In this document: positions 1 to 34,680 of the stretch, in pieces
Layout of the letters: each line of letters starts with the position of its first letter
How positions within the stretch are numbered: position 1 is the stretch's first letter
From: Alphaproteobacteria bacterium
Lineage (GTDB): Bacteria > Pseudomonadota > Alphaproteobacteria > Caulobacterales > Aquidulcibacteraceae
Reading direction: 5' to 3'
Length of the DNA stretch: 34,680 nt
Assembly: GCA_018971945.1 (NCBI GenBank)
Contig: JAGWZH010000022.1
Coordinates: 1 to 34,680, forward strand
Program-made: the position numbers and the translations under genes
The notes under the pieces: model-generated
What the model was told of the DNA's origin: nothing
Database searches by the model: none
The model's input: the letters and a program-made list of their open reading frames with translations, nothing else

Positions 1-332
<332 letters not shown>

Positions 333-530
333 TGATCCGACTGGTTCCAACCCCGAAGGGCAGGAACGCCGTTTGGCGTTTGCGTTTGACGAGGACCGAC
401 ATCCGTCGCCGTCGGCACAAACCGATCGACGACCAAAGTCAGTCATTCAGAAAACACAAACCGTCGACATCAAAGACCGGTCTTTAACCGATCACAGGAC
501 GCCGCCGTCTGCGTTTCCCTTCTCCAAATC

Positions 531-551
531 ACGATGTCAAAGAGCCGATCG
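531..551 (-). promoter_or_regulatory. boxA-like antitermination site in the rRNA leader
   Basis: On the minus strand the leader about 200 bases upstream of 16S reads GGCTCTTTGACATCGT. This matches the GCTCTTTGACAT-type boxA usual in alphaproteobacterial rRNA leaders, where NusB/NusE bind nascent RNA so that polymerase resists Rho. Its place between the promoter at 637-665 and the 16S start supports the call. Confidence 0.7.
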
Positions 552-636
552 AATTCAAAAGCGCCAAGGCCTCGAACCCGACCATCTCCACCGCGTGGCA
601 ACCGAAATTTCGGCTTCCGGCGGCGGCGAGGCGCGG

Positions 637-665
637 TGTTTATGCGCCCCTCATGTCCCTGTCAA
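637..665 (-). promoter_or_regulatory. rRNA operon promoter
   Basis: On the minus strand a perfect -35 box TTGACA (665-660) is followed after exactly 17 bases by TAAACA (642-637) as the -10 box. It points toward 16S, with a leader of about 300 bases that includes the boxA-like site. This is the strongest sigma-70-type element upstream of the rRNA, and a strong promoter is expected here. A second promoter further upstream cannot be excluded. Confidence 0.72.
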
Positions 666-983
666 CGCCCTTTTTTGCCGCCTTCGCTTTTCTGCAGCCG
701 CCCTTTCGGAAAGGCTGTGAAACGACAAGAGACGCAAAAGCTTCCCGGCCACGGTCGCCCGGATGTTCCGAAAAAGCTAGACGCGAAGGGACCACACTAA
801 GCTGGGCCAGCAGCCAGCGCAAGCGTATTTTTTATTTTGGCGCGAACATCGTTCCTCCGAACCGCTTTTCAGGCGAGCCCCGCAGCAAGCCTTGAGGCCG
901 CCGCCCAGCACCGAGGCTTCAGGCCCGCTAAGAGACCGACAGGCTCTTGACAGCAACGCCAAGGTTCATGGCTTCGGGTCAGC
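666..983. other. Intergenic stretch without a recognised gene
   Basis: These bases separate the rRNA promoter from the CBS-domain gene. Short frames occur on both strands, but none has a convincing ribosome binding site, protein-like composition or a family I recognise. I see no terminator with a T-run. The stretch probably includes upstream activating DNA for the rRNA promoter (inference). Confidence 0.5.
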
Positions 984-1021
984 GTCAGGGGTCAGGGGTC
1001 AGGGGTCAGGGGTCAGGGGTC
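984..1021. repeat. 7-bp tandem repeat, GTCAGGG, five copies
   Basis: The unit GTCAGGG is repeated five times without error (984-1018), with three further bases of a sixth copy and a similar GGGTCAG just before it. The array lies just downstream of the CBS gene's stop codon. No function is evident. Such arrays change copy number by slippage and could be a strain-variable locus. Confidence 0.9.
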
Positions 1022-1065
1022 TGAGGACCTCGCCCTGGGCTAAGCCGCCGGCCGGGCGCGGGCCC

Positions 1066-1497
1066 TTAGCCTGCTGCAATATAGGCCTGCATCGCTGCGG
1101 CCTCCGCCTCGGCCTTGGCGATCTTCAACTTAACCAAGTCGCCGATGGACACGATCCCGACCAGCCGCCCGCCCTCGACGACCGGAAGATGGCGGATGCG
1201 TCGATCCGTCATCCGAGACAAGCCCTCGTCGATCGTCTCATCCGGGGTCGCGGTGACCACTCCTCGTGACATGGCGATGGAGACCTTGTCTTGGAGCGCC
1301 TGGGCGCCGCGCTTCCCTACCTCGCGAACGAGGTCGCGTTCGGAGAATACTCCCGCGATGGCCCCTGAAAGATCGGTGACGACCAGGGCGCCAACTTTAC
1401 GGAAGTCCAACTCCATGGCGGCCTGCGCGATCGTATCGTCGGCGCGCAGGGTGTGAACCGTGACGCCCTTGTCCTTCAACACATGGCGGATCAGCAT
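1066..1497 (-). CDS. CBS-domain protein
   Basis: A 143-residue protein made almost only of two CBS motifs, about residues 8-60 and 75-130. Together these should form one Bateman module, which in this family binds adenosine nucleotides and senses energy state. Visible hallmarks are the paired strand-turn blocks GALVVTDLSGAIAGVFSERDL and HLPVVEGGRLVGIVSIGDLV. There is no attached enzyme, channel or kinase domain, so it resembles the stand-alone two-CBS proteins common in Alphaproteobacteria. It starts at ATG 1497 and is cytosolic, with no signal peptide or membrane segment. It faces the rRNA promoter region and shares no operon with the rhomboid gene more than 500 bases upstream. The family is certain; the ligand and partner are not known. 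Confidence 0.9.
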   Translation of the reverse strand: MLIRHVLKDKGVTVHTLRADDTIAQAAMELDFRKVGALVVTDLSGAIAGVFSERDLVREVGKRGAQALQDKVSIAMSRGVVTATPDETIDEGLSRMTDRRIRHLPVVEGGRLVGIVSIGDLVKLKIAKAEAEAAAMQAYIAAG

Positions 1498-2043
1498 CCG
1501 TCTCCTCCCTCAAATTCTTTTCGGCAAGCCGTCTTTGTGCGGCGGCGAGAAGCCTGATCCCAACATCGCCACATGGCAAGGGCGCGTCCCGGGAAGGCCA
1601 TCATTGCGCACGGGATTGTGAAACAAGGGACGTCATGAGAGTTCCCGCTCTTCTGTCAGGCGCCAAGCAAAGCGCGCGCCGCTTCTTCGGGGGCCGTATC
1701 ATCTTAAGAGAGATCGTCGAAAGTCAGATCATCGGGACCACCTTATCCGCGTCCAATTATGTCGATGCCCGATTATGAGCGTGCGCTCCATCGTGGAGCG
1801 TCGCATTTGAGCGGGGTCGCCGCAGGCCTTTGAATGATCTTGCGCCGCAACCGGGCCAAAGATGCTCCCATGATGCAGACTGTCTTGAGGCGGGGACGGC
1901 TTATCCCCCCACCTCCCCCCGCGGCTGGGATCAAAAGCTCCCAGCGAACCGCTGCAATCGGCTTGACCCAGCGAAACCACTTCCCGATCAGGGAGGCTTG
2001 CCATGACCCTCGGCTTGATTAATCCACTGAAGGCTCGCCCTAT
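1498..2043. other. Intergenic region of about 545 bp with one small hairpin
   Basis: I see no gene I can support between the CBS gene start and the rhomboid stop. The most notable element is a perfect 7-bp stem with a 3-base loop at 1784-1800 (CGCTCCA-TCG-TGGAGCG). No T-run follows on either strand, so it is not a normal intrinsic terminator. The CBS gene promoter must lie in the right-facing part of this stretch on the minus strand, but I cannot single out a box. Confidence 0.4.
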
Positions 2044-2727
2044 TCACGCCGACTCCCGTCGGCGCAAGAGCGCTCCGAGGGCGGCTCCGGCCAGAAAGCC
2101 GCCAAGATGGGCCTCCCAGGCAATGGGCAGGAAGCCCATCATTCGCATCGCGGCGACCAGAACGACATTAACGAGCAGGAAGACCGCGACGCCGGAACGA
2201 ACCTGGCGGTCGGCCAACGAGGCGCGCCAATTCCCCCTGAGAGTGACGAAATACGCGCCAAAGACGCCGCAAGCGGCCCCGGAGGCCCCGAGCGCTTCGA
2301 TCGGAGAGCCCCAATTCCAGGCCACATAGGCCAGGGAGCCGGCAATCGCTGAGCCGAAAAAGACGACAATAAATTTTCCGCCGCCGGAATGGCCCTCTCC
2401 CAGGACCCTGGAGACAGGCACCCCTGCCTGCAACAAACAGGCGGCGTTTAACGCCACATGCGCCCAGTTGGCGTGCAAAAAGGCTGATCCAGCCAGCTGC
2501 AGCATGGCTCCCCAAGGAGACGAAAATCCCTCGCCTCTTCCAGCATCGAACTGAAGCGGATGAACCGCTATTGTCCGGACCAGCCACATCTGAACATCCG
2601 TCGGCGCCATGATCCTTGCTGCATGGGCCGCCAAAAGCGCAGCTATCATAAAGCCCAAAACAGGGGGCAAACCCCTCTCTGGCGGGATGGTTGAGCCGGT
2701 CTCTGATTGTCTAATGCCGGCGCTCAT
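2044..2727 (-). CDS. Rhomboid family intramembrane serine protease
   Basis: A 227-residue integral membrane protein. The rhomboid core is clear: the HxxxN element at His90-Asn94, the catalytic serine in GASG at Ser149 followed by a hydrophobic helix, and the catalytic histidine at His207 in AWEAHLGGFLAG. Together these form the Ser-His dyad that cuts transmembrane substrates within the bilayer of the inner membrane. Hydrophobic helices at about 22-40, 73-100, 118-138, 143-163, 178-195 and 203-222 give the six-helix minimal rhomboid fold. The substrate cannot be told from sequence. It is transcribed divergently from the holdfast operon hfaABD, with 186 bases between the start codons, so the two may share a control region, although nothing shown here links their functions. 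Confidence 0.93.
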   Translation of the reverse strand: MSAGIRQSETGSTIPPERGLPPVLGFMIAALLAAHAARIMAPTDVQMWLVRTIAVHPLQFDAGRGEGFSSPWGAMLQLAGSAFLHANWAHVALNAACLLQAGVPVSRVLGEGHSGGGKFIVVFFGSAIAGSLAYVAWNWGSPIEALGASGAACGVFGAYFVTLRGNWRASLADRQVRSGVAVFLLVNVVLVAAMRMMGFLPIAWEAHLGGFLAGAALGALLRRRESA

Positions 2728-2913
2728 CGGGGATGCACCCTCTTCGGAAACGCAAAAACTGCTCCATTTCGGGACGGTCCCATAGGGAATTCCTTCAAAA
2801 TCGGCGGCGGTGGGCTCACCAGACGCGGGAACTGCTCCGCGGCGACGCTCTTCTCCCTGGCATGGCGGTTGCTTTTAACGTCGCAACTCGCTTTTCGATT
2901 TGGAGACGCCATC

Positions 2914-3300
2914 GTGATCCGCCTCGTCCTTTCTTCGGTCCTCGGGCTCGCCGCGGTTCTGGCTGCCGCAGACCCCGCCGCCGCCCAGGCCTCTGATCGT
3001 CTCGGCGACTTCGAAAACGCTTACGGCGCCGACTACGGCTCGATGGAGCGCCCGATCGAAGCATCTACCCGGGATGCCAGCGGCAACCGCCTCATCATTA
3101 ATGGCCGCATGATGCTCGGGGAAGGATCGCTGCAGGGCGGCCTGACCGATTACGGCGGCGGCCTCGATCATATGGGTCTCACCGCCCTCGGCAACCAGCT
3201 CAATGTCGTCACCCAGGGCAACTGGAACACCGTGATCATCGACAGCACCCAAATCAATAACGGCGACGTCAACGTCGTTCTTAACGGAGACCAGCCATGA
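2914..3300 (+). CDS. hfaA: Holdfast attachment protein HfaA
   Basis: A 128-residue secreted protein, identified as HfaA from its composition and from HfaB and HfaD following it. In Caulobacter, HfaA is an amyloid-like anchor protein that helps hold the polysaccharide holdfast on the cell pole. I place the start at GTG 2914 because GGAG (2902-2905) lies at proper distance and a clean signal peptide follows (residues 1-24, ending AAAQA). Frames starting further upstream would put the signal peptide in the interior. The mature part carries the family's TRDASGNRLIINGRM block and a curli-like tail rich in N, Q and V (GNQLNVVTQGNWNTVIIDSTQ). The stop codon overlaps the hfaB start (ATGA), indicating translational coupling. 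A CtrA-type half site TTAAC lies at 2875-2879, but without its partner. Confidence 0.85.
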   Translation: MIRLVLSSVLGLAAVLAAADPAAAQASDRLGDFENAYGADYGSMERPIEASTRDASGNRLIINGRMMLGEGSLQGGLTDYGGGLDHMGLTALGNQLNVVTQGNWNTVIIDSTQINNGDVNVVLNGDQP

Positions 3301-4391
3301 GAACTCGCCTTGTTTCTGCGGCCCTCGCTGCCACCATGCTGGCGGGTTGCGTGACGCCGAGCGCCGGTTCTGACGGGCTCTACGCCACGCCGATCGGGAA
3401 CGCTCCCGTCACCGCCAACCCCACCGCCTACACCCCGGCCCTCAATTGCTTGGCTTCCTACGCTGCGGCCCGAGGCTTTGGCACACCACGGATCGCTGTG
3501 GGCCGGATCATGGACTACACGGGCCGGATCGATGAAGAAGGCGGGCGGCAGCTCACCCAAGGCGCTTCGCTCATGGCGATCACCGCTTTTTCGAAAGCCG
3601 GCGCGCGTCTCGTGGAGCGGTTCGACACCTCGGTGACCGAGCTCGAGTTGCGCTACGCGAATAGCCGCCTGATCGGCGATGAAAGCCAAGCAGGCGAAGA
3701 TGTTCGGCCGATCCTGGCCGGGCAGATCCCAGGGTCGGACTATTTCTTCGTCGGTGGGATTACGGAGCTCAACTACAATATTCGCTCGGTCGGCGCGGAG
3801 GCTTTTGTCGGCGGCACTGCGGTCCGCGGCGACCGCGGCGTGCTGACCGGCCGTTTGTTCGTGATGAATATCGCCTTGGACTTTCGCCTCGTCGACACCC
3901 GATCCCTCGAGGTGGTGGACGTCATCAGCTACCAAAAGCAGGTGATCGGGCGCGAAATCCGAGCGGGGGTCTTCTCTTTCTTTGACGACACGCTCGTCGA
4001 TGTCGGTCTCGGCGAACGGGCTCTGGAACCTATCCAACTGGCTGTGCGCGCCGGCGTGGAACGGGCTGTGGTCGAAGTGATGGCCAACATCTATGGCGTC
4101 GGCGACACCGCCGTTTGCGCCGCCGAGATCGCCGCCAACGGCGACCCGATGGGCCCCACCACAGCGCAGGCGACTGGCGATTTTATCACGTTGCAGGGGC
4201 CAGTGGCTGCTGCTGCTGCTGATCGCCGCAGTGAAGTCGACGCTTGGGCTGACGACCGCGACGATGGGCTAGGCCTCAGAGGCCGGGACGTCTCTGGCCC
4301 TGCGCCCGCTCAGAACGGCTCTCGCCCCTGGCCGCCGACCGCCGAGGACCCTGTCGTGGCCCCTGGGGCGCGGCAAGGCCTAAGAAACTGA
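3297..4391 (+). CDS. hfaB: Holdfast attachment lipoprotein HfaB (CsgG family)
   Basis: A 364-residue outer-membrane lipoprotein of the CsgG/HfaB family. A lipobox LAGC places the acylated cysteine at residue 18. The CsgG-like core spans about residues 50-270 and includes RIAVGRIMDYTGRID and the pore-region strands around SDYFFVGGITELNYNI, ending with AVRAGVERAVVEVMANIYG. CsgG forms the nonameric secretion pore for curli subunits. HfaB is the Caulobacter equivalent that exports or stabilises HfaA and HfaD. The last 80 or so residues are low in recognisable structure. It overlaps hfaA by four bases (ATGA) and is followed after 90 bases by hfaD, so the three genes read as one operon. The order hfaA-hfaB-hfaD is the known one, which makes the assignment firm. 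Confidence 0.93.
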   Translation: MRTRLVSAALAATMLAGCVTPSAGSDGLYATPIGNAPVTANPTAYTPALNCLASYAAARGFGTPRIAVGRIMDYTGRIDEEGGRQLTQGASLMAITAFSKAGARLVERFDTSVTELELRYANSRLIGDESQAGEDVRPILAGQIPGSDYFFVGGITELNYNIRSVGAEAFVGGTAVRGDRGVLTGRLFVMNIALDFRLVDTRSLEVVDVISYQKQVIGREIRAGVFSFFDDTLVDVGLGERALEPIQLAVRAGVERAVVEVMANIYGVGDTAVCAAEIAANGDPMGPTTAQATGDFITLQGPVAAAAADRRSEVDAWADDRDDGLGLRGRDVSGPAPAQNGSRPWPPTAEDPVVAPGARQGLRN

Positions 4392-4481
4392 GCTCTGTTT
4401 CGGAGAAAGGCGGCTTCGGCGGCCTGCCTCCGGGATCGCTTTCTGCTTGATCTCCATCTTTGTACAAAAGGCTTTGGCTCG

Positions 4482-5771
4482 ATGAAACTCTCCACCCTGT
4501 TTTTGAGCGGCGTCGCCTTCGCGCTGACCACCTTCCCCGCGGCGGCGACGGAAGCCCCCGCCCCGAGCGAAGGGGGGGCCTCTTGCCAGCCGGCGCCAGC
4601 CAGCTCCTGTTCGGGCGGCGGCCAGCTTCCCTTTATCGACAATGAGCAGCTGCAGATGAGCAGCGTCTTCGCCAGCTACGAGCTGAGAGCGGAAAACACT
4701 GGCTCTGCCGCAGGAGCCTCAGCGGCTAGCGCCAATCTCCTGACGACAAGCGCTCAAAACGCCCAAGGTTTGATCATCGACAATGTACAAGGGGCTTTCG
4801 GGACCACGACGGCGCAGACTTGGATGGATGTTGGCCATTCAGACGGAACAATCTCGAACACCGCGGCGGCGACCGCTAACGGGTTTAGCGCCGCGGTAGA
4901 CGCCACGGCGGTGTCCATGAACTCCACCCAAGTCGTCCATCCAGGGGCGGACGTGAACGCCTGGAGCTACACGCGCAGCCGAAACATATATGCGGCGGCC
5001 AACGCGGCGGCCGCAGGGGGCAACGTCACCACCCTGCATGCCGCCAATAGCGGCGTCGATGCCCGGATCGTGCAGAACAGCGCGGCCAATATCCGCGCCA
5101 CAGCGGAAACCGACCATTGCTGCGTGCGGACCGCGGCCACCGCGACCGCTATCGCCTCAGCCAACAACGCGACCGGGGCGAGCACAGGCGGGGGCCCGGC
5201 GCTCGTTTCTACCGATCAACGCAGTTCGGGACGCGAAGTTATTGCCCTGGTCGATCTCTATGTCGGATTCACAGGCGATGCCCTAGCCGTCTCTTCGGCC
5301 AACGGCAACGCGCTCACTTATGGAGGAGCGTTCGTCCCGCTCACAGTCTTTGCGACCCAAGACAACAGCTCTGATGTGACGTCCCAGTCTTACGCCACAG
5401 TCGGCGGCGACTTCACCGGGGCCCTCAGCGCCTCCTCTTACGGCGTCGGCAATTCCGCAGTGGCTCAAAACGCGGGGGCGGATGGCCGATTCGTGACTGA
5501 CCAGTCCAATAGCGGCCGCGTCACGGCCTACACCGCGGTGGCGGGCACTGGGGGCGTTGGCGCGACAGGCGTGTCGATGGCGGTGGGCAATATGGCCTCA
5601 GGCGTCGTATGCACGACCTGCGGCCCCGCGACCTTGGTCGCCGCCAACAGACAAACCAACGCTGGCCTCATCACCGCCTCAACGACGATGGTTTCCGGCG
5701 GCGCCGGCCATGTCGTGGGTGCAGCCACGGCGGTAGGCAACGCAGCAACCTACTCGGTGCGCGGACACTAA
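4482..5771 (+). CDS. hfaD: Holdfast anchor protein HfaD
   Basis: A 429-residue secreted protein with a signal peptide (about residues 1-22, ending AAATEA). The mature part is almost wholly Ala, Gly, Ser, Thr, Asn and Val in repeating short strands, with recurring pieces such as ATAVGNAATYSV and SVSSANGNALTYGG, suggesting a stacked beta or amyloid-like fibre. Two CxxC-like spots (DHCCVR and CTTCGP) are present. In Caulobacter, HfaD is a large cell-surface anchor of the holdfast, exported through HfaB. The identification rests mainly on position directly after hfaB plus composition; the sequence diverges fast in this family. The ribosome binding site is weak (AAAAGG at about 4467-4472). The stop at 5771 is followed at once by a 13-bp tandem repeat. 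Confidence 0.8.
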   Translation: MKLSTLFLSGVAFALTTFPAAATEAPAPSEGGASCQPAPASSCSGGGQLPFIDNEQLQMSSVFASYELRAENTGSAAGASAASANLLTTSAQNAQGLIIDNVQGAFGTTTAQTWMDVGHSDGTISNTAAATANGFSAAVDATAVSMNSTQVVHPGADVNAWSYTRSRNIYAAANAAAAGGNVTTLHAANSGVDARIVQNSAANIRATAETDHCCVRTAATATAIASANNATGASTGGGPALVSTDQRSSGREVIALVDLYVGFTGDALAVSSANGNALTYGGAFVPLTVFATQDNSSDVTSQSYATVGGDFTGALSASSYGVGNSAVAQNAGADGRFVTDQSNSGRVTAYTAVAGTGGVGATGVSMAVGNMASGVVCTTCGPATLVAANRQTNAGLITASTTMVSGGAGHVVGAATAVGNAATYSVRGH

Positions 5772-5790
5772 ACAGAGTTCCGTCCATAAC

Positions 5791-5853
5791 GGCTCGGCCC
5801 AAGGGCTCGGCCCAAGGGCTCGTCCCAAGGGCTCGTCCCAAGGGCTCGTCCCA
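5791..5853. repeat. 13-bp tandem repeat after hfaD
   Basis: The unit GGCTCGKCCCAAG occurs four times in full plus an 11-base partial copy. The first two copies have G at the variable position and the later ones T. It begins 19 bases after the hfaD stop codon. The unit length is not a multiple of three and there is no open frame through it, so it is non-coding. It might act in transcript ending or simply be a slippage-prone minisatellite. Confidence 0.9.
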
Positions 5854-6212
5854 TCTCTTGAGAATGCAGTCACATGATCGATTTTGGGCTTTGTAAAAGT
5901 TTTTCTCCGATCCTTGCAGGTCGGAAAACGCCCGCGAACTGAAGACATTGTTCTTTTTCGGGGCTCCTCTTCGCGGTTCTTCGTCGGCGCGGCACGCTCA
6001 AGAGCCAATGTCGGAGCCATAGGGAACGCCAAAGACGACCATGGTCTGGTGTCGTGCGAGCCTCTGCCATTGGCTCGCCTGCCCAATCCCAATCGGAGAC
6101 AAAAGCCCCAGGCACAGCGCCAATCGCCCAACCGGCGGCCTGTGGCGGGGCCAGGAGCGTTCTGGCGGGCATGCCTCCGCCGTAAGCCTCCCGAAGCGAC
6201 GGCGCAATCATG
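5854..6212. other. Convergent intergenic region between hfaD and cysE
   Basis: About 360 bases lie between the repeat array after hfaD (plus strand) and the cysE stop (minus strand). A minus-strand frame opens one base past the cysE stop, but its residues look random and I do not support it. I find no intrinsic terminator with a T-run for either neighbour. Confidence 0.4.
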
Positions 6213-7055
6213 TCAGATGCCGTCGCCGAACGCGTTCGGGATCGGTCCCTTCAAGGTCTGGTCCATCTGGGTCGCAGGGGCCCCCCCCTCGCAATTCACC
6301 CCGCCGATCGGACGGGCGGGAACGCCAGCGACCGTGCACCGGGCCGGCACGGGGCTCAAAACCACCGAGCCCGCGGCGATGCGGGCCTCCACGCCGACTT
6401 CGATGGCGCCAAGGACCTTGGCGCCCGCTCCGATCAGCACGCCGCGGCGGATCTTGGGGTGGCGGTCGCCTCGCTCTTTTCCAGTGCCGCCAAGGGTGAC
6501 GGAATGGAGCATAGAAACATCGTCTTCAACCACGGCGGTCTCGCCAATCACGATGCCATGGGCATGGTCGATAAAGACCCCAGAGCCGATGGTGGCGGCG
6601 GGGTGAATGTCCACGCCCAATAGCTCCGAAATCCGGCTTTGCAGATGGAAGGCCAGGACCTCCCGCTCCTGACGCCAAAGCCAATTGGACACGCGATAGG
6701 CCTGCAGCCCTGCATAGCCCTTGAAATAGAGAAAGGGCTGGACATAGGAACGACAGGCGGGATCCCGCTCGCGCACGACGCGCATGTCGCGCTCGGCTTG
6801 GCGGACGAGTTCGGGCTCGGCCGCATAGGCCTCCATGGCGACCTCGCGCAGCTGCAAAGCGTTCATGTCAGCCCCGCCGAGCTTTTGCGCCAAATGATAA
6901 CTGAGCGCATCGTCAACGCGCTCGTGGTGCAGGATCGTCGCGTGGAGAAAGCTGGCCAGCAGCGGCTCTTCCGCGGCGGATTGCATCGCTTCGACGCGGA
7001 GCTGGGCCCAGACCCCGCCGGAGGACTCAACAACCCGCGCTTTGGCTTCTGGCAT
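6213..7055 (-). CDS. cysE: Serine O-acetyltransferase
   Basis: A 280-residue enzyme that transfers acetyl from acetyl-CoA to L-serine, giving O-acetylserine, the entry step of cysteine biosynthesis. The N-terminal helical half (to about residue 140) is followed by left-handed beta-helix hexapeptide repeats (about 145-250). Active-site residues known from E. coli CysE are present: Asp149 in GVDIHPAA and His164 in DHAHGIVIGE, plus the SVTLGGTG and DRHPKI blocks. The C-terminal tail (GGVNCEGGAP and onward) is longer than a bare trimerisation domain. Such tails carry the cysteine-feedback or CysK-binding ends in some homologues, and this one ends in isoleucine (FGDGI), as CysK-binding tails do. 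It lies 9 bases after the nudix gene on the same strand, so the two probably form an operon. Confidence 0.95.
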   Translation of the reverse strand: MPEAKARVVESSGGVWAQLRVEAMQSAAEEPLLASFLHATILHHERVDDALSYHLAQKLGGADMNALQLREVAMEAYAAEPELVRQAERDMRVVRERDPACRSYVQPFLYFKGYAGLQAYRVSNWLWRQEREVLAFHLQSRISELLGVDIHPAATIGSGVFIDHAHGIVIGETAVVEDDVSMLHSVTLGGTGKERGDRHPKIRRGVLIGAGAKVLGAIEVGVEARIAAGSVVLSPVPARCTVAGVPARPIGGVNCEGGAPATQMDQTLKGPIPNAFGDGI

Positions 7056-7064
7056 GATCGACCC

Positions 7065-7697
7065 TCATAGCCCACTTACGCCCCCCGCCTCTCGCAGCAT
7101 CGCGCGGCGGAGATTCTCAGGCAATGCCCCTGTCACGGCCATATGGTGGGCGCGAAGAAGGGCCGCAATCGTCAGCGCGTCTACGATGCGCCCATCGAGG
7201 GCCGCCGCCAGAGCGTCCTGGAATGGGAGGCGGGCCTCTCTGAAAAGCTCCGTGTCATCAGGGGCCGCAGCGCCGGTCTCGAGGCCCGTAGCGATGAATA
7301 CGACGCACTCCTCGTCGGTAACCGAGTTGGACATGCGCATTCTCAAGGCCTCCGTCACCCAGGCCGCCTTAAGGCCCGCTTCCTCCTCCAACTCACGAAG
7401 GGCGGTTGCGGCGAAATCCTCGCCCGGGTCAGCCGCGCCCTCCGGCATTTCCCAACTATAGGCGTCGATGGCGAACCGCCATTGGCCGACAAGATAGACC
7501 CAACCCTCTTCGTCGATCGGCAAAACCCCTACGCCGACGCGCTTGAAGCGGACAACCCCGTAATAGCCAGGGTGACCATTGGGCTTCAGGACGTCATATT
7601 CGTCGACGGCGAGATAGGGACCTTCATAGGCGCGGCGATGCGCCAAGCGGACCCAGGGATCGGTTTCCCCTTCTGTGGATAATGGCTGAGCGTTCAT
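7065..7697 (-). CDS. NUDIX hydrolase, ADP-ribose pyrophosphatase type
   Basis: A 210-residue soluble hydrolase with a perfect Nudix box, GX5EX7REUXEEXGU: it begins GAADPGE and ends RELEEEAGL, near residues 82-104. This binds Mg2+ and cleaves nucleoside-diphosphate-linked substrates. The stretch WRFAIDAYSWEMPEGAADPGE just before and in the box is the pattern seen in the ADP-ribose/NudF group (conserved SxExPxG), so an ADP-sugar substrate is likely. Substrate choice in this family is hard to predict from sequence. It is the first gene of a likely two-gene unit with cysE downstream. The nitroreductase gene diverges from it with about 70 bases between starts. Confidence 0.92.
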   Translation of the reverse strand: MNAQPLSTEGETDPWVRLAHRRAYEGPYLAVDEYDVLKPNGHPGYYGVVRFKRVGVGVLPIDEEGWVYLVGQWRFAIDAYSWEMPEGAADPGEDFAATALRELEEEAGLKAAWVTEALRMRMSNSVTDEECVVFIATGLETGAAAPDDTELFREARLPFQDALAAALDGRIVDALTIAALLRAHHMAVTGALPENLRRAMLREAGGVSGL

Positions 7698-7768
7698 GAG
7701 GCTTCTTCATCGCAGGGACCCGGGCGGCGGGTCTAGCGGCGGAGCGAGGATCGCGTCAAAAGAAACCT

Positions 7769-8398
7769 ATGACCATCGAACCCAACCTCATTCCCGCAAG
7801 CCCCGCCCTGGATGCGCCCAATGCGCCGGCCCAGGCCTCGCTTGACACCTTGTCTCTGCTCGCGCGTCGGCGTTCGTCGAAGCCGTTTCACCTTGCAGCG
7901 CCAGGACCGAGCCCTGCGCAGACGGAAGCGCTCCTGCGGCTCGCGACCCGGGTTCCTGATCACGGTAAGCTCTCGCCTTGGCGTTTTGTCGTCATCAACG
8001 GGGAGGCCCGGGCTCGACTCGGTGACGCCCTCGCCGCCGCCGCCGCCCAGCAAGAGGGGACCAGCCCAGAGACCTTGGAGGCCCTCCGGCACACTTTCAC
8101 CCGGTCCCCGTTCTGCATCACGGTCGTCTCGACGGCGGCGCAGCACCCCAAGATTCCTCTTTGGGAACAACATCTGAGCGCGGGAGCGGTCTGCTACGCC
8201 CTTCTGATTGCAGCCGATGCGATGGGTTTTGGCGCGGTGTGGCTGACCGGTTGGGCGGCTTATGATCCAGCGGCGAAGTCCGCCCTAGGGGTGGGGCCAC
8301 AGGAACAAGTGGCGGGCTTCATCCATATCGGCGTCCAAACGCAAACCCAAACAGAGCGGCCGCGGCCGGATCTGTCCAAGATCACGACGACCGCTTAA
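7769..8398 (+). CDS. Nitroreductase family FMN oxidoreductase, YdjA-like
   Basis: A 209-residue flavoprotein of the small nitroreductase superfamily. The FMN-phosphate site ARRRSSKPF (about 32-40), the [17 protein letters not shown] block (about 61-77) and [20 protein letters not shown] (about 142-161) are in family order. The PDHGKLSPW signature is that of the YdjA/TdsD-type subgroup. These dimeric enzymes use NAD(P)H to reduce nitro or quinone compounds, but the natural substrate is unknown. It diverges from the nudix gene. Its stop codon overlaps the queF stop codon on the other strand by three bases (8396-8397 shared), leaving no room for a terminator between them. Confidence 0.92.
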
Positions 8399-8841
8399 CG
8401 GCCGCGATAGGAGGCGACGCCCTGATCGGGGAGCCATAGTCCTTCAGGAGGGGAGCCCGTCTGCCAGAAGACATCAATTGGGATGCCGCCGCGGGGGTTC
8501 CAATAACCGCCGATGCGGAGCCAGCGGGGTTCAATGGCGGCGACGACGCGCTTGGCCACCTCAAGGGTGCAGGCCTCGTGGAACGCGCCGTGGTTCCGGA
8601 AGCTCTGCAAAAAAAGCTTCAAACTCTTGCTTTCGACGATCCACTCCGCTGGCGCATAGTCGATCACGAGATGCCCGAAATCGGGTTGGCCCGTGACCGG
8701 ACAGATCGAGGTGAACTCCGGACAGGCGAAGCGCGCAAGGTAAAGCTGGTGGGGATGCGGATTGGCAGCGCGTTCAAGCACCGCTTCTTCCGGGGATCGG
8801 GGGGCGTCCACGGCGGCCCCAAGCTGGGTAAGCTGACTCAT
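8395..8841 (-). CDS. queF: NADPH-dependent preQ0 reductase (7-cyano-7-deazaguanine reductase)
   Basis: A 148-residue enzyme that reduces the nitrile of preQ0 to the amine preQ1 in queuosine tRNA modification. It is the short, unimodular QueF. The nucleophile Cys47 lies in [13 protein letters not shown] with the acid Asp54. The QueF motif for NADPH binding, ESKSLK, covers residues 70-75, and His88-Glu89 bind the base. I start at ATG 8841 (MSQLTQ), which gives the normal length. The frame continues open to 9204 upstream, but that part has no family features and is likely non-coding. The 3' end overlaps the nitroreductase stop, tail to tail. No preQ1 riboswitch is obvious upstream. Confidence 0.95.
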
Positions 8842-9124
8842 AAAATCCCTGTTTGTCGACCGCGGCGTCGCCGTCTCTGAGCAAGTGAGCGCGTGTTGAT
8901 CGAAAAACAACGCGCTTCCGCACAGGGGGCGATCGGTGGTCTCATAGGAACCATTGAAGGGCGCGATCCCGCCCCTCTGTTTAACGTGCGTTGCTGCACC
9001 AATCGATGGGCCGCCACAATCCGAAAGGAGCGAAAAAGCGCCACGAGCCCGCCTCCGCGGCGACCCTCGGCCACGCTCCTCGAAGCGACACTTCCTTCCT
9101 AGAAACGGACTTCTCAGGTTTCCG

Positions 9125-10090
9125 TCAAGACCGGCCCCCTGTGAGCAACACATAAGTATAAAGACTGTACAGAGCCAGGAAGGCGAGGCCCGTAAGACGC
9201 CCAAGCGTGCCGTTCACATAGGCCAGAGCGACCAGAAGGACTGCTGCCCCGACCAGAGCAATCCAGTCGCGGGCGATCATGTCAGGGGGCATCGGGACGG
9301 GGGCGATGAGGGCGGTCAGGCCCAGAATGCCCAACACATTATAGATGTTGGAGCCAATAATATTCCCGACGGCGACATCGGAGCGGCCCTTTAAAGCAGC
9401 GGCAAGAGAGGCGACCAACTCGGGAAGCGAGGTGCCGACGGCCACGATCGTCAAACCGATGACTGTTTCAGACATCCCCACGCTTTGCGCCAAAGTGATG
9501 GCTCCTCCGACGAGCTGGTCGGCCCCGATGATCAAGAGCCCCAAGCCCCCAAGAGCAAAGACGATCGACAGCGCGAGGGGATCCGGCCTTGGGCCGACAT
9601 GTTCTCCCACCTCCCCCGCGTGCATCTCGGCGGCGGCGCCGCCCCGCCGCTCCGCCAGGAAAGCGGTTACGATATAGACGATGAGCCCCACCACGAAGAG
9701 CCCGCCCACCCAGCGCGACAATTCCCCAGCAAAGACCGCAAGGGCGACCAGAAGGGCGGTCGCGCCAATCATGACTGCGCTGTCGCGGGCAATCGCCCTG
9801 CGATCCGCCACAACAGGCCGGACCAGGATCACAATTGCGAAGATGAGCAAAATGTTACTGATATTGGATCCGACCACGTTGCCGATGGCGATGCCGGGCG
9901 AGCCGGCGAGGGCGGCGTTCATCGATGTCAACAACTCCGGCGTCGACGTCCCGAACCCGACCAAAGTCAACCCGATCAGAAGCTCAGACACACCCAAACG
10001 ACGTGCGACCCCCACGGCGCCGCGGACCACGCCTTCACCGCCCATCGCCAACAACGCAAGCCCGATGATGATTTGAAATGCGGTCTCCAT
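9125..10090 (-). CDS. Calcium/sodium antiporter, CaxA/YrbG family
   Basis: A 321-residue inner-membrane exchanger of the Ca2+/cation antiporter superfamily, built from two homologous halves. Each half carries the ion-binding alpha repeat: [12 protein letters not shown] with [11 protein letters not shown] in the first, and [12 protein letters not shown] with [11 protein letters not shown] in the second. About ten hydrophobic helices are visible. I start at ATG 10090 (METAFQ), where the first helix begins. The open frame upstream to 10489 is antisense to the dehydrogenase gene and not supported. The YrbG name is by family; which ion pair it moves is not proven by sequence. The divergent dehydrogenase start lies 96 bases away. 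Confidence 0.93.
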
Positions 10091-10186
10091 GAGCCTGGCC
10101 CCTTGCGATCGTCCCCGATAGACTTGGGGGCACATGGGGCGTGGGCGCCGGCGACGCAAGCCGTCGCCCCTCGGGAGGCAAAACGC

Positions 10187-10984
10187 ATGCGCGATTTTGA
10201 CGATATGGTGGTTCTGGTCACCGGTTCGGCCACAGGCCTGGGAGCGGCGTTGGCAGTGGGCGCGGCGCAGCGGGGAGCGAAAGCGGTCGTGCTCAACTGC
10301 ACAAAAAGCCTCCGGGAAGCTGAAGAAACCGCCGATCGGGTCCGCAGCGCGGGGGCGGCGACGATCATCGCGCAGGGCGATGTGGGCGATGATCAGGCCT
10401 GTAGAGACATCGCGGCGAAAGCCGCAGTCTATGGGCGGATCGACGCGCTCGCCAACAATGCCGGCGTCACCAAACATGCGCCCCATCACTCCCAGCTTGA
10501 CGCCCTGAGCGATGAGGACTTCTTACGCCTCTACCGGACCAATGTGGTAGGTCCCTTCCAGATGGTGCGGGCGTGCCAGGCCCTGATGCACGCTGCGCCA
10601 AAGCCCGCGAGCGTCTTAATGGTTTCGTCGATTGCAGGGGTGACCGGGATCGGCTCCTCGGTGGCCTACGCCGCCACGAAAGGAGCGCTCAACACCATGA
10701 CCCTGTCTCTGGCGCGGGCGCTGGCCCCGAAGATCCGGGTGAACGCCTTGTGCCCCGGCTTCATCGACACGCGCTGGTTCACCGACGCCTATGGGGAGGA
10801 AACGACCGACCGGATCCGAGCGAATGTCGAAGCGACCACGCCCCTCAAGGCGGCCTCGAAACCAGAGGACATCGCCGATGCGGGGCTCTTCCTTCTGTCG
10901 CCCATGTCGCGGCATGTGACCGGCGAAATGTTGATGGTGGATGCGGGGCTGCATTTGGGTTTCGCCCCTCTCGCAGCACGGTAA
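10187..10984 (+). CDS. Short-chain dehydrogenase/reductase, FabG-like
   Basis: A 265-residue classical SDR. It shows the cofactor motif TGSATGLG (12-19), NNAG (90-93), and the catalytic set Ser147 or Ser148, Tyr161 and Lys165 in SSIAG..YAATKGAL, then CPGFIDT after the beta strand. The C-terminal HVTGEMLMVDAGLHL closes the fold. It should be an NAD(P)H-dependent 3-oxoacyl- or alcohol-type reductase; the substrate is not readable. The start ATG 10187 is fixed by a strong ribosome binding site GGGAGG (10173-10178). The same frame is open far upstream, but that part is antisense to the antiporter and reads as shadow. It is a single gene ending at a textbook terminator (10987-11018). Confidence 0.93.
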   Translation: MRDFDDMVVLVTGSATGLGAALAVGAAQRGAKAVVLNCTKSLREAEETADRVRSAGAATIIAQGDVGDDQACRDIAAKAAVYGRIDALANNAGVTKHAPHHSQLDALSDEDFLRLYRTNVVGPFQMVRACQALMHAAPKPASVLMVSSIAGVTGIGSSVAYAATKGALNTMTLSLARALAPKIRVNALCPGFIDTRWFTDAYGEETTDRIRANVEATTPLKAASKPEDIADAGLFLLSPMSRHVTGEMLMVDAGLHLGFAPLAAR

Positions 10985-10986
10985 AT

Positions 10987-11018
10987 GGCGCCCGCTTGGG
11001 TAGCACGGGCGCCTTTTT
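10987..11018 (+). terminator. Rho-independent terminator of the dehydrogenase gene
   Basis: A perfect 8-bp GC stem, GGCGCCCG (10987-10994) with CGGGCGCC (11006-11013), has an 11-base loop and is followed directly by TTTTT. It starts two bases after the stop codon. Confidence 0.93.
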
Positions 11019-11177
11019 GCCAAGCAAAAATCATCGCGCGCTGTGCGGTTTCCGACCTATCTGCGACCCCTTGCTTGGATCTCCTGCGGCCCGCAGCAAG
11101 CATTGGCGATGCAACCTCGCGTTGATCGGACTGTGAAGTCGTGAAGGTCAACGCGGCCAAGCCCGCGGAGTTATGGG

Positions 11178-11897
11178 ATGAATTTCATGCGTAAATTGGC
11201 GACGGCCGCCGTCTTGACAGCCGCTTCCGTGGCCGGAGTTTCCGGCGTGGCCCACGCTGAGCCAGTGTTCTCAGGCAATGTCGCACTCACCACAGATTAC
11301 CAATTCCGCGGCATCTCGCAGTCGCTGGAAAACCCAGCCGTGCAGGGCGGCTTCGACTATGGAAACGGGATTTTCTACGCTGGTGTGTGGGGCTCCAGCA
11401 TCGATTTCGGCGTCGAGGGCACGACGGAGGTGGATCTCTACGCGGGCGTGAAGCCGACCTTGGGCCCGATCACACTCGATTTCGGCGTCATCGGCTATCT
11501 CTATCCGGGCCTCGACGACGCTGCAGCAGAAGCTGACTATCTCGAAATAAAGGCGGCTGGCTCGATCAGCCCGTCGCCTGGCCTGACCCTCGGCGCGGCC
11601 GCCTTTTACTCGCCGGAGTTCACCTTCGACGGAGGCGACGCCCTCTATCTCGAGGCCAGCGGCGCCTATGCCTTTACCGACACCTTCTCCGTTTCGGGCG
11701 CAGTCGGCCAGCAATCAGTCGACGCCGCGGCGTATTTTATCGACGGGTCGACCGCGACGGACTCCTACACGACCTGGAATCTTGGTGGAACCCTTAGCGC
11801 TTACGGCTTCGGCTTCGATCTGCGTTATGTTGATACCGATCTTGACAATGCGCTCGCTGAAGAGCGCGTGGTTCTTACGATCAAGCGCGCGCTCTGA
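11178..11897 (+). CDS. TorF family putative outer-membrane porin
   Basis: A 239-residue outer-membrane beta-barrel candidate. It has a standard signal peptide (residues 1-27, cut after AHA). The start of the mature protein, FSGNVALTTDYQFRGISQS, is the hallmark of the TorF/gcw_chp family, and GFDYGNGIFYAGVWGSS follows as usual. The remainder alternates polar and aromatic residues in short strands, with acidic turns rich in Asp, and ends in LTIKRAL. The length is typical. TorF porins are poorly studied, and the transported solute is unknown. A hairpin lies about 50 bases after the stop. It is not in an operon: the next gene, terC, is convergent and about 590 bases away. Confidence 0.9.
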   Translation: MNFMRKLATAAVLTAASVAGVSGVAHAEPVFSGNVALTTDYQFRGISQSLENPAVQGGFDYGNGIFYAGVWGSSIDFGVEGTTEVDLYAGVKPTLGPITLDFGVIGYLYPGLDDAAAEADYLEIKAAGSISPSPGLTLGAAAFYSPEFTFDGGDALYLEASGAYAFTDTFSVSGAVGQQSVDAAAYFIDGSTATDSYTTWNLGGTLSAYGFGFDLRYVDTDLDNALAEERVVLTIKRAL

Positions 11898-11947
11898 CGG
11901 CTTCGGCAAGCGCCATCAGCGCTTTTCGAGACCTTGCTTTATCTTCA

Positions 11948-11973
11948 CCGCCGCCCTCGAAAGAGGGCGGCGG
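11948..11973 (+). terminator. Likely terminator hairpin after the TorF porin
   Basis: An 11-bp perfect stem, CCGCCGCCCTC (11948-11958) with GAGGGCGGCGG (11963-11973), has a GAAA tetraloop. It is followed by TTCGCTTTCG, which is U-rich but not a clean U-run, so termination may be partial or Rho-assisted. Confidence 0.65.
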
Positions 11974-12490
11974 TTCGCTTTCGCCCCAAGAAACCTCAAC
12001 CGCTCACAAAGGGCGCGGAATTCAAGGTTCAATCTGCGGTGAGACTATTTTTTTAGTTTGCAACCAAGGGAGTCTGTCTTTCACGCCCGAAAGCGGCCCC
12101 GCCCATTAATGCGGCGCTCTTTCATACTTCCCGATAGGTTGGATCGCCTTGCCCACACGCCGGGGGCGTCGGACAGGGCCCTTCCAACCGCGCCTGCGGC
12201 GCTGCCGAGCCGCCCGGCTGAACGGCCACATTGGATCCCACCGAGGCGCTCTGCGATGGCCTCTTTTCAGCGGGCCCATCTCAAAGATCTGCCCCATGAA
12301 CCCCCAGAGATCCCCCTTGAGAGATCCAATCCCGGTTGGGGCTGCGCGTATCGCGGCCGCTAAGGCAAGGCCGGGCGGCTTTTCACTCTCAAGCGCCGAC
12401 TTAAACCTCCGATGCGTCCGACCGCCTGCGCCGCCAAAAGGAAGCGCGGCCTGGGCCCATGGCCCCGGCCGGGCCGACACCTCAAGACGT
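11974..12490. other. Convergent intergenic region with no supported gene
   Basis: About 515 bases lie between the porin hairpin and the terC stop codon. Frames on both strands are Pro/Arg-rich and look like GC-driven shadows. A T-rich run occurs at about 12048-12058. I found no recognisable RNA, repeat or terminator for terC here. Confidence 0.4.
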
Positions 12491-13558
12491 TCAGGCCGCA
12501 GGACGGGCGTTGTGGCCCTGCTCGTGGCGGGTCTTCCACAACGAGTAGCCTATGGCGCCACCGAGCAAGGTCAGCGTTGCGATGAGCGACCATTGCGGCT
12601 CGAGGTAAGGTACCAACGGGCTGCCATAAAGGTCCTTCCAGCCTTTATACAGGCCGAAGTTCCAGATGATCTTCACGCCGATCAGAATGAGCACCGCAGA
12701 CAGTCCGTACTTGAGATATTTGAAGCGCTCCACCGCAGCCGATAGCATGAAATACATGGAACGCAGGCCAAGTATTGCAAATATGTTCGACGTATAGACG
12801 ATGAATGGATCGCGCGTGACCGCGAAAATCGCCGGCACGCTGTCCACCGCGAAAATAATGTCCACCACCTCAACCATGATCAGCGCCAAAAACAAGGGCG
12901 TGGCGAAGAGCACGACTTTCCCTGTCAAAGGATCGGGTTTGCGGACGAAGAAATTGTGGTTTTCAATGGTGTCGGTGACCCGCATGCGTTTCTTGATGAA
13001 CCTAAGAACCGGGTTGTCCTCGAGTTTCATCTCGTGCTCCCCACCGAAAATCATCTTCCAACCGGTGAAAATCAGGAATGCGGCGAAGATGAACAGGATC
13101 CAGGTGAACTCGTTCACCACAGCGGCCCCGAGACCGATGAAAATCGCGCGGAAGACAATGGCGCCAATAATCCCCCAGAACAGCACCCGATGCTGGTATT
13201 CACGGGGGACGGCAAAAAACGTGAAGATCATTCCGATGACGAAAATATTGTCAAAAGCAAGAGCAGTTTCGAGTAGATAACCAGTGAAGTACTGCAGGAC
13301 CGCCTGCTGATTAAGATTGTCTGGGCTGTTGTAATATTGCGGGTCTGGCTGGTATCCCCAATACACATAGGCGCCGAAGGCGACTGCAAGGGAGGCGAAG
13401 CCCGCCCACATAAGGGCGCTTTTTTTCGGCGAAACGACCCCATCCTTTTTGTTCAAAAGACCGAGGTCAACCCAAAGGAGAAATCCGATAAAGGCCAAAA
13501 AGGCCATCCATAACCCGATCGGCTGACCGGCGAACTCTGCAAACAAAAACTCGGGCAC
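12491..13558 (-). CDS. TerC family membrane protein (Alx/MeeF type)
   Basis: A 355-residue integral membrane protein with about nine helices. It belongs to the TerC family: the acidic helices ETALAFDNIFVIGMIF (about 97-112) and VEVVDIIFAVDSVPAIFAVT (about 229-248) hold the conserved Asp residues of the two-fold repeat. E. coli Alx and other TerC proteins export Mn2+ or load it onto secreted proteins, while TerC itself was first tied to tellurite resistance. No ter operon partners are nearby, so a Mn2+-handling role is the better guess. The start is GTG 13558; no ATG gives the full first helix. I looked for the yybP-ykoY manganese riboswitch upstream and did not find its consensus. Confidence 0.92.
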   Translation of the reverse strand: MPEFLFAEFAGQPIGLWMAFLAFIGFLLWVDLGLLNKKDGVVSPKKSALMWAGFASLAVAFGAYVYWGYQPDPQYYNSPDNLNQQAVLQYFTGYLLETALAFDNIFVIGMIFTFFAVPREYQHRVLFWGIIGAIVFRAIFIGLGAAVVNEFTWILFIFAAFLIFTGWKMIFGGEHEMKLEDNPVLRFIKKRMRVTDTIENHNFFVRKPDPLTGKVVLFATPLFLALIMVEVVDIIFAVDSVPAIFAVTRDPFIVYTSNIFAILGLRSMYFMLSAAVERFKYLKYGLSAVLILIGVKIIWNFGLYKGWKDLYGSPLVPYLEPQWSLIATLTLLGGAIGYSLWKTRHEQGHNARPAA

Positions 13559-13765
13559 GGGCCTTGCCCTTTCCTGTCAAAAATGGCGCCGCGGCCGCGC
13601 CTTTCCGCGATAGAGGCGATCCGACATCACGCGCGCCGCCGCACGCGCCAGAGGGGCCCGGACCCGAGATGATGCGCGACATGTAGGATGCCTGCGGGTC
13701 TCCGCTAGCCCTTTTCCGCATCCAGCGGGCGCCGCAGCTGCAATCCTTTACTTCGGACGCTCCTA

Positions 13766-14689
13766 TTATGGGACCCCGCCAGCTACGGCGCGCTTTGGGA
13801 AGCCGCCAGCGCGGGACACCATGCCGGGTGTTCGCTTGCCCAAAGCCTCGCCAATGAAGCGGGCGGCGGCGATGGCAGCGTCGAGGTCGACGCCCGTGTC
13901 AAAACCCATCCGCTCAAACATGTAGATGAGGTCTTCGCTCGGAACATTTCCCGCGGCGCCTGGGGCGAAGGGACAGCCGCCAATGCCCGCCAAAGACCCA
14001 TCCAGCACCCGCACCCCCTGCTCCACCGCGGCGACGGCGTTGGCCAGGCCGGTGTTGCGCGTGTTGTGAAAATGTGCGCGCCACTGCACTGCAGGGGCTA
14101 TGGCCATCGCAACGGCGAAACGCTCTTTCACGTCATTGGGCGCCGCCACCCCGATCGTGTCCGCCAGAGCGATTTCAAAAGGGCTCTCCGCGGCGACGGT
14201 TCCGACGATGGCGGCGACCTGGGAGACTGCCACTTCTCCATCGAAGGGACAGCCAAAGGCGGTCGAAAGGGTCGCGGAGAGACGCACATTGGCGCCTTTC
14301 GCCTTGGCCACAGCCTCTGGCCACGCCTTCAGAGATTCGGCGACTGAAACCCCATTATTGCGGATCGAAAAGCCGTCAGAGCAGCAGAACACATAGTTCA
14401 CCTCCAAAGCGCCGGCCTCGATCGCGCGGTCAAGACCCCGAAGATTGAGGGCAAGGGCGATAAACACGCCGTCCCGCCGCCCTTTCAGGTTCGCAAAGAC
14501 CTCCGCGGAGTCGGCCATGGCAGGAACCCTGGCAGGGTTCACAAACGAGCCCGCCTCCATGCGTTTAAACCCTGCCTCCAGAGCAAGATCGATCATGCTC
14601 AGCTTCGTATGCGTGGGCAAGATTTCAGGTTCGTTCTGCAACCCGTCGCGGACAGAGACTTCCACAAGGTGCAAGCGCTCTTTGGCCAT
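13766..14689 (-). CDS. mvaB: Hydroxymethylglutaryl-CoA lyase
   Basis: A 307-residue TIM-barrel lyase that splits HMG-CoA into acetyl-CoA and acetoacetate, the last step of leucine degradation. VSVRDGLQNE (about residues 11-20) carries the catalytic Arg-Asp pair. The metal-binding HFHNTRNTG lies near residue 210. The signature loop GIGGCPFAPGAAGN holds the active-site cysteine. It starts at ATG 14689 with AAGGAAG at good spacing. The leucine-pathway partners (MCC carboxylase subunits, isovaleryl-CoA dehydrogenase) are not in this window, so it stands alone here. Confidence 0.95.
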   Translation of the reverse strand: MAKERLHLVEVSVRDGLQNEPEILPTHTKLSMIDLALEAGFKRMEAGSFVNPARVPAMADSAEVFANLKGRRDGVFIALALNLRGLDRAIEAGALEVNYVFCCSDGFSIRNNGVSVAESLKAWPEAVAKAKGANVRLSATLSTAFGCPFDGEVAVSQVAAIVGTVAAESPFEIALADTIGVAAPNDVKERFAVAMAIAPAVQWRAHFHNTRNTGLANAVAAVEQGVRVLDGSLAGIGGCPFAPGAAGNVPSEDLIYMFERMGFDTGVDLDAAIAAARFIGEALGKRTPGMVSRAGGFPKRAVAGGVP

Positions 14690-15019
14690 GAGGTCTTCCT
14701 TTCCGACAAACCGGCCCGCACATACCGAACGGCCTGACCATGCACCCCCGACCTGCGACGGCGCAGCCTCCTGCTACGCTACCGCTCCAACGCGTGCCGC
14801 CCCGATTGACAGATCGGGGGCGGACTGCCGGCCAGAGCCTTTAACGCCACGAACCGATGGGCCCTCAAGATCGGAAGCCCCACCGCCAATGTCGAGCCCC
14901 CAGGAAGGCTCCTAATCCTCAGCCGGGAAAGCCCCATCAGCGGCCAATAGACGCTACCGGAGCGACAAGGCATAGCGGCACCGCGCGGCATCAACGCATC
15001 ATCTTCTCGCACCGGCGAC
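14690..15019. other. Intergenic region between mvaB and tRNA-Leu, with a strong hairpin
   Basis: No gene is supported here. A long stem is formed by CCGCCCCGAT (14797-14806) and ATCGGGGGCGG (14813-14823), with one bulged G and a 6-base loop. No T-run follows on either strand, so its role is open: it might be an RNA structure, a protein site or a weak terminator. Confidence 0.45.
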
Positions 15020-15048
15020 TTGCTTGCGGCGCGGCGAGAGCCAATAAA
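15020..15048 (+). promoter_or_regulatory. Probable promoter of tRNA-Leu
   Basis: TTGCTT (15020-15025), a 17-base spacer, then AATAAA (15043-15048), ending 16 bases before the mature tRNA. The fit is four of six for both boxes, and the placement is right for a single-tRNA transcript. Confidence 0.5.
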
Positions 15049-15064
15049 GCGCCCGGCGCGCCCA

Positions 15065-15151
15065 GCGGACGTGGCGAAACCGGTAGACGCAGCGGACTTA
15101 AAATCCGCTTCTCGCAAGGGAGTGCGGGTTCGAGTCCCGCCGTCCGCACCA
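15065..15151 (+). tRNA. tRNA-Leu, anticodon TAA
   Basis: This is an 87-base type II tRNA with CCA encoded. Acceptor arm GCGGACG (15065-15071) pairs with CGTCCGC (15141-15147), followed by A and CCA. The anticodon arm GCGGA/TCCGC closes the loop CTTAAAA, with anticodon TAA at 15099-15101. The T arm carries GGTTCGAGTCC. The long variable arm fits leucine, and TAA reads UUA/UUG codons. Confidence 0.97.
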
Positions 15152-15197
15152 GACGCGCCTTATGATGGGGAAAAGCGAGGCCCCGACTTCCCTGGCC

Positions 15198-15956
15198 TTA
15201 AGCCCCAAGGCGCTCCGGCGTCGCGCCGAGATCGCGAGCGAGAGCCTCCATGGCGATGGCGGCCTCGTTCAGCAAAGCCGGGCTCTGGCTCCGGGCGACG
15301 AGGTGCACGCCAAAATCTCCGCCAGGCGAAAACCAGGGATAAGAGCCAAGGCTCACACCGGGCACACGCTCTTCAATAGCGGCAAAGCCGGCGGCGAGGT
15401 CACCCTCACGAAGCCCCCGACAGCGCAAGGTCAGCGACTGCATCACAGACCCGCCCCGCAGGCGAGGACCCACATCCTCTAGCATGCCGCGCATGATCGA
15501 AGGAACCCCCGCCATCACGAAAACATTGCCGATCTGAAAACCAGGGGCCTTCGAAACGGGGTTGGCGATCAGGCTCGCGCCGTCCGGAATCCGCGCCATG
15601 CGCAGGCGGGCCTCGTTGAGTTTGTCCTCACCGCCATAATGGGCGAGCAGAATGGCCTTGGCGTCCTCGCGGACATTGATTGAAACGCCAAAAGCCATGG
15701 CTATCGCATCGGCCGTCTTGTCGTCATGCGTTGGACCGATGCCGCCGGTGGTGAAGACATAATCATGAGCCGCCCGCAACGCGTTCACAGCTGCGGCGAT
15801 GGCCTCGGGTTGGTCTGAGACGACGCGCGCCTCCTGCAGCTGCACGCCCAATGGGGCGATGAAGGTCGCGATCGTCTTGAGGTTGGTGTCCTGGGTGCGT
15901 CCCGAGAGGAGCTCGTCGCCAATGAGAAGCGCTGCGGCGGTGACAGTTCTGATCAT
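15198..15956 (-). CDS. CinA N-terminal-like, molybdopterin-binding-fold protein
   Basis: A 252-residue protein of the COG1058 family: the MoaB/MogA-type fold found at the N-terminus of CinA, without the C-terminal nicotinamide-nucleotide amidase half. LIGDELLSGRTQDTN (about 12-26) and TTGGIGPTHDDKT (about 69-81) are the two family motifs. Stand-alone and CinA-fused members have ADP-ribose or CoA pyrophosphatase activity in some bacteria, but a function cannot be fixed here. It has no signal peptide and starts at ATG 15956. It is convergent with tRNA-Leu and divergent from map, with about 360 bases to the map start. Being the short form is normal in Alphaproteobacteria, where the amidase (PncC) is a separate gene. 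Confidence 0.9.
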   Translation of the reverse strand: MIRTVTAAALLIGDELLSGRTQDTNLKTIATFIAPLGVQLQEARVVSDQPEAIAAAVNALRAAHDYVFTTGGIGPTHDDKTADAIAMAFGVSINVREDAKAILLAHYGGEDKLNEARLRMARIPDGASLIANPVSKAPGFQIGNVFVMAGVPSIMRGMLEDVGPRLRGGSVMQSLTLRCRGLREGDLAAGFAAIEERVPGVSLGSYPWFSPGGDFGVHLVARSQSPALLNEAAIAMEALARDLGATPERLGA

Positions 15957-16267
15957 GCGCTTCTTATAACGGTTTCCTCACCCGTTTCGAGCCGCCTTCC
16001 CGCCTGGAGTGAGTCGAATCGCCCACGCGCGACACTTCTTTTCCGAACGGCAAGCCGCCTCTCATTCTCGCAGTGAAGCAGCGGCGCTGTGCGCTTCAGT
16101 TTGGTTTGGCGGTCCCCGCATGTGGTCGGCTGAGCGCAAGGCCTGGCCCATGGATGCAGTCTCCACAAGGGCAGCGTCGGCGTTCGCCCATCCATTGCTG
16201 GCTCGGCTCTCGGGAGGCGACGCCCTCGCCAAATCACCAATCTATGCTAGTTTGAGGTTGAGTTTTG
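15957..16267. other. Divergent promoter region of the CinA-like gene and map
   Basis: No gene is supported in this stretch. A -10-like TATGCT at 16243-16248 faces map, but I see no good -35 partner. Frames here lack coding character. Confidence 0.35.
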
Positions 16268-16296
16268 GGCGCAGCGTTACGGAGTTGCGCCTTTTT
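16268..16296 (+). terminator. Intrinsic terminator-like hairpin in the map leader
   Basis: GGCGCA (16268-16273) pairs with TGCGCC (16286-16291) over a 12-base loop, and TTTTT (16292-16296) follows. It ends 18 bases before the map start codon, on the coding strand and with no gene upstream on that strand. It may terminate a short leader transcript (attenuation) or a transcript from upstream noise. Confidence 0.6.
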
Positions 16297-16314
16297 GTTT
16301 GAAGTCGGGATCTG

Positions 16315-17148
16315 ATGAAATATGTCAGCGCGGCCACGGCGCCGCCCACCAAAACCGGAGACGTGAAGCTTTATGACGCGGAAGCGTTCGTGGGGATGCG
16401 GGCAGCGGGGCGCGTCGCCGCAGCATGCTTGGACATGCTCGTGGAGCACGCCAGAGAAGGCGTCACCACGCAGGAACTCGACCGTTTGGCTCGCATCTTC
16501 GTGCTCGATCATGGCGCATTGCCGGCCTGCGTGTTCTATCGAGGCTATGCGCATACGATCTGCACGTCCCTGAACCATGTGGTCTGTCACGGGATCCCTG
16601 GCCCGCGAGTTCTTCGGGCAGGCGACATCGTCAATATCGACGTCACCGTTATCCTTAACGGGTGGCACGGCGATACGAGCCGCATGTATGCGATCGGGGA
16701 GCAAAAGCGGAGGTCCATGCGGCTTATGGACATCACCTTCGAGGCGATGTGGCGAGGAATCCGCGCGATCAAGCCAGGGGCGACGCTCGGCGATATTGGC
16801 CACGCCATCCAGTCCTACGCCGAGGGCGAGCGATGCAGCGTGGTTCGTGATTTCTGTGGCCATGGCGTGGGCCGGGTGTTCCACGATGCACCGAATATCC
16901 TGCATTTCGGCAAGCCTGGGAAAGGCGAGGCGCTGCGCGAGGGAATGATGTTCACGGTAGAGCCGATGATCAATCTGGGCTCTCCGGCCGTGAAGATCCT
17001 GCAGGACGGCTGGACGGCAGTGACAAAGGACAAGGCCCTGAGCGCCCAGTACGAACATACCGTGGGCGTTACCGCGGACGGGGTGGAAGTCTTCACCGTG
17101 TCGCCTGGCGGGCATGATACGCCACACGCCTCCGCCGCGATGATCTAG
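16315..17148 (+). CDS. map: Methionine aminopeptidase, type I
   Basis: A 277-residue metallopeptidase that removes the initiator methionine from new proteins. All five metal ligands of the pita-bread fold are present: Asp109 (NIDVTVILNGWHGD), Asp120, His183 (CGHGVGRVFH), Glu216 (FTVEPMI) and Glu247 (QYEHTVGV). His92 in CHGIPG is the substrate-binding histidine. The length is normal with a short N-terminal extension. It starts at ATG 16315, behind a terminator-like hairpin. The stop is 10 bases before the RadC-like gene, so the two are probably co-transcribed. The map-radC order is common in Alphaproteobacteria. Confidence 0.96.
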   Translation: MKYVSAATAPPTKTGDVKLYDAEAFVGMRAAGRVAAACLDMLVEHAREGVTTQELDRLARIFVLDHGALPACVFYRGYAHTICTSLNHVVCHGIPGPRVLRAGDIVNIDVTVILNGWHGDTSRMYAIGEQKRRSMRLMDITFEAMWRGIRAIKPGATLGDIGHAIQSYAEGERCSVVRDFCGHGVGRVFHDAPNILHFGKPGKGEALREGMMFTVEPMINLGSPAVKILQDGWTAVTKDKALSAQYEHTVGVTADGVEVFTVSPGGHDTPHASAAMI

Positions 17149-17158
17149 GGCCGCCGCG

Positions 17159-18025
17159 ATGGCGGGCCGGCGCGGCAAGCTTCCCCCACAGGACGAGGCG
17201 CTCTTGAGGCAGGCCGCAGCGGATGCGTCCCGCTTTTTATTCGCCGCCGACATGATCCCAGCGCATGGCGTAAACGGCAGTCCAGGGGCGTCACCGGCGC
17301 CGCGGCCCAGGTTGGAAGCTGAGGTGGGGGCGGCCGCGCCTTCCGATCATGATCGTCGCCAACGCTCCACCCCGCGAGACAGCTTGCGGGAACGCTTCCA
17401 AGAGGCCGGTCCGGAGACCCTCGCCGACCAGGAGCTTTTGGCGCTCTTGTTGTTTCAGATCGCTCCGCGCCGAGACGCCAGAGCCTTGGCGAAAGCCCTC
17501 TTAGCCCGGTTCGGAGACTTCGCGGCGGTGCTCGCCGCGCCGGAAGCGCGCCTTGCAGAAACGCCCGGCGTCGGGCCAAGCACGGCGCTGGAGCTCAAAA
17601 TCATCCAGGCGGCCGTCGAGCGGACAACACAGGCGACCGTAGACCGGAAGCCGTCGCTGTCCTCATGGTCTGCGCTCATGGCCTATTGCAAGACCTGGGC
17701 GTCACATGCAGAGGAGGCTGAGCTGAGAGCGCTCTTTCTCGACGTGAAAGACAACCTGATCGCCGATACGCGCCTCGGCGAAGGCGGGGAAGAGCATGCG
17801 GCACTCTACGCCCAAGCCGTCGCGCGGCAGGCTCTGGAGCTTTCGGCCGCGGCGGCGATCCTGTTGCGTCGCCATTCCCCCGCCTCCCCTCGCCCCTCCC
17901 CGGCGGACATCGCCATCATCCGCGATGTCGCTGTCGCGGCGAAAGCGGTGGGCCTCGTTGTCCATGACTATATCGTGATCGGGCGGGACGGCGTGGCGAG
18001 CCTTAAAGCAATGCATGTGCTCTGA
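17159..18025 (+). CDS. radC: RadC family protein with degenerate JAMM metal site
   Basis: A 288-residue RadC relative. Residues 72-160 match the N-terminal helix-hairpin-helix part: LRERFQEAGPETLADQELLALLLF, then ETPGVGPSTALELK. Residues 188-288 match the JAB/MPN domain. In normal RadC the MPN metal site reads HNHPSGDP. Here the aligned block (237-244) is RRHSPASP: the first His is Arg, the second His (239) stays, and the Asp is Ser. The usual YPREV element upstream is YAQAV. Two of three metal ligands are thus gone, and the protein is probably not a metallopeptidase. The frame is intact, and RPSPAD and HDYIVIG are conserved, so it is not an ordinary pseudogene. RadC's role is unclear even in E. 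coli. The N-terminal 70 residues are extra; a later start (Met32) is possible. Confidence 0.88.
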   Translation: MAGRRGKLPPQDEALLRQAAADASRFLFAADMIPAHGVNGSPGASPAPRPRLEAEVGAAAPSDHDRRQRSTPRDSLRERFQEAGPETLADQELLALLLFQIAPRRDARALAKALLARFGDFAAVLAAPEARLAETPGVGPSTALELKIIQAAVERTTQATVDRKPSLSSWSALMAYCKTWASHAEEAELRALFLDVKDNLIADTRLGEGGEEHAALYAQAVARQALELSAAAAILLRRHSPASPRPSPADIAIIRDVAVAAKAVGLVVHDYIVIGRDGVASLKAMHVL

Positions 18026-18144
18026 CAGTCAAGGCAGGTCTTAATGAAATCCCGCTGGACACGAGGCGCGTAAGCGCCAAGGTCATTTCACACACGAGGT
18101 CGGTTCGCCATAAGCCGGCCCAAAGGGCAGGGAGACACTCGCCG

Positions 18145-19554
18145 ATGAGCGCCGCCGATCAGTCCCAGCCGGTTGCAGATATGCCCGGCGCCAAAGCCGC
18201 TCCGACGCTCAGCCCCAGTTATGTGCAGGGCGCCTTGTGGCTTCTGCTCCTGATCTACACGCTCAATTTTGTCGACCGTCAGATCGTCGGCATTCTCGCT
18301 GAGGACATCAAACGCGACCTCCAACTCACGGACGGACAATTAGGGCTGCTCGGGGGCCTGGCGTTCGCTTTATTCTACACCGTGCTCGGCATCCCCATCG
18401 CCCGCCTGGCTGAACGCGGTAATCGGGTCGGCATCATCGCAGTAGCCCTCGCAGTGTGGAGCGGGTTCACCGCTTTGTGTGGCGTCGCCGCGAACTTCGC
18501 GCAAATGCTCGCCTTTCGGATCGGGGTGGGCGTCGGCGAAGCCGGCTGCACCCCGCCAGCCCATTCCCTGATCTCAGATTATGTGCCCCCGGAACGACGG
18601 GCTTCAGCCCTGGCGCTCTACTCCATGGGCGTGCCGCTCGGCACCATGGTCGGGTTCGGAGTGGGGGCGCTGATCGCGGCGCAATGGGGCTGGCGGGCCA
18701 CGTTCTTCATCGTAGGCCTGCCAGGGATCGCCTTGGCGCTTGTGACTTGGCTTGTCTTAAAGGAACCGCGCAGACTAGCGCTCGCCTCGACAGCTTCCGC
18801 GCCCGCTTCGCCCAAGGCCAGTTTCGGCGATGCGCTGAAGGAGTTGAGCGCCCTGCCATCTTACTGGTTCGCTGTCCTCGCCGCGACGGTCATCTCCTTT
18901 CTCGGTTACGGCCACGCCTATTTCTTCGGCGGATTTTTAAGCCGCGCTTACGGCATGGGACTGGAAGAGCGAGGCGTGGCCTTGGCCTTGATGATCGGGA
19001 TCGCCGGCGCCATCGGAACCTGGGCCGGGGGAGCAATGGCGGACCGCGCCGCCAAGCGCGATACCCGGGCCTATATGACGGTTCCCGCCGCGGCCTTCGT
19101 GATCGGCGCTCCCTTTTTCTATCTCGGCATGTTCTCCCCGACGGCCTATGTCGCGCTGGCTTTCCTGGCGATCCCGACAGCACTGAATTCGATGTGGTAC
19201 GGTCCCGTCTACGCCACGGTTCAGGGCCTCGTGAAACCTCACACCAGAGCGACTGCGGTCGCGATCATGTTCTTCATCATCAATCTTGTGGGCCTCGGCC
19301 TCGGTCCGACGACTGTGGGCTTTTTCAGCGATATGTTCGCCGCGCAATTCTACGACGGCGGGGGGCTCTATGCTGAGGCCTGCGCCCGTGGCGCAGCGAC
19401 TGCAGGGGAGACGGCCTGCCTGACCGCGCAGGCGGAAGGCTTACGGTGGTCTCTCACGGCCACCTCTTTTGTCGGGGGGCTAGCGGTCGTCTTCTTCCTT
19501 CTCGCACGGCGCACCATCCGAGAGGATCTCGCCAAAGTCGCGGCAAGCCTTTGA
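18145..19554 (+). CDS. MFS transporter, spinster-like group
   Basis: A 469-residue transporter with the 12-helix major facilitator fold. The first helix carries LNFVDRQIVGIL, and the loop between helices 2 and 3 has GIPIARLAERGNR, a version of the MFS A-motif. RIGVGVGEAGCTPPAHSLISDYVPPERRASAL is the strongly kept helix 4-5 region of the spinster-like group of bacterial MFS proteins. The substrate is unknown; characterised relatives move lipids in animals, while the bacterial ones are often near catabolic genes. Here it stands alone, about 120 bases after the radC-like gene and convergent with the peptidoglycan-binding gene. ATG 18145 gives a 25-residue cytosolic lead before helix 1. Confidence 0.92.
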   Translation: MSAADQSQPVADMPGAKAAPTLSPSYVQGALWLLLLIYTLNFVDRQIVGILAEDIKRDLQLTDGQLGLLGGLAFALFYTVLGIPIARLAERGNRVGIIAVALAVWSGFTALCGVAANFAQMLAFRIGVGVGEAGCTPPAHSLISDYVPPERRASALALYSMGVPLGTMVGFGVGALIAAQWGWRATFFIVGLPGIALALVTWLVLKEPRRLALASTASAPASPKASFGDALKELSALPSYWFAVLAATVISFLGYGHAYFFGGFLSRAYGMGLEERGVALALMIGIAGAIGTWAGGAMADRAAKRDTRAYMTVPAAAFVIGAPFFYLGMFSPTAYVALAFLAIPTALNSMWYGPVYATVQGLVKPHTRATAVAIMFFIINLVGLGLGPTTVGFFSDMFAAQFYDGGGLYAEACARGAATAGETACLTAQAEGLRWSLTATSFVGGLAVVFFLLARRTIREDLAKVAASL

Positions 19555-19593
19555 ACCAGGGCCAAGGCGACTCGTTAATGGCGCTTCTGTTGT

Positions 19594-20592
19594 TTAATGC
19601 TGAAGCGTGACGCCGAGCGCGCGGACAGTGTCCATCGTCAAGTAGCCGACGGCGAGACCATTGGCCTGTTGGAAACGCTCCATGGCGGCCAAGGTGGAGG
19701 GCCCGAAACGCCCATCGACGGCGGTGGGATAGCCGCGGGCTGTCAAGGCCGCCTGAACCGCCTGAATGGCGGCAGGTGTCGCGTTGGTTTCGCACAGCAC
19801 CTCGCGCCATTCCATGCTTGCGGGTCGCGTGACGACCCGGGTCTGGGCGGTGCGGACGGTCGCAGCCACGATGACGGTCTCCTGCCGGGCTGGCGCCACC
19901 TGCCGACGCACTTTGATGGTTCGGTATTCGGCCGGGATACGCCGCTCCTCTACCCGAGCTGGCGAGACCAAAACCTCGCGCTGGATGGTCTCGGTACGGG
20001 CAGGGACGATCCGGGTTTGGGCGATCGCCGCTCCCGCCGCTCGGGTGCGTGTCACGGTGGCGTATTCGGCCGGCACCTCGATCCGGCACAAAAGCTCGCC
20101 TGTGGGAATCTCCGATCCCTCCGCCCCTGGCTCGGCAGCCGACGTCGTGGCCGCGCCCTCAGAGATGCGGCGGCCGTAAAGCCCCGAGCCTGTTTTCCAA
20201 GTCGTATAGGCCGGCCGCACCAGCACCCTCTCTTGATATGTTTCGACCGCAGCCGGAACCATCGCCTGCTCCGCCCGTTCCGGCTCGAGGAGGAGGGTCT
20301 CGACGACGGTGCGATAGGTCGCGGGGACCACTTGGAACTCAACACTGGCCTCGCGGACAAGAATTGTCTCGTCCACCATCTCATACTGGGCTGGGATCAT
20401 TCGGATCTCGGTGCGGGCCGGCTGCTCAATCACCTGCTCCTCGCGAACTGTGGCCGCTTCCGGAATCAAGACGCGCGCGAAACATTGGCCGGGCCGGGCA
20501 TCTTGCGGGTAGCCGCCCTCTTGGGCGAACCCAACGCCCGCAGCAGCGATTATGGCGCCTGCAGACCCCAATAGTCCAAGCCTCCATGCCAT
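19594..20592 (-). CDS. Secreted peptidoglycan-binding protein with internal repeats
   Basis: A 332-residue exported protein. A signal peptide covers residues 1-23 (ending GFAQ), and the C-terminal 273-330 is a PG_binding_1 domain (AIQAVQAALTARGYPTAVDGRFGPSTLAAMERFQ), which binds peptidoglycan. The middle (about 43-268) is a low-complexity run of imperfect repeats, about 20-25 residues each, with core [IV]PAxYxTV...LVxPARxE, broken by an Ala/Gly/Glu-rich linker at 145-163. I start at ATG 20592 because GGAAGAGG lies just upstream; a GTG at 20610 would use that same site as coding. It probably lies in the periplasm and forms a strap or adhesive layer on the wall, but that is inference. It is divergent from purB. 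Confidence 0.85.
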   Translation of the reverse strand: MAWRLGLLGSAGAIIAAAGVGFAQEGGYPQDARPGQCFARVLIPEAATVREEQVIEQPARTEIRMIPAQYEMVDETILVREASVEFQVVPATYRTVVETLLLEPERAEQAMVPAAVETYQERVLVRPAYTTWKTGSGLYGRRISEGAATTSAAEPGAEGSEIPTGELLCRIEVPAEYATVTRTRAAGAAIAQTRIVPARTETIQREVLVSPARVEERRIPAEYRTIKVRRQVAPARQETVIVAATVRTAQTRVVTRPASMEWREVLCETNATPAAIQAVQAALTARGYPTAVDGRFGPSTLAAMERFQQANGLAVGYLTMDTVRALGVTLQH

Positions 20593-20756
20593 CAGTTTAT
20601 CCTCTTCCACTCCGTCCGCGCGATGCGGCGGCCAGTCGGCAGGGCAACGCTACCCTCCCCCATTAACCCTATGGCACTCTGCCGTCGGTCGTCCAATCCG
20701 GGGAAGCGGACACTTGCGCCAAGAGGACAAGATTCGCCTTTGAGGGGAGGCGCCCG

Positions 20757-20778
20757 GGCCGGCTCGTATGAACCGGCC
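20757..20778 (+). other. Hairpin in the purB leader
   Basis: GGCCGG (20757-20762) pairs with CCGGCC (20773-20778) over a 10-base loop, about 50 bases before the purB start. No T-run follows. It could be an RNA structure or chance in GC-rich DNA. Confidence 0.3.
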
Positions 20779-20826
20779 AGCGGAACTGGTCTTGCGGACC
20801 GGGCCATGGAGAGGTCAAAAAGGCTC

Positions 20827-22140
20827 ATGATTCCGCGTTACAGCCGCCCTGAGATGGCCGCCCTCTGGACCGACGAAAGCCGGTACGCGATTTGGCTTGA
20901 GATCGAAACGCTTGCTCTGGAGGGCATGGCGCATTACGGGCTCGTCCCGCAGGAGGCCGCGGCGGCCTATCGCGCCAAAGGTCGGTTTGAAGCCTCTCGG
21001 GTGGACGCCATCGAGCGTGAGGTCAAACACGATGTTATCGCTTTTCTGACAAATGTCGCCGAGCATGTCGGCGACGAGGCAAGGTTCGCCCACCAAGGCA
21101 TGACGTCCTCTGACGTGTTAGACACCTGCTTGTCGGTGCAGCTGACGCGGGCGAGTGATGTGTTGGCGAATGGCGTTGAGCGTGTCTTGGCGGCGCTCAA
21201 GACACGCGCGATGGAGTACAAAAACACGCCGTGTATCGGCCGCAGCCATGGCATCCACGCCGAACCAACCACTTTCGGACTGAAACTCGCTGGGCACTAC
21301 GCGGAGTTCGCCCGGGCGAAGCGACGGCTCTCTGCGGCGCGTGAGGAGATCGCCACCTGTGCGATCTCTGGCGCGGTGGGGACGTTCGCCAATATCGATC
21401 CCCGGATCGAAGCCTTTGTCGCGGAAAGGCTCGGGCTCGCGGTAGAACCTGTGTCCACCCAAGTGATCCCCCGTGACCGACACGCCATGTTCTTCGCCAC
21501 CCTCGGCGTGATCGCATCCGCCATAGAACGGCTGGCGACGGAGGTGCGGCATCTGCAAAGGACCGAGGTTCTTGAAGCGGAGGAACATTTCGAACAGGGC
21601 CAGAAAGGCTCTTCGGCTATGCCGCATAAGCGCAATCCCGTGCTCACGGAGAATTTGTGCGGGCTCGCCCGCCTCGTCCGTTCAGCGGTCTATCCCGCTC
21701 TGGAAAACGTCGCGCTTTGGCACGAACGGGACATCAGCCACTCCTCCGTGGAGCGGGGGATCGGACCCGACGCCACCATTCATCTCGATTTCGCGCTGCA
21801 CCGAATGGCCGCAGTGGTCGAGAAACTTGTCGTCTACCCCAAAGCGATGGCGGCGAACCTCGCCCTCATGGGCGGTTTGCATAATTCGCAGCGGGTTCTT
21901 TTGGCGCTGACACGGGCAGGCCAAAGCCGGGAAAGCGCCTATCAGCTCGTGCAGCGCAACGCCATGGCGGTGTGGCGCACGCCGGCGCCACGGCCGGACA
22001 ATGCGCTTTTGGCGCAACTGAAGAGCGATCATGACGTGGCTAAGCTTTTGTCGCCCGAAATCCTGGATGGGTGTTTCGATGACGCCTATCACCTCGCCCA
22101 AGTCGATTTAGTCTTTGACAGAGTGTTTGTTCCTGAATGA
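20827..22140 (+). CDS. purB: Adenylosuccinate lyase
   Basis: A 437-residue enzyme of the fumarase/aspartase superfamily. It cleaves fumarate from SAICAR and from adenylosuccinate in purine synthesis. It begins MIPRYSRPEM, the usual PurB start, at ATG 20827. An in-frame ATG at 20806 would add seven residues. GRSHGIHAEPTTFGLK (about 135-150), the TSSDVLDT block and the signature GSSAMPHKRNP (about 261-271, the flexible loop with catalytic Ser) are intact, and HERDISHSSVERG follows. The length and order are those of the short bacterial PurB. A small membrane-protein frame begins inside its last 10 codons or shortly after. Confidence 0.96.
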   Translation: MIPRYSRPEMAALWTDESRYAIWLEIETLALEGMAHYGLVPQEAAAAYRAKGRFEASRVDAIEREVKHDVIAFLTNVAEHVGDEARFAHQGMTSSDVLDTCLSVQLTRASDVLANGVERVLAALKTRAMEYKNTPCIGRSHGIHAEPTTFGLKLAGHYAEFARAKRRLSAAREEIATCAISGAVGTFANIDPRIEAFVAERLGLAVEPVSTQVIPRDRHAMFFATLGVIASAIERLATEVRHLQRTEVLEAEEHFEQGQKGSSAMPHKRNPVLTENLCGLARLVRSAVYPALENVALWHERDISHSSVERGIGPDATIHLDFALHRMAAVVEKLVVYPKAMAANLALMGGLHNSQRVLLALTRAGQSRESAYQLVQRNAMAVWRTPAPRPDNALLAQLKSDHDVAKLLSPEILDGCFDDAYHLAQVDLVFDRVFVPE

Positions 22141-22177
22141 GGCGATCGAAGGCGCGGTCCTTGCAATTGAACGCTGC

Positions 22178-22555
22178 ATGCCAAGCCCAAGCCGCAACAA
22201 CGCCAAAGCAGAAGCTGCTTTTTTAAGATCAGAAGGGCGCTTTGCCGTCATGGTTGGCGCCTTGCTCATGGGGATCGGGCTCGCCCTGGCCTGCGGCCTT
22301 GCCCTCGCAAGCCTGCTCTCAGGAACGCCCAGCCTCGCGCCGGCGGCGGCCGCGGCGGCTCCGATCCTGCTCGGATGGGCGGCTTTATGGTATGCAGCTT
22401 GGCGCTTCGACCAGGCGCTTGCCGTATTGCGAGGCCGGCGGCCGCGGCGGCTGCATCTGCGTCTCACCGCGCAGAGGCTTCGCGCAGCCGGGCTCAAGGG
22501 GCGTTCGCGTCAGACCGCAGAACCTGCGGCCCAACCCGAAGACCAAGCCCACTGA
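22178..22555 (+). CDS. Small two-helix membrane protein, uncertain
   Basis: An open frame of 125 residues from ATG 22178; a TTG start at 22115 inside purB, or ATG 22250, is also possible. Two hydrophobic stretches, about residues 23-50 and 56-75, are followed by an Arg-rich tail (RGRRPRRLHLRLTAQRLR), a positive-inside pattern of a real membrane protein. I do not recognise the family. No good ribosome binding site precedes any start. Its last 46 bases overlap the end of the convergent flavoprotein gene. It would follow purB directly on the same strand. It could be a shadow of high-GC DNA, but the topology signal argues for a gene. Confidence 0.4.
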   Translation: MPSPSRNNAKAEAAFLRSEGRFAVMVGALLMGIGLALACGLALASLLSGTPSLAPAAAAAAPILLGWAALWYAAWRFDQALAVLRGRRPRRLHLRLTAQRLRAAGLKGRSRQTAEPAAQPEDQAH

Positions 22556-23691
22556 AAATTATAGCCACCCAGCCAACCCGTCACGTCTACCGCTTCGCCG
22601 ACAATATAGAGCCCCGGCACAGCTCGGACCTGCATGGTCTTCTGGTCAAGGACTGCGGTGTCGACGCCGCCGGCGGTAACCTCCGCCTTGGCGTAGCCTT
22701 CGTCTCCCGTCGGCGTCAGCGAAAGGCTCTTGAGGCGGTCGCCAAAGGCATGCAAATCTTTGTCTTTAAGGTCCCCCATACGGCGCTCGGCGACGCCAAA
22801 ACGCTCAGACAAGATATCGGCGAGCCGTTCGGGAACCAAAGAGGCCAAGGCGGTCTTGGCCAAGGCCTTGGGATGGGCCCGCTTGGAATCGGTCAAGGCC
22901 TCCCCCGCCGCTCCCGCGGGCCATAAATCGACAAGAAGCGCGTCTCCAGGACGCCAATAGGAACTGATCTGCAGGATCGATGGGCCGGAGAGGCCGCGAT
23001 GGGTGAAGAGCAGCCCCTCGCGGAACACTGCGCCACGGCAGCGCGCCACAGCGTCGACGCTGAGGCCAGACAACGGCGCCATCCAGTTGCGGTCTTCTGC
23101 GTCGAAAACCAGTGGTACAAGCGCGGGACGCGGCGGGATCACGGGCAGGCCGAACTGTGCGGCAAGGCGAAAGGCGAAGTCGGTGGCGCCCAGTTTAGGG
23201 ATCGACAAGCCGCCCGTAGCAAGGATCAAAGCCTCCGCTTCAAATAAGCCCGCGCTCGTCTCCACTCGAAACGCCGCGCCCTTGGTTACGGACTTCACTG
23301 CAATGCCGGTTCGGATCTCCGCTTTGCTCGCCTCGTCCAATAAGAGCCGGACAATCCGTTTGGCGCTGCCCGCTCCCTCGCAGAACAGCTGGCCCAGGGT
23401 TTTTTCGTAAAATGGAATGCGGTGCTTGGTGACCAGGGCGATGAAGTCGTGCTGGGTGAAGCGAGAGAGCGCGGAACGGACGAAAGGCGGATTAGCGCTC
23501 AAAAATCGTTCCGGCCGGATATCCAGATTTGTGAAGTTGCAGCGGCCGCCGCCGGAGATAAGGATTTTCGCCCCAACGGCATCGGTGCGCTCAAGCACCA
23601 GGACCCGTCTTCCACGGGCGCTCGCGACAGCGGCCGCCATCAGTCCCGCGGCGCCTCCACCCAAAACGATTATGTCCCAGGGCGGCTTCAT
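22510..23691 (-). CDS. NAD(P)/FAD-dependent oxidoreductase, YhiN/HI0933 family
   Basis: A 393-residue flavoprotein. The N-terminal dinucleotide fold shows GGGAAGLMAA (about 12-21) and the ERTDAVGAKILISGGGRCNFTN block (about 34-55) diagnostic of the HI0933-like family. The C-terminal GLYIVGEAVDVTGWLGGYNFQWAWSSG is the second FAD-binding motif. AEVTAGGVDTAVLDQKTMQ is also typical. The reaction is unknown; members are linked by fold to BaiN-type reductases. The start at ATG 23691 places the Rossmann strand at once. It diverges from the LysE-type exporter and runs into the small membrane ORF at its 3' end. Confidence 0.93.
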   Translation of the reverse strand: MKPPWDIIVLGGGAAGLMAAAVASARGRRVLVLERTDAVGAKILISGGGRCNFTNLDIRPERFLSANPPFVRSALSRFTQHDFIALVTKHRIPFYEKTLGQLFCEGAGSAKRIVRLLLDEASKAEIRTGIAVKSVTKGAAFRVETSAGLFEAEALILATGGLSIPKLGATDFAFRLAAQFGLPVIPPRPALVPLVFDAEDRNWMAPLSGLSVDAVARCRGAVFREGLLFTHRGLSGPSILQISSYWRPGDALLVDLWPAGAAGEALTDSKRAHPKALAKTALASLVPERLADILSERFGVAERRMGDLKDKDLHAFGDRLKSLSLTPTGDEGYAKAEVTAGGVDTAVLDQKTMQVRAVPGLYIVGEAVDVTGWLGGYNFQWAWSSGWAAGSAV

Positions 23692-23947
23692 GGCGCTTGT
23701 CTTTTCAGCGAAAAACTTTTGATTTCTCCCTCAACTTGTGTGACGCAGAGACGCGTCGGACTGTCGTCCAGGTCATCGCAAGCCCAGCGGTCAGCGAGCG
23801 CTTGAGGGGGTCTGGCGGAGAGCGGGCGTTCTAAGGGGCAAAGGCGGCGGCGCGTCATCTCATCCCTTCCCTCTCCCTCAACCGTAGGACCTCCGGCCGA
23901 ACAAGGCGCTCGCGCTTCACCTCCGGCGCCAGCGGCCCTCGTCTTGG

Positions 23948-24622
23948 ATGTGTCTGATGGTCCCCCTCCTCTCGGCAAGCCCGGTCGATCCGTCAACCTT
24001 TGGGCTGTTCCTGGTTGTCATGGCGGCCCTCGCAGCGACGCCAGGCCCTGCCAATCTCTTCGCCATCGCCACCGGCATGGCGGAAGGACCGCGGGCGGCG
24101 CTTCTTGGCGTTCTTGGGATGAACGCCGCGATGCTGGTGTGGTTCGCGGCCGCTGCGCTGGGGCTCGGGGCCCTGGTGGCGGCCTTTCCCACCGTCTTTG
24201 CGCTGATCGCTCTTGCGGGCGGGATCTATGTGGGCTGGCTCGGAGCAAATGCCCTTTGGGCGGCGGCGCGGCCGGCGACAGAAGCGCACGACCAAAGGCT
24301 CACTCCCGGGAAGGCCTCCCCATTTTTGCGTGGGTTCGGGGTGCAGATCGCGAACCCGAAAGCGCTCTTGTTCTTCACCGCGATTCTGCCTCCGTTCCTT
24401 GATCCGATGCGGCCCGCCGCCCCCCAACTCGCGGCTTTCGCTTTAGGCACTCTCGCCCTCGATCTCATAGCCATGAGCGCCTATGGATTGGCCGGAGGCG
24501 CCCTGTCTTCGCGCCTCCGGAACCGGCGCTACCGGCGGATATTCAACGCCGCGGTCGGGCTCCTATTGCTGACGGCGGCGGTTTTGATCCTGACCCGCAA
24601 CCACCTGGCAGCAATTGGATGA
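23948..24622 (+). CDS. LysE family amino-acid exporter
   Basis: A 224-residue membrane protein with about six helices. The N-terminal AALAATPGPANLFAIATG (about 27-44) is the LysE/RhtB signature, with the conserved proline-glycine-proline. FGVQIANPKALLFFTAILPPFLDP (about 130-153) is the second conserved helix-loop. Such proteins export lysine, homoserine, threonine or similar small amino acids by proton exchange; the cargo is not predictable. The start may be ATG 23948 or ATG 23957; neither has a strong ribosome binding site. It is divergent from the YhiN-type gene. Confidence 0.92.
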   Translation: MCLMVPLLSASPVDPSTFGLFLVVMAALAATPGPANLFAIATGMAEGPRAALLGVLGMNAAMLVWFAAAALGLGALVAAFPTVFALIALAGGIYVGWLGANALWAAARPATEAHDQRLTPGKASPFLRGFGVQIANPKALLFFTAILPPFLDPMRPAAPQLAAFALGTLALDLIAMSAYGLAGGALSSRLRNRRYRRIFNAAVGLLLLTAAVLILTRNHLAAIG

Positions 24623-24646
24623 TTATGCTGCTAACATACTGATATA

Positions 24647-24677
24647 TTGACAAAAATGCAGATCGTTGCGGTACTAG
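24647..24677 (+). promoter_or_regulatory. Possible promoter of usg
   Basis: A perfect TTGACA (24647-24652) lies in an AT-rich patch unlike the GC-rich surroundings. The -10 is weak: GTACTA at spacing 18, or TACTAG at spacing 19. It sits about 60-90 bases before the usg start. Confidence 0.4.
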
Positions 24678-24737
24678 TCCGACCGCCGCGGGAGAGCAAG
24701 GCTTTGTCGCGCGGGGTGATGCGAAAAGGAAGCGATC

Positions 24738-25022
24738 ATGCCCCTTAGCGACACAAGACTGACCGATATCGCCCTTGGCCTCGAGGGGTGGCGGTTGACC
24801 ACCGCCGAGGTCTTGTATCGGATGCCGGATCATCCAGGTTTGCTCCAGACCTTCGTCTGGCAGACGCTGGACAGAGCGCCGGATTATCCCCGGATCCTCG
24901 CGTTCCTGGCGTTCTGGCGCAAGGAAATCGAGGCGCAGATCCATTCTGTGCGGCTCTGCGACGGCGCGATTTTGGCCCCAGCTCGGGTGCAGGCGGCGCA
25001 AGAACTGCGCTTTTGGCATTAA
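24738..25022 (+). CDS. usg: Usg family protein
   Basis: A 94-residue protein of the small Usg family, first noted beside the trpF-trpB tryptophan genes in Caulobacter. The whole length matches: GWRLTTAEVLYRMPDHPGLLQTFVWQTLDRAPDYPRI followed by FLAFWRKEIEAQIHSVRL. It is cytosolic, with no signal. Its function is unknown. The ribosome binding site AAAAGGAAG is 6 bases before ATG 24738. No trp gene is in this window, so the link with tryptophan genes is not kept here. Confidence 0.88.
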   Translation: MPLSDTRLTDIALGLEGWRLTTAEVLYRMPDHPGLLQTFVWQTLDRAPDYPRILAFLAFWRKEIEAQIHSVRLCDGAILAPARVQAAQELRFWH

Positions 25023-25095
25023 GTCCCCCGATCAGCGCCCGCCCCCCTTCATCCGCCCCATTTTTGTGCGTACAACGACGCCCTTGGAGGGTCTG

Positions 25096-25614
25096 ATGCG
25101 CGTTTTGACAGCCTTGTCCTTTCTGGCGATCCTCGGCGCCGGGGCCTGCGTTACCGCCACCCCCTACCAACCCGCCTCCACAGCAGACGGCTACGGCTAC
25201 GTGGAGGCGAACATCGAGAGCGATCGGGTGCGGATCGTGTTCCGCGGCAACACCGTGACCGACCGAGAACAAGTGGAGGACTATCTTCTATATCGCGCCG
25301 CGGAGCTCGCGCTTTTGCGCGGCGCGCGGCATTTCATTCTCACCCAGCGCGATACCGAATCCGACACTCGGATGGTCGATTTCGGCATCGGAGGGTCCAG
25401 ATTTTCCCATTTCTACTATCACCCGCTGCATGGCTGGGCCCCCTTCCGCGATCCCTTCTGGGACGACCGGTCGTGGCGGGAGATCACCCGGTACGAAGCG
25501 AGCGCGGAGGTGTTTTTCGGCTTCGGGCCCAAGCCTGAGGGCGACCCCAACGCCTATGACGCCGCAGAGGTTGAACAGACCCTGCGCGCGCGCATCGCTC
25601 CGCCCGAGAGCTAA
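25096..25614 (+). CDS. CC0125/CC1285-type lipoprotein
   Basis: A 172-residue predicted lipoprotein with a 17-residue signal and lipobox AGAC (Cys18). The body GYGYVEANIESDRVRIVFRGNTVTDREQVEDYLLYRAAELALLRGARHFILTQRDTES is the family pattern shared with two Caulobacter lipoproteins (CC0125, CC1285). A Tyr/Phe/His/Trp-rich insert (FSHFYYHPLHGWAPFRDPFWDDRSW) and a C-terminal domain follow. Function is unknown; it is likely in the periplasm or outer membrane. The start at ATG 25096 has GGAGG five bases upstream, and the frame upstream of it is not needed. Its stop codon overlaps that of the convergent TraB/GumN gene. Confidence 0.85.
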   Translation: MRVLTALSFLAILGAGACVTATPYQPASTADGYGYVEANIESDRVRIVFRGNTVTDREQVEDYLLYRAAELALLRGARHFILTQRDTESDTRMVDFGIGGSRFSHFYYHPLHGWAPFRDPFWDDRSWREITRYEASAEVFFGFGPKPEGDPNAYDAAEVEQTLRARIAPPES

Positions 25615-26519
25615 GGCCCCTGCACCTCATATCCACGGGCGCGCAGCATCGCGATCACCCCGTCGGGACCGCTTAAATGGGCGGCGCCGACAATGATCAG
25701 AACGTCTTGGTCAGCACCGCTTAGACGGGAAATAGCGGCCTCGGCGAAGACCCTGTTCCGCTCGGTGATCATGGCCTCGTAAAAAGCCTGGTCGAGGGCG
25801 AGAAAAGCCTCCCTGCTCATGGCGGCGATGGCTGCGCTGTCGCCCCGGCTCCAGGCGGCTTCGGCCTCAAGGATCCGATCCCGGTCAGACTCCAATTGCG
25901 TCAAGGTTAGGGTTAGCAGTCGCCCCTCCCTTTCGGGCGACAATCCCGCAAACACCTGCAGCTGCTGCTCCGGCGTTTCAAGTCCCAGTGCGGGACGGCC
26001 CCCGAGGTCGCGCGCCAAAACGGCCTCGACGCCCCAGGCCGGTCGGACACCTTGGGCAAGGGCTGAGGTCAGGGCGATGGCTTGGGCGGCCGCCCAAGGA
26101 CGCATCGCTTCCAGCCTCTCCATTGGCAGACCGAGGTTTTGCGCCACCCGGCGGAGCCGCGCGGCGTCCTCAGGGCTCAGCTGGGCGGAAAGCGTCGTCC
26201 CGGGAGGATTTGCTCCCAGATCCGCGAACAACGCCAAAGTCTCGGGGCTCTGCGCCGCGCCAGGGGCGATCTCGAAAAGGATCAGCTCAGCGTCAGTCAA
26301 GGCCTCGTCTAGGGCCTCGCTTCGCCAAGCCGCAGCAGGCGTGAGGGCATGGGCGGAGCCGAAAAAATAGACCCTGGTCTCGCCCTTATCCACCCACCAC
26401 ACCGGCGGCGCCGAAAAAGGGTGAGCCGGATCTGGGGCGGGCGAAACGCGTTCAGCCGGCCTTGGCCCACAAGCGATGATGAGGGTCAAACAGAGGACAA
26501 AAATCGGGAAAAGCCGCAT
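25611..26519 (-). CDS. TraB/GumN family lipoprotein
   Basis: A 302-residue protein of the TraB/PrgY/GumN fold, which is related to the EreA/ChaN-like hydrolases. Both family motifs are seen: YFFGSAHALTP (the GxxH element, about 50-60) and VGAAHLSGPDGVIAMLRARGYEV (C-terminal GAxHL, about 275-297). ELILFEIAPGA after the first motif carries the conserved glutamate. An N-terminal signal with lipobox IIAC (Cys17) implies an outer-membrane or periplasmic lipoprotein. I start at ATG 26519 for that reason; the frame remains open far upstream but overlaps the DUF2256 and cryptochrome genes. The substrate is unknown, although a peptidase role has been suggested for GumN-type proteins. Confidence 0.88.
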   Translation of the reverse strand: MRLFPIFVLCLTLIIACGPRPAERVSPAPDPAHPFSAPPVWWVDKGETRVYFFGSAHALTPAAAWRSEALDEALTDAELILFEIAPGAAQSPETLALFADLGANPPGTTLSAQLSPEDAARLRRVAQNLGLPMERLEAMRPWAAAQAIALTSALAQGVRPAWGVEAVLARDLGGRPALGLETPEQQLQVFAGLSPEREGRLLTLTLTQLESDRDRILEAEAAWSRGDSAAIAAMSREAFLALDQAFYEAMITERNRVFAEAAISRLSGADQDVLIIVGAAHLSGPDGVIAMLRARGYEVQGP

Positions 26520-26620
26520 TGAGCCATCGCTCGGCTTCCCCCAGGCCTGGGTCGAGAGAGGCGACGCGCCGCACAAACATGCTCTGGAAGCGGCTTCGCC
26601 GACTTTCCATTTACGATCCG

Positions 26621-26797
26621 TCACGGCGTCCCATGCCCCCCCTTTTTGGCGCGGCAACGGTCGGAGCAGACTTTCACCTTGTCCCATTCGCGCTTCCATT
26701 TCTTGCGCCAGAAAAAGGGGCGTCCGCACGTTTGGCAGATTTTGTGCGGCAGATTGGCCTTGTCTGGCTTCAAGCCGTTGGCGTTTTTTCGTGCCAT
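26621..26797 (-). CDS. DUF2256 zinc-finger-like protein linked to cryptochrome
   Basis: A 58-residue protein. It begins MARKNANGLKPDKANLPHK, then ICQTCGRPFFWRKKW, KREWDKVKVCSDRC and a basic tail ending GTP. The CxxC (residues 21 and 24) and a second cysteine pair (Cys44, Cys48) form a likely zinc ribbon, and the Trp and Lys/Arg-rich part fits nucleic-acid contact. This is the DUF2256 family, often found beside photolyase or cryptochrome genes, with unknown function. Its ATG overlaps the cryptochrome stop codon (TGATG), so translation is coupled and it is the last gene of a three-gene operon. Confidence 0.9.
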   Translation of the reverse strand: MARKNANGLKPDKANLPHKICQTCGRPFFWRKKWKREWDKVKVCSDRCRAKKGGHGTP

Positions 26798-28338
26798 CAG
26801 AAATCAAACTCTGTTTGGGCGGGCTTCGCCTTTGGTTTGGGTCGGGCAGGGCGCTCAATCGAAGGAAGGCCTGATTTACGGCTGCCATGCCTTCGCTGGA
26901 TGTCGCGCGCCTTTTCAAAGAAGGCCTCCCCTGCCCGGACAGCGTAAACAGATTGCCGGGCCTGGCGTGCGGCTGTCTCATGGTCCACAAGCCTAAGGGC
27001 ATAGGTCTCGCCCAGCACAATCCCTTTGGCCGCAAGCAGGGCGGGCGGCGCAGTCCAAGGCTCGTGAACAAACTCGTCCGGCAAAGGACCGATTTCGGGG
27101 ACCCAGCGCCGAATGAAGGCGCCTTCAGGGTCCTGGTCCCGCGATTGTTTTATCGGATTATAGATTCGGGCGATGTTCACCCCAGTAACGCCAGACTGCA
27201 TCTGGACCTGTGGGAAATGTACGCCAGGTTCGAAATCGGTGAAAAGACGCGCCAAGGCCTGGCCTGGCCGCCGCCAATCCTGCCAGAGATGATAGCTTGA
27301 GAAGGCCATGACCATCGACCGCATCCGGAAATTTAACCACCCCGTGGCGCGAAGACTGCGCAGACAAGCGTCGACGAAGGGAAAGCCTGTTCGGCCTTGA
27401 GCCCAGGCTGTCACGATCGCTTCGTGATCCGACCCGACCCGGCGCAGACCCTCATAAGCAGGGTGCAGCGCCAGCTTCTCCATTTCGGGCTCATCCTCGA
27501 GTTTTTGCATAAAATGGCAGCGCCAATGGAGGCGGGAGGCAAAGGACGCGATGGACTCCGCGAAGTCCTGATCGCGGACGGCTTGCCAACGCGCCTTGGC
27601 GCGGAGTGTCGCCTGATAAGTCTCCCGCATCGACAAACATCCCATGGCGAGGTGCGCAGAGATCCGCGAGCAGGCTGCTGCTCCTGCGACGGGAGAGGCC
27701 ATCGCCCTCCGGTAAAATCGTCCACGGTTTGTCAAAAAAGACCGGAGCAGGAGAACTGCCTCTCTGCGTCCGCCAGTCTGACGCTCTGGACAGAGATCCT
27801 CTGGCATCCCCAAAGAGCCTCCTTCGGGAATCAGATCGCTGACCGCGTCGACTGCGCGGATCCGCACTGGGGCAAGATGCGTCTTTGACCGCATCATGGC
27901 TTCCCAGCGTCCCGCCCAGCCTTGTCGGTCAAAGCGCGCACGCCACACGCCGTTCTGGCGATATTCCTTGCACGGTATATTCGCCCTGCGCGCCCATCTG
28001 CGGACGGCCTTGTCGCGTTCGAAAGTCCAAAGCAGTCCGGTCTCCTCGTGGGCGTGGATCGCCCGCAGGTCGTAGGCGGCGTGCAGGTCGCATAAGACCT
28101 GGACCGCCTCGCCGACCCGCACAATAAGCCGAGCGCCACGCTGCGCGAGCGCTTCGTCGAGTTCTCCAAGGCATTCAGACAGGAACGCGAAATGTCTGCG
28201 CGCCATCTCGGGCTGACGCCACAAGTCAGGTTCCAGGATATAGAGCGGCAGGACAGGCTCGCCGGTCGCTACAGCGGCGGCAAGGGGCGCGTGATCATGG
28301 ACCCTTAGATCGCGCTTGAACCAAACGAGCTGGGTCAC
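26797..28338 (-). CDS. Cryptochrome/photolyase family protein
   Basis: A 513-residue flavoprotein. The N-terminal photolyase alpha/beta domain (about 1-130) starts LVWFKRDLRVHDHAPL, and the helical FAD domain spans about 250-460. Within it, GFPFVDACLRSLRATGWLNFRMRSM, then YHLWQDWRRPGQALARLFTDFEPGVHFPQVQMQSG, then RIYNPIKQSRDQDPEGAFIRRWVPEIG follow the FAD-binding order. It may be a photolyase repairing pyrimidine dimers with blue light, or a cryptochrome sensor. The subgroup with WLNFRMRSM..SSYHLWQDWR often travels with DUF2256. The start is GTG 28338, which overlaps the upstream gene's stop (GTGA). The C-terminus (RPKPKAKPAQTEFDF) is basic and disordered. Middle gene of a three-gene operon. 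Confidence 0.92.
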   Translation of the reverse strand: MTQLVWFKRDLRVHDHAPLAAAVATGEPVLPLYILEPDLWRQPEMARRHFAFLSECLGELDEALAQRGARLIVRVGEAVQVLCDLHAAYDLRAIHAHEETGLLWTFERDKAVRRWARRANIPCKEYRQNGVWRARFDRQGWAGRWEAMMRSKTHLAPVRIRAVDAVSDLIPEGGSLGMPEDLCPERQTGGRREAVLLLRSFLTNRGRFYRRAMASPVAGAAACSRISAHLAMGCLSMRETYQATLRAKARWQAVRDQDFAESIASFASRLHWRCHFMQKLEDEPEMEKLALHPAYEGLRRVGSDHEAIVTAWAQGRTGFPFVDACLRSLRATGWLNFRMRSMVMAFSSYHLWQDWRRPGQALARLFTDFEPGVHFPQVQMQSGVTGVNIARIYNPIKQSRDQDPEGAFIRRWVPEIGPLPDEFVHEPWTAPPALLAAKGIVLGETYALRLVDHETAARQARQSVYAVRAGEAFFEKARDIQRRHGSRKSGLPSIERPARPKPKAKPAQTEFDF

Positions 28339-29555
28339 GGGACGCCCGCGAGAAGCTGCGGTATCTTTTCCTTGAGCTTGAAAAAGCCCGCCCGGGCATG
28401 AGGCCAGACCCGACGATCAAAGGGGCGCTGGAGGCGGACAAGCCTTATTCCCTCGGCGGCGAGGTCGGGGCCGAGACGGTCAAGAGCCCAAGCCGTCAGA
28501 CCCACTGGTGCGTAGGAAGTGACAAGCTCTTTAGCCCCGCTCTTTTTCGCCCAGGCCGCCACCTCCGCGAGCCTAAGACTTTCTCCCGGTGCGCTGAAAT
28601 GGTCGATCGCGCGCCCAAGACCGTCCGTTAAGGCCCCGCAGAGAAACGCCGCGGAGGGGGTTTCGGGAGCGGCGGCCTCAGGCGCGTTCAGGGCGGCGCA
28701 GGCTGTCACTTCGGCCTTCAGGACCCATGTCTCGGCACAGAGATCTTCCGCGGTGATAAGAAGAGCCGTCTTGCGCTCTCGAACGTAATCCCCTTCCCCA
28801 AGGGCCTGCGGCATGGGCGGTGGATCGTCTTCAGTCAGAGGCTTAGCGCCTTCGTCGAGCGCGCCGCTTGGGTCAAACCGGCCCAAAGTGTTGTCCCTTA
28901 TATTGGCGGCGCGGGCGAGGTAGTGCTTGCCGGTCGTGTGCAAGCCCGCGACCCATCGCCAGGACAAAGTGTTGGAGGCGGGGTCGGCGTCCAACAGGTA
29001 TTTGTAGAAAAAATCTGCTCCAAGCTGCCACGGCAGGCGCAAGGTGAAAATCCAGATCGACGCGAACCACATGCGAGCATGATTATGCAGCCACCCCAGG
29101 CTGCGCAGCTCTTCCACCCAAGCGTCAAAACAAGCCACGCCCGTGCGCCCATCCATTGCCGCCTTGAGACGCTGGTCCCCAGCCCAGGTCTTGGCTAAAG
29201 CCCTGCGGTCGGCGTCGAAACGGCGCAGAAGGCCCGGGCGCATCTCAAGCCACCCCTTCCAGTAACTCCGCCAATAGACCTCCTGAATGAATTTTTCCGC
29301 AGATGCGAAGCTATGGCGTTTGAGGACTGCCGCGATCACTTCCTCCTCTGTCACAAGCCTCCGCCTGATCCAGGGCGACAGAGCCGACACATTGGAGCGG
29401 TCGTCTGGACCGCGGTCGATGTTGCGGTCGCGCGTATAGGTCCGCCCAGCCCATGGCAAGAAGGCGTCAAGGCGGGCCAAGCCCGCTGCGCGGGTTGGGG
29501 TCCAGGTTACCGGGTTGGTCAGGGGCTCGGGGGCGTCAAACAAGGTCATCGGCAT
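28335..29555 (-). CDS. Photolyase-like FAD-binding protein with reversed domain order
   Basis: A 406-residue protein. Its first part, about residues 20-250, is a photolyase FAD domain: FIQEVYWRSYWKGWLEMRPGLL, then ACFDAWVEELRSLGWLHNHARMWFASIW, LPWQLGADFFYKYLLDADPASNTLSWRWVAG and ANIRDNTLGRFDPSG. The antenna-type alpha/beta domain usually in front is missing there. Instead residues 266-406 look like an alternating strand-helix domain (TALLITAEDLC, ELVTSYAPVG, IRLVRLQRPFDRRVWPHA), so the order seems reversed. It is a known type, annotated as FAD-binding domain protein, whose activity I do not know. The start is ATG 29555, with ATG 29549 equally possible. Its stop overlaps the next gene's start by four bases, so it heads the operon. 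Confidence 0.85.
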   Translation of the reverse strand: MPMTLFDAPEPLTNPVTWTPTRAAGLARLDAFLPWAGRTYTRDRNIDRGPDDRSNVSALSPWIRRRLVTEEEVIAAVLKRHSFASAEKFIQEVYWRSYWKGWLEMRPGLLRRFDADRRALAKTWAGDQRLKAAMDGRTGVACFDAWVEELRSLGWLHNHARMWFASIWIFTLRLPWQLGADFFYKYLLDADPASNTLSWRWVAGLHTTGKHYLARAANIRDNTLGRFDPSGALDEGAKPLTEDDPPPMPQALGEGDYVRERKTALLITAEDLCAETWVLKAEVTACAALNAPEAAAPETPSAAFLCGALTDGLGRAIDHFSAPGESLRLAEVAAWAKKSGAKELVTSYAPVGLTAWALDRLGPDLAAEGIRLVRLQRPFDRRVWPHARAGFFKLKEKIPQLLAGVP

Positions 29556-29637
29556 TCATACGCGTCCGCTGCGCAGATGGGTTAGGGCGCCCAGAACGGT
29601 AAAGCCAGCACCGCGCGCCTAGGACTGCACGTCATGA

Positions 29638-30273
29638 TCACTCCTTCGAGCGAGGACTGTCGCCGAGCCGACGCAACGCCAAAAGGGGCCGGCCACATGC
29701 GACCCTTGACGGCTCCGGCGCTCCGCGAGACCGGCCTTCTGCATGCAAGGCTGGCGGACATGATCTTCGCCCAACGCCCTCCAAGGCTGGCTCCAGAATC
29801 CGGTTCCGCAATTCATGCGCCCGCGACACGGCCACGCTCAACGCCAGCTGAAACGCCATAGTCGGGTCGGCGTTGAGAAGCCGCCGCGCCTGCAGGACCT
29901 GGCGCGGCGCGTCGAACACCGGCCCCTGCAGCCGGTCGACCACAAGGTTCATGACCTCGAGGCGGTCGATGTCGTGGCTGCTCCGGCTGGCCATCGCATG
30001 ATCCAGAGAATTGAGCGCTGCGATGTCGAAGGGATCCCGGCCTGAAAAACGCGCCGCAGGGTGAAATGGCCTCCCCAGACCAAGCCGTTCCCGGTGCAGG
30101 CCGTTGATCACGGGGAAGCAGGCCTCGAAATGCTGCAGAATGGGCCGTGTGAAGGAAGCGTCCGCCGCATGCCAGCGGTCGTTTAGCCGAACAGCGGCGA
30201 GAAAATGGGTCATGCTCGGCCGCAGGCTCGAACGCCACGCTTTCGGACTGCGCGCGATACCGAAGAAAAACAA
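29638..30273 (-). CDS. Hypothetical protein, unrecognised
   Basis: A 211-residue open frame that I do not recognise. The central part (about 20-150) looks protein-like, with mixed helices (SLDHAMASRSSHDIDRLEVMNLVVDRLQ and QVLQARRLLNADPTMAFQLALSVAVSRAHELRNRILEPALEGV). The last 50 residues (from GRRSCPPALH) are Arg/Pro/Ser-rich and look like read-through of another frame, so the real C-terminus may be shortened or frameshifted. No signal peptide, membrane segment or known motif is visible. Start choices are ATG 30273 or a later Met (MTHFLAAV). It sits between the light operon and the mobile region, upstream of the operon on the same strand but 83 bases away, and next to AT-rich DNA. It may belong to the acquired segment. 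Confidence 0.45.
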   Translation of the reverse strand: MFFFGIARSPKAWRSSLRPSMTHFLAAVRLNDRWHAADASFTRPILQHFEACFPVINGLHRERLGLGRPFHPAARFSGRDPFDIAALNSLDHAMASRSSHDIDRLEVMNLVVDRLQGPVFDAPRQVLQARRLLNADPTMAFQLALSVAVSRAHELRNRILEPALEGVGRRSCPPALHAEGRSRGAPEPSRVACGRPLLALRRLGDSPRSKE

Positions 30274-30289
30274 TATATTAAAAGCACAC

Positions 30290-30311
30290 TTGTATGGTCG
30301 GTTGTACGGTC
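30290..30311. repeat. Pair of direct 10-bp repeats in AT-rich DNA
   Basis: TTGTATGGTC (30290-30299) and TTGTACGGTC (30302-30311) are in direct orientation, 12 bases apart and one base different. They lie just upstream of the hypothetical gene's start, within DNA of lower GC than the neighbourhood. They could be an operator pair or just part of a foreign fragment. Confidence 0.4.
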
Positions 30312-30371
30312 AAGATCGCGCAAGGTTCTGTTTTTACGTGCATTTGTCGGGTAAACTCGACCAGACGTTTA

Positions 30372-30945
30372 GGGAAGGTCTGATCAAGCGGCAGAAACCG
30401 CTTTTTCTATGGACTATTGGCGTTTTCGGCGCGTAAGGCGTGATTTATTGTCCGCCTTGTGATCGTTTAGCTGTGCTGTTGCGCTTTTGGGGCGCACGTC
30501 TCCTGTGGATCAGGCCGCAGCAAGACGGCGGCGGGAGACGAAAAGATTGGCGAGCCCACAGGCGACGAACATTCGGTTCGTGTTTTTCGCCAGTCCGCGA
30601 TAACGGACCTTGGCGAAGCCAAAGACGCGCTTGATGATCAAAAAAGGGTGCTCGCCCCTGGCGCGGACCTTCGACTTCGTGCGGTTTTTGGCGCGCTCGT
30701 TCTCATTGACCACGCCCTCGTGGCGATAGCGCCGGTGGGTGTGATCCTGAGCCCTGGGCGCTTTTGCTTTGATGACGGCCTTCTGGCCGCGATAGGCCTG
30801 ATCGCCCCACAACCTGGCTTCCCTGCCATGGAGCAGATCCCCCAGAACGGTGCTGTCGGCGACATTTGCGGGCATGGTGCGCAGGGTGCGCATTCCGATC
30901 ACTTCGGCCGCCAATTCCAGTTTGGACTTCGGCCAAGATGAGCAG
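30372..30945 (-). mobile_element. Truncated IS5-group insertion sequence
   Basis: GGGAAGGTCTGATCAAG (30372-30388) matches 14 of 17 bases of the IS5-type end at 34537, and both face outward from a transposase. Here the transposase tail (stop at 30510) points to this end. The transposase is cut at its N-terminal side, at about 30915-30945. A 12-bp direct repeat TTCGGCTGGGCG (30949-30960 and 30969-30980) lies beyond the broken end. The right limit is approximate. Confidence 0.7.
30510..30944 (-). pseudogene. IS5 family transposase, C-terminal part only
   Basis: About 134 residues matching the DDE transposase C-terminal half: LAAEVIGMRTL, then ANVADSTVLGDLLHG, WGDQAYRG (with the second Asp) and VVNENERAKNRTKSKVRARGEHPFLIIKRVFGF, ending AKVRYRGLAKNTNRMFVACGLANLFVSRRRL. 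The catalytic Glu should be in the ENERAKNRTKSKVRARGEHPF stretch. The first two thirds, with the first Asp, are missing and no start codon of the original gene remains. The frame stays open a little upstream (to about 30944) but the residues no longer fit the family. Inactive, unless moved by a complete relative such as the one at the right edge. Confidence 0.85.
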
Positions 30946-31096
30946 CCTTTCGGCTGGGCGATGATTGGTTCGGCTGGGCGCCGCGGTCAAAGGGTTGGCG
31001 TTTGAGCACAGACGCAGCGGCCGGCGCGCGCGTGCTGACCGTGAGAGTCAAAGCGCGTGCGGGCCGGGCGCGGTGGGGTTGACGGTGAGCTTCGGC

Positions 31097-31432
31097 TCAG
31101 GCTGCATCTTCCCCGGTCTTGTCGCGAATGCTGCGCTCGCCAAGTTTGACCCGATGGGCGGCGTGAATGATCCGATCTAGGATGGCGTCCGCACAAGTCG
31201 GATCGCCGATCATTTCGTGCCAGGCCTCGGTCGGGCGCTGGCTGGTGATGATCAGCGCATGGCGGCCTTGGCGTTCTTCAACGAGCTCCATCATTTCGCG
31301 GCGCTGGGCGGCGTCGAGCGCGGTCATGCCGCTCGTCGGGAATTCGTTCCCCCGGAACGAATTCTCGTCCTCCTCGCCGTCAATAATCAGGACCTTCACG
31401 CTGCACAGCTTGCGCATCAAGGCGGGATAGCG
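31097..31432 (-). pseudogene. IS21 helper ATPase IstB, C-terminal fragment
   Basis: About 107 residues of IstB, the ATP-binding partner of the IS21 transposase. Walker B KVLIIDG is near the start. Then come TALDAAQRREMMELVEERQGRHALIITSQRPTEAWHEMIGDPTCADAILDRIIHAAHRVKL and SIRDKTG, a full match to the C-terminal half. The Walker A half is gone. Between Walker B and TALDAAQRR about 15 residues not found in the family are inserted (EDENSFRGNEFPTS), coded by a palindrome at 31340-31364. The left break is at about 31430, where the family match stops, next to a decapitated HTH gene on the other strand. No IstA and no IS21 ends are found. Confidence 0.85.
31332..31369. repeat. Palindrome flanked by 6-bp direct repeats within istB
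   Basis: GAATTCGTTCC (31340-31350) and GGAACGAATTC (31354-31364) are perfect inverted arms around CCC. CTCGTC occurs on both sides (31332-31337 and 31364-31369). The block is extra relative to IstB homologues. It resembles a tiny insertion with a target duplication, but the arithmetic does not restore frame when removed. Confidence 0.6.
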
Positions 31433-31434
31433 GC

Positions 31435-31623
31435 AGCTTCCTTGATGTAACAGCCGCCGCGGAACACTGCGGCCTGTCGGCGTCCACTCTAAACAAGCTT
31501 CGCTGCCGTGGCGCCGGGCCCAAGTTCCTTAAACTGAGAGGAACGGCGGTACGCTATGAGCCAAAAGACCTCGACTCATGGATCGAAAGCCGTCGGCGCC
31601 GTTCCACCTCGGAAACCCGCTGA
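31435..31623 (+). pseudogene. Excisionase/AlpA-type HTH protein without its start
   Basis: In this frame 62 residues end at TGA 31621-31623. They start SFLDVTAAAEHCGLSASTLNKLRC, then GAGPKFLKLRGTAVRYEPKDLDSWIES and RRRRSTSE. This is the DNA-binding fold of small helix-turn-helix proteins of the excisionase/MerR type that are common on alphaproteobacterial plasmids and integrative elements. No ATG, GTG or TTG lies in frame before it back to a stop at 31384, so the N-terminus is lost. The break falls at the end of the istB fragment. The segment has no expression signals and is probably dead. Confidence 0.75.
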
Positions 31624-32096
31624 GTCCGATTCCTCCTCTGGGCGCCATCCTGGGCGAGAAGGCTTGGACGAAGATGTGATGCTAGATCGTCCGGGGCGCT
31701 TCGCCTCCGACTTCGAGGCCGCGCCCAAGCGACGCCGGTTCTTCCTCATTGAGCAGGGCCTGACGGGCGAACGCGACATGGCGCTCCACGCGACGCCCTC
31801 GATCGGCTTGCAAGCCACGTACTTCAAGCGACGGCCCGGCGCCTGGAAGGGCAACTCGGCCGCGCCGTGCTCATCCACAACGGCGCGCAGGTCGAAGGCG
31901 TCTAGGCGCCCGCATCGATCTCGCGCAGGGTCACTTTGTCGTCCAGTGGGAGATGGCTCGGCTCGTCCCCTAGCGGCCGGCGCCGGAGCACTTCCAGGGG
32001 CGGCAGTTGATGGGTGTGATGCGCGAGGGGTGCATCTCACGGGGCCCTTGGCGCGGTGAACTCCGGGCCTGTCGTCAGTGTAACTCGCCTCTCAAC
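31624..32096. other. Non-coding or decayed stretch before hipBA
   Basis: About 470 bases with open frames on both strands but no family match I can support. Pieces of protein-like text appear in several frames (for example LGRAVLIHNGAQVEGV ending at a stop near 31905), which suggests a decayed gene. No intact ribosome binding site or RNA is seen. Confidence 0.4.
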
Positions 32097-32112
32097 GTGT
32101 CATGTGTGATAC
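32097..32112. promoter_or_regulatory. hipBA operator-like site O1
   Basis: GTGTCAT-GT-GTGATAC, two mismatches to the consensus GTATCATnnATGATAC. It is the outermost of four similar sites, its centre 40 bases from the next. No other strong element lies here. Confidence 0.55.
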
Positions 32113-32136
32113 TTTTTGGCGCTTTTTTACTTTTTT

Positions 32137-32152
32137 GGATCACGTACGATAC
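32137..32152. promoter_or_regulatory. hipBA operator-like site O2
   Basis: GGATCAC-GT-ACGATAC has an intact right arm apart from one base and a weaker left arm. Its centre is 32 bases from O3, and it lies just upstream of the -35 box. Confidence 0.55.
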
Positions 32153-32158
32153 ACTTTC

Positions 32159-32187
32159 TTGACATGGCGTATCATTTATGATACGAT
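32159..32187 (+). promoter_or_regulatory. hipBA promoter
   Basis: TTGACA (32159-32164), a spacer of 17, and TACGAT (32182-32187) make a good sigma-70-type promoter. The operator O3 fills the spacer. Transcription would begin near 32194, giving a leader of about 34 bases. Confidence 0.75.
32169..32184. promoter_or_regulatory. hipBA operator-like site O3, perfect palindrome
   Basis: GTATCAT-TT-ATGATAC is a perfect inverted repeat (extended by one more pair to 32168-32185). It lies in the promoter spacer and touches the -10 box, so binding of the antitoxin would block RNA polymerase. Confidence 0.75.
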
Positions 32188-32208
32188 ATGATTATTTCCC
32201 TCAGCCTT

Positions 32209-32224
32209 GTATCATGGACGATAC
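32209..32224. promoter_or_regulatory. hipBA operator-like site O4
   Basis: GTATCAT-GG-ACGATAC, one arm mismatch from the consensus. It lies between the transcription start and the hipB start codon, with its centre 40 bases from O3. Confidence 0.65.
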
Positions 32225-32227
32225 GTT

Positions 32228-32476
32228 ATGGACTTGGAATTGCTTGGCCGAGCAATAAAACGGCAACGAGACGCCCTCGGCCTTACGCAGGAGCAGCTCG
32301 CAGCGAAGGCCATGGTGAGCAGACCAACGATCGCCCGTTTGGAAACAGGGCGAGCCACAGACCTTGGGTATCGCGCTGTTCTCCGCATCCTTAACGCGCT
32401 GAACCTCGACCTTCGCGTCTCGACCCTCAACCGAGGACGCCCCACGCTTGAAGACCTCGCCGAGGAGACGCCATGA
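32228..32476 (+). CDS. hipB: HipB-type antitoxin, Xre/Cro HTH
   Basis: An 82-residue HTH_3 protein. RAIKRQRDALGLTQEQLAAKAMVSRPTIARLETGRATDLGYRAVLRILNALNLDLRV (about 8-64) is the helix-turn-helix fold, with the TQEQLA and SRPTIARLE recognition helices. In hipBA systems, HipB binds its own operators and wraps the HipA kinase, keeping it inactive. ATG 32228 is preferred; an upstream TTG (32207) lies in O4. No Shine-Dalgarno is visible, so translation may start on a weakly structured leader. The last codon overlaps the hipA start (ATGA), giving tight coupling. The four palindromes upstream suit a self-repressor. Confidence 0.92.
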   Translation: MDLELLGRAIKRQRDALGLTQEQLAAKAMVSRPTIARLETGRATDLGYRAVLRILNALNLDLRVSTLNRGRPTLEDLAEETP

Positions 32477-33930
32477 TCCGCATCTGGACGGATGGCGAAA
32501 TTTCGGGCGCGCTGGACAGGTTGGGGAGGGTCGGAACGTCATTCGCGTACGCACCGGAAGCCGCTGCACAACGGGCAGTTTCCATCACCATGCCACACCG
32601 CTTGCCGTCCTACGATTGGCCCCACGGACTGCTTCCCATTTTCGAAATGAACGTGCCGGAAGGGGCGCTGCGTGAGCGGCTGATCCGGTCTTTCTCGAAG
32701 GCCACAGGCTCGTTCGACGACTTCGATCTCTTGTCGATCGTGGGCCGCACCCAGCTTGGCCGAATTCGCTATTCCGCAATGGACGCCGTCCTCGATGAAG
32801 CGACGCCGTTTCAGTCCGTCGATGAGATCCTGCGTGCGCGCCGCGACGGGGGTCTTTTCGATCATCTCCTCGATCGTTTTGCGCGCTATTCCGGCCTCAG
32901 TGGCGTGCAACCAAAGGTGCTGATCCGCGACGAGAAGAAGTTTTCCGCTGGCAAGGCACGCCGATCATCGAGCATTCGGGCGGCGACCCATATCGTCAAA
33001 ATGTGGGATCGGGACGAATATCCGGAGCTCGCGGCCAACGAGTTCTTTTGCCTCCTCGCCGCTCGGAAGGCGGGTCTCGACGTCCCGGTTTTCACCTTGT
33101 CAGACGCGGGCGATGCGCTCGTCATCGAGCGGTTCGATATCGGTGATCGGGGATATCTCGGCCTCGAGGACTTTTGCGTGCTGAATGGCCTTGGCGCAGC
33201 TCAGAAATACGCTGGGAGCTACGAGTCGCGGCTGTTCAGGCGCACCCGCGACTTCGTGGACCCCGCCGATCAGCCGCAGGCCCTGCAAGCTCTCTACCAG
33301 CTGTTCGTTCTCAACTGCGCCCTTCGCAATGGCGATGCGCACCTTAAGAACTTCGCTTTGATCTATGATCGGGTGGACGGACCTCTGCGTCTCGCGCCGG
33401 TCTACGACCTGGTCACCACCAAGGCCTATCTGCCGAACGACGCGATGGCGTTGACTCTCGATGGATCGACACGGTGGCCTGATGCGAAGCGCCTTACCCA
33501 GCTTGGACAACTCCGCGCCGGCCTTTCTCCATCCTCCATCGGACTGATCTTCGAGGAAACCGCAGACGCCATGGCCGACGTTTGGAAAGAGGCTGCACGA
33601 TACTTCGTGGGCTGCTCCGAACCCGGCGTTGGCGAGCGGATGAAGTCCGCGTGGGAAGAAGGCATCGCCGAAGCCTTAGGGCGTGGCCGCGCGCTGACCA
33701 AAAAGGCGAGCCCGTCGCCGCAAGAGCCCAAGCCGTTGGCTAAATCTCAGGCGGCCCTGCTGGAGCTCCTGCGCACCGAGGGAGGCGCATTGCTGGGATC
33801 GGTCTCGTCAATCGCGGCCAAGCTCTCACTGCCGCCGAGCACGCTCAGCGGGGCGCTGAAGGCTCTCCAAGACCGGGGCCTAATCAGTCGCGAAGGCCGC
33901 AGCATCCGCCTTGCCGATCGCGACGTTTAA
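32473..33930 (+). CDS. hipA: HipA family toxin kinase with C-terminal winged-helix extension
   Basis: A 485-residue HipA-like Ser/Thr kinase. SGVQPKV (143-149) is the P-loop-type segment and Lys176 in HIVK is the likely ATP lysine. Asp288 in NGDAHLKNFAL (286-296) is the catalytic base, with Asn293 and Asp312 (YDLVTT) for Mg2+. E. coli HipA phosphorylates glutamyl-tRNA synthetase, halting translation and causing persistence; the target here may differ. The N-terminal subdomain (1-110) is the usual HipA couple domain. After the kinase, residues about 424-485 (KSQAALLELLRTEGG, LSLPPSTLSGALKALQDRGLISREGRSIRLAD) read as a winged HTH, which ordinary HipA (about 440 residues) lacks. It is the second gene of the operon, in a mobile region. 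Confidence 0.93.
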   Translation: MIRIWTDGEISGALDRLGRVGTSFAYAPEAAAQRAVSITMPHRLPSYDWPHGLLPIFEMNVPEGALRERLIRSFSKATGSFDDFDLLSIVGRTQLGRIRYSAMDAVLDEATPFQSVDEILRARRDGGLFDHLLDRFARYSGLSGVQPKVLIRDEKKFSAGKARRSSSIRAATHIVKMWDRDEYPELAANEFFCLLAARKAGLDVPVFTLSDAGDALVIERFDIGDRGYLGLEDFCVLNGLGAAQKYAGSYESRLFRRTRDFVDPADQPQALQALYQLFVLNCALRNGDAHLKNFALIYDRVDGPLRLAPVYDLVTTKAYLPNDAMALTLDGSTRWPDAKRLTQLGQLRAGLSPSSIGLIFEETADAMADVWKEAARYFVGCSEPGVGERMKSAWEEGIAEALGRGRALTKKASPSPQEPKPLAKSQAALLELLRTEGGALLGSVSSIAAKLSLPPSTLSGALKALQDRGLISREGRSIRLADRDV

Positions 33931-34163
33931 GGCGCGTCCTTGACGGCGCCGCGGGCTAGCATTCATCCGGCGATAGAGGCCATACGCCTGCGCTTCCATG
34001 AGTTGGTCTGGGCCTACGCGACTAAGCGCTGCAGCAAGCCGGCTTTCCTAACCTTTCCCCGGCTTTCCCAGCATTTCCATCAGTGGTGATTCCCATGTGA
34101 TTCCCAAAGCGTGGAATGGACCATGCGATGTCTCGGAAAAACCTCGGAAGCCCTTGGGAGAGA
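33931..34163. other. Spacer between hipA and the tRNA scar
   Basis: There is no supported gene. A minus-strand frame passes through from the broken transglutaminase into here but reads as chance after the junction. It contains GGGAATCAC repeated in near-tandem on the minus strand (about 34078-34108), possibly from a lost integrase end. Confidence 0.4.
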
Positions 34164-34209
34164 TGGTGCCGCTTGCGTGACTCGAACACGCGACCCCCGC
34201 ACTTACGAA
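34164..34209 (-). repeat. tRNA 3' fragment, likely tRNA-Thr(CGT): attachment-site scar
   Basis: On the minus strand this runs from an anticodon loop TTCGTAA through the T arm (GCGTG-TTCGAGT-CACGC), acceptor strand AAGCGGC, A and CCA. The 5' half is absent: the bases before the loop cannot pair with GTGCG. This is the part that tyrosine integrases leave when they insert at the 3' end of a tRNA gene. The anticodon CGT suggests threonine. It ends in encoded CCA. No second copy was found within the window. Confidence 0.8.
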
Positions 34210-34536
34210 TGAGGGGCTTGATCATCATGGCGTCGCCCGCCACCTCCACCAACCCCGCCTCCAAGCCGGCCGCGCGCATCAGCGCCACCTGGAGATTGCT
34301 TTTCGTCGCGCACATCCCCCAGCCTTGCGCAAAGGCGCCGGAGGCGCGCTGCCACCAAACCCCGAACCGGTACGGAAGCGCCATGACAAACTCCCAGATC
34401 GCTTGGGCTGTGTCTTGGGGCGTCGGGTGGCTGAGCGCAGCTGCCTGCGCCATTATCGCTGGATGATCCGCATCGCAGAAGGCCTCACGCGGCGGGGCAG
34501 GCGGGCGCAGCTTGCGCGTCCTGCTGGGAAGCTCTA
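34210..34536 (-). pseudogene. Transglutaminase-like gene broken on both sides
   Basis: About 108 residues from a transglutaminase-like protein: TPQDTAQAIWEFVMALPYRFG, then SGAFAQGWGMCATKSNLQVALMRAAGLEAGLVEVAGDAMMIKPLI. The Cys in GWGMCATKSN is the expected nucleophile. The His and Asp of the triad would follow but are missing, because the frame turns into the tRNA scar at 34209. On the other side, the IS5 end at 34537 removes the start. So a chromosomal or island gene was cut by two separate mobile events. The open frame to 34022 is chimeric and its last 60 residues carry no family signal. Confidence 0.75.
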
Positions 34537-34680
34537 GGGAATCTCTGAACAAGTCTGAGGATTCCCGCTTGCTGCGAAGCAGTCCATGGTGATGTGGGTT
34601 TACCGGGATGCGGACCGATGCGGCAAACGACTTTCGCGACTATGGGGTTTGATCGTTACGCCAAGACGACGCGCAAGGCA
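34537..34680 (+). mobile_element. IS5-group insertion sequence, left end, continuing off the window
   Basis: The element begins GGGAATCTCTGAACAAGTC at 34537, straight after CTAG (34534-34537), the CTAR-type target favoured by IS5. A transposase start follows 80 bases in. The right end lies outside the window. It inserted in the transglutaminase gene. Confidence 0.8.
34618..34680 (+). CDS. IS5 family transposase, N-terminal fragment at the window edge
   Basis: The first 21 codons read MRQTTFATMGFDRYAKTTRK and on, matching the usual beginning of IS5-group transposases (MxQxTFAxxGFExYxKxTRK). The rest is off the window, so intactness cannot be judged. It has the same orientation as the element end at 34537 and is likely to be a complete copy in the genome. 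Confidence 0.85.
   Translation, partial: MRQTTFATMGFDRYAKTTRKA

Follow-up and report, generated by a model that had tools for sequence, protein, structure and literature searches.

What is gained by placing two photolyase-family genes of different architecture on what would be a single mRNA, together with the gene for a tiny zinc-finger protein? The question is raised by three minus-strand genes in the window, which is the whole stretch of 34,680 nucleotides analysed here. As the earlier note had recorded, and as is read directly from the sequence, these genes overlap by 4 bases (GTGA) and by 1 base (TGATG, at position 26797). Rfam has no match inside the operon, whose features are as follows.

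29557..29584, minus strand: putative ECF11 (sigma-E/ChrR)-type promoter, TAACCC (29584-29579), 16 nt, CGTATG (29562-29557)
28335..29555, minus strand: NewPHL/SPL-class photolyase gene, 406 aa (possibly 404 aa from ATG 29549)
28851..29516, minus strand: NewPHL N-terminal FAD (catalytic) domain, residues 14-235
28350..28769, minus strand: NewPHL C-terminal alpha/beta domain, residues 263-402, from a predicted model
28335..28338, minus strand: NewPHL-CryX stop/start overlap
26797..28338, minus strand: gene of CryX, a photolyase/cryptochrome-family protein, 513 aa, GTG start, altered active site
26621..26797, minus strand: DUF2256 protein gene, 58 aa, C21-x2-C24-x19-C44-x3-C48

A photolyase of reversed domain order

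In the 406-aa protein Pfam finds FAD_binding_7 at residues 89-231 (E 4.9e-24) and no DNA_photolyase domain. The structure model (mean pLDDT 89.6, pTM 0.89) is helical up to about residue 230 and alpha/beta after it (strands 263-268, 283-289, 324-327, 343-347 and 371-375), which supports the reversed order, FAD domain first and alpha/beta domain second, that the earlier note had proposed. The FAD domain superposes on 2j4d_B (Z 17.7, 212 residues aligned, rmsd 2.6), and the matches from whole-model fold searches cover this domain only. In the predicted models, the order of strands and helices in the C-terminal domain resembles that of the photolyase N-terminal domain, including that of the CryX model. 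Profile comparison of this domain with the photolyase antenna domain (CryX; 14 class I sequences) is not significant (hhalign E 0.016, probability 2.9%), and residues 287-372 of the NewPHL profile score 0.1 bits against the N-terminal domain of Anacystis photolyase.

Residues E92, W95, R96, N158, M162, N195, W199, W201 and W176 of the window protein keep E274, W277, R278, N341, M345, N378, W382, W384 and W359 of E. coli PhrB, to which we assign, by assumption, the roles of CPD repair and Trp chain. The equivalents of E274, W277, R278, N341, M345, N378, W382 and W359 are present in 108/108 aligned rows (106 distinct), and that of the third Trp, W306, in only one, so that the protein has a Trp dyad (W199 and W176, 108/108) rather than a triad. 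Passages of citing papers describe the NewPHL/SPL class as CPD photolyases for single-stranded DNA with an inverted domain order, and a Trp dyad is reported for Dinoroseobacter shibae NewPHL in passages of PMC8948257. By domain order, CPD residues and Trp dyad the 406-aa protein belongs to this class (A8LJA9 and M7YZC8 were compared by description). It shares these three traits with the published members from D. shibae and Methylobacterium mesophilicum and with Prochlorococcus Phr7, as far as the source passages describe them, and differs in that its gene is coupled to those of CryX and a DUF2256 protein. A Methylobacterium MAG (L143) is among its 80 relatives, with 49% identity. The reversed photolyase architecture is thus already described and not new, and the points to be explained are CryX and the association of the genes.

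CryX, a complete photolyase fold with a replaced active site

CryX carries both domains of the photolyase/cryptochrome superfamily (PF00875, DNA_photolyase, 4-131; PF03441, FAD_binding_7, 266-464) in a full fold, and its model (pLDDT 90.9) matches 6kii with Z 40.8 over 458 residues. The two-domain fold and the FAD-contact residues (Y222 53/54, S235 53/54, S238 54/54, D372 53/54, in E. coli PhrB numbering) are common to CryX, class I and III CPD photolyases and plant cryptochromes. CryX differs from them in that E274 is replaced by Arg and N341 by Phe in 54/54 rows (52 distinct), M345 by Ala or Ser and N378 by His in 53/54, and W384 by Met in 52/54. The Trp triad is gone, as there is no Trp at 382 or 306 and only the W359 equivalent persists (53/54, one gap). 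The corresponding window residues are R269, F337, S341, H374, V378 and M380. Trp277 is the sole lesion-contact residue tested that stays; the others are changed, mostly to one alternative. Because both the CPD-repair residues and the photoactivation Trp chain are replaced, CryX is most likely not a CPD photolyase, and would act on another substrate or report light.

Three known classes were rejected as homes for CryX: class I CPD photolyases, as Glu274, Asn341, Met345, Asn378, Trp382, Trp384 and the Trp triad are all lost; DASH cryptochromes, with a TIGR02765 score of 151.2 bits below the curated cut-off of 317.05; and FeS bacterial (6-4) photolyases, as PF04244 is absent from its matches at E <= 1. 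Against PDB entries the top member of each group (class III, class I, DASH-type, plant CRY, (6-4) and animal CRY) scores 201-224 bits. The CryX profile separates its members (372-783 bits) from the next sequences (at most 260), and CryX is present in 24 of the 249 genomes of the phylum sample. The N378 position is presumably that of the flavin-facing Asn. Replacements of this Asn named in passages of PMC12083526 are Asp, Cys or water, and the His found in 53/54 CryX rows lies outside these.

Recurrence and putative control of the gene group

We collected 80 loci by NewPHL alone, 31 of them with short flanks. CryX lies at most 6 kb from NewPHL in 18/80, always on the same strand and in several orders, and is missing from the flank covered in the other 62, against a class I photolyase near NewPHL in 1/80; the NewPHL-CryX linkage is therefore more than chance. 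Among the loci of this set with NewPHL followed by CryX, 6/8 have 4-base A/GTGA overlaps. In the host's family, 10/13 NewPHL-bearing genomes have NewPHL then CryX, 8 of the 13 genomes being from one genus and two being the same genomes as loci L115 and L145. The association is not fixed: in the class survey the two genes are close but on opposite strands in G184 and G035, and they are convergent in G434. NewPHL occurs without CryX in 7/16, and CryX without NewPHL in 15/24, of the class-sample genomes that carry them. In this sample, membership was set by E-value gaps (1.3e-72 versus 7.4e-37 for NewPHL, 3.6e-94 versus 1.4e-66 for CryX). The class (190 genomes) and phylum samples overlap and are not independent, and the Fisher p-values for co-occurrence ignore kinship. 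Alignment A2 omits L057 and L058, at 31-35% identity and with a different active-site pattern, and the partial L054, which is kept in the residue counts.

The conservation check set by the earlier note came out in part: the genes do recur in other Alphaproteobacteria, and in 9/80 loci all three lie within 6 kb, but in orders other than that of the window, and within the host's family only the window has DUF2256 beside the NewPHL-CryX pair. The 58-aa protein is a clear DUF2256 member (PF10013, 73.2 bits, cut-off 25) with four Cys. DUF2256 is present in 16/16 NewPHL genomes and in 21/24 CryX genomes of the class sample, and it is found with PF04244, the FeS (6-4) photolyase family, in 47/50 genomes (class sample) and 59/68 genomes. 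The link to cryptochromes cited in the earlier note thus stands as a tie to photolyase-family genes, of which PF04244 is tracked best, more closely than CryX. Passages of two papers that mention DUF2256 make no link to photolyases.

Upstream of NewPHL we noticed a sequence resembling the ECF11 consensus TGATCC-N16-CGTA (given in passages of PMC5507510), with two mismatches, both in the -35 element. The pattern was spotted by eye and first scored loosely; the published consensus came later and was followed by a fixed test, so that the procedure was not fully blind. Sites with at most two mismatches lie upstream of NewPHL in 10/13 host-family genomes, with none antisense, against about 0.4 expected in 13 upstream regions by the window's own rate, and among the 13 it is these 10, and no others, that have CryX after NewPHL. 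Such a site is present in just 7/80 named loci (two of the 7 already among the host-family genomes), and is missing from 5/6 CryX-first and 4/4 FeS-photolyase-first operons. Elsewhere in the same genome, exact consensus sites lie before a class I photolyase and overlapping the start of a ChrR-like gene. The core ECF11 sigma-E/ChrR regulon (photolyase, cfa, SDR, amine oxidase), as described in the passages, has photolyase targets and a promoter of the type that the putative NewPHL-CryX site resembles; these passages do not name NewPHL-CryX as a target. In relatives, an ATG lies 6-7 nt downstream of the conserved -10-like hexamer, which indicates the second ATG, 29549, as a possible start of NewPHL in the window (404 aa). 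The SOS box (GTTC-N7-GTTC, both strands) is absent from the window and from 19 upstream regions.

What the operon may do

These properties make it probable, in our judgement, that the locus is a photorepair operon induced by stress, in which the second gene encodes a FAD protein with non-CPD chemistry. The operon would probably be switched on by photo-oxidative stress; NewPHL would split cyclobutane pyrimidine dimers with the help of light and reduced FAD, acting on single-stranded DNA if it behaves like its class; CryX, apparently coupled to it in translation, would act on a non-CPD substrate or report light; and the DUF2256 zinc finger, which accompanies photolyase-family genes and the FeS (6-4) photolyase most of all, would probably be a nucleic-acid- or protein-binding accessory. 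A bolder and less likely reading is that CryX represents an unrecognised class of the superfamily, with an invariant active site of its own (Arg, Phe, His and Met for Glu, Asn, Asn and Trp), and that it acts with NewPHL either on a lesion outside the range of described photolyases or in light sensing, by reducing NewPHL or gating it.

A rival account, to which we give appreciable weight though somewhat less than even, is that shared stress control clusters these genes with no joint function beyond co-expression. It fits the ECF11-type sites and the company of other photolyases, since PF04244 members lie near NewPHL in 12/80 loci and FeS photolyase, DUF2256, NewPHL and CryX are consecutive in 4/80 (the FeS-photolyase profile was built on 4 proteins, with one of four intended loci included, and 4 of its 12 matches score just 361-394 bits, a fifth being a cut-off fragment at 196). 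It fits less well with the 4-base NewPHL-CryX overlaps in the unrelated lineages L172 (a Moraxellaceae MAG), L157 (a Rhizobiales MAG) and L178 (Asticcacaulis). It seems unlikely that CryX works as a conventional CPD or (6-4) photolyase which tolerates its residue changes, the operon being a redundant photolyase stock. Its fold is fully photolyase-like, several plasmid records annotate it as deoxyribodipyrimidine photo-lyase, and R. sphaeroides phrA is reportedly, from the title of a referenced paper, a sigma-E-dependent photolyase; yet the Arg, Phe and His replacements are invariant, which is not mere degeneration, and redundancy would add to a PF04244 member already present in 21/24 CryX genomes of each sample and to the class I homologue of the window's own genome.

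The earlier note had also suggested a complex, such as a heterodimeric repair enzyme or a light sensor that has a partner for binding DNA. In it CryX could be the antenna of NewPHL, its electron donor or the subunit that recognises DNA, and DUF2256 could bind DNA. The overlaps in the window and at most NewPHL-then-CryX loci, and the recurrence of the genes together in several orders, are compatible with such a complex, and as NewPHL has a Trp dyad only, like the one described in passages of PMC8948257, an outside electron donor is conceivable. No result came out in its favour, however: each protein is predicted to have its own FAD and its own alpha/beta domain, so that neither would depend on its partner for a missing domain, and each gene is often found without the other. 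We consider this complex quite improbable.

The preferred reading, a photorepair operon with a non-CPD second protein, has partial parallels. In Synechococcus sp. PCC 7335 two overlapping photolyase-family genes (11-nt overlap) are on one UV-induced mRNA, but the second is PhrSph98-like, class II-related and keeps the Glu, Asn and Met lesion residues that CryX lacks (passages of PMC9649867). The phr4-phr5 and phr6 genes of Synechococcus/Cyanobium place the FAD domain ahead of the photolyase domain like NewPHL, but have Fe-S cysteines, phr4 and phr5 being two reading frames (passages of PMC9426592).

In conclusion, with the reversed photolyase already known, the interest of the locus lies in CryX, a widespread protein that has kept its flavin contacts while all its tested lesion contacts but Trp277 were replaced. 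Because it is recurrently coupled to a CPD photolyase, straightforward genetic experiments could probe its function. The small and common protein DUF2256 gains a concrete context, being nearly confined to genomes with FeS-type (6-4) photolyases.

The operon and the class of its first gene

The earlier note described three minus-strand open reading frames joined by overlaps of 4 bases (GTGA, NewPHL-CryX) and 1 base (TGATG, CryX-DUF2256), and all of this is read as such in the window sequence. Pfam assigns the domains as follows.

28335-29555 (-): gene 1, NewPHL/SPL-class protein, 406 aa; FAD domain alone, residues 89-231
26797-28338 (-): gene 2, CryX, 513 aa; both photolyase domains
26621-26797 (-): gene 3, 58 aa; DUF2256

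Other features of the window are:

1-329 (-): 16S rRNA gene, 5' end, located at the edge of the contig
13612-13669 (-): terC RNA match
30510-31420 (-): parts of two insertion sequences, lying upstream of the operon; one is a fragment of a DDE transposase (PF01609), the other the C-terminal part of an IstB-like protein (PF01695)
32207-33930 (+): HTH antitoxin-like gene (PF01381), then, after a 4-base overlap, a HipA-type gene (HipA_C, Couple_hipA) whose product carries an additional winged-helix-like stretch at its C-terminus (MarR/IclR matches, residues 425-474)

The 406-aa protein was also said to carry its FAD domain before the alpha/beta domain, and structure prediction from a 16-sequence alignment agrees, giving a helical domain, then an alpha/beta domain (pLDDT 89.6, pTM 0.89). 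Photolyase and cryptochrome structures superpose on the FAD part, for example 2j4d_B with Z 17.7 over 212 residues (rmsd 2.6). The strand/helix order of the C-terminal domain in predicted models of NewPHL is that of the photolyase antenna domain, but profile comparison of these two domains gave no significant match. For both NewPHL and CryX, positions are numbered as in E. coli PhrB in the literature, and residue roles are those assigned to PhrB. Against PhrB and 14 class I homologues, all 108 NewPHL rows (106 distinct) keep Glu274, Trp277, Arg278, Asn341, Met345, Trp359, Asn378 and Trp382, and 107 lack Trp306. Because of the reversed order, the kept active-site residues and the loss of Trp306, gene 1 fits NewPHL in all testable features but the homology of the C-terminal and antenna domains. 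Its domain order is that of a class already described, not a new one: a passage on Phr7 places the FAD domain at the N-terminus and cites the same NewPHL work (PMC9426592). An excerpt on the D. shibae NewPHL reports a mere Trp dyad (PMC8948257).

CryX, a predicted photolyase fold with an exchanged active site

The CryX model is a complete photolyase fold (pLDDT 90.9; 6kii: Z 40.8, 458 residues, rmsd 2.1). Against the PDB, the CryX profile gives best scores of 201-224 bits with class III, class I, plant CRY, DASH-type, (6-4) and animal CRY proteins, and at most 42.5 bits with class II. In the phylum sample, CryX members score 372-783 bits with this profile, and no other sequence exceeds 260. 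No NCBIfam class model matches CryX at its cut-off. Among 54 CryX rows (52 distinct), Glu274 is replaced by Arg and Asn341 by Phe in all 54, Met345 by Ala or Ser, Asn378 by His and Asp374 by Glu in 53 each, and Trp384 by Met in 52; position 382 holds Val, Ala, Leu, Ile, Met, Thr, Phe, Ser or Cys, and Trp in no row. Trp306 is lost, while Trp277 and Trp359 are retained, as are the FAD-contacting positions Tyr222, Ser235, Ser238 and Asp372. Judged from these rows, a different conserved active site has taken the place of the usual one; the site has not simply decayed. We infer that CryX binds FAD, yet is no CPD photolyase.

Plasmid P2 of Deinococcus gobiensis has a CryX-like open frame (47% identity over 95% of the query) partly under a gene annotated ung on the same stretch, an annotation that looks wrong or reflects a fusion; simple patterns found no match in this frame for two of three CryX motifs.

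Conservation of the gene group and partners of DUF2256

Scanning named genomes with the NewPHL alignment matched at least 595 stretches (594 confirmed), from which 80 loci with flanks of up to 6 kb were kept. Among the matches listed, CryX lies within the flanks of 18 loci (18/18 on the NewPHL strand) and of none of the other 62; DUF2256 is found at 11 (11/11 on that strand), PF04244-type (FeS, 6-4) photolyase at 12 (8/12) and class I photolyase at 1.

Gene orders at named-genome loci, among the matches listed
NewPHL, CryX: 8 loci (L113, L115, L124, L145, L157, L167, L172, L178)
CryX, DUF2256, NewPHL: 5 loci (L121, L128, L139, L144, L182)
CryX, NewPHL: 1 locus (L136)
FeS photolyase, DUF2256, NewPHL, CryX: 4 loci (L146, L158, L169, L176), one strand, Rhodobacterales

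Among these matches, six of the 8 NewPHL-then-CryX junctions have a window-like 4-base A/GTGA overlap. Within the family Aquidulcibacteraceae, NewPHL occurs in 13 of 60 genomes, CryX following directly on the same strand in 10, adjacent but convergent in 1 and on another contig in 2. Counting against the linkage, along with the 62 loci lacking CryX in their flanks, is the class survey: CryX is present in 9/16 NewPHL genomes and near NewPHL in 5 of the 9, and in two of these five, G184 and G035, it is on the opposite strand. Thus the proposed conservation of the triple holds in that the group recurs, but the orders vary, and within the family DUF2256 lies downstream of the pair solely in the window.

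DUF2256 occurs in 50 and PF04244 in 55 of 190 genomes of the class sample (both in 47), and in 68 and 69 of 249 in the partly overlapping phylum sample (both in 59). In the class sample both are present in 16/16 NewPHL genomes and in 21/24 CryX genomes, the other 3 having neither, and the phylum sample repeats these CryX figures. Within 5 kb, DUF2256 is near PF04244 in 33/68 phylum-sample genomes, near CryX in 10 of the 21 having both, and near neither in 30/68. The near one-to-one co-occurrence with PF04244 suggests a role for DUF2256 chiefly in support of the FeS (6-4) photolyase.

A putative promoter and the reading of the operon

A promoter pattern was first spotted by eye in the upstream regions. 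TGATCC-N16-CGTA is, in a passage of PMC5507510, the consensus of a sigma-E/ChrR (singlet oxygen) factor, whose targets include a photolyase operon, and an excerpt of PMC4336711 gives the same elements for Shewanella. With up to 2 mismatches tolerated in TGATCC, and an exact spacer and CGTA required, we found such sites upstream of NewPHL in 10/13 family regions, most of these ten genomes being of one genus, and none antisense; at the frequency seen in the window itself (7 sites, both strands, 34,680 bases), about 0.4 would be expected. These ten are exactly the regions where CryX directly follows NewPHL. The window's own putative site has two mismatches. In all ten, an ATG (in the window, the second) lies 6-7 nt after the hexamer, which suggests that the NewPHL-CryX mRNA may be leaderless. 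Outside the family the site is rare: among the matches listed, it occurs at 7/80 kept NewPHL loci, 2 of them in family genomes, and precedes 1/6 CryX-first and 0/4 FeS-photolyase-first operons.

In the window's genome, one exact consensus site lies 126 nt upstream of a class I photolyase match and another where a ChrR-like gene begins; this gene, which shares the contig, scores 86.8 bits with TIGR02451, short of the model's cut-off (124.5). The cluster on this contig (C199) comprises class I photolyase, DUF1365-like, cfa-type, SDR-like and ChrR-like genes, the DUF1365 and SDR labels being assigned by eye; exact sites stand at 2458 (+) and 9631 (-).

Our literature search, outside the two primary class papers, found no mention of the NewPHL-CryX-DUF2256 neighbourhood. 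A precedent for overlapping photolyase-family genes is an operon of Synechococcus sp. PCC 7335, where a passage of PMC9649867 describes two such genes in one UV-induced mRNA, although the second is of another type than CryX. Most likely, the operon studied here would be expressed during photo-oxidative stress, and its predicted products would be a single-stranded-DNA CPD photolyase (gene 1), a coupled FAD protein of different chemistry (gene 2) and a zinc-finger accessory (gene 3).
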